A DNA stretch of 64,000 nucleotides, taken from positions 806,001 to 870,000 of the forward strand of contig NZ_CP133594.1 of assembly GCF_031312535.1 (NCBI RefSeq), read 5' to 3'. A program made the translations under genes and the position numbers. The DNA is from Methanolobus mangrovi (GTDB taxonomy: Archaea; Halobacteriota; Methanosarcinia; Methanosarcinales; Methanosarcinaceae). The notes under the pieces are model-generated. The model searched no databases, was not told the DNA's origin, and saw only the letters and a list, made by a program, of their open reading frames with translations. This document shows positions 1-64,000 of this stretch, one piece after another. Numbering within the stretch: position 1 is the first letter of the stretch; each line of letters starts with the position of its first letter.

Positions 1-993
1 CAGGAACAATTTATAGGGCAGCCTGTTCTTGATAACTTCCATTTTGATTCACACACTTCTGTAAAAGAACGAATCCATCTCCTGAATGATAAGAAACAGA
101 GTGTTCCAACAATAGAGGAAATATGTCTTCGTCTTGATGGAAGCTCTTTTCTTGCAGAAGTATCTGCGGTTCCGGTCACTTATGATGGTTCTGAGGGAGC
201 TCTTGTGTTCTTCCGCGATATAACTGAAAGAAAACAAGCCGAAGAAGAGATACTCAAGGCAAAGATGGTATCTGATAATGCAAATCGCAGTAAGAGTGAA
301 TTTCTGGCAAATACAAGCCATGAACTAAAAACTCCTTTAAGTTCTATTATCGGTTTTTCAGACCTGCTTCTGGAAGGAAATATGGGAGAACTGAGCGATA
401 AACAGAGAAAATACGTCGGCACTATTAACCAGAACGGTCACTTACTTCACAACCTGATAAACAATATACTTGATATTTCCCAGATCGAATTTGGTGAAAT
501 GGAACTGAACTGTCAACGGTTCAATCTGGCTAATGCTATCCAGGATGTTTATTTAATGATGTCAATATTGTCTAACAAAAAAGACATTACAATTACAATG
601 AACATTGCCCTGGAACAAACAGAAATTGTGGCTGACAACATAAAGATAAAAGAAATTCTGTATAACCTGATAGATAATGCCCTTAAATTCACCCCAAAAG
701 GAGGGACAATAACGATCAATGCCATGCAAAGGGACAGTGAATATGTACAGATGTCTGTTGGCGATACAGGCATTGGAATCTCTATGCAGGGCATAGAAAG
801 AATATTTGACCCATTCTATCAGGCTGACGGCTCAAGCACACGCAGATACAGGGGAACCGGATTAGGTTTAGCAATAATCAAGAAATTTGTCAAAATGCAT
901 GGCGGCAATATCTGGGTTAAAAGTGAAGTTGGAAAAGGAAGTGTATTCTTCTTTACAATTCCTATAAACAAATATCTAGTTGTAAAAGAGTGA
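1..993 (+). CDS. PAS-domain sensor histidine kinase, C-terminal part
   Basis: The frame is open from the window edge, so the N-terminus lies outside. The visible part begins in a PAS domain that ends at FFRDITERKQAEEE. An intact kinase core follows: H-box with SHELKTPL, N-box NLIDNALKFTP, G1 box DTGIGI, F-box FDPFYQ and G2 box GTGLGLAIIKKF. It is therefore a catalytically complete cytoplasmic hybrid-free kinase. No response regulator is adjacent. The next gene is 168 bp away with its own Shine-Dalgarno site, so co-transcription is uncertain. Signal and partner are unknown. Confidence 0.93.
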   Translation, partial: QEQFIGQPVLDNFHFDSHTSVKERIHLLNDKKQSVPTIEEICLRLDGSSFLAEVSAVPVTYDGSEGALVFFRDITERKQAEEEILKAKMVSDNANRSKSEFLANTSHELKTPLSSIIGFSDLLLEGNMGELSDKQRKYVGTINQNGHLLHNLINNILDISQIEFGEMELNCQRFNLANAIQDVYLMMSILSNKKDITITMNIALEQTEIVADNIKIKEILYNLIDNALKFTPKGGTITINAMQRDSEYVQMSVGDTGIGISMQGIERIFDPFYQADGSSTRRYRGTGLGLAIIKKFVKMHGGNIWVKSEVGKGSVFFFTIPINKYLVVKE

Positions 994-1161
994 ATTTTTG
1001 AATTTGTACACCAACAACAGGGTAGAATCAGTTTTAAATACTTAAAATAACATTAACGTTAAAATATCAAGTATTAATTTGAATAAACTAGTATAGTCTT
1101 ATTTTATTTATTTACTTACTAGCTCCTGATGGTACTTGTCTAATCATATAAAGGAGTAGAT

Positions 1162-2358
1162 ATGAGAAAAGAGCAATATGATTTTCCTCTAGGTGATTTC
1201 ATCTCTGAGGACAACTTTGATAAGATCAAGGAATTTTCTGAAGGTAAAGAAACACCATTCCTTGTTGTGAATCTGGCAAAAGTTGAAAGAATGTATGATG
1301 AGCTTGTCAAAAACATGCCTTTTGTGAAGATATATTACGCAATGAAGGCAAATCCTCTTGATGAGGTCATAACGGCCCTTAAGAATAAAGGATCTAATTT
1401 TGATGCTGCCACAATATATGAAATCGACCAATTGATAAGACTTGGAGTCCAGCCAGAGAAAATAAGCTATGGTAACACTATCAAAAAGGAAAAAGATATT
1501 GCTTATGCATATGAAAAAGGCGTTCGTCTTTTTGTTACGGACTCAGAGAGCGACCTGCATAAAATTGCACGAAATGCTCCGGGATCCAGGGTATTCTTCC
1601 GTTTGCTAACTGAAAGTGACGGTGCAGACTGGCCATTATCCCGAAAATTCGGCTCTCACCCGGATATAATCTATGAACTGATAATTCAGGCACATGACCT
1701 CGGTCTGGAACCTTATGGCCTCTCATTCCATGTAGGTTCCCAGCAGCGTGATATAGGACAATGGGACAATGCTATCTCAAAATGCAAGTATCTTTTTGAA
1801 GCTGTAGCCCTTCAGGGCATCAAACTCAAAATGATCAACCTTGGTGGCGGATTCCCTGCCAAGTACCAGTCTCCTGCCAACGAGCTTGAAACATATGCTC
1901 ATGAGATACTCCGTTTCATACAGGAAGACTTTGGGGAGGACCATCCGGAGATAATCATTGAACCAGGTCGCTCACTTGTGGCTGATGCCGGAATAATTGT
2001 CACCGAAATAATAATGATCTCCAGGAAAGCAAGGCTCAATCAGTATAAGTGGGTGTACCTTGACATTGGTAAGTTTGGTGGTCTTATTGAAACCCTGGAT
2101 GAATGTATAAAATACCCAATTTACTCAGAAAGAAAGGGTTATGAGGAAGAAGCGATATTAGCAGGTCCAACCTGTGATAGTATGGATATTCTTTACGAAC
2201 ACCATAAATATTTCTTCCCCGAGACCCTGGAAGAAGGAGATAAACTATATATTTTCACTACAGGGGCTTACACGCAAAGTTACAGTTCCGTGGCTTTTAA
2301 TGGTTTCCCACCATTGAAGGCATATGTGATAAAAGACTTTGGACAGGAAATGGAGTAA
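1162..2358 (+). CDS. Type III PLP-dependent decarboxylase (ornithine/lysine decarboxylase family)
   Basis: A 398-residue protein of the alanine-racemase-fold decarboxylases. The Schiff-base lysine is in YYAMKANP near residue 57. FHVGSQ, the Gly-rich phosphate loop NLGGGFP and EPGRSLVADAG follow. The C-terminal GPTCDSMD carries the cysteine that serves the partner active site in the ornithine-decarboxylase dimer. A strong site, AAGGAG, precedes the ATG. The family makes putrescine or cadaverine from basic amino acids, or decarboxylates diaminopimelate. The CDSMD motif favours ornithine/lysine, but the substrate cannot be fixed from sequence. It would feed polyamine synthesis in the cytoplasm. 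Confidence 0.87.
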   Translation: MRKEQYDFPLGDFISEDNFDKIKEFSEGKETPFLVVNLAKVERMYDELVKNMPFVKIYYAMKANPLDEVITALKNKGSNFDAATIYEIDQLIRLGVQPEKISYGNTIKKEKDIAYAYEKGVRLFVTDSESDLHKIARNAPGSRVFFRLLTESDGADWPLSRKFGSHPDIIYELIIQAHDLGLEPYGLSFHVGSQQRDIGQWDNAISKCKYLFEAVALQGIKLKMINLGGGFPAKYQSPANELETYAHEILRFIQEDFGEDHPEIIIEPGRSLVADAGIIVTEIIMISRKARLNQYKWVYLDIGKFGGLIETLDECIKYPIYSERKGYEEEAILAGPTCDSMDILYEHHKYFFPETLEEGDKLYIFTTGAYTQSYSSVAFNGFPPLKAYVIKDFGQEME

Positions 2359-2359
2359 T

Positions 2360-2400
2360 TCCTTTTCCTACTTTTCACACTTTTTTTTCTTAACATTCTT
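2360..2400. terminator. U-rich tract between convergent genes
   Basis: The 57 bp between the decarboxylase and the convergent lipoprotein gene hold a pyrimidine-rich stretch with eight consecutive T at 2381-2388. Archaeal transcription commonly stops at such U-tracts. No strong hairpin was seen. Confidence 0.35.
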
Positions 2401-2415
2401 CTTTCTTATTACTCT

Positions 2416-3861
2416 TCAGGCTGTAGTCCAATCGCTAAACACATATTCACTATTGGCATTAGAATCCCATGCCCATATACCAACTCGATATTTTTCACCG
2501 GCTGGAACGTGGAGATTTGATACAGTATATGTCACAGTATCATCAACGTTCAGATCCATATCTGTATCAGTTTGAAGGTCATCCCAAACCATGCCTTCAG
2601 TGGTGCTTTCAAGTGTTGCATAAATAACCAGATCCTCAGCAACCAGGGAACCTACATTCTCAACCTCAATTTCCAGGTTCACATAAGAAACGTATCCATT
2701 ACTTTTTGCAGTTCCACTGAATCCGATTCTCAGCTCAGGATATCCCCGAGTGATTGGCAATACTGTTGCATCTGCATTGATATATTCATCCGGAATAACG
2801 CCCACATTCCATCCTGAATTTGTGGTTTCCAGATAGTAGTATCTTGTACCTGAATAGTCATAATAGCTACCTTCAAGGTTATCATCACCTTTCACACCTA
2901 CAGCCATATGTCCTGGTAGTTCTATGAGTGCGACCCCATAGCCCATATCATAAAGAATAGAAGCCAGAAGAATAGATGAATCTTCACAATCCCCACCTCC
3001 GTGATATAATGTCTCAAAAGGGAATCTGGTATATTCATCATATCCTGAAGAAGCACTATCACTAACATACGGCAATGACTGTACAAAAGCCATGGCAATA
3101 TAAGGTATCTCATTTCTGCTGTAACCTGCATCATCTGCAAGCTCTCCCATCTGTGTTGTTATCTGGGAGATCAATAAATCATCATACGGGTCATTTACAA
3201 AATGCGTGTAATCCCGGTAGCGGCTTCTTTCTGAATATGTATCATAGGCTTCAATATTGTATTCGTATTCCACTGTGAATTCCGTATTTTCATATTCCCA
3301 TCTGTAGGTTCTGGAAATGGTGTCTTCATTAATACGAACCTCAATTTCCCTGACTTTACCCTCATAGACCTCTGTTTCCAGTAAAATCTCAGGTTTTATC
3401 GTATATGTAAGCTCAACAACAAAACTATTATCGAATATTTCATCCACATGGATAGAATAAATGACATTCTGGTCTTTGGTATCCTTCACACTATAAGTAT
3501 GCCCAGTGAGCATTGTGCGTGTAGCGTATTCATTGCCATCTTTCCTTAAGGAAACCAGAATTCTTTCCTCTTGCTTATCAACATCCAGAACTTTAAGTGA
3601 ATAGCCGTTTTCAAGTTCTAATATCGCTGTTTTCTTAAGGGCCGTTGTATAGCTGGTTGAATCAATCTCCAGCATTTTTTCTTCATTTGACTCATTAATG
3701 ACCTTGAAATCTTCCGGAACAACACCTGAGGTATTGTTGTTTACATTGATACTTTCTGAAACAACAGGCTCATCACCTGCTATACACCCACATGAAAAAA
3801 CGATAGTAAGAAATAGAACTAAAGTAAGTGTCAGACCCTTGTACTGTTTCCAGATGTTCAT
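2416..3861 (-). CDS. Transglutaminase-like lipoprotein
   Basis: The ATG at 3861 is preferred over an upstream TTG at 3888 because it places a signal peptide at the N-terminus with lipobox FSCGC. The lipid-anchored protein would face outward. The central part carries a transglutaminase/protease-like core: nucleophile Cys in GGGDCEDSS and His in LPGHMAVGV. The C-terminal 100 residues look like an Ig-like/CARDB fold (FSGTAKSNGYVSYVNLEIEVENVGS). Such archaeal proteins are membrane-attached and of unknown substrate; peptidase activity is possible. It is convergent with the decarboxylase. Confidence 0.8.
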   Translation of the reverse strand: MNIWKQYKGLTLTLVLFLTIVFSCGCIAGDEPVVSESINVNNNTSGVVPEDFKVINESNEEKMLEIDSTSYTTALKKTAILELENGYSLKVLDVDKQEERILVSLRKDGNEYATRTMLTGHTYSVKDTKDQNVIYSIHVDEIFDNSFVVELTYTIKPEILLETEVYEGKVREIEVRINEDTISRTYRWEYENTEFTVEYEYNIEAYDTYSERSRYRDYTHFVNDPYDDLLISQITTQMGELADDAGYSRNEIPYIAMAFVQSLPYVSDSASSGYDEYTRFPFETLYHGGGDCEDSSILLASILYDMGYGVALIELPGHMAVGVKGDDNLEGSYYDYSGTRYYYLETTNSGWNVGVIPDEYINADATVLPITRGYPELRIGFSGTAKSNGYVSYVNLEIEVENVGSLVAEDLVIYATLESTTEGMVWDDLQTDTDMDLNVDDTVTYTVSNLHVPAGEKYRVGIWAWDSNANSEYVFSDWTTA

Positions 3862-4239
3862 GCTATCTTCTACCAGATTAGATTGCAATCTATATCATCT
3901 TTTATGATGCCGCTCGTATTTTCATTCAGGGTCTGTATGTGAGTGTTTGTTCTTCTTCCTTTTTTCTAGAATCTCAACTAATTCCGGTTTGAAATCACAC
4001 ATTTACCATTGGGTTAAGTACAGAAAACACAGAGAATTATATAGCTAATTCTTGCGAAATACCAATCAAGCTAGAGCTGTGCAATGTTTTTGAACGAACC
4101 TGCCGGGTCCTTAAACCCAAAGTTTACTATTTCCTTAAGCTCACAACTAGACTACATTCATCAGAAATAAATTGCTTTAAGTTAAAACTTAAATAATTGT
4201 CAAAAAAGTGCTATAAAACTAGGAATATGTAAAAGATTT
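3862..4239. other. Intergenic region with a possible 26-residue ORF
   Basis: 378 bp lie between the lipoprotein gene and the tRNA. The only open stretch noticed is on the minus strand, 3922-4002, ATG to TGA, starting MCDFKPELVEILEKRKK. It has no convincing ribosome-binding site and may be chance or the tail of a lost gene. The stretch 4021-4240 is AT-rich and shows nothing else. Confidence 0.3.
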
Positions 4240-4315
4240 TGGTAGCCCGGCACGGATTCGAACCGAGGTTGCGGGATCCAGAGTCCTGCATGATTGACCA
4301 CTACACTACCGGGCT
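4240..4315 (-). tRNA. tRNA-Gln (anticodon CTG), CCA encoded
   Basis: Read on the minus strand the cloverleaf is complete. The 7-bp acceptor stem is AGCCCGG/CCGGGCT, the D-arm contains GTGTAGTGGTCAATCAT, the anticodon loop is CTCTGGA (anticodon CTG) and the T-arm contains GGTTCGAATCC. The discriminator base is A, followed by an encoded CCA at 4240-4242. A5'-A73 and the loop match archaeal glutamine tRNAs. The anticodon stem has one A-C mismatch. No intron. Confidence 0.93.
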
Positions 4316-4372
4316 ATGGTGAATGCATTCCCTTAATTGTAAAGGTTGCATATTAAGATATCGGTCGGATGA

Positions 4373-4777
4373 TTACTCCAGACCTTCCGGATTTTCATTA
4401 AGAACTGCAGTCCACCACCATCTGGCCATATCTACCAGATCCTTACTGAACTGCCCGGAAAGGCGATACTCCTGATTTTTGTGAGAAATAAGGCCAGCGC
4501 CTAGCAGTTTGTTGCGCATGGCATAGAATGAGGCACGTCCAATATCCAGTTCTTCGAGAAGAGCTTCCCATTCACTGGTTTTTATAGGATTTCCACTTTT
4601 TTGGCGATCTTCGACCATCATGAGAAATTTCTGGCCGCGAATGGCAGTTGCCTCTTCCTGGAAAAGTCGCCTCATCAAATTATAATAAGGGTCCCTGGAA
4701 TGTGTTATGCGAGAATTGGAATCCGAACGTACTACCAACGTAGTAGATGTACGTGGTGCATTTTTTACAATAGACAT
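4373..4777 (-). CDS. Conserved winged-helix-like protein, function unknown
   Basis: A 134-residue soluble protein. The second half (WEALLEELDIGRASFYAMRNKLLGAGLISHKNQEYRL) has the helix-turn-helix plus wing pattern of a small winged-helix domain. The C-terminus is Trp-rich (ARWWWTAV). It lies between tRNA-Gln and a DUF2551-like gene on the same strand, 31 bp from it, so the two may share a transcript. A DNA-binding role is inferred from the fold pattern only. Confidence 0.6.
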   Translation of the reverse strand: MSIVKNAPRTSTTLVVRSDSNSRITHSRDPYYNLMRRLFQEEATAIRGQKFLMMVEDRQKSGNPIKTSEWEALLEELDIGRASFYAMRNKLLGAGLISHKNQEYRLSGQFSKDLVDMARWWWTAVLNENPEGLE

Positions 4778-4808
4778 TTAAGATCTCAGGTCTAAGAAAA
4801 TACAAATA

Positions 4809-5132
4809 TCAGCAACTTGAAGCTGATGATTTTGATTCTAATGCATTTCTTATGAGGTCCTCATATTCTTCCTTCAAAGAATATACTATAGGAGTCTTAT
4901 AAGATTCCTTATGAGATCTAAGCACACCTAATTTTGAATAGATGTAACCTACCATTGATGCTACTGCACTACGGGAAATATCATATTTTTGAGCGATATT
5001 CGTATGCAATTCATCAACCGTTGTCTCCTTTGCATTTAAGAACAGGGATAATATGTGACTGCGGAGCCCATTACAATCAAGTTCAATGAACTTTTGCAAT
5101 CTTCGTTTTATTTTTGCGCGAATTGAGTCCAT
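4809..5132 (-). CDS. DUF2551-like small protein
   Basis: A 107-residue protein with strong GAGGTGAAATT upstream of ATG. It resembles the methanogen family DUF2551 (recognised by eye). The segment VDELHTNIAQKYDISRSAVASMVGYIYSKLGVL is a helix-turn-helix candidate. The function of the family is not known. A TATA-like element read on the minus strand at 5156-5168 (GCATATAAAAGG) sits about 25 bp before the start, which suggests a short leader. Confidence 0.6.
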   Translation of the reverse strand: MDSIRAKIKRRLQKFIELDCNGLRSHILSLFLNAKETTVDELHTNIAQKYDISRSAVASMVGYIYSKLGVLRSHKESYKTPIVYSLKEEYEDLIRNALESKSSASSC

Positions 5133-5155
5133 AATTTCACCTCATATATAGCACA

Positions 5156-5168
5156 ACCTTTTATATGC
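5156..5168 (-). promoter_or_regulatory. TATA box of the DUF2551-like gene
   Basis: GCATATAAAAGG on the minus strand fits the archaeal TATA consensus. The predicted start of transcription 24-26 bp downstream falls just before the ribosome-binding site of the gene starting at 5132. Confidence 0.45.
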
Positions 5169-5289
5169 ACTTTAATCTATATATATGTTTCTAAACTTTT
5201 GTAGTATGAAGATTATAATAACTGAGATGTGGTAAAATGACTAAATATGATTAAAGCATTCCGTTATCTCTCAGTTTTTTGGTGACTAT

Positions 5290-5739
5290 ATGGATATCAG
5301 GTACGATGTTGAAAATAATGTAGTGAAGGTTGAAGATATTGACCTATGCCCTCAGAGCCTTGACATAAATTTTATTGGAGTTTGCAGCCATTGTAATTCA
5401 GATGTATTCAGTATGAGCTATCATCCATATGAAGATGGAATGCTAGTGATTGCAAAATGCAATTCGTGCGACAATATCTATGCCATCATATACGATAAAG
5501 ACTGGAATTGGCAGAGTGAGGAAACGATATCTCAGTTCTTTGATCTTAAGAGCTGCAATGATCTAAAATTTCTGGATAGCATCAACAAAAAGAAGCTTGC
5601 GGCTGTTTTCACCCCTGCTGAAATTGATTCCATGTATACAAAAGCACGCGGTGAAAAGTATACTCGCCAATACCTTTACAGAGCCAGAAAAAAGTATGTG
5701 GATTTTGAAGACTTATTCGGAATTAAGATTAATATCTGA
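5290..5739 (+). CDS. Zinc-ribbon-like hypothetical protein
   Basis: A 149-residue protein with GGTGAC just upstream of the ATG. Two CxxC pairs, CSHC near residue 35 and CNSC near residue 60, form a likely zinc ribbon. The last third is basic and helical (YTKARGEKYTRQYLYRARKKY), compatible with nucleic-acid binding. It was not recognised as a named family. It is the last conventional gene before the 4-kb small-RNA region. Confidence 0.6.
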   Translation: MDIRYDVENNVVKVEDIDLCPQSLDINFIGVCSHCNSDVFSMSYHPYEDGMLVIAKCNSCDNIYAIIYDKDWNWQSEETISQFFDLKSCNDLKFLDSINKKKLAAVFTPAEIDSMYTKARGEKYTRQYLYRARKKYVDFEDLFGIKINI

Positions 5740-6186
5740 ATACACGTTCATAAGTAAGGTATTAATTTGTAGAACAATAGTTTTCAAAAATAGGTGGGAA
5801 CTTCAGAGAATTTTATAAAAAAATAATTACTTATAAAATAAAAAAACAAATTGAAAAATAATATTAAACAGTTTAATTAAAATAATAGTATTTTTATAAT
5901 ATATGTTTTGATTTCAATCTGATAGAGGTTGCGATAGAAGAATTGTAAAATAATACTAGTTGAATTATTTGAGTATTTGTGTAATAAATAACTACTTTTT
6001 TTAAATTTGTTTACTAAATTAATAAATTATAGTATAAGTTATATTGTATTCAAGTAGTTTACTGGAACTAACAAAAATAGCAACCTTTGCACATACTTTA
6101 AGGCTCTGCCCAAAAACGTGTCCTTTTCCAATATTCCATTTTTAGCATAGCAAAAGTGTTTGAAAAATATGCAGATTTACCACGTT

Positions 6187-6199
6187 CTTTAAATATAAT
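6187..6199 (+). promoter_or_regulatory. TATA-like box before element B1
   Basis: TTTAAATATAATG lies about 60 bp upstream of the B1 hairpin, the same distance as TTTTTTATATTG before B2 (about 7104-7115). A start site 25 bp downstream would give an RNA of about 65-70 nt ending in the U-tract. Confidence 0.4.
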
Positions 6200-6218
6200 G
6201 ATTCCCACATATACAACT

Positions 6219-6288
6219 GTGGAAGGTACATTTAAAGGATTGGTATCATAAAGCACCAGTTATAATGCTGGTGCATCCTTTTTTTAGG
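6219..6288 (+). ncRNA. Candidate small RNA B1 with terminator-like double stem
   Basis: An inner stem GCACCAG (6253-6259) pairs with CTGGTGC (6268-6274). An outer stem AAAGGAT (6234-6240) pairs with ATCCTTT (6275-6281), and a U-tract follows. The paralogous element B2 at 7150 keeps the preceding CATAAA and the ACCAG/CTGGT core while a G-C pair becomes A-T, which is a compensatory change. The 5' end is estimated from the TATA box. No SD or ORF is present. Confidence 0.5.
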
Positions 6289-6530
6289 CAAGTTGTTATA
6301 AACCTTGGTTATATATCAAGGGTTATTTATACACTATATGCAGAGTGAAATAACCGATAAATAAAAGAACACGGAAAAAGTCCTCAGAAACAACCTTTTT
6401 GTATTCTAAGTAAAATTCAATTATCTCATTATGATATCAAGGCGTCACGACCTGATTCCTTCATAACCTCACATTTTTGTGCTGCCTCTTGAAATAAGGC
6501 TTTATGCCTGATTTTGAAATGTAAAAAAGG

Positions 6531-6575
6531 CGGTACGACTGCAAAACGCCGATTATGAGGTTGCGGCGTTATCCC
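6531..6575 (+). ncRNA. Candidate small RNA C1
   Basis: The motif GGTACGACTG (6532-6541) is followed by a 7-bp stem AACGCCG (6545-6551) / CGGCGTT (6564-6570) whose loop ends in GGTTG. The relative C2 at 7947 has the same GGTACGACTG and loop end, but its stem is GACGCTT/AAGCGTC. Several pairs therefore changed on both sides. Such covariation argues for a functional RNA. The transcript ends are not defined. Confidence 0.5.
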
Positions 6576-6652
6576 TTAATATTCGATTTAACTTGGCAAA
6601 AATATAGAATAATCACCTCAATTTATACCTCTTAGTTACATATCAGATACTG

Positions 6653-6665
6653 TTAACTTATATAC
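6653..6665 (+). promoter_or_regulatory. TATA-like box before element A1
   Basis: TAACTTATATACG, about 50 bp before the conserved GTACCACCCCC motif of A1. A start near 6688 would give an RNA of roughly 75 nt. Confidence 0.4.
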
Positions 6666-6699
6666 GAGTACATTGTATAGCAAAAGGTAAACTGTTTTA

Positions 6700-6765
6700 C
6701 AGTTTCGTACCACCCCCAAACCCCCACACGAACATCGATAACAATTATCGGTGTTCTTTTCTTTA
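6700..6765 (+). ncRNA. Candidate small RNA A1: C-rich 5' segment plus terminator hairpin
   Basis: The single-stranded part GTACCACCCCCAAACCCCC (6707-6725) precedes a 12-bp hairpin at 6730-6756 (GAACATCGATAA, loop CAA, then TTATCGGTGTTC) and a TTTTCTTT tract. The copy A2 at 7717-7756 differs at one base of the C-rich part. In the stem T-G pairs become C-G. The combination of unpaired C-rich stretch and terminator hairpin is the layout of a trans-acting sRNA, but the target is unknown. Confidence 0.55.
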
Positions 6766-7136
6766 ACGAATTCATATCCTTTTTATTGATGCTTATTTTC
6801 AAACAGCTGAGCTAATTTTACCTGAGCATTTATATCAGCTACAAATCTTGTAATTTAGAAGCAAGTATTTGCTATGATCTATTGAAAAAAAGAACCGATT
6901 TTATCGTTTTATTTGCTCCTAAAGAACATAATTACTAAGTAGTAATAAACTTATATCTTGACACGTAGACAGATGAACTTTTAAGTAAGCACCGGTGATG
7001 GATATTGTATTCACTCCCACTGTTATAACTATTGACATTTAGCGCCGTTCAAAAATATAATGCCGTTAAAATTTAATCTGATGCTTAAAATGAAAATGAG
7101 TTTCTTTTTTATATTGTAAATTCATAAAAGGAAGGG

Positions 7137-7204
7137 GGCTTTGTATAAGATGGGGTGGGACCTCATAAAACACCAGCTACATAGCTGGTGTTTCACATTT
7201 TTAT
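7137..7204 (+). ncRNA. Candidate small RNA B2 (paralogue of B1)
   Basis: A 10-bp stem AACACCAGCT (7169-7178) / AGCTGGTGTT (7183-7192) with loop ACAT, preceded by the CATAAA found in B1. An outer pairing GTGGGA (7155-7160) with TTTCAC (7191-7196) is possible with two G-U pairs, and TTTTTAT follows. A TATA-like TTTTTTATATTG sits near 7104-7115. A G-rich leader (GATGGGGTGGGA) is unpaired otherwise. The 5' end is an estimate. Confidence 0.45.
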
Positions 7205-7375
7205 ATTAGTTCCATACTTTTCTTTAATCACCGCAGGCAACTGAAATCAATGTCAGAAATTATAAGATGAAATCCAAGCATAGGAAACGGCTACTATCTT
7301 TTAGTTAATAATAATGTTATTTCAAAACTTGTGCCATCGATAAAAGATGCGGAATCAAGGTTGTTATTATAAGTT

Positions 7376-7407
7376 ACTAAACATTGTTTCTTGTTTGTTT
7401 AAATATG
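7376..7407 (+). promoter_or_regulatory. Promoter module before element D: AAACATTGTTTC dyad plus TATA
   Basis: The dyad AAAC-ATT-GTTT (within 7379-7390) is followed 7 bp later by TTTAAATATG (7398-7407). The same arrangement, GAAACATTGTTTC then TTTAAAATAG, stands before element C2 at 7869-7897. A repeated upstream dyad at fixed distance from TATA suggests a shared regulator binding site. Confidence 0.45.
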
Positions 7408-7442
7408 AAGAAAAACAAAAAAGGAATTGTACACCATTAAAA

Positions 7443-7505
7443 ATGATAACACGGGGGTTAGGTATGTAGATACCGAAAAGCGATATTTTCGGTGTCTTTT
7501 TATCT
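7443..7505 (+). ncRNA. Candidate small RNA D: G-rich leader and 11-bp hairpin
   Basis: ACACGGGGGTTAGG (7450-7463) precedes the hairpin GATACCGAAAA (7469-7479) / TTTTCGGTGTC (7486-7496) with one T-G pair, followed by TTTTTATCTTATCGGCC. The GGGGGTT motif also occurs in the loop of C2. Both D and C2 are followed directly by an E element, and both share the upstream dyad promoter. So D and C2 occupy equivalent places in a duplicated module. Confidence 0.45.
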
Positions 7506-7562
7506 TATCGGCCTATGGGATCCCCTCAGAAATGCTCGTTTCAATCTATGCCCATCAGGCCA
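7505..7562 (+). ncRNA. Structured element E1
   Basis: GGCCTATGGG (7510-7519) pairs with CCCAT-C-AGGCC (7551-7561), a 10-bp stem with one bulged C. The paralogue E2 (8001-8060) keeps GGCCT/AGGCC and the leader TTATC, while the inner part of the stem changes to GATA/TATC. It may be the 3' part of the D transcript or a separate RNA. Confidence 0.4.
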
Positions 7563-7647
7563 TTATTCTTATTTTACCTACGGTGCTATGAACAAATTAT
7601 TCTAGTAAGGAGATCTATAGCAAAATGCATTCCTATATCCTATAATG

Positions 7648-7682
7648 TAGGTTTCTAATCAGAAACCTATCTATTGATATAA
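7648..7682 (+). promoter_or_regulatory. Perfect 9-bp dyad and TATA before element A2
   Basis: TAGGTTTCT (7648-7656), spacer AATC, AGAAACCTA (7661-7669) is a perfect inverted repeat. TTGATATAA follows 4 bp later (7674-7682). The position just upstream of the TATA box is where an archaeal activator would bind. No equivalent dyad precedes A1, so the two A copies may be controlled differently. Confidence 0.4.
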
Positions 7683-7704
7683 CATTATCTCATTAGTATA
7701 ATTG

Positions 7705-7770
7705 GAACTTCTTTTAGTACCACCCCCAATCCCCCACACGAACACCGATGTATATTATCGGTGTTCACTC
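7705..7770 (+). ncRNA. Candidate small RNA A2 (paralogue of A1)
   Basis: GTACCACCCCCAATCCCCC (7717-7735) precedes the 10-bp hairpin GAACACCGAT (7740-7749?) / ATCGGTGTTC ending at 7756, then a pyrimidine tract TCCTTCCTTT. The stem matches A1 with a T-to-C change that strengthens a G-U pair, and the loop differs. The two A hairpins lie 1010 bp apart, which supports duplication of a whole block. Confidence 0.55.
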
Positions 7771-7868
7771 CTTCCTTTAACCATTTAAGATGAAGTTTTT
7801 AGAATAACTGACTTTTATACTTGTTCAAAAACTCAAAATACGAGTGCATCACCTTTGTTACAAGTTAA

Positions 7869-7897
7869 GAAACATTGTTTCGTATAATTTAAAATAG
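7869..7897 (+). promoter_or_regulatory. Promoter module before element C2: GAAACATTGTTTC dyad plus TATA
   Basis: GAAAC-ATT-GTTTC is a perfect 5-bp dyad. TTTAAAATAG (7888-7897) follows 6 bp later. It is the counterpart of the module at 7376-7407 and stands about 50 bp before the conserved GGTACGACTG. Confidence 0.45.
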
Positions 7898-7939
7898 AAA
7901 TAAAGACATACAGTTGCATGTCTGGCTATGAGATCTAGA

Positions 7940-7996
7940 AAAGAGTGGTACGACTGAAGGACGCTTACCGTGGGGGTTGAAGCGTCTTACTTTTAT
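7940..7996 (+). ncRNA. Candidate small RNA C2 with G-rich loop
   Basis: GTGGTACGACTG (7946-7956 region) precedes a 7-bp stem GACGCTT (7960-7966) / AAGCGTC (7980-7986). The 13-nt loop contains GTGGGGGTT, exactly complementary to AACCCCCAC in A1 (6719-6727). A TTTT tract follows, then element E2. The covariation with C1 is the best evidence here for selected RNA structure. Confidence 0.5.
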
Positions 7997-8062
7997 TATC
8001 GGCCTGATAGATTCCAATGTACCAACTATTTCGCCAACCCAATAGGGGCCTTATCAGGCCAC
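7996..8062 (+). ncRNA. Structured element E2 (paralogue of E1)
   Basis: GGCCTGATA (8001-8009) pairs perfectly with TATCAGGCC (8052-8060), closing a 42-nt interior. The same TTATC leader precedes both E copies. The interior sequences differ, so the stem is the conserved part. Confidence 0.4.
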
Positions 8063-8179
8063 AATTTTCATTGTCCAGGAGGTGTTTTTACCGGTTTAGG
8101 TGTTTTTAAGATCCTATACAAATACATTATATCTTAGCTTTCTTCATTCCTTCATTTTCTTGAAATATGAGGGTAAAAC

Positions 8180-8311
8180 ATGTACGAAATACTTATCTTA
8201 TCTTTAACAACTGGTGCAAGTTTGCTAATTTATACATCTGTCTTGTATAAGTTAAGAAGTATTGAAAACCGGGTTAAATATTGTGAAAACTTCAAAGTTT
8301 CTCCAAAATAG
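8180..8311 (+). CDS. Possible 43-residue membrane protein
   Basis: ATG to TAG with GAGGGT five bases upstream. The product begins MYEILILSLTTGASLLIY and has one hydrophobic helix (residues 3-23) followed by a basic tail (YKLRSIENRVKY). TATA-like CATTATATC lies near 8125. It is too short for routine gene calling. It could be a small single-pass protein linked to the adjacent RNA cluster, or chance; the ribosome-binding site and helix pattern favour a real gene. Confidence 0.45.
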   Translation: MYEILILSLTTGASLLIYTSVLYKLRSIENRVKYCENFKVSPK

Positions 8312-9671
8312 CATAATGTAACTAATTTTAGTTATATTTTATTTGGTTTTTCTATATCCTTTACAATATAATACGACGTAACAATATATAGCTACGTTTA
8401 ATTATTACGATGTTATAATAATAGAATATTATCGACTTATATTTATAAAGACATACTTAATTAAATTGTTGTTTTCGTATACTTGCGAACCAAAACAGCA
8501 AATTTCTTGATTTTTCCCGGTTTTCCCAACAAGTCACCAGCATTTTAATAAAATAGCCATTCCCCAATAACTATCAGTAATGATATCTAATTTATTTCAA
8601 TAGTTGTATAACTTTCATATGAATTAAATTAAGCTATATTTATATAATAGTTTTAGACATGCTTTGTATAGAGGTTGGATGCTGAAAAAACCAAACTAAA
8701 ACTAACGTCAATAATATAAAGAGTGCTTAAAATATCGAGTACATTATAATCTTATTTTAAATGACTTAATCATTACATTCTCAAAAAATATACTGAATAT
8801 TTCCTGATCTCAACGCTCGAAAACACAAAAAATCCATATTCTTATAGTGTATATGAATGGATAATTAGAATTCTCAAAAATGGCAAAATGGGTATGTTTT
8901 TCTAAAATCGGTTATTCCATAGTATATATGAATACACTAGTTCTAACCTTCACCAGAACCATGATCTATTAGAAAATAGTTGGAAAAATTATACCTGATA
9001 TAGCACCTACCGCATTACTATAGTCTATGTAATAATTGTATGCTGGTTTAAAGCATTATTTTCAAGATCAAAGACTAATTGGTTTTAAATTAGTAGACAA
9101 AACATGGGTAAAGTATAAAGTTGTAAACAAAATATATTCAATGGATGAAACTGAGTGAAATGTAGCATAAAACTTTACTTTTTAATAAAATAACTGAATT
9201 ATATAACATATATTACGCATATACATAAAAATTACAAATGTCCATATGATTTTTAATGATGTTACTAATTTTATACATGTGTTTTTATATATACATAATA
9301 AACACTTTTAGCCTATACTATGCAAGCTACAAAATATAATATAAATATATGTTGATAAAATTAGTTACTATCCAATAAAATTTGCATTTTAACTTATAAA
9401 GTTATTATTTTGTTATAAATATTTTAACAGTTTGGTGATTTGTTTGCTATTTTGTGAAGTATATATTGCAGTATGGATTAGTGAACTCTGCCAAGTTCAT
9501 TGAACTCACATTTTTGAAGCGTTTTTGAAGCATATACTTTACTATACATATCTATATCAGTGATTATAGCCCCACAGCAAAATAGCCATCAAGTACATAA
9601 TTATTGACTACAATCTCCTAAACCTAAATAGTATGCCATGTAATTGAATATTCCTATAACAGGTGAACTAT

Positions 9672-10793
9672 ATGGATAAAAACCGGTTTTTGATCTATTC
9701 AACAGTATTTCTTATCATGGCATTATCTAATTCCGTTATTCCGGTACTGCCTGAAATATCTTCAACCGGACAAATAAACCATAGTAGTTTTATAACCACA
9801 TTACTCTTTTCCGGATACTTCATTGGAGCTTTACTCACCATGATCCCCTTTGGATTAATGGCAGATATATATGAGCATATAAAACTTATTGTGCTTGCAA
9901 TTGCACTCACTTTCTTCGCAGGAGTAGTACTCACATTTACGGAAAACATCTACCTGCTCATTGCCGGCCGACTCATCGAAGGTATCGCTTGTGGTGCATT
10001 CTTCCCTGCAGCTTATGCAATACTTTCCGGCTTCCGGGAAAAGAACCGCTATATCGGAGAGTTCAATTTCCTGCTTAATGCAGGCCTTGCTGCCGGAGTA
10101 TTGACTTCAGGATTCCTGGCTGAATGGTCAATTAAAGGTGCAATCATCCTGTTCACCATTATGGCTGCACTAATATTATCTATCGGAATATCTGCTTTAT
10201 TCACAAAGAACAAGGCTAAAAAAACAATAGTAAGAAAAGCAATCCCTGCACCAAATTTCAGGAAGATAATCAATAAAACATTCGATCTCAAATTCATGCG
10301 TACATGGACCACCGCATTCCTGATCTTTGGAATAACAGGAGTGATGCTTGCTTTTTATCCCGAATACAGCAAGGATACGCTAAGTAAACCAGAACTTGGG
10401 ATTGTCATCGCCATACTTTATGTCAGTTCCATGGTCACCAACATTATTGTCGGAAGAATGGGCCTGGGATTTAAAAAAATGGTCTTCGCAGGAATCCTGC
10501 TGGCAACCACCGGCGTAATAATAGCCATCAAGTTCCCGTTTTTAGGTTTCGCACTAATTGGCATAGGTTCAGGAACAGGAATGATCGGACTGCCGATAGC
10601 TGTCTCACACATGCCTTTAGAAAAAGGTCTTGCCATGGGAATCTTCAATACATACACTTACGCAGGACTTGCATTCATGCCTATTATCGCAGGATTATTT
10701 GTTAATCTGGGTTATCAGGCAGTGTTTATCTTAAGTGCTTTTTTTATGGTTATGTCTCTTTTCCTGAAAGATGGGGTGAAAAGTGAGGAATGA
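9672..10793 (+). CDS. Major facilitator superfamily transporter
   Basis: About twelve hydrophobic segments in 373 residues. The loop between helices 2 and 3 is GLMADIYEHIKLI, matching the MFS motif A region, and the arginine of RLIEGIACGAFFPA matches motif B/C of drug and sugar carriers. ATG at 9672 is chosen over an in-frame GTG at 9663 because AGGTGA lies correctly upstream. The substrate is unknown. It stands alone: 3.9 kb of non-coding DNA before it and 840 bp after it. Confidence 0.85.
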   Translation: MDKNRFLIYSTVFLIMALSNSVIPVLPEISSTGQINHSSFITTLLFSGYFIGALLTMIPFGLMADIYEHIKLIVLAIALTFFAGVVLTFTENIYLLIAGRLIEGIACGAFFPAAYAILSGFREKNRYIGEFNFLLNAGLAAGVLTSGFLAEWSIKGAIILFTIMAALILSIGISALFTKNKAKKTIVRKAIPAPNFRKIINKTFDLKFMRTWTTAFLIFGITGVMLAFYPEYSKDTLSKPELGIVIAILYVSSMVTNIIVGRMGLGFKKMVFAGILLATTGVIIAIKFPFLGFALIGIGSGTGMIGLPIAVSHMPLEKGLAMGIFNTYTYAGLAFMPIIAGLFVNLGYQAVFILSAFFMVMSLFLKDGVKSEE

Positions 10794-10906
10794 AATTATT
10801 TACTACTATTTGCAGATTTTATCTTTAAATATAGCATCAGCACAACAAATTAATCACAAAGACAAATAATAAATCCTGGAAATCTATGCAAAGAGTCTTT
10901 CAAAAT

Positions 10907-10929
10907 AAAGACTTAATATAGCTTCTTTT
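10907..10929 (+). repeat. Direct repeat, copy 1
   Basis: AAAGACTTAATATAGCTTCT plus TTT. It matches copy 2 at 11018-11040 with a single difference. The following 25 bases are also related (CCCGGATAAAAATACTCC versus CCTGGACAAAATTCCTCC). The copies are 111 bp apart. Confidence 0.55.
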
Positions 10930-11017
10930 TGAAACATGCCCGGATAAAAATACTCCAATAATAATTTAAAGTAATTTTAGAGCATATCGTTCTAAAAATA
11001 CAAGCAAAATATAGAAC

Positions 11018-11040
11018 AAAGACTTAATATGGCTTCTTTT
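11018..11040 (+). repeat. Direct repeat, copy 2
   Basis: AAAGACTTAATATGGCTTCT plus TTT, the second copy of the repeat at 10907-10929. The origin is unknown; it may be a degenerate tandem duplication. Confidence 0.55.
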
Positions 11041-11635
11041 AACTACTCCCCTGGACAAAATTCCTCCGATTCCACATATTATTGATTTTTAGTTATAACC
11101 AATTTTTTGAAACCTAATCTTTTTTTTGAATTGATATTATTTATAGAATTACATCCCGGAAACAAGAAACAAAGATATTTTGTAAACTCGTGTTTTGAGA
11201 TTAAGAACTTACACAAATTTTATACAATTTTAGGGCCTATACATTAATAATAAAATAATTAAGTTCCAAAAATTTGCACGACTTCGTAAACTATATGCAA
11301 TAGATTAATCATGCCACTTTACATATGCAACCCCTATCAAATCAAATCAGTAAACTAATATATAAAAATAGTTTAATAGAATTATTTACTTTTTATAAAT
11401 TAATATACATCAATGATAATTTTTGGTATGTTGTAGCTGTAACTATATATTGTTACACAAAATAATACACTAAAGTAATGCTTACTCAACGTAGCATGTA
11501 ACAAAATATTATTACACAAAATTACTTCGATTAAAAGTATGTACTAAAAAAGTCTGAAACATAAGATAAAAAAGAACAATACAATTCCGTACATATCATT
11601 TAATAAAATGTCAATTCAAATAGAAACTTTATTAT

Positions 11636-13147
11636 GTGGATAGTCTCTTCCATGAAGAGATGACAGCTGGAAAAAACGGAATGAAGTATAAGGGTTCTGA
11701 ATACAATAAGCACATCAAGCAAAGCATTATAGCCTTTAGGTTCTGTGCACTCTTCTTTTTGCTCTTGTTCCTGATTCCAACATGTAGTGCAGATGATATT
11801 GCAGAAATAAATCATGTCAATACTCCCCAGGGTGCTGTTATTCTTATTGTTGATGGACTCAGTTCCTGTTATGTGTATCCCGAGTATACGCCTTATGCTA
11901 TTGATGGAAGTATGCTGGAAAAAGCTGAGCCTGAAAATATATTACAGATATTTGACCAGAGTTGCAGGGTACTGGATGTGACAACTCCGCAGACGTTCAC
12001 AGAGGGAGGGCATTCTGTGATCGCAACAGGATATTCGAAAGCGGATAGTGTATTGGTGGGTTCTTTTGGAACAACGATATACGATGTGGCGCATGATAAT
12101 GGATATCTCACTTTTGCCATCATGGAAAAAGGAGATTCTTCAGGTATTCGCAGCAAACAGAATGCAATAGTCCATGATGCTGAGAACTCAATTACAGAAC
12201 CGGAAATGGTCATAGAAACAAATATGCTTTCAGGGACGGGAAAAAGCATATCCCTTTCAGTTGCAGACCTGATGCAGGAAAATTCCCTTGAGTTACAGGA
12301 CCAGTTGGATAAGTATCCTGAAGGATCACAGCAAAGATATGACGCCTATGATATCTGGGTCATCAAGACAGCAATTGATATCGTGGATCATATGGATACA
12401 AAGTATCCGCAGCAACACTATATTCTCACATTAAATGTAGGGGCTGTGGATTGTGCTGGCCATTACAAAAAGAATAGCGGATACATTGCAACTATCGAAG
12501 GCATCGACAATGCAACCATGGACCTCTATGAAACATGTCTGGAAAATGATATGGCGTTTATACTCACCGGCGATCATGGCATGGCTTTTCCTACAACCGA
12601 TTCCCGTGGAGGACATCAGGCTGATAAGTACTCCGTAATGACCGAGTCACAGAAAGTACCGCTGGTCATTGCAGCAACAGATGTCGACATCGGAATAATA
12701 GAAGGAGAATTCGGGCAGGAAGATGTTGCACCTACAATACTTGAAGTCCTGAACCTTCCCGGAAAACTGAGAGCTGCGGATGGTACAGCGATTCCTGTAA
12801 AGGATTATGTGAATTTGAAGGTCAATGTTCCTGAAGAAGGTGACCTCACCCTCATGAGAAACAATGAGATACTTTTTGAAAGCAAAATTAGTGAAGCTAT
12901 TTCATTTGTAGGCCTTGAACCGGATATTGATTATGTTTTAAAATATGTATCCTCTGCAGATTCGGATGATGAGGTTGAAACACTCATAAATTTAGGATCA
13001 AGCACGATCGTGGATATATTCACTTCATCAAAACAGCCCACAAGCGATAAATCCTATCAAAACCCACGTTATATTGTAGGTGGAACACTCATTGTAGTGG
13101 TGAATCTTGCAGGACTGATACTTATACGCAAAGTATTGAAAGAATAG
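11636..13147 (+). CDS. Membrane-anchored alkaline-phosphatase-superfamily hydrolase
   Basis: Residues near 30-55 form a signal sequence (FRFCALFFLLLFLIPTCSA) and the last 25 residues a transmembrane anchor (GGTLIVVVNLAGLILIRK), so the enzyme domain faces outside. The core has the metal-site pattern of the phosphatase/sulfatase/phosphopentomutase superfamily: LIVDGLSS, GGHSVIATG in the nucleophile region, NVGAVDCAGH, and TGDHGM with GGHQADKY. It probably hydrolyses an external phosphate or sulfate ester. The start is uncertain: GTG at 11636, or ATG at 11660 or 11681; none has a strong ribosome site. Confidence 0.8.
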   Translation: MDSLFHEEMTAGKNGMKYKGSEYNKHIKQSIIAFRFCALFFLLLFLIPTCSADDIAEINHVNTPQGAVILIVDGLSSCYVYPEYTPYAIDGSMLEKAEPENILQIFDQSCRVLDVTTPQTFTEGGHSVIATGYSKADSVLVGSFGTTIYDVAHDNGYLTFAIMEKGDSSGIRSKQNAIVHDAENSITEPEMVIETNMLSGTGKSISLSVADLMQENSLELQDQLDKYPEGSQQRYDAYDIWVIKTAIDIVDHMDTKYPQQHYILTLNVGAVDCAGHYKKNSGYIATIEGIDNATMDLYETCLENDMAFILTGDHGMAFPTTDSRGGHQADKYSVMTESQKVPLVIAATDVDIGIIEGEFGQEDVAPTILEVLNLPGKLRAADGTAIPVKDYVNLKVNVPEEGDLTLMRNNEILFESKISEAISFVGLEPDIDYVLKYVSSADSDDEVETLINLGSSTIVDIFTSSKQPTSDKSYQNPRYIVGGTLIVVVNLAGLILIRKVLKE

Positions 13148-13209
13148 ATTCACTGATTATTAATCCGCCAATCCATTGGCCAGTAACCAAATAATAACAA
13201 CAAGGTCGG

Positions 13210-14019
13210 ATGGCTTTGTGCCATAAAGACTTACATACCCTTCTTGAAAGAGCATACGATATTTTCAGAAAAGAGAATGCCCTTATTCGCATAAATTCAG
13301 CCAATGTAATGATAGTTGGCGATATACATGGAAACCTGAAGGCACTTGAATTCCTTCTGCAAATCAGGCAGGAATTAGAATGCAGTGACCTTATTTTTTT
13401 AGGAGATTACGTTGACAGGGGAAAGAATTCAGTTGCTGTCCTCTCCCAGCTTCTTGAATTAAAACTGAGAGATACGCAAAAGATCATTCTTCTGCGAGGA
13501 AATCATGAAACTAGAGAAATGAACAGCCTTTACGGATTTTATGATGAGATCCAGGATGATGATCTGTTCCTTGATGCAAACAGGACCTTTGAGGAAATGC
13601 CAGTTGCAGCACTGATCAATGATAGCATCTTCTGTGTGCATGGAGGCATTCCGGGAGCGGTAGACATTAAGGAAATAAACAAAGGAGAATCATTTCCCTA
13701 CCTCTGGAACGATCCATCCGAATCAAATGGGATCACTACTTCATTCAGGGGACTGAAAGCCCGGTGTTTCGGACCGGACGTGTTCAACGAATTTAGGAGA
13801 CTTAATCATCTTTCTTTAATGATACGAGCACACACTGCACTTTCCACTGGCTATAAATGGTGGTTTGAAAAAAGACTCCTTTCTCTTTTTTCCACTCCTG
13901 AATATATAGGTAACCCCAACGTTGCTGCATTTTCTGTATTAAAAGGCAGAGAATTATCCATATTTGTCTTTGGAAAAACAGAAAACGACAGTTACGGACT
14001 TATTAGCAATAAATTTTGA
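13210..14019 (+). CDS. PPP-family serine/threonine phosphatase
   Basis: All three metal-site signatures are intact: GDIHGN, GDYVDRG and RGNHE, plus a later VHGGIPG and RAHTA. The 269 residues correspond to the archaeal PP1-like enzymes with a two-metal centre. It would remove phosphate from serine or threonine of cytoplasmic proteins. It lies 62 bp after the exported hydrolase and about 90 bp before the sulfur operon. No partner kinase is nearby. Confidence 0.9.
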   Translation: MALCHKDLHTLLERAYDIFRKENALIRINSANVMIVGDIHGNLKALEFLLQIRQELECSDLIFLGDYVDRGKNSVAVLSQLLELKLRDTQKIILLRGNHETREMNSLYGFYDEIQDDDLFLDANRTFEEMPVAALINDSIFCVHGGIPGAVDIKEINKGESFPYLWNDPSESNGITTSFRGLKARCFGPDVFNEFRRLNHLSLMIRAHTALSTGYKWWFEKRLLSLFSTPEYIGNPNVAAFSVLKGRELSIFVFGKTENDSYGLISNKF

Positions 14020-14111
14020 TTCACAATTGTTAAATATGTAAAAATTCATAGTATTAGTTGTTAGGGAACATTTAAGTTATCCGGTAACAGATATAGTTAC
14101 GGGGAGATCGT

Positions 14112-14333
14112 ATGACTGAAACGAACATTGATGTTAGAGGACAAACCTGTCCAGTCCCTCTTGTGGAATGCCGTAAAGCTATCAAAAAAGCTGCGCCTGG
14201 CGATGAAATCGTCATATTAGGCACCCACCCTGCTTCCAAAAAAGAAATTCCTATGGCCTGTGAGGCAATGGGACTTGAGGTTATGGAAGTTGAAGATAAG
14301 GATAATGAATGGAAAATACGTATCAAGCGTTAG
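14112..14333 (+). CDS. tusA: TusA/SirA-type sulfur carrier
   Basis: A 73-residue protein with the persulfide-carrying motif CPVP in GQTCPVPLVECRKAI, standard size and fold for TusA. TusA accepts sulfane sulfur on that cysteine and passes it on. GGGGAGATC precedes the ATG and a TATA-like TAAATATG lies near 14030. It opens a four-gene operon (10 bp to the DsrE-like gene) that also encodes IscS-like and IscU-like proteins, so it likely feeds iron-sulfur or other sulfur transfer. Confidence 0.9.
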   Translation: MTETNIDVRGQTCPVPLVECRKAIKKAAPGDEIVILGTHPASKKEIPMACEAMGLEVMEVEDKDNEWKIRIKR

Positions 14334-14343
14334 GAGGGATTAG

Positions 14344-14763
14344 ATGGCTGAAAAGGCTGTAATAATAGTTCACAGCGGCGACCTTGATAAGATCTACAGT
14401 GCTATGATAGTTGCAAACGGTGCACTTTCAATGGGCATGGATGCTTCTCTTTTCTTTACATTCTGGGGTCTGGAGCGTCTGAAGAAGAATGGTTTGGATA
14501 AAGGACCATTATCCAAGATGAATTTCCTTGGACTCGGGAAATGGATGGTCAAAAGCAGGATGAAGAAGGCCAATGTAGTCTCACTTGAAAAGCTGATGAC
14601 AGATTTCAAGGAGCTTGGCGGAAAGATAATTGCCTGTGAGATGACAATGGAAATAATGGGAATAAAACCAGAACAGCTACACAGGGAATGGATAGACGAT
14701 TACGGTGCAGTTGGCACTTATATAATGGAAGCAAAAGATGCCAGTATAACACTTTTCATATAA
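14344..14763 (+). CDS. DsrE-family sulfur-transfer protein
   Basis: 139 residues with the DsrE2-like pattern: N-terminal AVIIVHSGDLDKIYSAMIVANGALSMGMD and a conserved cysteine in IIACEMTMEIMGI. In this family the cysteine relays persulfide, often with TusA. GGAGGGA stands before the ATG. Located between tusA and the IscS-like gene; the set suggests a cytoplasmic sulfur relay. It could alternatively be an accessory peroxiredoxin-like DsrE protein without relay function. Confidence 0.85.
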   Translation: MAEKAVIIVHSGDLDKIYSAMIVANGALSMGMDASLFFTFWGLERLKKNGLDKGPLSKMNFLGLGKWMVKSRMKKANVVSLEKLMTDFKELGGKIIACEMTMEIMGIKPEQLHREWIDDYGAVGTYIMEAKDASITLFI

Positions 14764-14827
14764 TAGCACTTACCATATAACTTACAAGTTACGTGTAAAA
14801 GCAAGGACTGTTTTAGAGGAGACACAG

Positions 14828-15994
14828 ATGTTAGATAAAATGATATATCTTGATAATTCTGCCAGTACCCGATTAGATGAAAGGGTAATGGATGCAATGA
14901 AACCTTATTACTTTGATACCTATGCGGTAGCCACATCCGAATTCGGTTACTCCATGGGCATTGATGCAAAAGAGGGACTTGAAGCAGCCAGAGAAACGAT
15001 TGCAGCATCCCTTGGTGCCTCAGCAGAGGAGATCGTGTTCACATCCGGAGAAACAGAATCAAGCAATATGGCAATCAAAGGTGTCTGTGCAGCCTTACAG
15101 AAAAAGAAGGGAGAGCACATTATTGTATCTAAGATTGAGGATTTCTCTGTCCTGAACACTGCAAAGAACCTTGAAAAAAAAGGATACACTGTAGATTATA
15201 TCAGTGTGGATGCAGAAGGAATTCTTGACCTTGAAGAACTTAAGAATAAGATACGTGATGACACTGTCCTTGTATCCATCCAGCACGCCAATCAGGAAAT
15301 AGGAACCCTTCAGGACCTTGATGCAATTGCAAAGATATGCAAGGAAAAAGATGTTCTTCTGCATACTGATGCAACACACAGCTACACCAGAGTTCCAATA
15401 GATGTATCAAAAACACCCGTAGACCTGATATCCATGTCAGCTCACACAATCCACGGTCCAAGAGGAGTCGGAGCATTATATGTTCGCAAAGGCACACCTC
15501 TTGATAAATGGATGGATGGTGGCTATCAGGAAACTAACCGCCGTGCCGGGCTTGAGAACATACCCGGAGCCGTTGGTTTTGCAAAAGCTGTGGAACTTGT
15601 GACCCCTGATGAGATCGAGTTCCTCAAATCACTGAGAGATTATACATTTGAAAGGGTCTTTGATGAGATACCGCATGTAACCCTCAACGGTAGCAAAACA
15701 CAAAGAACACCGCAGAATGCCAATATAACTTTCCACTATGTTGAAGGTGAATCAATGACACTTCACCTGGATATGAGAGGTTTTGCAGTGAGTACCGGAT
15801 CAGCCTGCTTTAGCCGTTCACTTGAAGCAAGCCACGTTATACTGGGTATCGGTGGTGACCACGAACGTGCACACGGATCCATCAGATTCACATTCGGACG
15901 CTACAACAGCAAGGAAGATGTGGATGCTATTGTAGATGCAATGAAAGAAGTAGTAAGCCAGCTAAGGGCTATCAGTCCCCTGTTTAACAAATGA
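14828..15994 (+). CDS. IscS/NifS-like protein lacking the PLP lysine
   Basis: Length and fold fit class V cysteine desulfurase (388 residues). The catalytic cysteine is kept (C327 in STGSACFSRS). The Schiff-base lysine is not: SAHTIHGPRG has T207 where the family has K. The histidine that stacks on PLP is replaced by aspartate (D105 in KIEDFSVL, usually TEH). An IscS from Archaeoglobus fulgidus is known to lack this lysine too. The protein probably does not desulfurate cysteine, and may instead serve as a sulfur or cluster partner of the adjacent IscU protein. GAGGAGA precedes the ATG. Confidence 0.92.
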   Translation: MLDKMIYLDNSASTRLDERVMDAMKPYYFDTYAVATSEFGYSMGIDAKEGLEAARETIAASLGASAEEIVFTSGETESSNMAIKGVCAALQKKKGEHIIVSKIEDFSVLNTAKNLEKKGYTVDYISVDAEGILDLEELKNKIRDDTVLVSIQHANQEIGTLQDLDAIAKICKEKDVLLHTDATHSYTRVPIDVSKTPVDLISMSAHTIHGPRGVGALYVRKGTPLDKWMDGGYQETNRRAGLENIPGAVGFAKAVELVTPDEIEFLKSLRDYTFERVFDEIPHVTLNGSKTQRTPQNANITFHYVEGESMTLHLDMRGFAVSTGSACFSRSLEASHVILGIGGDHERAHGSIRFTFGRYNSKEDVDAIVDAMKEVVSQLRAISPLFNK

Positions 15995-16003
15995 GGTGAG
16001 AAG

Positions 16004-16639
16004 ATGAAATTCCCATACACAGAAAAGGTACTTGAACACTTTAAGAATCCCCGCAATGTAGGGAAACTGGAGAATCCGGACGGAAAAGGACTGGAAGGCA
16101 GTCCTGCATGTGGTGACATGGTTGCCGTTTACCTGCAGGTAAACCCGGATACACAGATAATTGAGGATATCAAATTCGAATCATACGGATGTGCCTCCAA
16201 CATTGCTACTGCTTCCATTATTACAGAACTTGCAAAGGGCAAGACCATAGAAGAAGCAAAGAAGATCTCATGGCAGGAAGCCACTGAAGAGCTTGGGGGA
16301 CTGCCACCTGTAAAAGCACACTGTTCTGTGCTTGCAGTTGAAGGACTAAGAGCTGCTATCCGTGATTATGAAGAAAAGCACGGTCTTGTAACCGAACAGG
16401 AACCTACAACACCAGATGTCCTTAGAAGCAGGTTGAAGCATGTCATGAATCCAATGGCCGGACTTGACATTGTCAGGACCGAACTTGTAACAAAGATGGA
16501 GATCAATGACGGCGTTGTAAGGATACTCCTCGACCTTCCATCTAATCACCAGTTTGCAGCAAACATCAAAGAAGAGGTCCTCGAGAAGATAGAATCCCTC
16601 TGGGATGTTAAAGAGGTCAACGTTGTCTTCACAGAGTGA
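16004..16639 (+). CDS. IscU/NifU scaffold fused to an MIP18-like domain
   Basis: Residues 1-125 are an IscU scaffold with all ligands: C36 and D38 in ACGDM, C63 in YGCASN and C107 in AHCSVL. Residues about 140-211 (LRSRLKHVMNPMAGLDIVRTELV to the end) look like the MIP18/DUF59 fold of Fe-S assembly factors. The usual IscU ends near 125-130, so this is a fusion. AGGTGAG overlaps the upstream stop region, giving 9 bp spacing to the IscS-like gene. It would build or hand over Fe-S clusters in the cytoplasm. Confidence 0.88.
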   Translation: MKFPYTEKVLEHFKNPRNVGKLENPDGKGLEGSPACGDMVAVYLQVNPDTQIIEDIKFESYGCASNIATASIITELAKGKTIEEAKKISWQEATEELGGLPPVKAHCSVLAVEGLRAAIRDYEEKHGLVTEQEPTTPDVLRSRLKHVMNPMAGLDIVRTELVTKMEINDGVVRILLDLPSNHQFAANIKEEVLEKIESLWDVKEVNVVFTE

Positions 16640-16654
16640 AGATAACACTATTTT

Positions 16655-17137
16655 TTATTTATTTTGTCTTCGCTTTAGCCGGGCTATGATAACAACATAG
16701 TTCTTACCATATTTCTTTGCACATTTAGGACAGGTGGTATACCACATGAACCATTTATCAAGCTCATGACCCTGCGCCTGTGCATATATTTCAAAGTCAT
16801 CTGACCACTTTCTAGTATCCTTGAAAGGACCTTCATAAACCTTGCTCAGAAATCTCCCGCTTATGTTTACATTCTCTGCATCAGGAATCTCTTTATCGAC
16901 TGCAAGATACACATCCATATTCCATTTTGAAGTATGGTCGGAAAGACAAAGATAATCCGGTATAGTTGCACCGGCTTCCCTCACTTTCCTGTCAAGTCTT
17001 TTCATTACTCCGCCAAAGTTTATCGGCATGTAAAAAAGCGTCAGGACCTTATCTTTAATGAATCTCTTGTTCTCCCATTCAATGATCTTCCCATCCCACG
17101 GCATGGGGTCGAATTTCGGACAGCATTCTTCTTCCAT
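16655..17137 (-). CDS. Conserved hypothetical protein, GyrI-like features
   Basis: 160 residues, starting MEEECCPKFDPMPWDGK, with AGGGGTGA upstream of ATG. The middle (VYEGPFKDTRKW) resembles the small-molecule-binding GyrI/SOUL-like fold and the end has CPKCAKKYGKNYVV, a CxxC pair. It is probably soluble. It is convergent with the IscU gene, only 15 bp apart across a U-rich stretch. No function can be assigned. Confidence 0.6.
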   Translation of the reverse strand: MEEECCPKFDPMPWDGKIIEWENKRFIKDKVLTLFYMPINFGGVMKRLDRKVREAGATIPDYLCLSDHTSKWNMDVYLAVDKEIPDAENVNISGRFLSKVYEGPFKDTRKWSDDFEIYAQAQGHELDKWFMWYTTCPKCAKKYGKNYVVIIARLKRRQNK

Positions 17138-17300
17138 TAGAGTGTCACCCCTTGTTACCTAATTGAATGTTTGAACTATAACTATAAAATATGAAAGGTC
17201 ACTGAATGATGGCAATCCTTTCCACCATTAACACCCCAGGATGAGTAAACAACTGCCAACTCGACTGCTTTTTAAATGATCGGGCACCATATTAGATGAC

Positions 17301-17837
17301 ATGACAAAGGACAGCAATTCAGTGATGGCTAAAGCGGCAGAACTCGGCCTTACAGCTTACATGCTGAATGCATCTGATATAGATGTAGAGAACAGGGCAA
17401 AACTAAAGTGTGCCTATGGTTGCAGGGGCTACGGAAAACGCCTGAGCTGTCCACCGCACATCATTTCTATTGATGAGTTCAGAGAGATTCTGAAGGAATA
17501 TAACACTGCTATCCTGCTTATTGAAGAACATGATACTTCTGCTGAAAAAGATATATTTAAGGCCTGGTCAAGACTTCGTAAGGGTACATTTCACAAGATG
17601 CTGGAACTGGAACATGATGCTTTCAGAAAGGGTTTTACATATGCACAATTACTCCGGCCAGGTGCATGCAATGAATGCGAAACCTGCGGAAATGAATGCA
17701 ACAAACCTGAAATGAGGCGTTTCCCCCCTGAAGCGGTTGGAATAAACCTGTCCAAACTCATGGAAAAGAAGGGACTGAAAATGGAATACTGTAACTTTGA
17801 CAGGGTCAAATGTGTGGGAATACTACTTCTGGAATGA
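17301..17837 (+). CDS. DUF2284 predicted metal-binding protein
   Basis: 178 residues with the family's cysteines: CAYGCRGYGKRLSCPPH near residue 35-52 and CNECETCGNECNKPEMRRFPPEAVG near 117-140. The eight cysteines suggest one or two iron-sulfur clusters. DUF2284 proteins are frequent in anaerobes and have no established reaction. It lies 39 bp before the RNase III gene, in the same direction. Confidence 0.8.
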   Translation: MTKDSNSVMAKAAELGLTAYMLNASDIDVENRAKLKCAYGCRGYGKRLSCPPHIISIDEFREILKEYNTAILLIEEHDTSAEKDIFKAWSRLRKGTFHKMLELEHDAFRKGFTYAQLLRPGACNECETCGNECNKPEMRRFPPEAVGINLSKLMEKKGLKMEYCNFDRVKCVGILLLE

Positions 17838-17876
17838 CCGGTCATTACAGTGTCTTGATGATTACGAGGGAAAAAT

Positions 17877-18707
17877 GTGAGAGTTAATGAAGACCTGAGC
17901 GTGAATGCAAATGATCTGGAAGAATTTCAGGAAATTATCGGATTCAGGTTTAAAGATAAAAGCTACCTGATACAGGCATTATTGCATGGCTCACTTTTCA
18001 GCGGTGATAAAGAAAAACTGAGTATTTTCAGGAAAGCTAATAATCTTGAAAACAAAGATTACGAGAAACTTGAGTATCTAGGAGATTCGGTTCTGGGTCT
18101 GATAATTGCTGAATATGCATACCATGATACTAAGGTCAATGACTATGCAAAATCAAAAGGACTCACTATAGAAGGCGTTTGTACAAAGATCAAGGTAATA
18201 CTTGCTTCCAATGAGAATCTCAAACCTGTAGCCTGCAAAATCAAACTCTCAAGATTCGTATTATCCGAAGGACATGTGAACATTGATGGGAAACTGGCGG
18301 ATATAATCGAAGCACTCATTGGGGCGATATATCTTGATGGCGGTTATCGCAACAATATTGACGATGATAGCAAGGATAATACCAATCATACAAACAACAC
18401 TGATACCAATTATTCCATAACAAGAGACTTTGTTTACAGATTTTTTGATATAGACAGTGCTCTGGAAAAAATATCCATATCAAATCCAAAAGGAATTATA
18501 CAGGAAATGTTCCACAAGAACGGTCTTGGGAATCCATTCTATAAGGTTATTGGTGAAGAAGGACCTGATCATGATAAACATTTCACAGTAGGGCTGTATC
18601 TTGATGATGATTTGCTTGCAACCGGTTCAGCAGATAGCAAAAAGAAAGCTGAGCAGACTGCAGCTGATCATTATCTGAGACATCTGGGAAAAAGTAGTTG
18701 CCCATAG
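17877..18707 (+). CDS. rnc: Ribonuclease III
   Basis: A bacterial-type RNase III in an archaeon. The signature EKLEYLGDSVLGL (catalytic D70) and ADIIEALIGAIYLDGGY (E145) are intact. The dsRNA-binding domain occupies about 200-275 (NPKGIIQEMF to KKKAEQTAADHYL). Residues about 158-181 form an Asn/Asp/Thr-rich insertion between the two halves, absent from typical enzymes. GTG start with GAGGG upstream. It would cleave double-stranded RNA, which is notable next to a small-RNA locus 10 kb away. Confidence 0.9.
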   Translation: MRVNEDLSVNANDLEEFQEIIGFRFKDKSYLIQALLHGSLFSGDKEKLSIFRKANNLENKDYEKLEYLGDSVLGLIIAEYAYHDTKVNDYAKSKGLTIEGVCTKIKVILASNENLKPVACKIKLSRFVLSEGHVNIDGKLADIIEALIGAIYLDGGYRNNIDDDSKDNTNHTNNTDTNYSITRDFVYRFFDIDSALEKISISNPKGIIQEMFHKNGLGNPFYKVIGEEGPDHDKHFTVGLYLDDDLLATGSADSKKKAEQTAADHYLRHLGKSSCP

Positions 18708-19047
18708 TTCATAGTATTTTTAAGCAAATATCACTCTTTTTTTAATTTATGGGCTAGCAGGACAATGCAAGGATTACTGAGGGCTGATTGGTAATCATCA
18801 GTTCATTGACATAAAGGATAAGGCTAATCATCCTGATATCCCGTATATCTGATATTTCAGATATATCTATTTTTCCAGAAATTGAAACTTCCTGTCTGAT
18901 ACATAATTCATAATGATTTTATTAATATATTTATAAATATGGCATTTCATCAATAAGTTTAAATAAATTGTCATAACTTCTCATATTAAGTAGTCATTGA
19001 GTTGATTCTTCAGGAAATTAAACTCATAATAAAAGGTGGTAATCAAT
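18708..19047. other. Intergenic region with a 9-bp dyad and the carbonic anhydrase promoter
   Basis: TATATCTGA (18844-18852) and TCAGATATA (18857-18865) form a perfect dyad with spacer TATT. A TATA-like run ATATATTTATAAATATGG near 18923-18940 probably drives the next gene. No coding sequence is seen. Confidence 0.45.
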
Positions 19048-19593
19048 ATGTTATATCCAAATCCTCAAAACCAGCATCCAAAGATCAGTGAAAAGGCATG
19101 GGTTTCTGAAACCGCGATCATTGTAGGAGATGTAACGATCGGGGATAATGTGTATGTAGCTCATAACGCCATCATTAGAGCAGATGAACGCGGTTCCTCA
19201 GTAAAAATAGGAGATAACTGCAATGTGCAGGATAATGTGATAATTCATGCCTTATCCAATTCAGAAGTCATAATAGAAAGTGATACTTCACTTGCACACG
19301 GATGTATCGTTCATGGGCCATGCACACTGGGACAGAGATGTTTCGTCGGATTCGGTGCTGTGGTATTTGACTGTAATATCGGAGATGATGTACTGGTTCT
19401 GCATAACGCTACTGTTCGCGCTGTCGAAATACCTTCTGAGAAGGTTGTATCAGATGGGCAGGTAGTTACAAAGCAGGATGATGTTGGAGCTCTCGATGTG
19501 ATAACACCTGATCTTGCAAAGTTCAAGAGCTCTGTCATTAATGCAAATGTAGAGCTTGTTGATGGTTACAAAAATCTTGCACAAGAAGCCTGA
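19048..19593 (+). CDS. Gamma-class carbonic anhydrase (Cam/CamH-like)
   Basis: A left-handed beta-helix protein of 181 residues. The three metal histidines are in place: H67 (VIIHALS), H84 and H89 (SLAHGCIVHGP). R44 and Q61 match catalytic residues of Methanosarcina Cam. The acidic loop of Cam is absent, so it is nearer CamH. The C-terminus (VNANVELVDGYKNL) aligns with the end of Cam. No signal peptide, so cytoplasmic. AAAGGTGG before ATG at 19048 decides the start over the GTG at 19036. It interconverts CO2 and bicarbonate. Confidence 0.88.
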   Translation: MLYPNPQNQHPKISEKAWVSETAIIVGDVTIGDNVYVAHNAIIRADERGSSVKIGDNCNVQDNVIIHALSNSEVIIESDTSLAHGCIVHGPCTLGQRCFVGFGAVVFDCNIGDDVLVLHNATVRAVEIPSEKVVSDGQVVTKQDDVGALDVITPDLAKFKSSVINANVELVDGYKNLAQEA

Positions 19594-19716
19594 TTAAAAA
19601 TGAGATATAAGCTTAGAAAAATATCTCATACATTATTCTTTTAATTCCTCTTTCTTAAAGGAGATTATATTTACATATGGTTAAATATAAGTTTCTTAAT
19701 ATAATCAGCCAGCAAT

Positions 19717-21159
19717 ATGATTGGTTTTTTAGTCTCTTTACTCGCTCTTGTGACAGGTTATTTTATCTATGGGACTTTTGTAGAAAGTGTATTTGGGGCA
19801 GATCCAGATAGAAAAACACCTGCATATACTCAGGAAGATGGTGTTGATTTTATCCCTCTTAGCTGGTCCCGGATATTTTTGGTCCAATTTCTCAACATCG
19901 CTGGTTTAGGTCCTATATTTGGTGCTATCATGGGAGCATTGTTCGGTCCTGCAGCTTTCCTGTGGATTGTCCTCGGCAGTATTTTTGCAGGTGGTGTTCA
20001 TGATTATTTTTCAGGAATGCTAAGTGTTCGACACGATGGAAAAAGTATTTCGGAAATTGTAGGATTATATCTGGGCAAGCATGTCAGAATAGCCATGGTA
20101 GCATTCTCAATCATTTTACTGCTGCTTATAGGAACTGTTTTTATGGCAGGACCGGCAGGACTTCTGACTAATTTAGGATTCACAGGGATGTTAGCCCTAC
20201 AGAATTTCTGGCTGGCAATCATTCTCATTTATTATTTCATAGCCACTGTTGTCCCTGTTGACAAACTCATAGGCCGTATCTATCCCCTGTTTGGAGCCAT
20301 CTTAATAATAATGGCTTTAAGCATCGGCTCTATGATTCTGATAAAAGGCTATGAGATACCGGAGATAACTCTCAGGAATCTTCACCCTGACAATCTTTCT
20401 TTATGGCCTATGCTTTTTATAACAATTGCATGTGGAGCTGTCAGCGGATTCCATTCAACACAGTCACCAATTATGTCACGATGCCTGCCAAATGAAAAAT
20501 ATGGTCGGCATGTCTTTTACGGAGCCATGATCGCAGAAGGAGTTATCGCCCTCATATGGGCTGCTGCTGCCATGTCTTTTTTCCCGGATGGAGTCACAGG
20601 ATTAAATGAAGTACTTGACACCGGAGGTGCTGCCTTAGTAGTAAATAACGTATCATTAGGATTACTGGGGCCTTTTGGAGGAGTTCTCGCAATCCTGGGA
20701 GTTATTGTTTGCCCTATTACTTCCGGAGATACGGCTTTTAGAAGCGCACGTTTAACCATAGCTGATGCCATGAACATGGATCAGGAACCTTTAAAAAACA
20801 GGTTAATGATAGCTCTGCCCATATTTGCCATTGGTTTTGCTCTGACACAGGTCGACTTCAGTATTGTATGGCGTTACTTTGCATTCTCAAATCAGGTATT
20901 AGCAGCCATAGTTCTATGGACGTCTGCTGTTTATCTGGTAAGGAAGAACAAATTTCATTGGATAGCTACTATTCCGGCTACATTTATGACAGCAGTTGTA
21001 ATAACATATATTTTACAGGCCCCTGAAGGTTTTAGTTTACCAACCAGCATCTCTTATCCAGTTGGAATGGTAGGTGCAGCTGTCGCTTTGTTCCTATTTA
21101 TAGTCAGAATATCCTTTTTAAATATTAGTCAGGAAGCAAATCTAATTGAGGATATATAA
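19717..21159 (+). CDS. CstA-family carbon starvation transporter
   Basis: 480 residues with about 13 membrane helices. The family landmarks are DGVDFIPLSWSRIFLVQFLNIAGLGPIFGAIMG region near residue 45-75, the GGVHDYFSGMLSVRHDGKS loop and the later GFHSTQSPIMSRCLPNE. CstA proteins carry peptides or pyruvate with protons. It follows the carbonic anhydrase by 123 bp. The transported compound is not predictable. Confidence 0.9.
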   Translation: MIGFLVSLLALVTGYFIYGTFVESVFGADPDRKTPAYTQEDGVDFIPLSWSRIFLVQFLNIAGLGPIFGAIMGALFGPAAFLWIVLGSIFAGGVHDYFSGMLSVRHDGKSISEIVGLYLGKHVRIAMVAFSIILLLLIGTVFMAGPAGLLTNLGFTGMLALQNFWLAIILIYYFIATVVPVDKLIGRIYPLFGAILIIMALSIGSMILIKGYEIPEITLRNLHPDNLSLWPMLFITIACGAVSGFHSTQSPIMSRCLPNEKYGRHVFYGAMIAEGVIALIWAAAAMSFFPDGVTGLNEVLDTGGAALVVNNVSLGLLGPFGGVLAILGVIVCPITSGDTAFRSARLTIADAMNMDQEPLKNRLMIALPIFAIGFALTQVDFSIVWRYFAFSNQVLAAIVLWTSAVYLVRKNKFHWIATIPATFMTAVVITYILQAPEGFSLPTSISYPVGMVGAAVALFLFIVRISFLNISQEANLIEDI

Positions 21160-21370
21160 CTCAGATAAGCATACAGCAATGCTAATTATCGATTTGAGCT
21201 ATTGAAAATGAATATTGTACTTATTGCATCAGCCAGTAAGATATCACATTTAAACAAAGGAACTGGGGCATGCTCTATCATTTTCTACAAAAAATAATTG
21301 AGGGTTATCGTAATTACTGATATCCCTCTTCTTCAAATAAATCTTAGCTGCCTGTTTTCCACAGGAAACC

Positions 21371-22918
21371 TTATGCCAGTATATCAGAAGGAACTTTGTA
21401 ATGCGGATCTTCCCAGTGATTGATGTCAATTATGGCAGATGCGTTGTCCAGCAGTATTTGACAATCTTCACTTAAATGGCGCAGATGAACTTTTTTACCA
21501 ATCTTTGCATAGCGTTCAGTTATCTTATTTAATGCTTCAATTGCAGAATGATCTGCAACTCTTGATTCTTTGAGATCAATAATTATCTCATCCGGATCGT
21601 TTAGGACATCAAATTTATTTTGAAACTCTGTAACTGAACCAAAGAACAACGGCCCAAAGAATTCGTAGTGTTTTATTCCGTTTTCATCAACTGTTTCTCT
21701 TGAACGTACCAGTTTGGCATTCTCCCAGGCAAAAGCCAATGCGGAAATGATAACACCTGCAATTACCGCTACTGCAAGGTTGTGGTAGATTACAGTTATG
21801 GCTGCGACGAGCACCATAACAATCACATCCGTTATGGGTACTTTACTGAATATTTTCAATGAAGCCCATTCAAATGTTCCGATGGCAACCACAAACATCA
21901 CTCCAACTAATGCTGCCATTGGTATCATTTCAATAAGTGGGGCTCCTACCAGCACAATAAGTAATAGGCCAACAGCTGCAATGATTCCTGATATTCTGCT
22001 TCTTGCACCTGAATTTATGTTGATGAGACTCTGCCCTATCATGGCGCAGCCGCCCATACCTCCAAATAAGCCGCAAACAAAATTGGCAACACCCTGTGCA
22101 ACACTTTCTTTATTTGCCCTGCCTCTTGTTTCGGTCATTTCATCTATCACGGTCAGCGTCAATAGACTTTCGATCAAGCCTACCAATGCCATGATAATTG
22201 AATATGGGAATACAATTTTCAGTGTTTCCAGATTAAGTGGGACCTGTGGCAGATGGAATTCAGGTAAACCGCCTGCAATAGATGCAATATCTCCAACTGT
22301 TCTGGTTTCTATCCGGAAGAAGATGATAATGGCCGAAACAACTATAATTGCAGTTAGTGAAGCAGGAACAGCTTTTGTCAATCTGGGCATCAAATAGATG
22401 ATAGCCATTGTCAGGCCTACAAAGCCCAGCATGACCATGAGTGCCTGTCCACCTAACCAGTGTTCTATTCCATTAATGTCAATAAATTTGAACTGGGAAA
22501 GCTGAGCCATGAAAATAACGATAGCCAGTCCGTTCACAAATCCAAACATTACTGCATGTGGCACAAGCCGAATGAATTTACCTAATTTCAAGGCCCCAAT
22601 GGTAATCTGGATAATACCCATTAGAACTACAGCGGCAAAAAGATACTCGACTCCGTGTCGGAATACCAGGGCAACAACTACAACTGCTATTGCACCTGTG
22701 GCACCGGAGATCATTCCTGGTCTGCCGCCTATGATTGCTGTTATTATTCCAATGATGAATGCAGAGTAGAGTCCAACCAACGGACTAACATTTGCTATTA
22801 TTGAGAAAGCCACAGCTTCAGGTACAAGGGCTAATGAAACTGTCAGCCCGGACAAGACCTCATTTTTGAGGTTCAAATCATTGTTCTTTAAATTTTCTAT
22901 AAATGCCATATTAATCAT
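21371..22918 (-). CDS. SulP-family anion transporter with STAS domain
   Basis: Ten to twelve membrane segments with the SulP signature near the N-terminus (SLALVPEAVAFSIIANVSPLVGLYSAF). A cytoplasmic STAS domain follows at the C-terminus (IIIDLKESRVADHSAIEALNKI). SulP proteins move sulfate, bicarbonate or related anions. The neighbouring carbonic anhydrase makes bicarbonate a reasonable guess, but genes are convergent with cstA, not in one operon. The start is ATG at 22918 or 22909; the upstream TTG is unlikely. Confidence 0.88.
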   Translation of the reverse strand: MINMAFIENLKNNDLNLKNEVLSGLTVSLALVPEAVAFSIIANVSPLVGLYSAFIIGIITAIIGGRPGMISGATGAIAVVVVALVFRHGVEYLFAAVVLMGIIQITIGALKLGKFIRLVPHAVMFGFVNGLAIVIFMAQLSQFKFIDINGIEHWLGGQALMVMLGFVGLTMAIIYLMPRLTKAVPASLTAIIVVSAIIIFFRIETRTVGDIASIAGGLPEFHLPQVPLNLETLKIVFPYSIIMALVGLIESLLTLTVIDEMTETRGRANKESVAQGVANFVCGLFGGMGGCAMIGQSLININSGARSRISGIIAAVGLLLIVLVGAPLIEMIPMAALVGVMFVVAIGTFEWASLKIFSKVPITDVIVMVLVAAITVIYHNLAVAVIAGVIISALAFAWENAKLVRSRETVDENGIKHYEFFGPLFFGSVTEFQNKFDVLNDPDEIIIDLKESRVADHSAIEALNKITERYAKIGKKVHLRHLSEDCQILLDNASAIIDINHWEDPHYKVPSDILA

Positions 22919-23584
22919 GTTTTTAAAATTACTATGCACGCGCAAGTTATGTCAACGCTTTAAACTGAAGATACACCAATAATTGTAGGGTACTTTGCGA
23001 AAAACGTTACTTCAGATGGAATCATGTTGTGATCATTCATCTGGATATGGAATACTTTGAATTACTAGTGGAAAAAGCAAGAATATCTCAAATAATCGCT
23101 TTATAACGACTTATCATCGGTTTCAGGACAGAAATTATTTTAAAGGCAATTTGAATTATTATAATTGTTATAATTGCGATAATAAAACTGCTTTCATATC
23201 AATGGAAATTATCCATTAGAACTCTTTATGATCCTGATCCCAATACCGTTTGATTCATCCATCCAGTATGCACCGCCTATTTTGACGGAGCACCATAGAA
23301 GCGTCTGTCAGTATTTAAATATATAGCATGTTTGGGCTTTATAGAAAACACTTCATATCCTATTATAACATGAAGATTTCAAAAAAATTAATATTCGGAG
23401 TATTTTTTAACACAAAAAATCATTAGAGAAATTCTACAGAACCTGGATTTAGTCTATATCTAAAAAATCGGGCATCATATGACTCGAAAAGCTTTAGATT
23501 GATTGTTATCCGCCAGTCTCCTGAAAAACAGACTTTGCGAATTCGAAAATAAGATATAATACTGAGAAAGAAAGGGGATGAAGA
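22919..23584. other. Intergenic region, possible gene remnant
   Basis: 666 bp. The minus strand between 23209 and about 23306 reads as a coding-like 30-codon stretch (KIGGAYWMDESNGIGIRI, then a stop) without a start, perhaps the tail of a decayed gene. Nothing else was recognised. Confidence 0.35.
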
Positions 23585-23869
23585 TCAGATAAATTTCCCA
23601 TCCATTTTTTCCATGACTGTTTTTCCCATGTCTGTAAGAACATATTTTTTCCATGTGGTCTTGGAAGGAGTGAGACATTCTATAAGATCCTTGTCTTCAA
23701 ATTCCTTTATGGCATGACTGATGTTCTGGGTAGATCTTTGCGTTTCCTGTGCTACTTCTGAAGCATTGGCTATCATGTGTTTTTTCATGAATTGCATAAG
23801 AATGAGCCGACGGTCAACGCTTACGATCCATTTTACATGTTCATTGATTAAGTCTTCTGTCATGATCAT
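23585..23869 (-). CDS. Winged-helix transcriptional regulator
   Basis: 94 residues covering a single winged helix: VDRRLILMQFMKKHMIANASEVAQETQRSTQNISHAIKEFEDKDLIECLTP, then the wing WKKYVLTDMGKTVME. It resembles small archaeal MarR/ArsR-type regulators without effector domain. Two ATG codons (23869, 23863) are possible starts. It lies about 100 bp downstream of the DHFR-like gene; a target is not apparent. Confidence 0.75.
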   Translation of the reverse strand: MIMTEDLINEHVKWIVSVDRRLILMQFMKKHMIANASEVAQETQRSTQNISHAIKEFEDKDLIECLTPSKTTWKKYVLTDMGKTVMEKMDGKFI

Positions 23870-23970
23870 TCCATCTCATTAATTAAAATCATCGTCCAAA
23901 TGCCCTGTTAGGTTTGAAGTTGGTGTTAACTACTACAGATTACTATTTAATCAATTCTGTATATTTCGCA

Positions 23971-24483
23971 TCAGATACCTGGCCTGTATACAAGTTCAAC
24001 GAGTCCTGAGCCGAATACCTGTGTAGCAATAAGTTCCAGCTTTATGCTCTTTTTTATGTCCCTGAAAAGTGGTATTCCTTTTCCAAGTACAATGGGCTGT
24101 ACCACTATTCTGAGTTCATTGATAAGGTTTTTGTTAAGAAGCTGGGAAATGATGGATGTACCGCCTACAACCCATATTGCCCCTCCGGACCCCAGCATCA
24201 GATTTTCTGCAGTACCTATCGGATCGTCTGAAAATATAACCCTTTTATCTTCAGGACATGGATGCTGTTTTGTGAATACATAGCACTCTTTACCTTCATA
24301 AAGCCATTTACCAAAGCCCAATACCTGATCATAGGTCTTATGACCCATAAGCAAAATGTCCACTTCATGCATGAATGCATCGAAATCGTATTCTTTATCC
24401 GGCAGCAGCCAGTCAACATTTCCATCTTCTGCTGCTATGAAGCCATCCAGGCTGCATGTTATCAATAATACTACATCCCTCAT
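23971..24483 (-). CDS. Dihydrofolate-reductase-like (RibD C-domain) protein
   Basis: 170 residues of the DHFR/RibD_C fold: LLITCSLDGFIAAEDGNVDWL at the N-terminus, GHKTYDQVLG, and the nucleotide-binding GGAIWVVGGTSIISQLL. Family members bind NADPH. Most are of unknown substrate and only distantly related to true DHFR or to riboflavin reductase. It is next to a lipoprotein gene on the same strand. Confidence 0.82.
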   Translation of the reverse strand: MRDVVLLITCSLDGFIAAEDGNVDWLLPDKEYDFDAFMHEVDILLMGHKTYDQVLGFGKWLYEGKECYVFTKQHPCPEDKRVIFSDDPIGTAENLMLGSGGAIWVVGGTSIISQLLNKNLINELRIVVQPIVLGKGIPLFRDIKKSIKLELIATQVFGSGLVELVYRPGI

Positions 24484-24524
24484 TTTTTCCCACTCTCGTC
24501 TATTAAATGCTATACACAGAATTA

Positions 24525-24953
24525 TCAGGTCAATACATATGGAAACTCAGTTATTTTCCATTCATCTTCCTGCTTTACCAGTTCGATCTGTTTTGTAACT
24601 TCCTCAAATTCCGGCTCAACCTCAATGAAATTCTTGAGCGAGAACTTGATAGCTACAGAGGATTCATTTACAAGTACATCAACCACTGATGTGTCCTCAT
24701 CAATGTATTCTTTAGTTACTTCTATGAACTCATACTTATCAGGATTCACATCCTTGCAGATGCCTACAAAACCTGCAAGATCGGTTTCACCCTTGTAGTC
24801 TGATGACATGAGAGTATAACACGAGTCATAATTCCCTTCATCAAACTGCAATGCAAAGCTCTCCACGGTCTTTGCGGGACTGCTTCCAATACCTGCGCAT
24901 CCGGCAGTCAGAATAACTGCCAGCATCATGGTTGCTATTATCACTTTTTTCAT
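24525..24953 (-). CDS. Small lipoprotein, NTF2/DUF4878-like
   Basis: 142 residues: signal peptide with lipobox LTAGC at about residue 19, then one alpha+beta domain (AKTVESFALQFDEGNYDSCYTLMSSDYKG to the C-terminal EDEWKITEFPY) of the NTF2-like type found in archaeal lipoproteins. Strong GGGGAG precedes the ATG. It is exported and membrane-attached; function unknown. Confidence 0.75.
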   Translation of the reverse strand: MKKVIIATMMLAVILTAGCAGIGSSPAKTVESFALQFDEGNYDSCYTLMSSDYKGETDLAGFVGICKDVNPDKYEFIEVTKEYIDEDTSVVDVLVNESSVAIKFSLKNFIEVEPEFEEVTKQIELVKQEDEWKITEFPYVLT

Positions 24954-25061
24954 AGCCCACTCCCCTTTATATTAAATATTTAGTGATTATTTAGTTGGCA
25001 TACTCACTTTCAATTTGTTCTTTTTTCTATATATGAGCAGCTATCCCTACATTGATCGAAT

Positions 25062-26792
25062 CTACTCGATAGTATCACCGGATACCTGCTTAATGTACGG
25101 ACCAAGGATCATATCCTTATAAGCTCCACCTGCAGGAACCTTCGGATAGAGTATCTCTTCCCTGTCCGTGCAGATTTCAAGGAAACAAGGTCCTTCTGCA
25201 TTAAGGAAAGCTTCCATACCGTCTTTCAGATCGCTTCTGTAGGTTATCCTTTCTGCATAACAGAATCCAAATGACCTTGCAATCTCTGCAAAGTGAACAT
25301 CTTTTGGTCTCTGTGTTCCCGTTCTCATTCCATCATAGGCTGCATCCTGCAGGTTCTGGACCATGCCATCACTCCTGTTGTTCAGCATGAGTATCTTGAT
25401 TGGCAGGTCAAGTGATGCAATTGTATGCAGTTCTCCCAGATTCATCCGCAGACTGCCGTCACCGTCGATTGCTATAACCCTTGCTTCAGGGTTTGCATAA
25501 TGAACACCGATAGATGTTGGCATGGAAAAGCCCATTGTCCCAAATGAACCAGAGGTCATGAAGGATTTCGCCTTTTGCATTGGCAGGTACTGGGCTGCAA
25601 GCATCTGGTGATTGCCAACACCCGTGGTTATCTTTGTGTTACCGTCAACATAAGTTGAAAGCAAAGCCATGACCTCGGCTGATTGGATGTATTCGGATTC
25701 ACGGTTGTAATTTAGTGGCCAGGACCTCTTCAGGAATCTGGCACGTTCCTGCCAGTCATGGATATTCAATGTGATGTTGTGCTTTTTAGCATAGTTCAGC
25801 AGGTCCATGATGGCTGTGGCAGCATCCCCGATAAATGAGAATTTAGGTCCTCGTTCTATCTTTATCTGGTGCATCTTCTCGGGATTGATATCAATGTAGG
25901 CTACGTCGGTGCCTATTGCAAACCCGACCTTTTCCGCGACCCTGTCATCCCAGCGGACACCGATAGCGAAGAAGAAGTCGTTCTCCTGAATGAGCATGTT
26001 AGCATAAGGTGTGCCGAACATTCCCAGCATACCAAGGTTGAGGTCATCTCTTGCGTCAACTACACCCTTTGCCATTAGAGTGTTAACTGAAGGAACCCCG
26101 AAATACTCGTTGAACTCCCTGATGGCGTGACTTCCTGCTTCTGAGTTGAGACCTCCTCCCAGATAGAGAAGCGGTCTTTTTGATCTGAGGAACAACTGGT
26201 AGAACTCTTCGCATTGTTCTTCGCACAGGTGCCTGTCATCGTGATAACTCTCCTCGAATCTTAGGACGTTCATGTTCTGGTATTCATGCATCTTCTGCTG
26301 TTTATCCAGAGGAACATCTATGACAACAGGCCCGGGCTTTCCAGACATTGCAAAGTAGTAGGCATCCTTGATTATTGACTCGAGATCATCGTCATTTGAT
26401 ACCTGTATGACCTTCTTGGCCGCATCCCCGAAAACTCCCTTAACGTTGATGTGCTGGAAGGAGTCGGTGCCTATCTTATGTTCAGGGACCTGCCCTGCGA
26501 AAACAAGCAATGGAATACTGTCACCAAAAGCATCAGCAACGCTGGTCAGTGTATTGGTAATGGCAGGTCCGGATGTGACTATGGCTACTCCTACTTCACC
26601 ACTTGACCGGGAATAACCGGCAGCACTGAATGCCGATGCCTGCTCGTTGGCATTGATGACTATCTCAATATCACTCTGCTGAAGGGCATGGAATACCGGA
26701 AGTATTGCCGCTCCCGTATAACCAAAGATTTGTTTGACCCCAAGGTCCTCCAGACTTTTAACTAAGATCTCTGCTCCATTCATTTCTTCCAT
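25062..26792 (-). CDS. Acetolactate-synthase-like thiamine diphosphate enzyme
   Basis: 576 residues, three-domain ThDP fold. Catalytic glutamate in NANEQASAFSAAGYSRSSG. The PYR domain is followed by GPVVIDVPLDKQ, and the ThDP/Mg site is GDGSLRMNLGEL with NNRSDGMV. ATG at 26792 is chosen because GGAGAA is correctly placed; an in-frame TTG lies 6 bp upstream. The usual anabolic enzyme has a regulatory small subunit (ilvN) beside it; none is here, so it may be a catabolic or different 2-oxoacid decarboxylase-type enzyme. Confidence 0.85.
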   Translation of the reverse strand: MEEMNGAEILVKSLEDLGVKQIFGYTGAAILPVFHALQQSDIEIVINANEQASAFSAAGYSRSSGEVGVAIVTSGPAITNTLTSVADAFGDSIPLLVFAGQVPEHKIGTDSFQHINVKGVFGDAAKKVIQVSNDDDLESIIKDAYYFAMSGKPGPVVIDVPLDKQQKMHEYQNMNVLRFEESYHDDRHLCEEQCEEFYQLFLRSKRPLLYLGGGLNSEAGSHAIREFNEYFGVPSVNTLMAKGVVDARDDLNLGMLGMFGTPYANMLIQENDFFFAIGVRWDDRVAEKVGFAIGTDVAYIDINPEKMHQIKIERGPKFSFIGDAATAIMDLLNYAKKHNITLNIHDWQERARFLKRSWPLNYNRESEYIQSAEVMALLSTYVDGNTKITTGVGNHQMLAAQYLPMQKAKSFMTSGSFGTMGFSMPTSIGVHYANPEARVIAIDGDGSLRMNLGELHTIASLDLPIKILMLNNRSDGMVQNLQDAAYDGMRTGTQRPKDVHFAEIARSFGFCYAERITYRSDLKDGMEAFLNAEGPCFLEICTDREEILYPKVPAGGAYKDMILGPYIKQVSGDTIE

Positions 26793-27272
26793 TTTCAATT
26801 CTCCGTGGAAAGAACGATTCCAGCACAGGATACACTAATCAGTAAATTAACCAAAAACAGCGCACTTGAGCCAGAAAAGTTCTGATTATCTTGCTCAAGC
26901 GTGTAACACTACCACTACTACAGACACATTGCGTAAAGTGTGAGTTATGGTAGGATTTGACATTATTAGATTGGAGGGTGGAAGTGATATTTAAGGGTTT
27001 GGGAGTAAGGTTCTGGTGGTTCAAATCTTCTCACTATAGAGTTAATAGGGGTATATAGTTTACTAGAAAAAACGGAACGATAGAATTTCGGTTCTATTAA
27101 TTTAATGTTTAACTCATCAACATAAAGTTAACAAAAGTGAATATTTTCTCTGCTTTAGTCGATATTCTATAAAATTAGAAAATAATTAATGGTAAAGAGC
27201 TTAACGAGCAGATAGAGAAAAAATAATCGAGGGCTTAGAATTGTTCTTCAGCCCGCCGTTTATAGACAAAAA
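26793..27272. other. Intergenic region upstream of the ThDP enzyme
   Basis: 480 bp with no supported gene. It must hold the promoter of the ThDP enzyme gene (minus strand) and the 3' end of the metallo-hydrolase transcript (also minus strand, arriving from the right). A short dyad CAGAA-AAG-TTCTG near 26872 was seen but is weak. Confidence 0.4.
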
Positions 27273-28250
27273 TCATCTATAGCTAAGCATGGCATCAGCC
27301 ACCATCTCAGCGTTCCGTGGGGTTGCCATCTCGAATCCGTAGTAACTTCCATACTTTGGGCGCAATGCATCAGTTGCATTCTTGGCAATAGCATCGAACC
27401 ATGCAGGGAGGAAAGCAGTGTGTGCATTGACCTTGTCTGCATCGACACCTGTACCCCATTCGACTTCGCCCATAGCTTGACCTACAGCCTGTTTGAGATC
27501 AGAAAGGAAGGAGCGGTAGAACTCAATATCCGCTTTGTCTCCAACATTGCCATGCCCCCCGCTTAAATAGGTCCAATCCAGGTTGGCGAGCTGTTCGACG
27601 TTCGCCTCGTAATAGACAAAATTCTCTGAACCGGCAAAGGCCCAGAAGGGCAGCTGGTCAGGATTAACGAGGTCAGGCAGGTGTGCCACTTTTTCCTCAA
27701 GAAGCAGCCAAACTCCGTGGTCATCGCAATGCGATGCACGCTCGAATCCATGAAGTTCGACGGTAAGATCTTCGAACTTGAAGGACCCTTGTGGCCAAGC
27801 TACCGTTTCCGTGGGTGCAGGGAGAGAACTCTTGAGGAAATCCATCTTTTCTGCCGTGGCTTTCGAGGCAATAATTCGCTGTATGGCTCCATCCTCTGTA
27901 AAAATATTAGCGTCACCGATATGATCGGCATGGGCATGAGAATACACGATCGCAGTCAACGGAAGACTGGTGACAGATGCTATTGCTTTCTTGATGTATT
28001 CGCTTTGTCCATCGAGAGCATCAAAAAGCAAAACGCCGTTTTCGCCAACATAGAATATCGTTCCGTAATATTGACCTTGATACCAGTATGTGCGTTCTGT
28101 CAGGCGTTGCAAAACATATTCCTGCATTGAGTTCCTTGTAAAAAGGTTGTCGATCTTCTCACCTGGTTTGAGTAGACGTGTGATAGATGGCTCAACATAA
28201 GTTGCACTTACCGTTGATGGTGCTTCTGTAATAGATGGTCTTTTCATCAT
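27273..28250 (-). CDS. Metallo-beta-lactamase-fold hydrolase
   Basis: 325 residues with the metal motif SHAHADHIGD near residue 105 and further ligands in HCDDHGVW and GGHGNVG. The overall pattern resembles MBL proteins near the alkylsulfatase group; the substrate is unknown. ATG at 28250 follows GGGAGAAATT. The gene is visibly richer in G+C than its surroundings, with long intergenic AT-rich flanks, which suggests acquisition from bacteria (inference). Confidence 0.82.
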   Translation of the reverse strand: MMKRPSITEAPSTVSATYVEPSITRLLKPGEKIDNLFTRNSMQEYVLQRLTERTYWYQGQYYGTIFYVGENGVLLFDALDGQSEYIKKAIASVTSLPLTAIVYSHAHADHIGDANIFTEDGAIQRIIASKATAEKMDFLKSSLPAPTETVAWPQGSFKFEDLTVELHGFERASHCDDHGVWLLLEEKVAHLPDLVNPDQLPFWAFAGSENFVYYEANVEQLANLDWTYLSGGHGNVGDKADIEFYRSFLSDLKQAVGQAMGEVEWGTGVDADKVNAHTAFLPAWFDAIAKNATDALRPKYGSYYGFEMATPRNAEMVADAMLSYR

Positions 28251-28359
28251 AATTTCTCCCATTTCCCTTATAGAGTGCCCAGCAAAGCATTGCGAACATC
28301 TAAATAAAATATATCCTCTTTATTCTATAAATAATCCCTTAATGCAAGAATTTGTTTGT

Positions 28360-28587
28360 TCACTTTCTCATTAACTTCTTCTCAATGAAGGTCTGTGCTC
28401 TCTGAAGCTCCAATTCCTCTTCATCAATGTTGTTGGCTTCCTTCCCAATGTAAAGGATACCATTGGCGTGAACGTATTTCCTTTCCATAAGCCCAATATC
28501 CTCATCAAACCTGGATTCAGAATGATTGGCATATTCTATTATTATCCTGGATAAGTTGCTTGAAATAATGTAATGTGAGCCTTTTAT
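28360..28587 (-). pseudogene. Truncated coding remnant
   Basis: An open frame of 75 codons ends in TGA but starts after a TGA with no usable start for 33 codons. Its codon pattern looks coding (for instance RKYVHANGILYIGKEANNID near the end, then a Glu/Lys-rich helix). It looks like the C-terminal piece of a lost gene whose family was not recognised. The first ATG would give only 42 residues. Confidence 0.4.
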
Positions 28588-28698
28588 TCATTGGGCCACG
28601 AAAATGATATATTTTAAAAAATCAAAAGATAAAGGTAGATATACTTTAGATGTGCCTTTAATTCATAAGACTCTGATAATTACATATCCGGAAAAAGA

Positions 28699-29532
28699 AT
28701 GATACCTGATTACAAATACAAACCCGGCATCTATTATCTTTCAACCTTTATCGTAACCTATGTTCTCTGGTTTGCAGGAGCATACTTGAGCTTTCATGAT
28801 GGTGGAAGCGGTCTATACATACTTATAATGCTTCCCGGACTTATGGCACCATTTCTTATCTCTCTTATTATGATCTACCGTTCAAAGAATGTGGATTTGA
28901 AAAATGATTTTATTAACAGACTTACTAATATCAAGTTGATACAACCAAAAATCATGCCTGTATTTATCTTGTTAATGCCTCTGACAGTTCTGGCATCCAC
29001 ACTTATTTCCCTTTTTTTCGGAGAAACAGTATCACAATTTCAGTTTGCGGAAGGTTTCTCTTTCTCTGCAGGAGCCGTTCCGGTATTGTTGGTTCTCCTG
29101 CTTGCGGCCAGTTTTGAAGAACTCGGATGGCGAGGTTATGCCTTTGACAGCCTGCAGAGTCGGTATACCTACTTTACAGCATCGCTTATTTTCAGTGTAC
29201 TATGGTCATTATGGCATTTTCCACTGATATTTGTCAACAACTCCTACCAGTATGAGATATTCAATGAAAGTATCTGGTACGGTGTGAACTTTTTTATTAG
29301 CATCATTCCAATGGGAATGATCATCAGCTGGATATGCATAAAGAACGGAAAAAGCATCATTGCCGCTATAGTCTTTCACTTCATTATTAATATGTCCCAA
29401 GAACTGCTGGATATAACCCAGAACACAAAGTGTATCGAGACTGTTATTCTAATACTTGTGGCCGCTGCTATCATTGTATATGATAGGAAAATGTTCTTTT
29501 CAAAAGAGCACCTTGCAGAAAAGACTGAATGA
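28699..29532 (+). CDS. CPBP-family intramembrane protease
   Basis: 277 residues, about eight membrane helices. The Abi/CAAX-protease motifs are present: EELGWRGY near residue 145 (EExxxR) and LWSLWHFPL (WxxxH), with a later IVFHFIINM. These residues form the membrane-embedded active site. CPBP proteins process prenylated or other membrane proteins; substrates in archaea are mostly unknown. It is a single gene with GGAAAA before ATG. Confidence 0.88.
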   Translation: MIPDYKYKPGIYYLSTFIVTYVLWFAGAYLSFHDGGSGLYILIMLPGLMAPFLISLIMIYRSKNVDLKNDFINRLTNIKLIQPKIMPVFILLMPLTVLASTLISLFFGETVSQFQFAEGFSFSAGAVPVLLVLLLAASFEELGWRGYAFDSLQSRYTYFTASLIFSVLWSLWHFPLIFVNNSYQYEIFNESIWYGVNFFISIIPMGMIISWICIKNGKSIIAAIVFHFIINMSQELLDITQNTKCIETVILILVAAAIIVYDRKMFFSKEHLAEKTE

Positions 29533-29617
29533 GAGTCCTGTTTCTTTTTATTCAATTAAAAATGTTAATACAATCACAGAATGTACTATTTCTAAGATAT
29601 GTATAATATGTATATCT

Positions 29618-29695
29618 CTAATTTACCCACATCTCCAATCGTCCCCTTACATGAGCATTAAGAGTAAAAGATTTATCAGCTTCAGCATTCTTCTT
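29618..29695 (-). pseudogene. Remnant of the 3' end of a cas1-like gene
   Basis: 26 codons read RKKNAEADKSFTLNAHV, a short basic segment, EMWVN and a stop. This matches the C-terminal end of the cas1-like fragment at 60224-60640 (KKNAKGDKPFSLNTHVRERL). Upstream the frame is lost. It sits between the CPBP protease and rsgA genes, as an isolated relic. Confidence 0.5.
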
Positions 29696-29716
29696 CCTGC
29701 CTTCAACCTGCAACTA

Positions 29717-30820
29717 TCACTGTTCCCCAGTCTTCAAATGCTTTCTTGCAATAGCTACCCCTTTCCACTTTTTCTTCTCAACTCCCTTCAACCCGATCTC
29801 AGCCTTGTCTGCCTGGAAGGCCAGCTCATCGCTGAGCTTATGATAACTGTCAAACCTTTCCTGAGATAGGAGCCCTTCGTCGACTGCTTTTCTGACGGCA
29901 CAGTGTGGCTCATTCCTATGTGTACAATCCTTGAAACGGCAATTTTGAGCAAGTTCTGAAATATCGGAAAATGTCCTGTCGATACCATCGGACGAATCTC
30001 CTAGCTGGATCTCACGGATGCCGGGGTTATCGATGAATATTGTGCCGTTCGGGAGAGTAAAAAGCTGTCTGACAGTGGTGGTATGTCTTCCTTTATCGTC
30101 ATCTTCACGTACACTTAATGTCTTCTGAATATCGTGGCCTAAAAGAGCATTGATGAGGGTGGATTTGCCAACTCCTGAGGAACCGACTAGAGCTATCGTT
30201 TCATCCGGATTCATGAAAGGGTCCAGCTTTTCCAGATCAGTACTTGTAAGAGCACTAAGAGTAATCACCGGAACATCATCAGCGGTATCTCTTATTTCCT
30301 GTATCGTTTCTGACACGTCATCCGGCAGGCTCTCGACAAGGTCAATCTTGTTAATGAGAATGACAGGTTTTGCACCGGAAGAATGAACGATGGTGAGATA
30401 TCTTTCAAGTCTTCGCACGTTAAGGTCATGTCCCACAGCCGTGACAATGAAGATCGTATCAATGTTCGCAGCTATCAACTGTTCTTCACTGGACTCACCT
30501 GCAGAACCTCTGGAAAGACAGGATGTTCGCGGGAGAATATCTACGATGGTGTATGAACCTATATCACTCTGATCAAGCAGTACAACAAAGTCCCCGACTA
30601 CCGGCTGTTTGCCGACCTTACGCATAGCTCCTGATATTGCTGCCTGTATCTCTCCCTTCTCAGTAAGTATATTCCAGACCGTCTTATGTTGGGTTGAGAT
30701 CCTCCCGGGAATATATGGTCCTTTATAAGCTGAAAATGTAGACTCAAGAGAAGTGTTCCAGCCGGGAATAACACTGGTGTCTGAAACATCACTTCCTTTG
30801 TTCCTGTATTCACTATTCAT
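29717..30820 (-). CDS. rsgA: Ribosome small subunit GTPase RsgA
   Basis: 367 residues with an N-terminal OB fold, then a circularly permuted GTPase: NKIDL (G4) precedes [16 protein letters not shown] (G1) and DNPGIRE (G3). A zinc motif with C, C, H and C follows ([12 protein letters not shown]). This is the RsgA/YjeQ layout, a 30S maturation factor that is usual in bacteria and uncommon in archaea, suggesting transfer. It is monocistronic. Confidence 0.92.
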
Positions 30821-30912
30821 AACATTAATTCAATATGTTATTATGAATAAACTTTTTGACAGAAGTAACTGGAACATCGAAGTGACAAATCCTGAAAATG
30901 CTCCATTCACGA

Positions 30913-31431
30913 TCAATTCCGGATCTCTTTAGCACCTACGAAGGTTATCCATAACATCCATATAATCTCACCCATTGTGAAGATATCAACAAAGGCTGGC
31001 ACAGATCCTATAAGGAAATATGAGACCGTTGCTCCGAAGTATCCTAATGAACCCAGATATAAAAAGTATCCAATCCATTTTGGGAACATTCCCGATCTGA
31101 TAACCAGCGTGCCAATTGGTATAAGCCACAAACCCCAGAAGACCTCTGCTAAGTGTATTGCTTCAGGCATGAGTATTGCCATCAATGAGAAAGGCACTCC
31201 TAAAAGACCGAATATGACTATCAACGATGCCTGTTCCTTATCGGTATCCATGAATAATTTGTACAGCAATAACGCAATCACTATCTGGAACACCTGTACA
31301 ACGATCTGACCTAACTGACCAACTTTGAATAATGTAGATTCACTGGCAAGTGTCGGTGCGTATAACAATGAAAATATGCTTATGACAGTCCATACCGGAT
31401 AAAGAATTCTAAGTTTGGTTATGGTCTTCAC
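30913..31431 (-). CDS. DUF4386-like membrane protein
   Basis: 172 residues with about five membrane helices. The layout (KLRILYPVWTVIS near the start, FGLLGVPFSLMAILMPEAI mid, SGMFPKWIGYFLYLGSLGY) matches DUF4386 as remembered. Function is unknown. The start is GTG at 31431 with no clear ribosome site; the next upstream codons are not better. Confidence 0.7.
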   Translation of the reverse strand: MKTITKLRILYPVWTVISIFSLLYAPTLASESTLFKVGQLGQIVVQVFQIVIALLLYKLFMDTDKEQASLIVIFGLLGVPFSLMAILMPEAIHLAEVFWGLWLIPIGTLVIRSGMFPKWIGYFLYLGSLGYFGATVSYFLIGSVPAFVDIFTMGEIIWMLWITFVGAKEIRN

Positions 31432-31734
31432 AATAATAACTTTGCTGATTTAGCATATATATTTTGGCTTTTTGATATAATTGATGTTGTGATGTAAATA
31501 GAAGTTTGAATTGGTGACTATCTCGATGTTACCTTTTTTCTCTGTGAAAAAAACGGTTCCGCACAGCCTACTTTTAAGAGTATTTAGAAAATCTTAAGCC
31601 TGATTATCAGGCTTTAATTTAAGTATACTTAGCAGGAAAAAGACAATTATGGCTTTAAATTGATTAAAAAAAGCTTTATTAAAACTTTATTCACTTAGAT
31701 ATTCTTTGAAAAACAAAATAAGAAATAGATACCA

Positions 31735-32592
31735 TCAGGTATCCATTTCTCCAGCAGCTTTCCTGGCCTTGCAGAATAACACATTCTTACCGTTCCACAT
31801 ATCAATCTCAGGCAACACCTTATCAGAACATTCGATGTCCTCAAAACCTTCCGGTTCCAGCATCTTTTTCAGATCATCAGATGTGAAAAAGTGAGTCCAG
31901 AAACGATAGACATCTGAATTCTCAGACTCGTCCGTCACTATATGCTGGTACAGTATTACTTCCTCATCCTGATACAGGAAAGAATCCGAGAGTATCAGGT
32001 ATGGCCTGTCCTTCCAGAAACCGGTCTCTTCCACCTCCCATGTCCTTTCAGAGACTTTCTTTTCGAGATCCATGTCGCTCAGGACATCAAATATGAAGAT
32101 TCCACCTGGTTTTAAGGCCCTGTGAATATTCCTGATAAGTATCTCTCTTTCATGTGGCTTCAGGACACCAAAGTCGGTGAAGACCATCATCACAAGGTCG
32201 TACCTGTTCTCCTCGTTGAGTTCAAGATAGTTCTGGTTCACATACTCGATATCCAGACTTTTTCTCGTGGCTTCCTTTCTGGCATACTCGATGGAATTCT
32301 TTGAAAAATCGATACCTGTGACCTTATGTCCTTTCTCTGCCATCATCTCGCAATACAGGCCTGGACCACACCCGAGGTCGAGTATGTTCATCTTTTCCAT
32401 ATTCATCGAATTAAGGATCCAGTCAACCGTACTCTCGATACTTGACCTTCTCCGGCTTGCCAGATCGATATCCGGGTTAAGATGGATGTTCAACAACTGT
32501 TCTGAAATGTGGGCATCCGTCCACATAACTGCATTTCCTTCTGCGTATAACTGTGGTTTCTTTGTAAACTCAATAATATCTTTAAAATTCAT
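31735..32592 (-). CDS. Class I SAM-dependent methyltransferase
   Basis: 285 residues. The SAM-binding motif I is ILDLGCGPGLYCEMMA near residue 70 and motif II VTGIDFSKNSIEYARKEA; later LKPGGIFIFDVLSDMD. A very good AAGGAGAA stands before the ATG. The acceptor substrate cannot be deduced. It is monocistronic and separated by 192 bp from the ABC operon. Confidence 0.85.
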   Translation of the reverse strand: MNFKDIIEFTKKPQLYAEGNAVMWTDAHISEQLLNIHLNPDIDLASRRRSSIESTVDWILNSMNMEKMNILDLGCGPGLYCEMMAEKGHKVTGIDFSKNSIEYARKEATRKSLDIEYVNQNYLELNEENRYDLVMMVFTDFGVLKPHEREILIRNIHRALKPGGIFIFDVLSDMDLEKKVSERTWEVEETGFWKDRPYLILSDSFLYQDEEVILYQHIVTDESENSDVYRFWTHFFTSDDLKKMLEPEGFEDIECSDKVLPEIDMWNGKNVLFCKARKAAGEMDT

Positions 32593-32784
32593 AATGAGTT
32601 CTCCTTTTATGGGAAAATCCCGGGACTCGAAATCTTCGATTAACCGCTAACAACTTTCGAATAGAACAGGATGCTTAGTTGTTGTTCATCAGGGTATATA
32701 GGGCAGTCATGCTTATTAAAAATTAGTGGTGTACCGGTATAGTTGAACTTGCAGAAAGATAATTGGATAGAATACGATTTCACA

Positions 32785-33471
32785 TCAATTATCTTCCACC
32801 CACTCATCACTAACCATAACTCCATCCTGGAATGTGATCACCCTGTCAACATACTTAACATGCCACGGCTCATGCGTTACCATCACAATGGTCTGGCCGT
32901 AGTTGTCATTAAGATCCTTGAACACTTCCAGCACCTGTTCAGAGTTTCTGGTATCCAGATTTGCGCAGGGCTCATCAGCAAACATAATGTCGGGTTTTTT
33001 AGCAATAGCCCTTGCAATGGCCACCCTTTGCTTTTCCCCACCGGATAACTCATCTGGGATCCTGTCATGTTTATCCTTCAGGCCGACCTTATCCAGTGCT
33101 TCAAGGGCTGTATTATAAGATTCCTTCTTCGACTTTCCTTCCATCATGGAAAGAATGTACACATTCTCTGCAGCGGTCATCTCGTTGATAAGAGCATAGT
33201 CCTGGAATACATAACCCACCTGTGTCAACCGGTAATAACTCCGCTCCGCTTCAGGTAGACTGGAAACCTTCAGACCCCGGATGGTGTATTCACCTCCTGT
33301 TGCATCGTCCAGAAGTGCCAGTATCCTCAAAAGAGTCGTTTTGCCACTTCCCGAGGCACCCATGATCGCTACAAATTCCCCTTTCTTTATCTCAAAGGAA
33401 ACACCATTCAGAGCTTTGACAGTCGTATTCCCTGAACCATAATACCTTTTCAGGTCCTTTACTGTAATCAT
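32785..33471 (-). CDS. ABC transporter ATP-binding protein (MacB/LolD type)
   Basis: 228 residues from ATG at 33471, directly after the TGA of the permease gene. Walker A is GASGSGKTT, the signature LSGGEKQRVAIARA, Walker B IMFADEPCANLD, and the switch histidine is in VTHEPWH. The type fits lipoprotein-release or macrolide exporters driven by a FtsX-like permease. It is the fourth gene of the operon that starts with the regulator at 36414. Confidence 0.92.
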   Translation of the reverse strand: MITVKDLKRYYGSGNTTVKALNGVSFEIKKGEFVAIMGASGSGKTTLLRILALLDDATGGEYTIRGLKVSSLPEAERSYYRLTQVGYVFQDYALINEMTAAENVYILSMMEGKSKKESYNTALEALDKVGLKDKHDRIPDELSGGEKQRVAIARAIAKKPDIMFADEPCANLDTRNSEQVLEVFKDLNDNYGQTIVMVTHEPWHVKYVDRVITFQDGVMVSDEWVEDN

Positions 33472-33473
33472 TC

Positions 33474-34685
33474 TCAGCGTCCCCATATGGCTTTGAGTAT
33501 ACTTTCCTTTGATACGCTCCATGCAGGCAGCGTTCCGGCAATCACCGACAGAGTGAGCATTGTAGCTATGCTCTTGATAAGCAGCATTACATCTATCTGT
33601 GGTCTTATCTCCATAGTCTCGTAGAATACTACAGGATTTGCCTGGAAGTAGAGCATAAGTGAGAGATACAATATCAATCCTGCAAATATTCCGATAGAAA
33701 CATAGAACATACTTAAGAATGCATAAGAGAGAACTATCGACCTTGGAGTGATCCCCACGGCTTTCAGTATGCCGATCTCCTTTTTCCTGTTGAGTATGTT
33801 GATGTAGATTATGATAAGTATCAATGCTGCACCGACTATCAGACCCACGAATTTCGACATAGTGTCTATAGCACCCAGACTTTGCATTGCCTGCCTGATA
33901 AGGGTCTCTGATTTATCAGCCCATGTGAAGATCTTTTCGTTGACCCCGGCTTCCCTGATCTTGTCCTTCATTTCATCTTCACTATCCTGCTCATCTATCC
34001 TGACCACTACACTGGTAGCCTTGCCGCTATCCAAGCCGTATACATCTTCTATTTCCTTGTAATGGACCATAGCATTCAGGTCCACAAGTTCGAAATTACC
34101 TTCCATGATGCCTTTGACCTTATAGGTCCGCTTCACACCATTGTTGTATGTTACATCAACAAGTGATCCCGTTCTGGTTTCACCCAGATCATCATAAATT
34201 TCACCAAACGTCGTACTTGTACCTGAGATAATAGAGCCGATGATGATCTCATCACGGGAAAGCTCCCCCAGAAAATCCCCTTCTTTGATAATGTACGGAT
34301 ACTGCGATATCTCATATTCTTCTGTGGGAACCACACCTGTGACGGTCGCTCCCACTACATTCTGTTTATGTTCGATAGATGCGCCCACATCCAGTCTCTT
34401 GGTTGCAGCCCTCACACCTTCCACAGCACGGACCTTCTGCAGGACATTATCGGCGTTATTGATGTAGGTGTTGTCACCTGTAGGCTCGATAACAATGTCC
34501 CCATAAGGATAATCCCGCATGAAACCTGTGAACAGGACCGTCATCCCCCCTATCATCGAAGGAAGAAAAACAAGATTCATAAAGATAAGTGAAAGCACAA
34601 AAACAATGAAAGCCAATGTTTTTTTGTTGCCTCGCTTTATGCTGCTGCCTGCAATGAGAGCTCCAACCCTGATATCATCTATCAT
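33474..34685 (-). CDS. ABC transporter permease, FtsX/MacB-like
   Basis: 403 residues with four membrane helices: one N-terminal, then a large external domain of about 220 residues, then three helices in the FtsX domain (LILIIIYINILNRKKEIGILKAVGITPRSI). ATG at 34685 is chosen because GAGGTG precedes it by 6 bases; an in-frame GTG lies 9 bp upstream. It pairs with the downstream ATPase. The external domain may contact the CARDB protein encoded just upstream. Confidence 0.88.
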   Translation of the reverse strand: MIDDIRVGALIAGSSIKRGNKKTLAFIVFVLSLIFMNLVFLPSMIGGMTVLFTGFMRDYPYGDIVIEPTGDNTYINNADNVLQKVRAVEGVRAATKRLDVGASIEHKQNVVGATVTGVVPTEEYEISQYPYIIKEGDFLGELSRDEIIIGSIISGTSTTFGEIYDDLGETRTGSLVDVTYNNGVKRTYKVKGIMEGNFELVDLNAMVHYKEIEDVYGLDSGKATSVVVRIDEQDSEDEMKDKIREAGVNEKIFTWADKSETLIRQAMQSLGAIDTMSKFVGLIVGAALILIIIYINILNRKKEIGILKAVGITPRSIVLSYAFLSMFYVSIGIFAGLILYLSLMLYFQANPVVFYETMEIRPQIDVMLLIKSIATMLTLSVIAGTLPAWSVSKESILKAIWGR

Positions 34686-34696
34686 ATCGGACACCT

Positions 34697-35926
34697 CTAT
34701 TCTTCTGTGTTCTCACCCGGGATGCTACCGCCTTCCATTAGCTGCTTGATGATCTCATCCTTTGACTTTTTTGTCCTGTAATTGTTGTAGGCAAGTCCAC
34801 CGATAACCGCCAGAAGCAGTAATACAACAATGATTGTTCCTGCCCCGCCGCTCTTTTCCATAACTATGACATTGACCTTTGTTTCGATCTGTTCCTCTCC
34901 GAAATCATCGATATAAGTGATAGTCACCGGAATCTCGAACTCTCCCGACTGGTCTGCAATAAAAGTGATAACCGCAGGTCCATCCTCATCAGGGTCAAGA
35001 GTTCCGATGAAGGATTCTTTCAGTCCCTTGAATGGATGATCTGCATAGACACGTATTGAGTTAATTGTCCTGTCACCGGAGTTCTCGATCCTCATGGTAA
35101 GTTCAACAGTATCATCCATTTGAGGAAGGATTGGATCGACCTTTACAGATGCAAGGTTCAGACTGCCTTTCTTATCGAGTACGGTTATCTGAATGTCATA
35201 TTCATCCTTTTGCTTGCCATAATCGTCTTCATATTCTACAATAACAGGAATGTCAAATGTTCCTGACTTGTTTGCTTTGAATTTGAACAATGCAGTTTGA
35301 CTGGCATTTAAATCAAGAGTTCCAATGGTAGAGCTTTTGATCCCTTTAAAATCGTGATTTAACTTAACGATTACAGATTTTGCTATCCCTTTTCCTAGAT
35401 TTTCTATCTCCAGATCTAAGTCAACAGTATCCCCCTCATACATATATTCAGGATTGGTCTTGACAGAGGATATCCTTGGTTCTGCATGTTCACCTATAAC
35501 AAATACTTCAACGTCATAATAGGTAACTTGTTCCACAGCCTGATTTCCATATGCCAATCTCATTTTTATGATATGCGAACCTGGTTTTGCATCAGGAGTT
35601 GTCCTCATATGGTATATCAGCTGCCTTCGACTGTCATGATAAACAAATGTAGGAATATAGGCAACAAGGTCTTCTGTAACTATAATATCGGGAGGGATGC
35701 TGATTATTTCAAAAGTGATGTCTTCCGGAACTCTTGTACCGCAGTTCTCAAGACCGATGCCTATAGTGAATTCTTCATCAATGCCCACTGAACTGGGACT
35801 TATATCCTCTACAACCGCAGTTAAACATTCATCACCGGAAGCTCCTGCCAGTGCAGTAGATGTCCCTGCCAGCATAATGAAAAAAACTGATAATAGCACA
35901 TATGGTAATTTAGTATTCAAACTCAC
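34697..35926 (-). CDS. Exported CARDB-repeat protein with C-terminal anchor
   Basis: 409 residues: signal peptide (LLSVFFIMLAGTSTALA), three Ig-like CARDB repeats (each with an ENLGKG or ENSGDR-like strand and FKGI/FKGL turn), and a C-terminal membrane helix (GTIIVVLLLLAVIGGLAYN). It starts with GTG overlapping the TGA of the regulator gene by 4 bases, so translation is coupled. In this operon it likely serves as the extracellular accessory part of the ABC exporter (inference). Confidence 0.82.
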   Translation of the reverse strand: MSLNTKLPYVLLSVFFIMLAGTSTALAGASGDECLTAVVEDISPSSVGIDEEFTIGIGLENCGTRVPEDITFEIISIPPDIIVTEDLVAYIPTFVYHDSRRQLIYHMRTTPDAKPGSHIIKMRLAYGNQAVEQVTYYDVEVFVIGEHAEPRISSVKTNPEYMYEGDTVDLDLEIENLGKGIAKSVIVKLNHDFKGIKSSTIGTLDLNASQTALFKFKANKSGTFDIPVIVEYEDDYGKQKDEYDIQITVLDKKGSLNLASVKVDPILPQMDDTVELTMRIENSGDRTINSIRVYADHPFKGLKESFIGTLDPDEDGPAVITFIADQSGEFEIPVTITYIDDFGEEQIETKVNVIVMEKSGGAGTIIVVLLLLAVIGGLAYNNYRTKKSKDEIIKQLMEGGSIPGENTEE

Positions 35927-36414
35927 CCTTTACTCATCCCCTTTTGAATATTTTCTGTAAATTCACTTAAATTCTTGAAAATCAGATCTAATGCGACCAT
36001 CTGTTGATAATACTCTCCGATCAGTTTGAGCATAGCTTCAGAATCATCTGTTTTGCTCTTTTGACATTTTTCAATTATTGCAGGAAGAGATTTAAGCGCT
36101 GGATTCACAAAAGCTTCATTCTTTATTTTTGCTGCATTAATTATCATTGTCAGCAAATCTCTTTGAACTGAGAAGTACAATTTTTTTGAACCGGCTTTCT
36201 TTGTTTTATCTGCAAGAGTAATTCTGCTAAGTAATTTCATTGTCGCGCTAACAGCTGAAAAACTATACCCGGTCTTTGCGGAAAGTTCTTCTAAAGTTAG
36301 CGGATCTGGCTCAGAATAAAGTACTGCAAGTAGTTTAGAGGAAAGTTCATCGAGTCCATAGGACTTCATCCCCTGATACACAATATCTTCAAATTGCTTT
36401 CTGGCAGTTTCCAT
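35923..36414 (-). CDS. GbsR/MarR-type transcriptional regulator
   Basis: 163 residues. The winged helix is SEPDPLTLEELSAKTGYSFSAVSATMKLLSRI, followed by a helical dimerisation part. It is first in an operon with the CARDB protein, permease and ATPase. A 38-bp dyad (36427-36464) covers its predicted transcription start, which points to autorepression and control of the whole operon. The ligand is unknown. Confidence 0.85.
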   Translation of the reverse strand: METARKQFEDIVYQGMKSYGLDELSSKLLAVLYSEPDPLTLEELSAKTGYSFSAVSATMKLLSRITLADKTKKAGSKKLYFSVQRDLLTMIINAAKIKNEAFVNPALKSLPAIIEKCQKSKTDDSEAMLKLIGEYYQQMVALDLIFKNLSEFTENIQKGMSKG

Positions 36415-36426
36415 ATTTACCCATTG

Positions 36427-36464
36427 TTTACATAATTTACTGTAATTACAGTATTTTGTGTAAA
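36427..36464 (-). promoter_or_regulatory. Operator dyad of the GbsR-ABC operon
   Basis: The centre TACTGTAATTACAGTA (36438-36453) is a perfect 16-bp palindrome. Outer half-sites TTTACA (36427-36432) and TGTAAA (36459-36464) share exactly the same centre. On the minus strand the TATA box GCATATAAA (about 36471-36479) lies directly upstream, so the start site falls inside the dyad: a repressor position. Confidence 0.65.
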
Positions 36465-36982
36465 TTAGAGTTTATATGCACGTACATATATATCTTTTGA
36501 ATGTATAGATGAACTTAAAAGTTGAAGATATTACGTGGAACTTACACCTAAAGTAGCCACAAAATCTGTATTTCTTATATTGTTTTCATTTTGAGTGATA
36601 CCTGAAACCATCCAATGATCAAAGTCTCCAAAGCTGTACGAATTAATGCATACTGAAGGAAACACATAATCATGCGATGCCTTCTCCTTTTATGAGAATC
36701 TACTACATTGTCCATGTTAATAGGAAAAGTATCATCAAACCCATAAATTTGAATAAAATCCTGGAAAGGGTTTTTCCTTTCGGAATAAATGAGAACATTC
36801 AAATATACATTTTTCGTAACATTAATAAAATACATAATAATCAATTAAAATTTTTGAATTATCAATAGATGTTTGAGTTTAATATTGGTATTTATAGAGG
36901 ATTAAAATCAAAAAGTTAATAAATAAATAGAGTAACATAAAAAGTCACAACTAATTGCCAAACCAAATGGCTGGGTGGTAAA
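36465..36982. other. Intergenic region between divergent genes
   Basis: About 520 bp holding the ABC-operon promoter at its left end. Minus-strand frames between 36541 and 36700 include a coding-like piece (YSFGDFDHWMVSGITQN) with no start, perhaps a decayed gene. A GGTGGT ribosome site ends the region before the lipoprotein gene. Confidence 0.35.
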
Positions 36983-38437
36983 ATGAAATCAAAAATAATA
37001 GTAGCAATGCTCTTGATAGGCATAATAGCGTTTTCAGGATGTACTGACATAAGTGACTCATACAAACCTGGAAGCTTCGGGACAACCGAAGAAGAAATGC
37101 AGATCGTAGATGCAGTAACAGACAAATATGGAGATATGACAGCCACAGGCGAACCACGACTTCTTGAAGTAATGATGACATCATCAACACAAAACTTCAT
37201 ACCAGTCGATAAGGTACTGAAATATTCAAAGGACTCAGAAGAATTGTACGCATGGTTCATCTATGACAACTTTGACAACGACATAATAAGTGTGGAATGG
37301 ATTTACCTTGACAGTGATTACTCGATCCACACCTTTGAATCAGAAACTGGCGAAGACTTTGGACGTGGAACATTCATACTCGAAAAACCAGATGACGGCT
37401 GGCCACTCGGAGATTATAAAGTAATCATAAGCGGAGCAGGAGTCGAAGAATCCGTAGAATTCGAGATAATAAACGGAGATACTGTTTCTATACCACTTGA
37501 TCTTCTAGCCGGTACAACAATAGGCAGCCAGCAGGCAGACTTTGGAAACACAGGAACAACAGAAGCATTACCAACCCCACAAAGCGGATTCACAGCAGAA
37601 AGCACATCATCCAGCTTTATAGGAGACTGGACTTCAAATTGGGGCGACATGACATTCAAAAAATCAGGAGATAAGATAATCGGTGAATACACACACGATA
37701 AGGGAAAACTTGAAGGTGTTGTAAACGGCGATGTATTCATAGGAACCTGGTCCGAAAGCCCTTCATACGCAGAACCAAATGATGCAGGTGACGTGGAACT
37801 TAAACTAAGCAAAGACGGCAACTCATTCGAAGGAAACTGGAGATATGGCTCTGATAGTTCATCATGGAGCGGTGGCTGGACAGGAACCAGAGTAGCACAA
37901 TCATCAGGCACAAGTTCATCAGACATAGTACCTGGCTGGTATCTTACAACAGTCGAAGACTACGGTGACAAAGTAGTAAGCACAAACGACTACTACAGCT
38001 ATGATGTAGACTACAAAAGAGGCAATGTCTGGACCAGTAACACAGGAGATGAAGGCGAAACTGTACAGGTAAGAACGATCAGTGAAGAGCCAGAAGACTT
38101 CTACGCTGCTGAAGAAGAGATTGTGATCAACGTCAGAAAAGAAGGCTCATTGATTGCACCCGGTGATCTCGGACTTGAAGATTCAAGCAACATAGACATA
38201 GACGCAGCAGATGTCGCGATCGACAGAGCAACCTCAAGCCACTATTATCTGGAAGATGAAACATATGGAGCTTTCTTCAAGATGGGATGGCATGATGCAA
38301 CCGGTGACGTAAAACAAGGTACGTTCAAAGCAGATGCACCATGGGAAAACGCATTTGGTGGCTCATTCAGAATAACTTACACATACATCAATGGTGGAGC
38401 CTACAGAACAAACTACATATACGAATGGAGAGAGTAA
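36983..38437 (+). CDS. Large lipoprotein with beta-rich domains
   Basis: 484 residues. The signal peptide ends at lipobox FSGC. Three parts follow: an N-terminal beta domain (to about 180), a Ser/Thr linker, a central lipocalin-like segment with GDWTSNWGDMTFKKSGDKIIGEYTHDKG and a related GNWRYGSDSSSWSGGWTGTR, and a C-terminal beta domain rich in Tyr. The acidic composition fits an exported surface protein of a salt-adapted methanogen. Function unknown. GGTGGT precedes the ATG. Confidence 0.72.
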   Translation: MKSKIIVAMLLIGIIAFSGCTDISDSYKPGSFGTTEEEMQIVDAVTDKYGDMTATGEPRLLEVMMTSSTQNFIPVDKVLKYSKDSEELYAWFIYDNFDNDIISVEWIYLDSDYSIHTFESETGEDFGRGTFILEKPDDGWPLGDYKVIISGAGVEESVEFEIINGDTVSIPLDLLAGTTIGSQQADFGNTGTTEALPTPQSGFTAESTSSSFIGDWTSNWGDMTFKKSGDKIIGEYTHDKGKLEGVVNGDVFIGTWSESPSYAEPNDAGDVELKLSKDGNSFEGNWRYGSDSSSWSGGWTGTRVAQSSGTSSSDIVPGWYLTTVEDYGDKVVSTNDYYSYDVDYKRGNVWTSNTGDEGETVQVRTISEEPEDFYAAEEEIVINVRKEGSLIAPGDLGLEDSSNIDIDAADVAIDRATSSHYYLEDETYGAFFKMGWHDATGDVKQGTFKADAPWENAFGGSFRITYTYINGGAYRTNYIYEWRE

Positions 38438-38815
38438 TTCTCTACCATTCTCTTTTTTCTTTTGGCTCACTACAAAATTGAGTGAGAAAATCATATCAAC
38501 TCATTTCCATATTTTATGGAAACTGCACTCATTATAAATTATTCTCCTTTATTTCCATTATTGACAGCATCCTGAATAATGTATAATTTTCTTCTCCACA
38601 ACCATTAACTGTGAGCATCGTTGAAAAAATGCATGTTTTATCATTGCTGAAAGAAAGAGTATCAAAAAAAGTGAGAGTTTGTTCATAGTCTCCAACCTTA
38701 AATCACACAATTCCTGTTGTAAGTAAATAATTTACATTATAGACGAAACTCAAACTGAAAAAGCAATATCATCAAATCCCTATCAAAAACCCTTAAATAT
38801 CCCATTTACCATTAT
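38438..38815. other. Intergenic region with U-rich end of the lipoprotein gene
   Basis: The stretch 38440-38463 (CTACCATTCTCTTTTTTCTT) looks like a U-rich terminator. CCCTTAAATATCCC near 38789-38802 is the likely TATA box of the MarR gene. Nothing else is recognised. Confidence 0.4.
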
Positions 38816-38831
38816 TGTTGTCATGACAACA
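38816..38831 (+). promoter_or_regulatory. Operator palindrome of the marR-MFS operon
   Basis: TGTTGTCATGACAACA is a perfect 16-bp palindrome. It lies 20-25 bp after the TATA box, covering the predicted transcription start, and 37 bp before the chosen ATG at 38868. A second overlapping dyad ACAAC-A-GTTGT follows. This fits binding by the MarR protein encoded next. Confidence 0.55.
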
Positions 38832-38867
38832 GTTGTGCCGGCAACTGTACACTATAAGGAGCAGAAC

Positions 38868-39344
38868 ATGAACGACATACCTCTCGGAGCATTCACCTCT
38901 ATAATCTATCGCAGTCAATTTGTGAGGATAAACAATCGAATGAAAGAACTCGGTCTTTCTGCAGGACAATTCTTCGTTCTTATAATACTTTCAATCGAGC
39001 AGGGTATCACACAGGACACACTTGCAGGAAAACTGCTCATTGACAAGGGAAGTATAGCCCGGGCAGTCAATGTCCTTGAGGATAAGAGTCTTGTCAAACG
39101 CATAACCGATGAGAACAACCGCCGCGCTGTGCGTCTTTATCTAACTGAAACAGGGAAACAGCTCATTCCAGAGATCGTAAGAATAGACAACGAATGGGAA
39201 GAAGCTGCATTTTCAGGATTCACAGAAGAAGAGAAGACACAGGCAAAGGAGCTACTCCACAAAATAGCAAAGAACAGTTATGAATCCGCTTATAAAAAAG
39301 GTGATAAAAAATGGAAGGAATTTCCCCTGAAAGACCTGCAATAA
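38868..39344 (+). CDS. MarR-family transcriptional regulator
   Basis: 158 residues from ATG at 38868, chosen because AAGGAG stands 6 bases upstream; the longer frame from 38823 would start inside the operator palindrome. The winged helix is ITQDTLAGKLLIDKGSIARAVNVLEDKSLVKRITDENNRRAVRLYLT, with the typical DNRR-like wing. It overlaps the MFS gene by 34 bp, so the pair is translated together. It probably represses the exporter until a ligand binds. Confidence 0.88.
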   Translation: MNDIPLGAFTSIIYRSQFVRINNRMKELGLSAGQFFVLIILSIEQGITQDTLAGKLLIDKGSIARAVNVLEDKSLVKRITDENNRRAVRLYLTETGKQLIPEIVRIDNEWEEAAFSGFTEEEKTQAKELLHKIAKNSYESAYKKGDKKWKEFPLKDLQ

Positions 39345-40597
39345 ATGGTCATAATAAAAATTCAACGCAAAAATATGAGAGTTTAAAGCTCATCGTAATC
39401 CTTAGTGCATCCATGCTGACCATCATGGGTGCAGCCGCGGTCGCACCGGCATTGCCCAAGATGCTCGAGTACTTTGCCGACGTTCCGGATGCAGGCCTGC
39501 TGATATCCATGATAGTAACATTACCGGCACTGGGTATCATAATCAGTTCTCCTTTCATCGGCATCCTTGCTGATAAATATAGCAAGAAAAATCTGCTTAT
39601 AGCATCCCTTGCCACATTTGCATTAGTAGGAGCCACAGGTGCGATCCTCAACACTCTCTATGTCATACTCGCCTTCAGGGTATTGCTCGGAATAGGCATT
39701 GCAGGAATGTCCATTTGTGCCACAGCCCTGCTTGCAGACAATTACTCCGGTGCCGAACTTAAGAAAAAAATTGGTCTGCAATCGGCATGTATGGGTTTTG
39801 GAGCCGTAGTGCTTGAAGTATCAGGCGGCGCCCTTGCAGATATTAGCTGGCACGCTCCTTTTTACATTTACCTCATTGCGATGCTGATAATCCCGGGAGC
39901 CATGATCTCCATCAGCGGGTCTAAGAAAAAGAGTGGTCAGGGAGAAGGACAAAAGGACCATTCCAATGGTCAAATGAAAAACAAACAGCTGCAACTCAAA
40001 AGTATCTCCCTTATCTACGTAGCAACATTTGTACTGATGGTACTCTTCTTTTCAGTGCCTACAAAACTTCCATTTGTCCTTGACGAAAAAGGCATTTCAT
40101 CAGCATTTCTCATCGGAGCCTTGATATCCATCCCCGGACTCTTCGGTACAGTAGGGGCACTCGGGCATATCAGGGTTTCAAGATACCTGTCAGAGGTAAA
40201 GACCAATCTCTTTTTCTTCATTATGTTCGGAGCAGGCATCTTTACACTCTCCATAGCCCCTGACATTGCAACACTTATCATAGGATTGATAATAGCCGGC
40301 ATCGGCTTTGGAGTTATTAACGCCACAAACTTAAGCTGGCTTGGAAGAATTGCTCCTGAGAGATCACGCGGAAAGATATTCTCCGGATTTACCACTGTTC
40401 TCTTCCTTGGACAACTGGCAAGCCCCCTCATTATTCAGCCCATACTCAAAACAGGTACGCTCTACGATGCCTATGCATTCCTGGGAATTGCCGGAATCGT
40501 GTTGGGACTGGTATTTGGTGTGGTCAGTATCATAGACATCATTGAGCAAACAATCATAATTGCTGAGCATCCTGTTACTGTGGAATCAGGAAAATAA
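39311..40597 (+). CDS. MFS efflux transporter
   Basis: 428 residues, 12 membrane helices. MFS motif A is GILADKYSKKNLLI; the second helix-loop half carries GFGVINATNLSWLGRIAPERSRGKIFSG. The coupling to a MarR gene is typical of drug or solute exporters. AAGGTGAT precedes ATG, inside the marR coding sequence. The substrate is unknown. Confidence 0.88.
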   Translation: MEGISPERPAINGHNKNSTQKYESLKLIVILSASMLTIMGAAAVAPALPKMLEYFADVPDAGLLISMIVTLPALGIIISSPFIGILADKYSKKNLLIASLATFALVGATGAILNTLYVILAFRVLLGIGIAGMSICATALLADNYSGAELKKKIGLQSACMGFGAVVLEVSGGALADISWHAPFYIYLIAMLIIPGAMISISGSKKKSGQGEGQKDHSNGQMKNKQLQLKSISLIYVATFVLMVLFFSVPTKLPFVLDEKGISSAFLIGALISIPGLFGTVGALGHIRVSRYLSEVKTNLFFFIMFGAGIFTLSIAPDIATLIIGLIIAGIGFGVINATNLSWLGRIAPERSRGKIFSGFTTVLFLGQLASPLIIQPILKTGTLYDAYAFLGIAGIVLGLVFGVVSIIDIIEQTIIIAEHPVTVESGK

Positions 40598-40695
40598 GAG
40601 AATAAATTCAGATAACAAAAGATAATCGAGAACAGAATTAATTCTGTCTCGGTCTTTTTTACCAACTATTGATCTGGTTCCTTCATAACTTACCT

Positions 40696-41373
40696 TTAAC
40701 TTTTTCTGAGACTAACCATAAAGAGCTTTCTTGGAAGAGGTCCCTCGTCAAATTCCTTTATATCAATTATATCATACCCTTCAGAAAGATGCTCTATTTT
40801 CTCTTTGCTCAGGAAATGCACGATAAATCCACCCTCTATCTCCCACATATCTTCACACCTGTGAATTCCTAATCTATATTGCGAGTCTCCAGTATGTCGT
40901 GTTGTGAATATGTTCAGCCCACCGGGCTTAAGGACTCTTTTTATCTCTTTTGAGACAGATTCAAGCTCAGAGATCGTTAGTGGCATACAGTAAAGCATAT
41001 GTGAATAACACGCATCAAAGGTTTCATCTTCAAATGGAAGAGGTTTTCTCACATCGTACTGCAAAGTAGTTATATGCTCAGATAATCCATTCTCCCGGGC
41101 TTTCTGCTCTATAACCTGAATTCCTTTTTTAGAATAGTCAAGAGAATAGACCTCAAATCCATTTCCCGCAAAAAATAAAGTATCTCTTCCCTGCCCGGCT
41201 CCAAGTTCAAGAATCTTAGCTTTTCCCTCCTTCCTGAAGGTTTCAGCCGCCCATTGAGCAGGTAAACTGGGTTTTTCACCGAACTTTGCATTATTATTTG
41301 AAAACACATTTTCCCAGTGATCCTGTTGTTTTCTAAGAATTGTCTTATCTATGCATGAATCTCCCTGCACCAT
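40696..41373 (-). CDS. Class I SAM-dependent methyltransferase
   Basis: 225 residues. Motif I ILELGAGQGRDTLFFAGNGF and motif II VYSLDYSKKGI are intact; LPFEDETFDACYSHMLYCMPLT matches motif IV of small-molecule methyltransferases near the tellurite-resistance TehB type. It lies 29 bp from the FGE-like gene in the same direction, so the two may be co-transcribed. Acceptor unknown. Confidence 0.85.
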   Translation of the reverse strand: MVQGDSCIDKTILRKQQDHWENVFSNNNAKFGEKPSLPAQWAAETFRKEGKAKILELGAGQGRDTLFFAGNGFEVYSLDYSKKGIQVIEQKARENGLSEHITTLQYDVRKPLPFEDETFDACYSHMLYCMPLTISELESVSKEIKRVLKPGGLNIFTTRHTGDSQYRLGIHRCEDMWEIEGGFIVHFLSKEKIEHLSEGYDIIDIKEFDEGPLPRKLFMVSLRKS

Positions 41374-41402
41374 AGAATCACTCTTTAATCCTTCTTTAAT
41401 CC

Positions 41403-42194
41403 TTATATTTCCCTAAGGAGCCGCAAACCAACACGACTGCTGTTACGGCGGGCAATCGGCGGATAGCAATACCGACTTGCAGACCGGCATCCTGCGGCTG
41501 ACGTTTGCCAGCTGCCTCCTCGTAGTACCCTCATTATCTTTGAAGAAACATCAGCATCCTCCCGGGGACTACCGTCTGCAGGAGCATCTTCATAACTATC
41601 ATGATACATGTCCTGCATCCATTCCCAAAGATTTCCATGCATATCATACAATCCCCATGGATTGGGTTTCTTCTGGCCCACAGGATGAGAGCCAATATCC
41701 AGATTACCGCAGTAACAATATTCATCCAGTTCGGAGTCATTGTCACCAAACGAATACCTCGTGGCAGTACCCGCCCTGCATGCATATTCCCATTCAGCTT
41801 CAGAAGGCAGACGATATTTACCAGTACCCTCTTTCTCACTTAGTTTCTTAATAAAATCCTGTGCAGCATCCCATGAAACTCTGTCAACAGGACTGGCGTT
41901 TCCAACAAACTTGGAAGGGTTACTGCCCACTACCTCAGTCCACTGCTCCTGTGTGACCAAAAATTTACCAATATAGAATGCTTCCCCTATGCTAACTTCA
42001 TGAACAGGTCTTTCATTCTTATACCAGTTAGTTTCATCATCAGGTGAACCCATTTCAAATTTGCCTGCGGGAATCAATATGAATTCCATGCCAAGGGAAT
42101 TTGTGTAAGTATCTGGAAATCCTGATTCCTCACTTTTTAATAGACCATCAGTTTCTGCTTTCATAATGAACATTCCATCAATAAAAGCAGTCAT
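41403..42194 (-). CDS. Formylglycine-generating-enzyme-like (SUMF1/FGE-sulfatase) protein
   Basis: 263 residues. The FGE-sulfatase domain runs from SLGMEFILIPAGKFEMGSPDDE to RVGLRLL, with YRLPSEAEWEYACRAG, GLYDMHGNLWEWMQD and RGGSW, all hallmarks of the family. True FGE has two catalytic cysteines near the C-terminus; here SWQTSAAGCRSASRYC offers candidates but the spacing is not classical, so the activity is open. ATG at 42194 lies within a hairpin; ATG at 42164 is an alternative start. It sits 27 bp behind the sensor gene. Confidence 0.85.
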   Translation of the reverse strand: MTAFIDGMFIMKAETDGLLKSEESGFPDTYTNSLGMEFILIPAGKFEMGSPDDETNWYKNERPVHEVSIGEAFYIGKFLVTQEQWTEVVGSNPSKFVGNASPVDRVSWDAAQDFIKKLSEKEGTGKYRLPSEAEWEYACRAGTATRYSFGDNDSELDEYCYCGNLDIGSHPVGQKKPNPWGLYDMHGNLWEWMQDMYHDSYEDAPADGSPREDADVSSKIMRVLRGGSWQTSAAGCRSASRYCYPPIARRNSSRVGLRLLREI

Positions 42195-42210
42195 AACTTC
42201 TTATGACTGC
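42187..42210 (-). repeat. 10-bp perfect inverted repeat over a start codon
   Basis: GCAGTCATAA (42187-42196) and TTATGACTGC (42201-42210) with loop CTTC. In the minus-strand RNA this hairpin includes the first ATG of the FGE-like gene (42192-42194) in its 3' arm, just after the sensor stop at 42222. It could be a terminator-like structure for the sensor mRNA or could hide the start codon. Confidence 0.6.
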
Positions 42211-42221
42211 ATAACCACAGA

Positions 42222-44750
42222 TTATGTATTCTCTGTCTCGGTCCATTTAGGAATCTTAACATGGAATGAACTTCCCTGTCCGACTTCACTTTCTATCCAG
42301 ATATTACCCTTATGCGCATCTACAGTATCTTTGCAGATATAGAGACTTGATTCAAGACCCTGGTACATCCTTGCAATGGAGTCATCCACCTGATACATCT
42401 TGTAGAACAAACGGGGTATCAGGTCTTCATCTATCCCTTCGCCTTTGTCGGTAATAGTGACATGGAGATAACCATTTTCCTCACATACCCCTACCCCGAT
42501 ACACTTTCCTTTAGGTGTAAGACTGATAGCATTGTGAATAAGATAGACAAACATTTCATTCAGTTTTTCTTTGTCACCCTTGATCGGTGGAAGACCTGTT
42601 GGAATATCCTTCTCTAGCATCAGTTCTTTTTCATCTATCAGCAGTATCTGGTTAAGCAGGACATCAGAAAGAACACTGCCTATGCTTACCGGCGCGAATG
42701 AATATTCAATTTTGCCTGACTGCTGGAGGTTATTGTATAGAATTGCATCCACAAGGAGTTTCAACCTTTCCGAATTGCTTAACAGGATGGAGATAGCCTC
42801 TTTTTGTGAATCATCCAGAACATTCAATGTTTCATCATCAAGTATATCTAATCCATGCACAAGATCATGGCCTCTTTTCATGCTATCCTCAAGGAATTCC
42901 GCCTTGATCATATTGACAGATCTGAGCTTCGTATTAGCCTTTGAAAGTTCTTCGGAGTACTTACTCAACGCACTTATCAACTGCTGCCTCTGAATGAGTT
43001 TCCACATTCCCTGTAGTAAAAGGGTCAGCTGACGAACGTCTGATTCATCATAATCCTCTTCCTTGTTTCCGACACCAACTACTGCAACTATATGATCCCC
43101 GTCAAATATTGGGACATTCATATGCCTTACCAATTCGACATGTCCTTTAGGATACCCTTTTTTCAATAGGCTTGGAGCTGCATAATCATTGGTGATGATA
43201 GGTTTCCTCTGCTTTACAGCCTCTCCCCATAATCCGGTACTCTTTACAGGATAGATGAACTGTTTATTAGTTATACCACATTCACTCATTGCAGAGTTTG
43301 ACCAGGAATGCATGATGAGTTCTGTTTCACCGGCATTCATGAATGCAAGATATCCCAGTTTACTTTCAGTTAGACGAACAGCTTCTTCCTTGACAAACTC
43401 AGCGACCTCATCTAAGGAAGCAGCTGTCATCTCGTTGAGCGTGATCAATGCCTCCAGTCGGGATTCGTTCAATTGTTTTGACTTTTCGGCTTTTTTACGC
43501 TCGGTAATATCACGGCCAACTGACAGTATAGTCTTCTTTCCATTGTAGTTGATCATCCGCGCATTAATTTCCAGAGGTATGATAGAACCATCCTTGCGAA
43601 TAGCTGCAGCTTCATACATTGCCTTATGATCCCTGTCGATCACTTTGAGAAGTTCAGAAGCACGCTGTACATACCAGGAAGGTACGATATCAAGAGGGGA
43701 TGATTTTAGAATGTAATCCTTCGAATATCCAAGGCTGTCAACAACAACCTGATTCACATCTATAAGATTCCCGTTCAGTTCACTTACATATATCTGGTCA
43801 TTGATGTTATTGAAAATGGTTTTGAACTTATGTTCGGATTCCCTGAATGTTTCATTAGCGATCCTGTGTTCGATCTCTATAGCTGCTAGGTCTGCGTTTG
43901 ATTTGAGATATTCAAAACATGCCTTTTTTGGTGCATTCGGAAAATTAAAATACATTATGAAGACACCAAGTATCTCACCGGTGGAAGCCGTTATCAGTTC
44001 AGCCCAACTGGCCTTGATGCCTGCCTTCTTTGCAACGTCCCTATATAGTGCCCAATATGGATGCTCCTCTATATCCTCAACGATAACCCTTTCTCCCATG
44101 TAAAGTGCTGTACCGCCCGAACAGACCCCATATCCGATTTCAACACCTTCTATAGCTTCTTTGTAGACTAAAGGAAGGTTTGGAGCGATTACACGACATA
44201 TATGCTGCTTATCCCTATCAAGCAACATAACAGCACATGTCAGACCGGGGCGGATCTTTTCTGCATTTGTGACAAGCAGTTCCAGAACACCCTCAAGAGA
44301 TATTTCAGTAAGAGACTTCCCCTGAGCATTTTGACGTTGATGGGTAATCATTTCATGGTGCTTACGCTCGGTTATATCCAGAATCGTACCTTCTATATGT
44401 GCATCATTACTGCCATAAGACCTTATATGAACCCTGTCTTCGACATAACGAATCTCATCAAATCGGGTTACTAACCTGTATTCCTGAACAAATTCAGTTA
44501 GTTGCTTGTTCAGGTGCTTAAAAGTCTTTAAAACACCTTTACGATCCTCTGGATGAATAAGGTCAGCAAATTTAAGTTCCCCTGAATAAAAATCATCAGG
44601 TGTGTATCCAAATTGTCTGATATTATTGGATACGTACTTGACGGGGAAATTCTTCTCAATTTTCCTTGAAATCACAATAACGGGACTATTATTTATTATT
44701 GATTCCATGCTGATTTCGGGATCTGGTTCTCCAATCATGTTTTTAACCAT
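42222..44750 (-). CDS. PAS-GAF-PAS-GAF sensor kinase-like protein (MsmS-type layout)
   Basis: 842 residues: PAS (about 15-133, ends DITERKHHE), GAF (150-295), PAS (310-425, DITERKKAEK), GAF (445-600), then an ATPase domain (690-835). This is the order in MsmS, the haem redox sensor of Methanosarcina acetivorans methyltransferase regulation. C491 in SAMSECGI of the second GAF may be the haem-linking cysteine. The kinase motifs are damaged: the H-box is KRGHDLVHG instead of SHELRTPL, and the G2 box GLESSL instead of GTGLGL, while N- and G1-boxes remain. It may act without autophosphorylation. It lies next to ramA. Confidence 0.88.
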   Translation of the reverse strand: MVKNMIGEPDPEISMESIINNSPVIVISRKIEKNFPVKYVSNNIRQFGYTPDDFYSGELKFADLIHPEDRKGVLKTFKHLNKQLTEFVQEYRLVTRFDEIRYVEDRVHIRSYGSNDAHIEGTILDITERKHHEMITHQRQNAQGKSLTEISLEGVLELLVTNAEKIRPGLTCAVMLLDRDKQHICRVIAPNLPLVYKEAIEGVEIGYGVCSGGTALYMGERVIVEDIEEHPYWALYRDVAKKAGIKASWAELITASTGEILGVFIMYFNFPNAPKKACFEYLKSNADLAAIEIEHRIANETFRESEHKFKTIFNNINDQIYVSELNGNLIDVNQVVVDSLGYSKDYILKSSPLDIVPSWYVQRASELLKVIDRDHKAMYEAAAIRKDGSIIPLEINARMINYNGKKTILSVGRDITERKKAEKSKQLNESRLEALITLNEMTAASLDEVAEFVKEEAVRLTESKLGYLAFMNAGETELIMHSWSNSAMSECGITNKQFIYPVKSTGLWGEAVKQRKPIITNDYAAPSLLKKGYPKGHVELVRHMNVPIFDGDHIVAVVGVGNKEEDYDESDVRQLTLLLQGMWKLIQRQQLISALSKYSEELSKANTKLRSVNMIKAEFLEDSMKRGHDLVHGLDILDDETLNVLDDSQKEAISILLSNSERLKLLVDAILYNNLQQSGKIEYSFAPVSIGSVLSDVLLNQILLIDEKELMLEKDIPTGLPPIKGDKEKLNEMFVYLIHNAISLTPKGKCIGVGVCEENGYLHVTITDKGEGIDEDLIPRLFYKMYQVDDSIARMYQGLESSLYICKDTVDAHKGNIWIESEVGQGSSFHVKIPKWTETENT

Positions 44751-44813
44751 TCATTATATTGATTTCAAATTGTTCTTACACAAATGCAAATTTAAAAAAA
44801 ATATTGTAGAGGA

Positions 44814-46457
44814 TCATACAACAGACAGATCCCCGGCAGAAACAGCCCTTATTTGCCTGTAATTTATAGCTTTTACAGGACATGCACCAATACACCTCTT
44901 GCAGCTCATACCCAGACAAAGGTGTGCGGTGTAATCCACATATATGTGTCCGTTCTTGGGAACCACGTGTATGGCTTTTTCAGGACATTCACGCTCACAC
45001 ATCAGGCATTGCATACATCCATTAGATTCCTCTTCAATTAACATATCGAAATCTTTTAGTATTGCCAGACCCTGGTATCCGGTATCTTCAATATCCTTGT
45101 TAACCCTCTGTTCAATCGTTGGAACATGAGTGACATCAGGTAGTCTTGGCAAGCCGTATGCTTCAAGGAAATCATTGTACATTTCAGCCTGCATACCCTC
45201 GGTCCAGTAAGAGAGCTCACATGCATATATATTCTTAAAAGTCTCATTGGAAGCCAGCATAATATGATCTGCTTTTATCCTGTCAGCAAGATCAACTATC
45301 TCCTGGAGTTTGTAGTTCCCAAGGACAACGTCCCTTGCAAGTTCCAGAGATGTATTTCCAAACTGGACTATCTCTTTGGAGAAAATTGGAGAAAGGCCTA
45401 TCGTTCTTCCCTTGGCAGCATCAACATATGTGCCTGATGCACCTGACATGTACATGTACTTCAGGTCTTCATATTTTACACCGGATTCTATAAGCAGTGT
45501 CAGGTGTGCAGCCCTTATGGCACCTATGGCTTTTCCAGCCTCTGCAATATCTTCATCCGTAAGGAAAATACCCTCACCCAGAACAAGTTTTCCAGTAGGC
45601 AATTCCGGTAGTTTTTTGATCAGGCCGGTACTGATTGCAAGTGAGATTGCAGAGATCACACCGGTTCCGGTAATTCCCCTGGGCTGAACTTCACCCTTTT
45701 CGATAATAATCCCTGTTACCGGATCTATAAGGTCACCTTTTCCGGGTCCCATATTCTCATCCAGTACGGTTACTCTCCAGAAACCATCCTCTTCATTCAC
45801 ATCGGAAACAGCACCCGGACTTGCAAGCATTCCGCATTTGATACCCTGCCCTTCTATAGAAGGTCCTGCTGCTGCACTACAGGTAACGATACGGTCACCG
45901 ACCTTCAAAGCCATTTCAGCATTTGTCCCGTAGTCTGTTACAATTGCTATATCATCCTGGTTGATGAAGTCGGTCTTGACCATCATAGCAAGGGCATCAG
46001 CTCCTATTTCATGCTCTATCGATGGCAGCACGATTATTTCACATTCATCCAGACCGGAATCTTTGCCAAACATTTCGCTACCCTTGTAGATCATCAGACC
46101 TCTTTTTACATTTTCAATACCCAGCCTTCTTTGCATATTCTTACCGGCATAGGCAAGGTCTCTTATTTCTATATTCTGAAAAAGGGATAGCTGAATAGGA
46201 TTACCACATACAGCCATTTTCTCTATCATGCTAAGAGGGATATGCAATTCATCAAGCATTTTGTGAATTGTATGGGTCATTATCTCATTCGCACTATCCT
46301 GACCTACCTGAATTGCAAAACCCAGGTGATCGATGACGTTTCCTCCTGGCAGGGGGTGTCTCATTGTCATCACTGTTTTTATGATGCCTTTGGTTTTGAG
46401 ATCCAAAAGCTGCAATCTAAATCCACTTGTTCCCAGATCTAATGCAATTCCATACAA
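44814..46457 (-). CDS. ramA: RamA, corrinoid protein reductive activase
   Basis: 547 residues. The N-terminal ASKHA ATPase domain (YGIALDLGTSGFRLQLLDL, TDYGTNAEMALKVGDR, AAGPSIEGQGI) and C-terminal two-cluster ferredoxin part (CMQCLMCERECP and CLGMSCKRCIGACP) match RamA, which uses ATP to return the corrinoid protein from Co(II) to Co(I). TTG at 46457 is the start: AGGAGG lies 7 bases upstream and the protein then begins at the conserved LYGIALDLG. The frame upstream has no support. It serves the corrinoid protein at 51.3 kb. Confidence 0.93.
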   Translation of the reverse strand: MYGIALDLGTSGFRLQLLDLKTKGIIKTVMTMRHPLPGGNVIDHLGFAIQVGQDSANEIMTHTIHKMLDELHIPLSMIEKMAVCGNPIQLSLFQNIEIRDLAYAGKNMQRRLGIENVKRGLMIYKGSEMFGKDSGLDECEIIVLPSIEHEIGADALAMMVKTDFINQDDIAIVTDYGTNAEMALKVGDRIVTCSAAAGPSIEGQGIKCGMLASPGAVSDVNEEDGFWRVTVLDENMGPGKGDLIDPVTGIIIEKGEVQPRGITGTGVISAISLAISTGLIKKLPELPTGKLVLGEGIFLTDEDIAEAGKAIGAIRAAHLTLLIESGVKYEDLKYMYMSGASGTYVDAAKGRTIGLSPIFSKEIVQFGNTSLELARDVVLGNYKLQEIVDLADRIKADHIMLASNETFKNIYACELSYWTEGMQAEMYNDFLEAYGLPRLPDVTHVPTIEQRVNKDIEDTGYQGLAILKDFDMLIEEESNGCMQCLMCERECPEKAIHVVPKNGHIYVDYTAHLCLGMSCKRCIGACPVKAINYRQIRAVSAGDLSVV

Positions 46458-46602
46458 ACAAATTCCTCCTATTATTTTAAAATCTGAATTATTGATAGTC
46501 AATTGTCAATGCGATTATGCATAGAAATAATCTGTAAAATAACTATAAATAACGAATTCGAACAAAAAATAAGAGGCGGCGATATAATCAATGTCCCGAA
46601 TG

Positions 46603-46663
46603 AAAATAATACGATTGATAAAACAACAGCAATAATTAAAATAATACGATTGATTTAATCGAA
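46603..46663. promoter_or_regulatory. 17-bp direct repeat and palindrome upstream of ramA
   Basis: AAAATAATACGATTGAT occurs at 46603-46619 and 46638-46654, 35 bp apart. The second copy runs into ATTGATTTAATCGAA (46649-46663), a 13-of-15 match to the palindrome TTTGATTTAATCAAA found three more times in this locus. It lies about 150-200 bp before the ramA start and is a likely regulator site. Confidence 0.5.
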
Positions 46664-47127
46664 ACGGTATTCTGATATTTGGCCTGAAGTTTCAGGTAAA
46701 GTAATTAATTGAAAGAGGACAATTAATATTTTCAGTAAAAGTGAGAATAAACATTTACTTTGCAGGATCATTAATAATGTGGAGAGATCCTGCAAAGCGT
46801 GTAGATGGTGGTATAAACATCGCACAGTTATTGAGAAATGGTATTTGGTAAGATTCCCAGGGGTTGAACTTAAATTATGGAGGTAGATTTAGTAGACCCG
46901 TTAACTGTGAAATTATCTTTGTGCATCTACACTTTCTCTGTCCATAACGGACAGGTGTCGTACAAATCACAGTATCAGGTAAAAGCATATATAATAACCT
47001 ATGGTTATCAATTAAAGATAATAATATTATCAATAACTCGTTTTCAATTCAAACTGTAGATTTAGAAAATGAGAAATTCAGAATCACAGGCTTGCAGGAA
47101 GACAGAGACTAAAGAACTATTAAAGCC
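46664..47127. other. Rest of the ramA upstream region
   Basis: No gene is supported. A GGAGG at 46878 is not followed by a credible start frame. The palindrome at 47128 ends the region. Confidence 0.35.
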
Positions 47128-47142
47128 TTTGATTTAATCAAA
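47128..47142 (+). promoter_or_regulatory. Palindrome TTTGATTTAATCAAA, site 2
   Basis: The site is embedded in AAAGCC-palindrome-AGCATGAATA and followed at 25 bp by ATTAAATT. The same flanks occur at 48573 (plus strand) and, inverted, at 51006. It lies between ramA and the Msr regulator gene, whose 3' end is 70 bp away. Confidence 0.55.
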
Positions 47143-47211
47143 AGCATGAATACTGCCATGCATTAAATTCCCACTGGACAAATAGAATATAGAAGAACAG
47201 ATATAAAATAC

Positions 47212-47994
47212 TTACTTAACCTGTTCTGCAAGTTGCCTGTAATGATAAAAGAAATCCTGACCCCATTGTCGTGCACTTTTATGGAAACTGATAACCTTTT
47301 TGTGGTCAAACAAACCCTTCTTGTTAAAGAAAGAGAGCAAAAGGAGATTATCAGTTACAGAGATTGCACCTGGTTTTATGATATCTTCTTCACATACAAA
47401 TAAGTGAGAATTCTGGGAATTCATAATTGCGTTATACTGTTCAGTATACTCATCCCTTAATCTTTCATATACAGGTCTGGTAAGGATCAGATTGTAGTTC
47501 ACTTCTTTTTTTGCCAGTTCAGCATAATTATAAGGGCATGTAGGACAAAAATATGAATAGAATGTACACACGTTCTTTGTCTGTTTAAGGCTTGTAAGCA
47601 ACTCTTTTGGTGGTTCGAAAAGATGGTTGAGATCTGGTTCATGTATCATTATCTCTCCAAGATCGCCAATTCTGTCCAGCAAAGGATCAGGTACTGCACC
47701 CAGATCACGACTTTCCCAAAAATCCTTATTATCCTCAACAACATTTAGTGCTTCTATCAATGGTTTTATCTTTTTCAAAATAATTCTACCGATATGAGTT
47801 AGCCTGTACTCATCGTCCTTTTGTTCGATCAGGCCCTGCTCAATAAGTATTTTTACCTGAGCCATAATTGCGCTGGTAGTGCCATTTATAGACTTTTTTA
47901 TGTCATCAATTGTTGCTGGCCCATCCATTAACATGATAAGGGTATTTTTCCTCTTTTCCGATAGGAATACTGTACTTATCAATTCTGTTTTCAT
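47212..47994 (-). CDS. Msr/FilR1-type transcriptional regulator of methyl metabolism
   Basis: 260 residues. N-terminal winged helix: TELISTVFLSEKRKNTLIMLMDGPATIDDIKKSINGTTSAIMAQVKIL; C-terminal FilR1 (DUF1724) domain with a CPTCPYNY segment. In Methanosarcina such Msr proteins activate genes for methanol and methyl-sulfide methyltransferases. ATG at 47994 agrees with the usual start MKTELISTVFLSEKR; an upstream TTG (48042) is unlikely. Located between ramA and the flavoprotein gene, it is the probable reader of the palindromes around it. Confidence 0.87.
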   Translation of the reverse strand: MKTELISTVFLSEKRKNTLIMLMDGPATIDDIKKSINGTTSAIMAQVKILIEQGLIEQKDDEYRLTHIGRIILKKIKPLIEALNVVEDNKDFWESRDLGAVPDPLLDRIGDLGEIMIHEPDLNHLFEPPKELLTSLKQTKNVCTFYSYFCPTCPYNYAELAKKEVNYNLILTRPVYERLRDEYTEQYNAIMNSQNSHLFVCEEDIIKPGAISVTDNLLLLSFFNKKGLFDHKKVISFHKSARQWGQDFFYHYRQLAEQVK

Positions 47995-48114
47995 GGTAAG
48001 ATCACTTGCCTCATTTTTGGTGAAATTAGATTTTTTATCCAATCAAATACAACCAATCTGTGAATAATATGAATAATATAACATCGATCGTTTTTAGCAT
48101 TCTGAACCTGGTCT

Positions 48115-48456
48115 TTACTGACCCGGCCTTTCACCGAAAGTACTATGGTATCTTTTTATTACAGAACCAATGTAGTTAGACGTCGTTCTTGTAGCGCTTT
48201 TTGACATGAAATTTGTCAGTGGGAACTCAGTATGGCAGTGTGTACAACAGGCACGTTCACATCCCCTTATTAAACTTGGGCATCCTGCACATATTTTTGC
48301 TCTTGAGTAGAACAGGTTGAAAGATTTACCGCATTCCGGGCAAAGAAGCATTCGATTCGCATCGTAGAAGCTCTTATTAACTCCTTTTCTTTGCAGTTCA
48401 AAAGAATACCGTTCATCACGTTTCAGGTCGTCAATATATCTTTTCTCATCTAACAT
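48115..48456 (-). CDS. Small cysteine-rich protein
   Basis: 113 residues with eight cysteines in the middle third: CPEC, then CAGCPSLIRGCERACCTHC. This suggests a Zn or Fe-S centre. A GGTGAAAAAAAG site precedes ATG. It is divergent from the flavoprotein gene across a 310-bp promoter region and reads toward the Msr gene, 120 bp away. The family was not identified; it likely belongs to the methyl-transfer locus. Confidence 0.65.
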   Translation of the reverse strand: MLDEKRYIDDLKRDERYSFELQRKGVNKSFYDANRMLLCPECGKSFNLFYSRAKICAGCPSLIRGCERACCTHCHTEFPLTNFMSKSATRTTSNYIGSVIKRYHSTFGERPGQ

Positions 48457-48570
48457 CTTTTTTTCACCTTTTTGACTGCTAGTATGAGTTTCAATACCGA
48501 GATATATATAACAAATTATTAAGAAAAATCAAGTAAGCACAGGAAATCATCAATTGAACAAAAAACAATG

Positions 48571-48589
48571 GCTTTGATTTAATCAAAGC
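48571..48589 (+). promoter_or_regulatory. Palindrome GCTTTGATTTAATCAAAGC, site 3, and flavoprotein promoter
   Basis: A perfect 9+1+9 palindrome. CATTAAATATAAAAG at 48609-48623 downstream is the probable TATA box of the flavoprotein gene at 48767. The site lies about 25 bp upstream of the TATA box, where activators bind. It is in the divergent region shared with the Cys-rich gene. Confidence 0.6.
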
Positions 48590-48766
48590 TATGAACATAA
48601 CATCTACATTAAATATAAAAGACGGATGTATCCATATTTCTAACCCTACAAAATACTGGAAACTATATTGTAAAGATAATTCGATATTCATTCTGTTACT
48701 CTTTTATTACAAAATGGCCGAAAAAACAGTAGTATCTTGTCAGAAATAATCAATTATGAGGGATAA

Positions 48767-50935
48767 ATGGCATTTGAAAAACTATTTGAAACGAGTAATA
48801 TCGGCAAATGCAAACTGAAAAATAGAATTATCATGGCACCTATTGGTAATATCAATATGGCTGACCAAAATGGCCGTCCCCTCGACAAGATGATAGAGTA
48901 TTTCATCGAAAGGGCAAAGGGAGGAACAGGTCTATTGATCACAGGCCTTGTCCCTGTTTCTTATGGTATAGACCCTACCCTTACAGAAGAGAACAACACA
49001 ACTTATTTTCCCCGCATAGATGGTTCATCGAGAACCCGTCTTAGCGGCTGGAGAGATCTTACAGCAGCTGTGAAACCTTATGGCTCAAAGATATTTATCC
49101 AATTATCCGCAGGCCTTGGGAGAGTAGGGTCCCCTGAACCTGCATTGAAAGGAAAGATATTGAGATCAGCTTCATGGAATAGAAATTTTTACATTCCACA
49201 GGTTCCTCATCTGCCACTTTCTGACCGTAAAATCAAGAAAATTGTCAAAATGATGGGTCAGAGTGCAGCCAATGCGAAGACAGCAGGATTTGATGGTGTA
49301 CAGATACATGGTCACGAAGGATATCTCATGGACCAGTTAACCTCTGCACCCTGGAACAGGAGAAAATTTGGCAGGTACAGGAATAAGTTCCAGTTCGGTA
49401 TCGACGTTGTCAGGGAGATCAAAAAACGTTGCGGAGAAGATTTTCCTGTCATGTACAGGATAGACCTGACACAGGCACTACAGGAGAGCTACGGAGACAA
49501 TGTATTCAAAAGACGTTTTCGTGGAAAAGAAAGGACAATTGAAGAAGGATTGCAGTTCTGCAAGGCACTCCATGAAGCCGGAGTCGATGCTTTTGATGTT
49601 GATAAAGGCTGCTACGACAACTGGTTCTGGCCTCATCCACCAGCCTATTTTGACGATGCTGTTTATGCCAGGGAAATGGCTGGAAGATTAAAAGATTTTT
49701 TCAGGCAGGAAAATATCGATGCAAAAGTAGTAGCTGTGGGAAAACTGGGGAAGCCTGAAAAAGCTGAAGAGGTACTGAATAACAACTGGGCAGATTTTGT
49801 AATGCTCGGAAGACCTCTTCTTGCTGATCCGTACTGGCCTGCTAAAGTAAGGGAAAACAGGGCAAAAGAGATAATCCATTGTATAGGGGATCAGGAAGGC
49901 TGTATAGAATCATTCAAAAAAGGTGGACATCCCTGTTGTTCAGTAAATCCCTACACAGGTTTTGAAGATACAAAAAAACTGGTCAGAGCAGATATCATTA
50001 AGAAAATAGCCATAATCGGAGCAGGACCTGCCGGCTGTGAAGCGGCTATCACAGCTCATAAAAGAGGCCATGAAGTGACCCTTTTCGAAAAAAGCGAACG
50101 AATTGGAGGACAACTGTTTACAGCCAGTAAAATGGCCATCAAACATGATATCAGAAGATATCTGGACAATCTCCAATACCGGATAGACCTCCTTAAAAAA
50201 GAAGGGCTTAAAGTTGAATTCAACAGGGAAATAAAGACAGATGATATCAAAAGTAAGTTTGACGTGATAATCTGCTGTAACGGAATGAAAACCTTTCTGC
50301 CTTCAATAGAAGGCCTGGAAACTATCAGGCATATTGAAGCCAGGGAATTCTTGAATAAGGAGATGGATCTGCCTGAAAACATTGATAATGTTCTGATAAT
50401 AGGTGGAGGAATGATAGGTTGTGAGATTGCTTACTCTCTGGCCTATGAAAAAGATATCAACGTAACAGTAGTTGGCAAAAACAAGGAACTTATGCCTGAA
50501 ACTGTGCTGGCCAACCGTGCCCAGATGTTGTGGATGATGATGGGTAAAGGCTCACCTTCCGGTAAGAAGGAAAATACCTTGAAACGACCTGTCAAAGTGT
50601 ATAATGCTTCAAAGGTTATCGGGTTTACAAATGGCAAAGCCCACATAAAAGCGAACAGGGACAGGAAGGACCCTTATACCCCCTGGAAGTCATTGATTCC
50701 GGAAAATGTCAAAAATCCCTTTGAAAAAGAGCTTTACTCGGATAAGGTGGAAGAGATACTGATCGATACAGATTTTGTTATTTTTGCTATAGGAGGACAG
50801 GCAGATGATTCACTTTATTACGATCTGCTCAAAGCAAAAGCTGCCATTGAAGTATATTCTGTCGGAGATTCGACAGAACCCGGAGGGGTCTGGGAAGCTA
50901 TTAATGGAGCTAATGAGATAGCCAGAAACATTTAA
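48767..50935 (+). CDS. OYE/dienoyl-CoA-reductase-like flavin and Fe-S oxidoreductase
   Basis: 722 residues in the order of 2,4-dienoyl-CoA reductase and trimethylamine dehydrogenase: FMN TIM barrel (1-340; GVQIHGHEGYLMDQL), a 4Fe-4S site (372-391), FAD domain (IIGAGPAGCEAAITAHKRGH) and NAD(P)H domain (IIGGGMIGCEIAYSL). Fe-S ligands by position are C372, D375, C379, C391: the second is aspartate (CIGDQEGC) instead of cysteine, with an extra C390. ATG at 48767 follows GAGGGA. It sits between the Msr and corrinoid genes, so it may act on a methylated substrate or supply electrons; both are inference. Confidence 0.85.
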   Translation: MAFEKLFETSNIGKCKLKNRIIMAPIGNINMADQNGRPLDKMIEYFIERAKGGTGLLITGLVPVSYGIDPTLTEENNTTYFPRIDGSSRTRLSGWRDLTAAVKPYGSKIFIQLSAGLGRVGSPEPALKGKILRSASWNRNFYIPQVPHLPLSDRKIKKIVKMMGQSAANAKTAGFDGVQIHGHEGYLMDQLTSAPWNRRKFGRYRNKFQFGIDVVREIKKRCGEDFPVMYRIDLTQALQESYGDNVFKRRFRGKERTIEEGLQFCKALHEAGVDAFDVDKGCYDNWFWPHPPAYFDDAVYAREMAGRLKDFFRQENIDAKVVAVGKLGKPEKAEEVLNNNWADFVMLGRPLLADPYWPAKVRENRAKEIIHCIGDQEGCIESFKKGGHPCCSVNPYTGFEDTKKLVRADIIKKIAIIGAGPAGCEAAITAHKRGHEVTLFEKSERIGGQLFTASKMAIKHDIRRYLDNLQYRIDLLKKEGLKVEFNREIKTDDIKSKFDVIICCNGMKTFLPSIEGLETIRHIEAREFLNKEMDLPENIDNVLIIGGGMIGCEIAYSLAYEKDINVTVVGKNKELMPETVLANRAQMLWMMMGKGSPSGKKENTLKRPVKVYNASKVIGFTNGKAHIKANRDRKDPYTPWKSLIPENVKNPFEKELYSDKVEEILIDTDFVIFAIGGQADDSLYYDLLKAKAAIEVYSVGDSTEPGGVWEAINGANEIARNI

Positions 50936-51315
50936 TTTGCTTCCATATGATTTTCCTGACAGAGAATGAGGATTTGGCATTTGACACAGTGATATTATTC
51001 ATGCTTTTGATATTATCAAAGGCTTTCTTTTTTGCTCCGGTGAAGTTTTCCGGCACGTCATAAATCCAGATTACCGGATTTGCAAAATCCACATTTTGAA
51101 CTGAGAATACCTTATTGATAATATGTAATTCTTTGATTAATTACTACAAGTTATTATATATATCCATATCAGCTAATGGTTTATTGTCAATAATTACAGG
51201 TTTTAAGATCTGTTTTATTGACCTCAGAAATAATTTGTGTAACCAATGGGCAGGAATGCAGAAAATGGTAATACCCCATTCCTGAACGTTGATAACAAAA
51301 ATTTGGAGGTATTCT
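50936..51315. other. Promoter region of the corrinoid protein gene
   Basis: 380 bp with the inverted palindrome site 4 (51006) and a TATA-like TTATTATATATATCC near 51150-51164. GGAGGT ends the region before ATG 51316. No gene. Confidence 0.5.
51006..51020 (-). promoter_or_regulatory. Palindrome TTTGATATTATCAAA, site 4
   Basis: Read on the minus strand, its flanks are AAAGCC before and AGCATGAATA after, identical to site 2. The central three bases differ from sites 2 and 3. It lies about 300 bp before the corrinoid protein gene. Confidence 0.55.
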
Positions 51316-51981
51316 ATGGAAGAAAATGAGATCATCAACGGTTTGACAGATGCTGTAGTTAACGGAAAGAAAGACCTTGCAACTGAATTAGCTCAGAAGG
51401 CACTGGATGAAGGTATTGACCCTTACATCGCAGTTATAAACGGTCTTGCAAAGGGCATGGAGATCATGAGCGAGAGATACGAGAACAAGCAGGCATTTAT
51501 GCCACATCTTTTGATGGCTTCCAATGCAATGTACGGTGGTATGGATGTACTCATCCCTCACATCAAATCAGAAGGTGCAGGCGCAAGAAAAGTTCTCGTT
51601 ATTGGCAGTGTTGAAGGAGATGTTCATGACATCGGAAAGAACCTTGTCAAAACAATGATGAGTGCTGTAGGTTTTGAAGCAGTTGACCTGGGAAAAGATG
51701 TACCTATCGAGCAATTCGTAGAAGCTGCTGTTGAACACAAAGCAGATGTCATATCCATGAGCACACTTATGACATCAACAATGGACAATATGCAGAGAGT
51801 TATGGACGGTCTCCAGAGCAGAGGTATCAGGGATAAAATGAAGATCATCATTGGTGGTGCACCTATTACTGCTGATTTTGCAGTTGAGATCGGAGCAGAT
51901 GCCACAAAGACCGATGCAATGGAAGCTGCAAGATGGGCACATGAAGCAGCCGAAGCTCTTGCACCTGGCAGATGGGATTAA
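51316..51981 (+). CDS. Corrinoid protein of the MtbC/MttC/MtaC family
   Basis: 221 residues. The N-terminal four-helix cap (about 1-85) precedes the Rossmann-type B12 domain with the base-off cobamide motif GDVHDIGKN (Asp-x-His-x-x-Gly), MSTLMTSTMDNMQ and GGAPITADFA. It carries a methyl group between a substrate-specific methyltransferase and MtbA. GGAGGT precedes ATG at 51316. The usual first methyltransferase gene is not next to it, so its methyl donor is not known. It is probably activated by the RamA in this window. Confidence 0.92.
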   Translation: MEENEIINGLTDAVVNGKKDLATELAQKALDEGIDPYIAVINGLAKGMEIMSERYENKQAFMPHLLMASNAMYGGMDVLIPHIKSEGAGARKVLVIGSVEGDVHDIGKNLVKTMMSAVGFEAVDLGKDVPIEQFVEAAVEHKADVISMSTLMTSTMDNMQRVMDGLQSRGIRDKMKIIIGGAPITADFAVEIGADATKTDAMEAARWAHEAAEALAPGRWD

Positions 51982-52349
51982 GATGAAACAACTGCAGAAA
52001 ATCTAATGCACAACAACCCTGCTCGTGATCAGCAGATCTGATCGTAGCACCAATCGAACAGATCTGGATCTTCACAGTAAAATTGCCGGAATCCAACAAT
52101 CCTGGAAAGGAATCAATCGCATATCAACCATCAAGCCGGCAATGTGAACAAGAGTATGAGGCAATAGATTTTTGCAGGACAGTGGTTGGGATCATTATCG
52201 ATTAAGGGAGAACTTATCGATTATCCCATGGTTCCAATCACTTTACATTTCATTTGAAAAAAACGATTTCTATCTAAATAAAATATCTGATAATTATTAT
52301 ATTTACATTTACAAATTTACATTTCAATCGATTATAGGAGTTCAGTTCA
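51982..52349. other. Intergenic region before mtbA
   Basis: 368 bp, no gene. Small hairpin GATCAG-CAGAT-CTGATC near 52026-52042. AGGAG near 52337 is the ribosome site of mtbA. A run of T/A (TATTATATTTACATTTAC) near 52297 may be a TATA box, giving mtbA its own promoter. Confidence 0.45.
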
Positions 52350-53369
52350 ATGGATGAATACACACCTAAAGAGAGATTAGCACGTGCATTAAGAGGAGAA
52401 ACTGTTGACAGAATGCCAGCTATATCTGTTACACAAACAGGAACCGTAGAACAGATGGAAGCCTGTGGTGCATTTTGGCCGGAAGCTAACGAGGATGCAG
52501 AAAAAATGGCAGCACTCGCCGAAGCAGCCCACACCGTAATAGGCTTTGAAGCTGTACGTGTTCCTTTCGATATTACAGCTGAAGCTGAGTTCTTTGGTTG
52601 TGACATCAAAGCAGGTACAAAAGAACAGCAGCCATCTGTCGTGGGACATATTGTTAAATCAATTGAGGATGTCGAAAAACTCAAAGACTACGAGATCAAC
52701 AATGGAAGAGTTGGCGTTGTCTGCGATGCTATAAAGATCCTTGCAGAAAAGTATGGCGATGAATTACCAATAATGGCCAGTATGCTAGGTCCTTTTTCCC
52801 TTGCACAGCACATGAATGGTGACGATTGGTTCATGGCAATTATGACTGATGAGGAATTTGGATTTGCACTTATGGAACTTACAACTGAATTCAACATTGC
52901 CTATGCAAAGAAAATGGTTGAGAACGGAGCAGACACCATGGTTATCATTGATCCGACAGCAAGTGCCATGCTCATAGGTGATGAGTTCTACCAGAAATTC
53001 GTGGTTCCTGCACACAAGAAAATTGTCGATGCAATGCGTGAACTCGGTGTAGCTACTGTACTTCACATTTGCGGAGATACCACCCCAAGTCTTGGACTCA
53101 TGGAATCCTCCGGTGTAGATGCTATCAGCGTTGACCAGAATGTGGATGTTGCAACTGCCCTCAGCAAAGTTGACCGTGCTGTCCTCGTTGGAAACCTCGA
53201 TCCTGTAAGTGCTCTCTGGAAAATGACACCAGAGGACATCAAGAAAGTCTCAAAAGGTATATTGGAATCCGGAGTGGGATTACTGGGTCCAGGATGCGGA
53301 ATTGTAAGCAAGACACCAAATGCCAACCTTCAGGCAATGGTCGAAATGGCTAAAAGCCACAAATATTAA
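52350..53369 (+). CDS. mtbA: MtbA, methylcobamide:CoM methyltransferase
   Basis: 339 residues. It resembles the methylamine-type MtbA throughout, as remembered: [22 protein letters not shown] start, [39 protein letters not shown]. Zinc ligands are H and C in LHICGDT and C in GPGCGIVS. It moves the methyl group from the corrinoid protein to coenzyme M, the last step before methyl-CoM reductase. Methylamine specificity is inferred from resemblance to MtbA rather than MtaA. Confidence 0.94.
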
Positions 53370-53528
53370 GATCAAAGATAATTTCTCCGGTTGATATCTT
53401 TCATGTTCAAAAACGTTCATCTCTGAGAAATTATTCCTTTGGTAGGGGAGATAAAAGCCTGAGAAATTAAGTTGAACAAATACCAGTTCATCAGGTTCTA
53501 TACGGCAGATCTACCTCCACACTTCCCT

Positions 53529-53562
53529 GGCCAGTTAACCTTCCTGGCCTTTTTATTTTTTA
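53529..53562 (+). terminator. Intrinsic-type terminator after mtbA
   Basis: Stem GGCCAG (53529-53534) / CTGGCC (53544-53549), 9-nt loop, then TTTTTATTTTTT. It lies 160 bp after the mtbA stop, so the mRNA has a long 3' tail. Confidence 0.6.
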
Positions 53563-53601
53563 AATGGTCATTCAATAAAATGTGAAAAATGTAGTGATAA
53601 A

Positions 53602-54444
53602 ATGATATCCCAATTGAGAGTGTTTTTAGGTATCCAGAATCTCCAACTACCCCTGTCCATTTACTCTCTTGGCAGCACACTTAATGAGAAAAGCAAACTT
53701 CTTCTTAATAGTGCACAGTACTTTGCCGCGTTCATGCTCTCTGTGATATTCGGAGTTCTGATCTATTACACAAATACTGTTGATGAAATAGTACCAACAG
53801 TGATACTTTCGGTTCTTTGGATACTATTCTGGAAGAACACCGATGAAAAGGGCAGAATATTCCTTGTCATAGCATCGGTTTTCGGATATGTGCATGAAAT
53901 TCTTGGTGTCAGGTACGGATATTTTACATACCTCGGAGGATTCATAGGTGGCTCTCCCATATGGCTGATACCGGGTTACGGAACAATATTCTGGTCATCC
54001 CACAATCTATGGAAGAACTTTGAGAGAAAGTATTCAAAGGAACAATGGTTCCATTATAGCAATTATTTCGTAGCTATAAGTCTGGCAGCACTGTTTGCCA
54101 TTGATTATATTGTATTTGACCTGTCCACTGACCTTGCAGGAATACTCATAAAATTTGCCCTTGCATTCATGCTTTTCAGAACACTCAATGGGTTCAGGCT
54201 TGCTTATTTTGTGGGATTCTTCACGGTATTGACAGAGCTTTCGGGTGAATTACTCGGTACATGGTCACATCCGGACTTTTCACTTTTATCGCTTATGGCA
54301 GGATACGTGTTCCTCTTATGGGTATGCCTTACGATAAATGATCTTAGCAAAGGCAGGAGTGGCAGAAACACAAAAGAATCAGCAGCTGCAGCTGTGCTTA
54401 CTACTTTCTACATATTGTCATTACTTGGTCTGATCTCAGTATAA
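53602..54444 (+). CDS. Polytopic membrane protein of unknown family
   Basis: 280 residues with about seven hydrophobic helices. The conspicuous loop RYGYFTYLGGFIGGSPIWLIPGYGTIFWSSHNLW and the later ELLGTWSHPDF carry conserved-looking aromatic and histidine residues. It leads an operon: 31 bp to the ALDH gene, then SDR and DUF5714. It was not recognised. The context suggests a membrane-lipid or aldehyde-related role. Confidence 0.65.
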   Translation: MISQLRVFLGIQNLQLPLSIYSLGSTLNEKSKLLLNSAQYFAAFMLSVIFGVLIYYTNTVDEIVPTVILSVLWILFWKNTDEKGRIFLVIASVFGYVHEILGVRYGYFTYLGGFIGGSPIWLIPGYGTIFWSSHNLWKNFERKYSKEQWFHYSNYFVAISLAALFAIDYIVFDLSTDLAGILIKFALAFMLFRTLNGFRLAYFVGFFTVLTELSGELLGTWSHPDFSLLSLMAGYVFLLWVCLTINDLSKGRSGRNTKESAAAAVLTTFYILSLLGLISV

Positions 54445-54475
54445 GTTACAAAAGACAAAAGATGTGATAAACTCA

Positions 54476-55885
54476 ATGCAGCCGGATATTAAAACAATAT
54501 TCAGACTTCAGCAGAATACTGCACCTATATTGGCACTTACAGATGCAAAAGAAAGAATCGAGCGTCTGTTACGCATTGATAATTATCTGAAAGATGAGAA
54601 ACACCTTGCAGAACTCTATAAAGCCCTGTACAAAGATCTGCGCAAGCCGGAAGTAGAGGTCATATCAACTGAAGTAGGAGTCATTCAGACGCAGATAGCC
54701 TACCTGAAAAAGAATTTAAGCAATTGGGCACGGGACCATAAAGCCTCCACTCCACTACCATTGATCGGTACCCGTTCCTACCTTCGTTATGAACCCAAGG
54801 GAGTGGTACTTATTATGTCACCCTGGAACTTCCCACTGAACCTCTCCCTTGTTCCTCTGGTCTATGCCATAGCTGCAGGTAATGCTGTCATGTTAAAGCC
54901 CAGTGAGATCTCATCCCATACTTCTGTCTACATAAAGAACATGATAGAGGAATTGTTTGACTGGAACGAAGTTGCTGTTATTCAGGGTGATGCTTCGGTA
55001 GCCAGTGAACTACTGGAACTGCCGTTCAATCATATTTTTTTCACAGGCAGCCCACGGGTTGGAAAAATTGTCATGGCCAAAGCTGCAGAGCACCTTTGTA
55101 GCGTAACCCTGGAGCTTGGAGGAAAATCACCTGCTATCATAGATGAAACTGCAAATATTCCTAAAATGGCAAAACGCCTTGCTTGGGCAAAATCAATAAA
55201 TTGCGGACAGACCTGTGTAACTCCCGATTATCTCATCCTGCATGACTCAATAAAAGACTCCTTCATCAATGAGTTCGAATCGTCACTCAAAGAGTTCTAT
55301 GCACCTTCTGATAAGGGTATAGACCAATCACCGGATTATTGCAGGATAATAAATGACCATCACTTCCAGCGACTTAATTCCCTGTACGAGGATGCACTTG
55401 AAAAAGGAGCATGTGTACTGACAGGAGGTGAACTGGATGGCACTGACCGTTTCATTGCCCCTACTATTCTCGATAACATTTCAGAAGAAATGAGCATTAT
55501 GCAGGAAGAGATATTCGGTCCTCTGCTCCCTGTAATAAGCTACAGTGACAGGTCAATGGTGAAGAAAATCATCCACAACCATCCGAATCCACTAATGCTC
55601 TACATAGCCAGTAATGACAAAAATAACATCAGGTATTACATGGACGGTAACCCTGCCGGAGGAACGGTCATCAATGATTATATGCTCGGTTACAGCAACC
55701 CGAACCTGCCCTTTGGAGGAGTGAATAACAGTGGCATGGGAAAGTCACTTGGATTTCATTGTTTTATGGAGTTTTCCAATAAGAGAAGCATAATTCATCG
55801 TAAATGGGGATCACTGAGTATGATCTACCCTCCATATAATGACCGTGTCCAATGGTTAGTGAAAATGATGTACCGGTGGATGTGA
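54476..55885 (+). CDS. Aldehyde dehydrogenase, class 3-like
   Basis: 469 residues. NAD-fold elements MSPWNFPLNLSLVPL and FTGSPRVGKIV, general-base E in LELGGKSPAI and catalytic cysteine in NCGQTCVTPDY are all intact. The end (FGGVNNSGMGKSLGFHCFMEFSNKRSI) matches the fatty-aldehyde group with an aromatic C-terminus. It would oxidise an aldehyde to the acid with NAD(P). The start is ATG 54476 or GTG 54464. It shares an operon with a membrane protein and an SDR. Confidence 0.88.
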   Translation: MQPDIKTIFRLQQNTAPILALTDAKERIERLLRIDNYLKDEKHLAELYKALYKDLRKPEVEVISTEVGVIQTQIAYLKKNLSNWARDHKASTPLPLIGTRSYLRYEPKGVVLIMSPWNFPLNLSLVPLVYAIAAGNAVMLKPSEISSHTSVYIKNMIEELFDWNEVAVIQGDASVASELLELPFNHIFFTGSPRVGKIVMAKAAEHLCSVTLELGGKSPAIIDETANIPKMAKRLAWAKSINCGQTCVTPDYLILHDSIKDSFINEFESSLKEFYAPSDKGIDQSPDYCRIINDHHFQRLNSLYEDALEKGACVLTGGELDGTDRFIAPTILDNISEEMSIMQEEIFGPLLPVISYSDRSMVKKIIHNHPNPLMLYIASNDKNNIRYYMDGNPAGGTVINDYMLGYSNPNLPFGGVNNSGMGKSLGFHCFMEFSNKRSIIHRKWGSLSMIYPPYNDRVQWLVKMMYRWM

Positions 55886-55887
55886 CC

Positions 55888-56778
55888 ATGAGCGGTAAGA
55901 ATGATTTCAAAGCTCATCATGCAAACTCCGTTAAAAGAACTGCATTGATTACCGGAGGAGCAGGGGGTATCGGACAGGAATTGGCAAAGCTCTTTGCACG
56001 TGACAGTTACAATCTGGTACTGGTCGATAGAAATGAAGAGGACCTGGAATCTGCAAAAAATAAATTGCATGCCGTTAATCCAGATATTCGAATACTGCTG
56101 CTGGAGCAGGATCTAACGAGTCAGGATGCTGCAAAGAAGGTATATGAATTTACCCAGAAACATGACCTTCAGATCAATGTGCTGGTTAACTGCGCAGGTT
56201 TTGGCACTTACGGTTTTGTCAATGATATTGACGATGACAGGGAACTGGATATGCTGCAACTGCACGTGATAAACCTCTACCGTATGACACGTCTTTACCT
56301 GAAGGATATGGTAGAGCGGAATGAGGGACAGATAATCAACATGTCATCAATATCGGCCTTCCAGCCAAATCCTTATTTTGCTACTTACGGTGCCAGTAAA
56401 AGTTTTGTATTGCAGTTCAGCAGGGCACTGAATTACGAATTGAAAGAGAAGGGATTGAATGTGAAGGTGCTGGCTGTCTGCCCTACTGCAGTGAAGGATA
56501 CAGGATTTAAGGCATTTGCCGGGATGGAACACACCAGAGCTTTCCGTTCATGGATGGTGGTCAATGCCAGCATTGTTGCACGTGATACATACCTTGCAAT
56601 GGAATGTGACAGGGATCTTGTCATTCCAGGCAGGGGTTTTGGTCTGTTACAACGTATCACCAGCCGTCTGCCTGTAAGTTTGCTGATGAGGATATCACGT
56701 TCAGAGCTGAAGGAAACCGCCGGGTTCCTTTCAAGAGAAATGTTCACCTGCTCTTCTGAAAAAGGAGCAGATCAATAG
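55888..56778 (+). CDS. Short-chain dehydrogenase/reductase
   Basis: 296 residues from ATG 55888, 2 bases after the ALDH stop; the frame is open further back to 55852. The NAD(P) motif is TGGAGGIGQELAKLF, NCAGFG follows, and the active site is S (MSSISAF) with YGASK. The C-terminal extension and chain length fit the SDRs acting on lipid-like substrates. Working with the ALDH it may reduce or oxidise an alcohol/aldehyde pair. Confidence 0.87.
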   Translation: MSGKNDFKAHHANSVKRTALITGGAGGIGQELAKLFARDSYNLVLVDRNEEDLESAKNKLHAVNPDIRILLLEQDLTSQDAAKKVYEFTQKHDLQINVLVNCAGFGTYGFVNDIDDDRELDMLQLHVINLYRMTRLYLKDMVERNEGQIINMSSISAFQPNPYFATYGASKSFVLQFSRALNYELKEKGLNVKVLAVCPTAVKDTGFKAFAGMEHTRAFRSWMVVNASIVARDTYLAMECDRDLVIPGRGFGLLQRITSRLPVSLLMRISRSELKETAGFLSREMFTCSSEKGADQ

Positions 56779-56798
56779 ATGTATTTGAGGTGATTAAA

Positions 56799-57596
56799 AT
56801 GGATATTGGATATAAGGAAAATGCAAATAATGATGTCTGTGGGATGAAAGATGTTCATATTCCTATGAGCTCAGTTTCAAGTACAGATAACGTGCCCGGT
56901 TGCAAGACAGATTGCCTTGTCTGTGGTACCGATGTCGATTACCTGAGTGAGCCGGTAAGTGCCAGCTGCTATTATTGCGGAGTTGAGGAGGGGACATACT
57001 TCGTATGCAAAGAGAAACATTATGTGTGCAATAATTGTCATTCTAAAGATGCAATCACCATTATCGAGAATATCTGCAAGACCACATATCTTGCCGATCC
57101 GTTGTCGATAGCAGAGATTATAATGGAGCATCCGGGTATTCATATGCATGGACCGGAACACCATGCTCTTGTTCCAGCAGTTCTTGTGGCTGCCTACCAA
57201 AACTATATCGGTGAAACTGACAAAAAACCCATTCTTGAAGCGATCAAGCGCGGAAGTAACGTTCCCGGTGGCTATTGTGGCCTTTACGGAACATGTGGTG
57301 CAGGAGTCGGTGTGGGAATCGCAATGTGTGTCCTGCTGGAAGCCACTCCCCTGAAGCCTGAAGAAAGATCACATGCCAACTGGGCGACATCAAGGACTCT
57401 TAACTCCATCGCAGATGCCGGTGGAGCCCGATGCTGTAAGAAGGCAACCCGTATCGCACTGGAACAGGGAATGAGATACCTTTCAGATATGTTCGACCTC
57501 GAATGGTACAAAAAAGCAGACTTCCACGTTAAGTGCAATTACACCCAGTACAACAAGGAATGTGACAGGAATTGCAGGTATCGAAGTGATGCCTGA
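56799..57596 (+). CDS. DUF5714 cysteine-rich protein
   Basis: 265 residues with GAGGTGAT before ATG 56799. Cysteines are in CLVCGTDVDYL, CYYCGVEEGTYFVCKEKHYVCNNCH, GGYCGLYGTCGAG, RCCKKA and the terminal CNYTQYNKECDRNC. The pattern agrees with DUF5714, a family of anaerobes likely to bind metal or Fe-S. Function unknown. It is last in the operon starting at 53602 and about 20 bp after the SDR gene. Confidence 0.72.
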   Translation: MDIGYKENANNDVCGMKDVHIPMSSVSSTDNVPGCKTDCLVCGTDVDYLSEPVSASCYYCGVEEGTYFVCKEKHYVCNNCHSKDAITIIENICKTTYLADPLSIAEIIMEHPGIHMHGPEHHALVPAVLVAAYQNYIGETDKKPILEAIKRGSNVPGGYCGLYGTCGAGVGVGIAMCVLLEATPLKPEERSHANWATSRTLNSIADAGGARCCKKATRIALEQGMRYLSDMFDLEWYKKADFHVKCNYTQYNKECDRNCRYRSDA

Positions 57597-57678
57597 ATCC
57601 TATTTTCTTTTCAGGAGATTCATTTTATTGTGATCTGTGATCTTATAGTAAGGTAATGGAAATGCAAAAATTTATTTA

Positions 57679-57698
57679 ATGGCGAAATGTATCGCCAT
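57679..57698. repeat. 7-bp dyad between convergent genes
   Basis: ATGGCGA (57679-57685) and TCGCCAT (57692-57698) with spacer AATGTA form a perfect dyad in the 189-bp gap after the DUF5714 gene. No U-tract follows directly; it may be a stem at the 3' end or a protein site. Confidence 0.4.
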
Positions 57699-57785
57699 AA
57701 AAACGTGATCATGTATTTGTACAATCACTTGAGCCTATTCTGAAGACGTTCTCTTTCTGAAGACCGTATCAAAGATCAAGTGGAT

Positions 57786-58421
57786 TCAATTCTTCTCATC
57801 TTTGAATTCAACATCATAGTGACTGCCGTCACAGAATGGTTTATTTTTTGAGGCTCCACATCTGCAAAGGGAATAATGGTCCTGGGTTTCGGGTTCTGAA
57901 CCATCGGGATCATCAAGCCTGATTCCTGTAACATTGTAAGGTCCATCTTTTAGAATTGAGATTTGCGGTTCTTGTGAGTATTCCTTATGCAATTCTCCGT
58001 TGATGGTATAACTCAGCGCACCGGAAGGACAGGACCTGATGAGAGCTGCTATTTCTTCCGGGTCTGCAGCATCCGGATCTGCCCAGGGATCTCTACCCCT
58101 TTCGAAAACCGAAGGCAGATTATGAACACAGTAACCTACATGGCAACACACACCTCTGTTACGATAGATGCTGATATTTTTCCCGACGTAAGTCTCAACT
58201 CTGTCGGGAACACGGTCTTCTTCTTTTTCCCCGGAAAAACCCTTCATTGCATGTGTTCCATCACAGAATGGCATATTCGATGACCCACCACATCTGCAAA
58301 GTGTCATAACGGGTTTTGTGTCAATGAAAACACCCTTTGAATTCCTGAGTGTTTTTACATTTTTCGCAATGTATGGGCCATTTTTTGATACTTTTATCGA
58401 AGGTCTGACATCTTTATCCAC
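57786..58421 (-). CDS. Double CDGSH Fe-S protein with a central divergent ferredoxin-like domain
   Basis: 211 residues. Two CDGSH sites: CRCGGSSNMPFCDGTH near residue 45 and CRCGASKNKPFCDGSH near residue 190, each able to hold a 2Fe-2S cluster through three Cys and one His. The middle (GVCCHVGYCVHNLPSVFERGRDPW and IRSCPSGALSY) is the divergent 4Fe-4S mono-cluster domain. Redox or cluster-carrier role is known for the family only in outline. GTG start with GAGAGG upstream. Confidence 0.85.
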   Translation of the reverse strand: MDKDVRPSIKVSKNGPYIAKNVKTLRNSKGVFIDTKPVMTLCRCGGSSNMPFCDGTHAMKGFSGEKEEDRVPDRVETYVGKNISIYRNRGVCCHVGYCVHNLPSVFERGRDPWADPDAADPEEIAALIRSCPSGALSYTINGELHKEYSQEPQISILKDGPYNVTGIRLDDPDGSEPETQDHYSLCRCGASKNKPFCDGSHYDVEFKDEKN

Positions 58422-58470
58422 TGGAATACCTCTCTAAATTAAAATCTGTGTGCATCCAATTTCTAATTTT

Positions 58471-58620
58471 TGCAGGAAAGTACATCATAAAGAAATCAAC
58501 GAGAACCCTACACTACACGTCAAAAAACTCAAAGGCTCTCCAAAATCTCCTTTGTATTCACTAAAAGTTGGAGTTTATCGTGTTATCATGAGTATCGAGG
58601 GGGGTAAGGTGAAGAAATAA
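58471..58620 (+). pseudogene. Truncated RelE/ParE-type toxin relic
   Basis: An open frame without a start ends ENPTLHVKKLKGSPKSPLYS, then KVGVYRVIMSIEGGKVKK and TAA. This matches the central and C-terminal part of RelE toxins (KLKG-xx-LYxLRVGxYRVI). The front third and the antitoxin gene are missing, and the last strand is cut short. It is a decayed toxin gene. Confidence 0.55.
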
Positions 58621-58769
58621 TAAAATATCGATAGAGCAAAAGCAGTTCATTGGTTCGAATCATACTCTTAGCGCAGCTATATTGGGTAATAGGTAACGCC
58701 AAAAAACCGAACTTTCAATTTTAATTGGCGATGTTTAATTAACCAATAAAGGAAAAAAGTGTATACTGA

Positions 58770-59555
58770 CTAAATCTCAGTTACCAGAATAGAATCTTTT
58801 AGGTAATAGTCGAATAATTCTTTTGCCCATTGAATTGCATTTGAATTAGAACATAAAATATGTTTATAGTCAAAGTGACCTTCTTCTTTAAGTGGGCTTA
58901 AACTAAGATTGTAGTCATTGTATGCAAAAGCTAGAAAATCTATTTTTTTAGTATAGATATAGAAATGGGTTAACTCACTATTGAATATCTTTACAAAATC
59001 GTCATAATGCTGAGTTCGTAGTTTGTTGAATAGATCTGTTGTTACAATTGAATATATATTTACATTATGTGAAAGAAGATCAGAAAATAAGTCTACAAAA
59101 TGAGGATAGAAAGAGGTAGCAACTCCATGCAAAGATTTGGATTTTTTTGAGTTCTCATGGAAATTTTCATGAATTTCGCATATTTCATGTAGTGAAGGCG
59201 CCAGTATTTTACATTTTCCAATTTCATCTATTCTTTTTAACAAATGAGGAGGGATAAAACTAAGATTATGAGTTCCCCAGTAATCAATATCATTATCAAA
59301 AAGCTCAATATTATTCAATAAAGGGACCATCTCATCAGCTATCAGTTTTCCAATAGTTGTTAGTTCATAGTTATCATTATAGTGAAACACAAGATAATGT
59401 TCTTCTAAGATCTTAATCTGAGGAAGTAATGCTTGTCTGGTTGTTTCCAGTGACTTGAGAAGAGCATCCATTTCTTTTGGACCATTCTGTAACAATAGTA
59501 GTACATTCTTTCTCTTATCTGAAGCAAATATAATATCAAGTAATCGTTTTTTCAC
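58770..59555 (-). CDS. Second Msr/FilR1-type regulator
   Basis: 261 residues from GTG. The winged helix LLDIIFASDKRKNVLLLLQNGPKEMDALLKSLETTRQALLPQIKIL has the same start pattern as the Msr protein at 47.2-48.0 kb. The FilR1 domain has changed (SFYPHFVDLFSDLLSHNVNIYSIV) and lacks the CPTC cysteines. It probably regulates another methyltransferase gene or this locus. Neighbours are relics (RelE, cas1-like), giving no target. Confidence 0.82.
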   Translation of the reverse strand: MKKRLLDIIFASDKRKNVLLLLQNGPKEMDALLKSLETTRQALLPQIKILEEHYLVFHYNDNYELTTIGKLIADEMVPLLNNIELFDNDIDYWGTHNLSFIPPHLLKRIDEIGKCKILAPSLHEICEIHENFHENSKKSKSLHGVATSFYPHFVDLFSDLLSHNVNIYSIVTTDLFNKLRTQHYDDFVKIFNSELTHFYIYTKKIDFLAFAYNDYNLSLSPLKEEGHFDYKHILCSNSNAIQWAKELFDYYLKDSILVTEI

Positions 59556-59702
59556 TTAAACCACATCCCATTAGCAAATATTGCTCTGTTGTGGTTGATA
59601 CATATTTATTTTATTTAAATAGGCTTGTTAATAACAATTATACTATATATATATTCAATAATTTTTTAACCATCAATTATTTTACTTCTTCTCTCTCACA
59701 TC

Positions 59703-59812
59703 CTCAGTCTTCCCTAACATGAGTATTTAGAGTAATAGCTTATCAGCTTCAGCATTCTTCTTCATGTAAAGGAGAGTTCCTTTTAAGAAACCCATTTCTT
59801 TCCATTCTAAAA
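59703..59812 (-). pseudogene. Second remnant of the cas1-like 3' end
   Basis: On the minus strand LEWKEMGFLKGTLLYMKKN then AEADK is readable, followed by a frameshift and LNTHVRED, stop. It corresponds to the last 40 codons of the fragment at 60224-60640. Nothing recognisable lies upstream of it. Confidence 0.5.
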
Positions 59813-59923
59813 GTAATTTTCATACAATGAAAATATAAACTTCTAAAAATAAGCATAAAAATACAAACATTGTGTCAGTGAATATTAAAAAAAGAAAGTA
59901 AAAAGTAACTACTTTTTAAACAC

Positions 59924-60100
59924 TTATTTATTCTTCCCTAGGAAGTAATATGCAATTGCTCCAAGAATACCAAATATTAATGCTGCAAGTATCCAAACCA
60001 CTTTCATTATATTAGTTAGACCTTTGTTCTGAGTTGCTACATCATATATAACCCATATGACAGAAATTAATACAATAAGACCCCATATTGTTTCTAACAT
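59924..60100 (-). CDS. Small membrane protein with PLD-nuclease N-terminal-like domain
   Basis: 58 residues with GAGGTGATG upstream of ATG. Two membrane helices: IWGLIVLISVIWVIYDV and VVWILAALIFGILGAIAYY, ending FLGKNK. The layout fits the PLDc_N family seen in small membrane proteins of archaea and bacteria. Function is unknown. The gene lies between two cas1-like relics. Confidence 0.72.
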   Translation of the reverse strand: MLETIWGLIVLISVIWVIYDVATQNKGLTNIMKVVWILAALIFGILGAIAYYFLGKNK

Positions 60101-60223
60101 TTCACATCACCTCAATAGCTATTTATAAATTAATATAATTAGGTTGCATTTGTATATATATCTTACTTAATTTAAATAATCAGATTATTTTACAACCATT
60201 GATTTCCTTTTAAGGCATTGTTC

Positions 60224-60640
60224 TCAACCCCCTTCCCAAACATCCAATCTTTCTCTAACATGAGTATTCAGGCTAAACGGTTTATCCCCTTTAGCATTCT
60301 TTTTCATATAATGCAGTGTCCCCTTAGAAAATTCCATTTCCTTCCATTCAGAATAAGAAATGCTCAATATCTTCTTCCTGATCTCATCAGTATCCTGTCT
60401 TTCAGTCATGTAAGAATGAGTAATAAAATCAATTTTCCTCTTTTTACCGTTCAGAAATTGAGCCAACTCCCTTGTTTTAAACAAAGGAACATAGCTCCAT
60501 ATCATTGATTTATCCTGATAGGTTACTTTTTTATTCATCCAAGTCTGGAACTTCTCTGAAAGCTTCTTAGCTCTTGATGGCTTCACCCTCAATGAATAGC
60601 TCTCTGTTCTGATGAAGTCCTTGTTGTCCACAACTTCCAT
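60224..60640 (-). pseudogene. C-terminal fragment of a Cas1-like protein
   Basis: 138 residues, from NKDFIRTESYSLRVKPSRAKKL to SEWKEMEFSKGTLHYMKKNA and VRERLDVWEGG. This resembles the last third of archaeal Cas1, where a helical part follows the catalytic domain; the catalytic Glu, His and Asp would lie upstream and are absent. No CRISPR array, cas2 or terminal repeats are near. It may be a truncated gene or, less likely, a retained C-terminal domain. Identification is from memory of the motif. Confidence 0.55.
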
Positions 60641-60756
60641 TTAAAACAGGCTAATGGCATCGTTTTCAAAAGAAAATAAAGACTGCAAGTCAGTTCGAAG
60701 CTTAAGAAGGGGCTAAATAACAACAATTCATAGTGGAATACAAGGAGCAAAAACCT

Positions 60757-61548
60757 ATGCGAAATACGAGAAAAATACTTACTTTACTTTTCATATGCTT
60801 TTTAGCCACAGCCACTCTTTTAGTATCCGGCTGTACTGAAACTGTTGATGATTCGGAAGATGTGAACAACGAAGAAATGGGAACTGAAACCATTTCCATA
60901 AATGATGTAGCTGATATTGAATGGCAATGGTCAGGACTTATTGAAACGGAACCTGCCAGCCAATCCGTAGTTCCTGATCCTGAATACTACACAATTGTCT
61001 TTAACTCGGATAATACATACTCAATTAAAGCAGACTGCAACGTTGGAAGTGGAGCCTACACACTGGAAGGTAGTGATCTTACACTATTACCAGGACCAAT
61101 GACACTTGTATACTGTGGTACCGATTCGCTGGATACTCAATATCTTTCCTTATTGAGCAATGTAACAACTGTATCAATTGACAATGGCAAGCTTGTTCTC
61201 GGTATAGGGGAGAATGGTGACAGAATGCTTTTTGTTAAAGAGGGAACATCCCCAGAAAGCAACGAAGAATCCGAACCTCTTAGCAGCTTCAATGGAACCA
61301 TATCTTCACTCGAAGATGGGGCTTCTTATCCAATGCTCCTGCTTGAAAGTGAGGAAATAAGCAACTCAGGATATACAGAAGGAATTAAATTTGTGATATC
61401 TGAAGAAACAGTCATAGTGGATCCAAATGGAGGTCTTTTTGATTCAGAGAATCTAAAAGAAGGAATGAATGTCAGGGTTTTCTTTGGTCCGGCATTGACC
61501 AGAAGCATTCCACCTATTGGGCAGGCCGAATTAATTCAACTTAAGTAA
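60757..61548 (+). CDS. META-like lipoprotein
   Basis: 263 residues from ATG 60757 with AAGGAG upstream. The signal peptide ends at lipobox LVSGC. Residues about 40-165 show the META/HslJ pattern (WQWSGLIE, YTIVFNSDNTYSIKADCNVGSGAYTLEGSDLTL). The C-terminal part (GTISSLEDGASYPMLLLESEE to the end) is a second beta domain. Exported, membrane-attached, function unknown. Confidence 0.78.
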   Translation: MRNTRKILTLLFICFLATATLLVSGCTETVDDSEDVNNEEMGTETISINDVADIEWQWSGLIETEPASQSVVPDPEYYTIVFNSDNTYSIKADCNVGSGAYTLEGSDLTLLPGPMTLVYCGTDSLDTQYLSLLSNVTTVSIDNGKLVLGIGENGDRMLFVKEGTSPESNEESEPLSSFNGTISSLEDGASYPMLLLESEEISNSGYTEGIKFVISEETVIVDPNGGLFDSENLKEGMNVRVFFGPALTRSIPPIGQAELIQLK

Positions 61549-61621
61549 AATTACTTTTTTCTTTTTTTATTTTTACCAGGCATCTATCATATGATTGTTG
61601 AAAATATTATTTGGACAAAGA

Positions 61622-62335
61622 TCATACTCCTTGTCTTATAGTATCTTCATTCTCCTCAAGAACACTCTCATGGATGAACACATTATCATACAGCAATGCT
61701 GCAACAATGCCACCAATTATCGGACCGATCCAGTAGACCAGGTGGTCTGTCCAGTAACCTGCGATAAGAGCCGGACCAAAAGACCTTGCAGGATTCATTG
61801 ATGCACCTGTGACCGGACCACCAAAAAGAATGGCCAGAAGAACAAATGCACCAATGGCAAAACCTGCCATGCCCGGCGGGGACCTGGTATCAACTGCAAC
61901 ACCGAATATTGTGAAAACGAGCAAAAAAGTGAGGATTGCTTCAATGAGTATACCAGTCTCAGGTCCGACATTAGCTCCAAGACTTGTTGCTCCGAGATTC
62001 ACACTGCTCACTGCAGAAGGGAATATCTCCATAAGCATTATACTGGCTGCACAGGCTCCTGACATCTGGGATATAATGTAGACAAGACAATCCCTTAATC
62101 CTATATTCCGGGTTGCTGCCATTGCTATGGTGACAGCAGGATTAATATGGGCACCTGAGATGTGTCCAATGGCATATATCATCACCATGACTGTAAGACC
62201 GGTGACAGCAGCCATGCCGGTCAGACCCAGATAACCGTGTGACAGATGGTCAATTGCATTCGAACCTGCAGCTATGAACACTAGAACAAAAGTCCCTACA
62301 AATTCAGCTACATATTTGTGAAACGGACTTGTCAT
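61622..62335 (-). CDS. Aquaporin (MIP family)
   Basis: 237 residues, six membrane helices. Both NPA boxes are intact: HINPAVTIAMA and SMNPARSFGPALI. The channel passes water and perhaps small neutral solutes; selectivity-filter residues were not modelled. It is last in an apparent operon with the PaaK-like ligase, 9 bp apart. Confidence 0.92.
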   Translation of the reverse strand: MTSPFHKYVAEFVGTFVLVFIAAGSNAIDHLSHGYLGLTGMAAVTGLTVMVMIYAIGHISGAHINPAVTIAMAATRNIGLRDCLVYIISQMSGACAASIMLMEIFPSAVSSVNLGATSLGANVGPETGILIEAILTFLLVFTIFGVAVDTRSPPGMAGFAIGAFVLLAILFGGPVTGASMNPARSFGPALIAGYWTDHLVYWIGPIIGGIVAALLYDNVFIHESVLEENEDTIRQGV

Positions 62336-62344
62336 GTTTCAACC

Positions 62345-63490
62345 TTAGTTACCGGTCCACCTTTCGATGTCACTGATCCTCTGGTCCACACATGCACCAC
62401 AGCTACATGGCTCATCGATAATTGAAGTTATATCCCTTGTCCTGTAACGGATAAGAGGCATACATTTTCTTCTCAGGGTTGTGACAACAAGTTCACCTTT
62501 CTCACCCGCTGGCAGGATTTTTCCGGTTTTCGGGTCTATGACCTCCACAAGGAAATCAGGATTGTTCAGGTGGAATCCATCCTGATGCTCGCATTCTATG
62601 GCATTGGCAAGGCCCAGCTCTGTCATTCCCCATTGCCTGAGGGTCTTGCATCCCCATACGCTTTCTATTTCTTCTCTCATTGTTTCGGTCAATGGTTCGG
62701 ATGAACAGATTATCCTCTTGATTCCCAGCTCGCCGGGTTTTATAAGCTCACGGGCCTGCTTTGAGAGTTCATAAAGGAAAGATGAAGTTCCTATAATGAA
62801 AGTCGTACCGGATTCTCTCATGGTATTTATCTGATCATGCGCATCAAGAGAATCATTGATAACAGAATTGAATCCTGAAAGGGCACATGCTTTGCTCAGG
62901 ACAAGGCCGGGGTCCCATGTTGCTGTTATTGTCGGATACATTATCTGCAATGTATCGTTCCTTGAATCCATTCCGGCCATCTTCAGGCCTGATATAACAG
63001 AATCCACGATCTCAAGTAATTCATCCTGGGTGTATGCCATCCTTTTCAGCATATTAGTAGTGCCTGAGCTTGTAAACTCACGGGCAATATTCTTTCTTGA
63101 AACGCAAAGGAAATGATAGGGCTTGTTTGCAAGTTCTTCCTGCTCTGTGAGGGGAAGCATCTCGAGGTCCTCATAGCTTCTTATCATTGAGGGATCGATT
63201 CCCGTATTTTCATACAGGTCCTTGTAGTAAGGGCTGTTTTCCAATACGTATGACAGTAGTTCCCTGAATTTAATAAGCTTGTACTGTTTGATATCTTCCC
63301 TGTCGGGTTCCTTCTGACCGAACAGTGCTTTCAGTTCCTTACTGTTTTTGATATCATTTTTGATCTTGACCAGACCCCACTGCTCAAGTGGATTCCCGTT
63401 CTGAAGGTATATCTTTCTGGATTCGAGCTTTCTTTTTGCCACATTCATACGAATAGATGTGTTGATCCTTGAAGGAAGACTCACGTTCAT
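62345..63490 (-). CDS. PaaK-like AMP-forming CoA ligase
   Basis: 381 residues, shorter than usual PaaK (about 430). The ATP loop is FTSSGTTNMLKRM, followed by ICSSEPLTETMREEIES, QWGMTELGLANAIEC and GELVVTTLRRKCMPLIRYRTRD. The C-terminal swivel domain is mostly missing; CSCGAC near the end may bind zinc. Together with the neighbour, it recalls the DVU_1553-type ligase found beside TrsS-like radical SAM genes in anaerobes. Substrate: an unknown carboxylic acid. Confidence 0.82.
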   Translation of the reverse strand: MNVSLPSRINTSIRMNVAKRKLESRKIYLQNGNPLEQWGLVKIKNDIKNSKELKALFGQKEPDREDIKQYKLIKFRELLSYVLENSPYYKDLYENTGIDPSMIRSYEDLEMLPLTEQEELANKPYHFLCVSRKNIAREFTSSGTTNMLKRMAYTQDELLEIVDSVISGLKMAGMDSRNDTLQIMYPTITATWDPGLVLSKACALSGFNSVINDSLDAHDQINTMRESGTTFIIGTSSFLYELSKQARELIKPGELGIKRIICSSEPLTETMREEIESVWGCKTLRQWGMTELGLANAIECEHQDGFHLNNPDFLVEVIDPKTGKILPAGEKGELVVTTLRRKCMPLIRYRTRDITSIIDEPCSCGACVDQRISDIERWTGN

Positions 63491-63548
63491 GCCTCCGTCT
63501 TTTCTGTTATTCAGTTAATGAGATTTAAAAAAATAAATGATAGTTTGT

Positions 63549-64000
63549 TCAGGCAGCGTTTCGGTACAGGAAATTCCCGTTGCAATCGGTCATATTGTAA
63601 TTACAGAATGGAATGAACCTGCCATCCTGAGTTACTACGTGGATGCAACAATTTTCAACACGGTCCTGTTCATATGACCAGACATCCTGAAATGCCATGG
63701 TTGAGATAGTGAGATAAGTATTCTTGCTCATTTCAATGAAATCCGCCCATCCTCCACCCAGCTTGGAGCCTGAATTCTTAGGAAGAATGTCCACAAGTGG
63801 CTTTTCACAGCATGAGCCCTTCACTGTAATGTCACTGAGAGATTTTTCACAACATGAGCTCTTGATAAGAAGATCTCCGCAGGAAGAAGTGGATTTCTCA
63901 TCTTTTTCCAGACCTTTCCAACGGCCCATTATTGATTTTTTAGTCTTGCTTGCTACATCAAAAGCAGATTTTGCAGCTCCCAGTGAAATATTCGTCAATG
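63549..64000 (-). CDS. Radical SAM protein, TrsS/tetraether-synthase-like, C-terminal part
   Basis: Only the last 150 residues are visible; the frame is open through the window edge, so any TTG start near the edge is an artefact. The tail TYLTISTMAFQDVWSYEQD, ENCCIHVVTQDGRFIPFCNYN and NGNFLYRNAA resembles the C-terminal end of TrsS/Tes-type radical SAM proteins. Residues before it contain an internal repeat with Cys pairs (SSCCEKSLSDI, GSCCEKPLVDI). The catalytic CxxxCxxC part lies outside the window. It is 58 bp before the ligase gene. Confidence 0.62.
   Translation of the reverse strand, partial: LTNISLGAAKSAFDVASKTKKSIMGRWKGLEKDEKSTSSCGDLLIKSSCCEKSLSDITVKGSCCEKPLVDILPKNSGSKLGGGWADFIEMSKNTYLTISTMAFQDVWSYEQDRVENCCIHVVTQDGRFIPFCNYNMTDCNGNFLYRNAA

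Follow-up and report, generated by a model that had tools for sequence, protein, structure and literature searches.

Which kind of genetic element accounts for the run of hairpins in a long intergenic region of Methanolobus mangrovi, and what might it do in the cell? The stretch of DNA analysed (the window, 64,000 nt) represents positions 806001-870000 of a complete 2.62-Mb genome of the genus Methanolobus, and contains a 3.9-kb intergenic region bounded by genes for a 149-aa protein (5290-5739) and for an MFS transporter (about 9672 onwards). A sequence-only reading had placed five kinds of hairpin element (A to E) in this region and had taken them for a tandem family of independent small RNAs (sRNAs). 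Our analysis of conservation supports independent, predicted sRNA genes well, though not a single tandem family: at least two classes are present, one with a C-rich seed (C and, loosely, E) and the other with a G-rich target-like seed (A, B and D), and relatives of the elements are mostly dispersed across genomes. The earlier reading also missed a functional hint, namely that the seed is complementary to the ribosome-binding sites (RBSs) of surface-protein genes.

Elements of the cluster and its surroundings

All five kinds of hairpin were recovered, D as the only one occurring singly. The elements and a neighbouring small ORF, in window coordinates, are as follows.

6189-6285, plus strand: A1; TATA-like CTTTAAATATAAT at about 6189-6201, target-like seed GGATTGGTATC at 6238-6249, hairpin at 6253-6274, T-run to 6285.
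6524-6578, plus strand (strand uncertain): B1; GCGGTACGACTG, then hairpin AACGCCG/CGGCGTT at 6545-6570.
6657-6764, plus strand: C1; TATA-like CTTATATACG at 6657-6666, seed GTACCACCCCCAAACCCCCACACG at 6707-6730, hairpin at 6730-6756, U-tract.
7105-7202, plus strand: A2; TATA-like TTTTTATATTG at about 7105-7115, target-like seed GGGGTGGGACC at 7152-7162, hairpin at 7168-7193, T-rich tract.
7378-7502, plus strand: D; dyad TAAACATTGTTTC at 7378-7390, TATA-like TTTAAATATG at about 7398-7408, G-rich CACGGGGGTTAGG at 7450-7462, hairpin at 7468-7497, T-tract.
7510-7562, plus strand: E1; long-loop hairpin GGCCTATGGG...CCCATCAGGCC.
7672-7774, plus strand: C2; TATA-like ATTGATATAA at 7673-7682, seed GTACCACCCCCAATCCCCCACACG at 7717-7740, hairpin at 7740-7766, weak U-tract.
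7869-7996, plus strand: B2; dyad GAAACATTGTTTC at 7869-7881, TATA-like ATTTAAAATA at about 7887-7896, GTGGTACGA at 7945-7953, hairpin at 7959-7987 with stem GGACGCTT/AAGCGTCT and loop GTGGGGGTTG.
8001-8061, plus strand: E2; long-loop hairpin GGCCTGATA...TTATCAGGCC, the loop having TGTACCAAC and GCCAACCC.
8180-8311, plus strand: 43-aa small ORF that probably encodes a protein; it lies 3′ of the cluster and outside the RNA set; similar C-terminus in genomes G006, G014, G016 and G019.

C1 and C2 are 84% identical over 61 nt, B1 and B2 share a common block of 26 nt (77%), and A1 and A2 have seed and hairpin in common. E1 and E2 are GGCC...GGCC long-loop hairpins; E is a member of a looser class, and E-like long-loop hairpins with the octamer GUACCACC in the loop were found in several relatives. 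In G002 and G016, the conserved islands of the region correspond to A1, C1, C2 and D, together with the promoter-like block upstream of each. A1 is conserved together with its TATA box in G002, C1 has syntenic copies in G002 and G016, the block upstream of C2 is conserved in G014, G016 and G002, and a single relative of D was found, in G016 (65%). Among the sequences read, B was not found outside its own genome.

The region had been called gene-free, which holds for most of it, the exception being the 43-aa ORF with its homologues in relatives. This ORF ends in CENFKVSPK and was apparently lost in G002, and a hairpin, GATGTAACT...AGTTACATC, is conserved on its 3′ side in many genomes. Non-coding conservation extends to about 9650. 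The ORF-free stretch at 8250-9650, which separates the cluster from the MFS gene, shows 65-71% identity in G016 and G002 across about 1.3-1.4 kb and contains several conserved TATA-like blocks; it is probably a further non-coding RNA or a long regulatory leader.

The gene order is shared by most of the Methanolobus genomes examined, and runs from a 134-aa gene through a DUF2551 gene, the 149-aa gene and a long intergenic region to the MFS gene, with 1.7-5 kb separating the 149-aa and MFS genes in those relatives where both were readable. The product of the 149-aa gene has a sub-threshold zinc-finger match, and the gene was found in none of the searched genomes outside Methanolobus. At 4373-5132 of the window, an operon encodes the DUF2551 winged-helix-like protein and the 134-aa protein; both are nearly invariant across species, with the first 30 residues being the same in most, which is unusual for hypothetical proteins. 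A two-gene operon and a divergent gene had suggested that the sRNA162/MM2440-2442 locus of M. mazei is syntenic; this was rejected, since its published layout, with overlapping ORFs, an ArsR regulator and the sRNA placed between MM2441 and MM2442, differs from that in Methanolobus.

Conservation and promoter- and terminator-like features

Conserved structure, the absence of which was to have refuted the earlier reading, is present in relatives: covariance models of the C and A elements detected more copies, both elsewhere in the own genome and in other Methanolobus genomes. Paired bases had been said to change together between copies, and this was borne out in stems aligned by hand. In the C stems (18 sequences), 98% of cells were paired and 14 were double-change cells, and in the A stems seven double-change cells were counted; both counts were reached in 0 of 1000 shuffles, a result that is not a probability because the sequences are related. 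Together, the independent covariance-model copies and the compensatory stem changes place A and C beyond chance.

The TATA-like boxes noted 60-70 nt upstream in most elements keep a characteristic distance. Of the 13 A-family members, nine have their best match 58-70 nt before the hairpin; of the 14 C-family members, 12 have it 42-59 nt before TACCACC, which for the common spacing places the box about 65-80 nt ahead of the hairpin. In the 12 nt 3′ of the hairpin, the T content is 0.51-0.55 on the strand given above versus 0.31-0.33 on the opposite strand, in agreement with the claimed U-tract except that the tract of C2 is weak.

These features bear on whether the elements could be mobile or repetitive DNA (REP- or MITE-like palindromes), or protein sites at the DNA level, rather than RNA genes. 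Multicopy hairpins in several contexts would be expected of such DNA, but the copy number is low, the promoter-like block and the seed are conserved as well, the stem changes are compensatory, the T-rich tract lies on one strand, and the motif keeps a fixed strand across RNAs and gene leaders. We hence regard this explanation as very unlikely. Generic terminators were ruled out as the identity of the elements, since the AACACC...GGTGTT hairpin is too rare, occurring at only four genomic sites of which three are family members. A known Rfam family was likewise ruled out: searching the window and eight loci against Rfam release 15 at the gathering score returned tRNAs only and no match for these elements. 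A scan of named genomes, insensitive because an exact pattern was used, retrieved two Methanolobus records and three unrelated hits that are probably due to chance.

A palindromic dyad, GAAACANTGTTTC, is located directly before the TATA boxes of D, B2 and several C-like RNAs elsewhere. Its sites precede TATA-like boxes by about 10-20 nt at 7378-7390 and 7869-7881 of the window and at loci L106 (2662), L102 (2230), L114 (4251) and L140 (2354), and among the several copies it is confined to D, B2 and part of the C-like RNAs. In 489 kb, approximately 14 sites deviated from the dyad at no more than one position, compared with about one expected by our own estimate; since the loci were picked for containing the elements, this excess is suggestive at most. 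This distribution suggests that GAAACANTGTTTC is a candidate operator of a common transcription factor.

The C-rich seed and the starts of PEF-CTERM genes

Element C exposes GUACCACCCCC...CCCCAC, with GUACCACCCCCAAACCCCCACACG preceding the hairpin. Two unrelated, widespread, sRNA-like scaffolds also carry the octamer GUACCACC, in their loops; they are found in the own genome (genome coordinates) as follows.

425438-425618, minus strand: GATC-stem element (L168, 1400-1600).
494315-494465, plus strand: GATC-stem element (L172, 1400-1600).
1814091-1814212 and 1814283-1814398, minus strand: tandem pair of the GCAAGGTC-stem element (L136, 3390-3620).

The GATC-stem element, about 110 nt long with the stem GATCRCATG/CATGYGATC, occurs in 12 Methanolobus genomes in all, with A-U/G-C exchange within the stem and a loop rich in ACC (ACCAACCACCATCATCACCAACCACC). 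It reaches about 90% identity between Methanolobus species and has no Rfam match. The second scaffold, a very well conserved hairpin with the stem GCAAGGTC/GACCTTGC, is present in all 12 Methanolobus genomes searched, and has a nearly invariant UACCAC and the loop CGTACCAC. The octamer GTACCACC is not enriched genome-wide (62 occurrences versus 92 for the reversed control); its signal resides in its location, not its abundance.

Shortly before AUG, the seed complement GGUGGUAC constitutes the RBS of genes for archaeosortase-anchored (PEF-CTERM) surface proteins. GGTGGTA followed by ATG within 2-8 nt was found 65 times in the own genome versus 31 for the reversed control, and where the gene start was believable, nine of 12 products were exported or membrane proteins by our reading, compared with 19% of sampled genes. 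Three of these products carry the terminal PEF-CTERM archaeosortase signal. As a test independent of the motif choice, the TIGR03024 profile was run on the genome and identified exactly these three as the intact PEF-CTERM genes, all having GGTGGTA 5-8 nt before ATG; the profile also scored a degraded copy above the cut-off, its fourth match, with a C-type RNA 0.9 kb away. Over the genus, GGTGGT or GTGGGG was present at the start of 24 of 33 readable PEF-CTERM genes versus five of 154 control genes from a 184-kb sample of one genome (p 3e-18, a value that is too small given the kinship among PEF-CTERM genes and the single-genome controls). The C seed is complementary to either hexamer, and GTGGGG was included only once four exceptions had been seen; GGTGGT alone was found in 20 of 33 versus five of 154, and approximately a quarter of the PEF-CTERM leaders carry neither hexamer. 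The PEF-CTERM genes have the start GGTGGTAC-N-ATG in common despite differing N-termini (L280, L281, L282; L288-L316).

The complementarity extends over 12 nt between the C1 seed and the leader of a 185-aa PEF-CTERM gene (GGUGGUACGAAAAUG), and over 13 nt between the GATC-stem RNA and the leader of a 224-aa PEF-CTERM gene. When C1 duplex energies were ranked, the 185-aa gene leader came second of about 160 and the other two PEF leaders 13th and 38th; the energies clearly support one PEF leader, that of the 185-aa gene. In four genomes, PEF-CTERM genes have C-type RNAs as neighbours at 0.07-1.3 kb, and a simple PEF-CTERM regular expression applied near C-type loci overlooked two profile-detected genes. 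G014 has strong C-type RNAs yet zero PEF-CTERM matches, and G001 has 24 PEF-CTERM matches and no C-type hit, with GUACCACC-loop hairpins present.

CsrB and RsmZ are RNAs that titrate a protein through repeated short loop motifs, the motif for CsrA being GGA. The C- and ACC-rich loops described here might similarly titrate an RNA-binding regulator protein instead of pairing with mRNAs, given the loops of the GATC-stem RNA packed with ACC repeats and the recurrence of the motif across different scaffolds. Titration alone, however, leaves both GGUGGUAC at the PEF-CTERM starts and the 12-13-nt extended complementarity unexplained, and C1 and C2 have one or two such sites, not many repeats. We consider it unlikely.

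Predicted mode of action and known systems

Exposed C-rich stretches complementary to surface-protein RBSs suggest that the RNAs may switch surface proteins off. The reading that we prefer, and to which we give an even chance, is that the cluster consists of small RNA genes and that the C-class RNAs act on surface-protein mRNAs by blocking the initiation of translation. This class would comprise C1 and C2 with their dispersed relatives and, probably, also those RNAs at other sites of the genome that have GUACCACC in a loop. Each RNA would be transcribed from its own promoter and end at the hairpin and U-tract, exposing an unpaired GUACCACC/CCCCAC seed beside the terminator-like hairpin. The seed would pair with the Shine-Dalgarno (SD) sequence and spacer, GGUGGUAC-N-AUG or GUGGGG-N-AUG, typical of PEF-CTERM and some other exported proteins, and the resulting duplex would exclude the ribosome and so block initiation. 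The archaeal 16S tail carries the anti-SD AUCACC, with which GGUGGU pairs through one G-U; such mRNAs would thus be translatable while matching the sRNA perfectly. As the seed is perfect with GGUGGU and imperfect with GGUGAU, only this set of mRNAs would be hit.

This selectivity bears on whether the RNAs are instead broad anti-SD RNAs, whose seeds imitate the 3′ tail of 16S rRNA and dampen the translation of many mRNAs, with PEF-CTERM as the strongest part. GUACCACC and AUCACC do resemble the archaeal anti-SD, and further good predicted partners of C1 are subunits of a membrane-bound dehydrogenase operon and lipoproteins, but GGAGG, GAGGTG and GGTGA starts are not favoured in PEF-CTERM genes and the seed is mismatched to GGUGAU, which makes this explanation improbable to us.

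On the strand favoured by the TATA-like box, dyad and T-tract, A, B and D carry G-rich target-like sequences: GGGGUGGUACC in A of G004 and G024, GGGGUGGGACC in A2, GUGGUACGA in B2 and CACGGGGGUUAGG in D. The predicted pairing with C1 was better than that of shuffled versions for B1 (z -4.6) and B2 (z -4.1), was moderate for A2 and D, and was absent for A1. A and B may titrate the C class through GGGGUGGGACC and GUGGUACGA, a decoy role that, taken alone, we put forward tentatively. Alternatively, A, B and D would be C-class RNAs of the opposite strand, with GGUACCACCCC- or CCCCC-like seeds, and no decoys would exist. Read as its reverse complement, A of G004 and G024 indeed gives GGTACCACCCC beside a hairpin, and B2 gives TCGTACCAC and AACCCCCAC; the plus strand of A is favoured by its TATA-like box and T-tract, however, and B2 and D have dyad and TATA upstream on the plus strand. 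The minus-strand assignment, disfavoured by these features, is retained as a doubtful rival. Combining RBS blocking with the decoy role, a genus-wide regulon may be conceived in which unrelated scaffolds use one seed to silence archaeosortase-anchored proteins and A, B and D act as target-mimic decoys that release them; as a whole it is rather unlikely.

If RBS blocking by the C class proves true, a seed tied to the PEF-CTERM class would be an archaeal counterpart of bacterial envelope-regulating sRNAs, it would account for the unusual RBS common to these surface-protein genes, and the regulon would be testable at once in culturable methanogens; with decoys, it would represent an archaeal sRNA network having both blockers and sponges.

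To our knowledge, few archaeal sRNAs have known targets. RBS masking by archaeal sRNAs is already known, and the new point here is a seed complementary to the PEF-CTERM RBS. sRNA162, sRNA41 and sRNA154 of Methanosarcina mazei target a regulator, ACDS and nitrogen genes (PMC3510493, PMC5867862). As with sRNA41 and sRNA162, the present elements are intergenic, structured and conserved, carry an unpaired stretch complementary to the RBS of a distant gene, as expected of RBS masking, and come from the same methanogen order (PMC3510493, PMC5867862), whereas loci, targets and sequences differ and the M. mazei sRNAs, as described, form no large one-seed family.

For Methanolobus psychrophilus R15, the published account describes 195 sRNAs, with two or more in many intergenic regions, and nine conserved cold-induced sRNAs with a "cold box" motif upstream of their promoters (PMC5378194). 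The genus is that of the present RNAs; as to motifs upstream of promoters, the cold box was described there and the dyad GAAACANTGTTTC was found here, and some of the Methanolobus RNAs reported here may already have been detected in M. psychrophilus as transcripts without function. The GCAAGGTC-stem RNA was rejected as a representative of those nine, as it is single-copy in G026.

With CsrB and RsmZ, the likeness lies in short motifs repeated in loops (general knowledge, discussed in PMC4132741), and the difference is GGA there versus ACC/CCCC with complementary mRNA sites here. LhrC1-5 of Listeria monocytogenes are multicopy sRNAs, several of them clustered, with experimentally shown target and repression (PMC4132741). 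They resemble the Methanolobus RNAs in being multicopy and clustered, in their redundant C-rich single-stranded motifs, and in SD pairing, predicted in Methanolobus, with the mRNA of a cell-surface protein (PMC4132741); they differ in being bacterial and unrelated in sequence, and in Methanolobus target and repression are predicted only, several scaffolds share a seed and decoys are possible. By this analogy, the C-class RNAs may work like LhrC without being members of that family.
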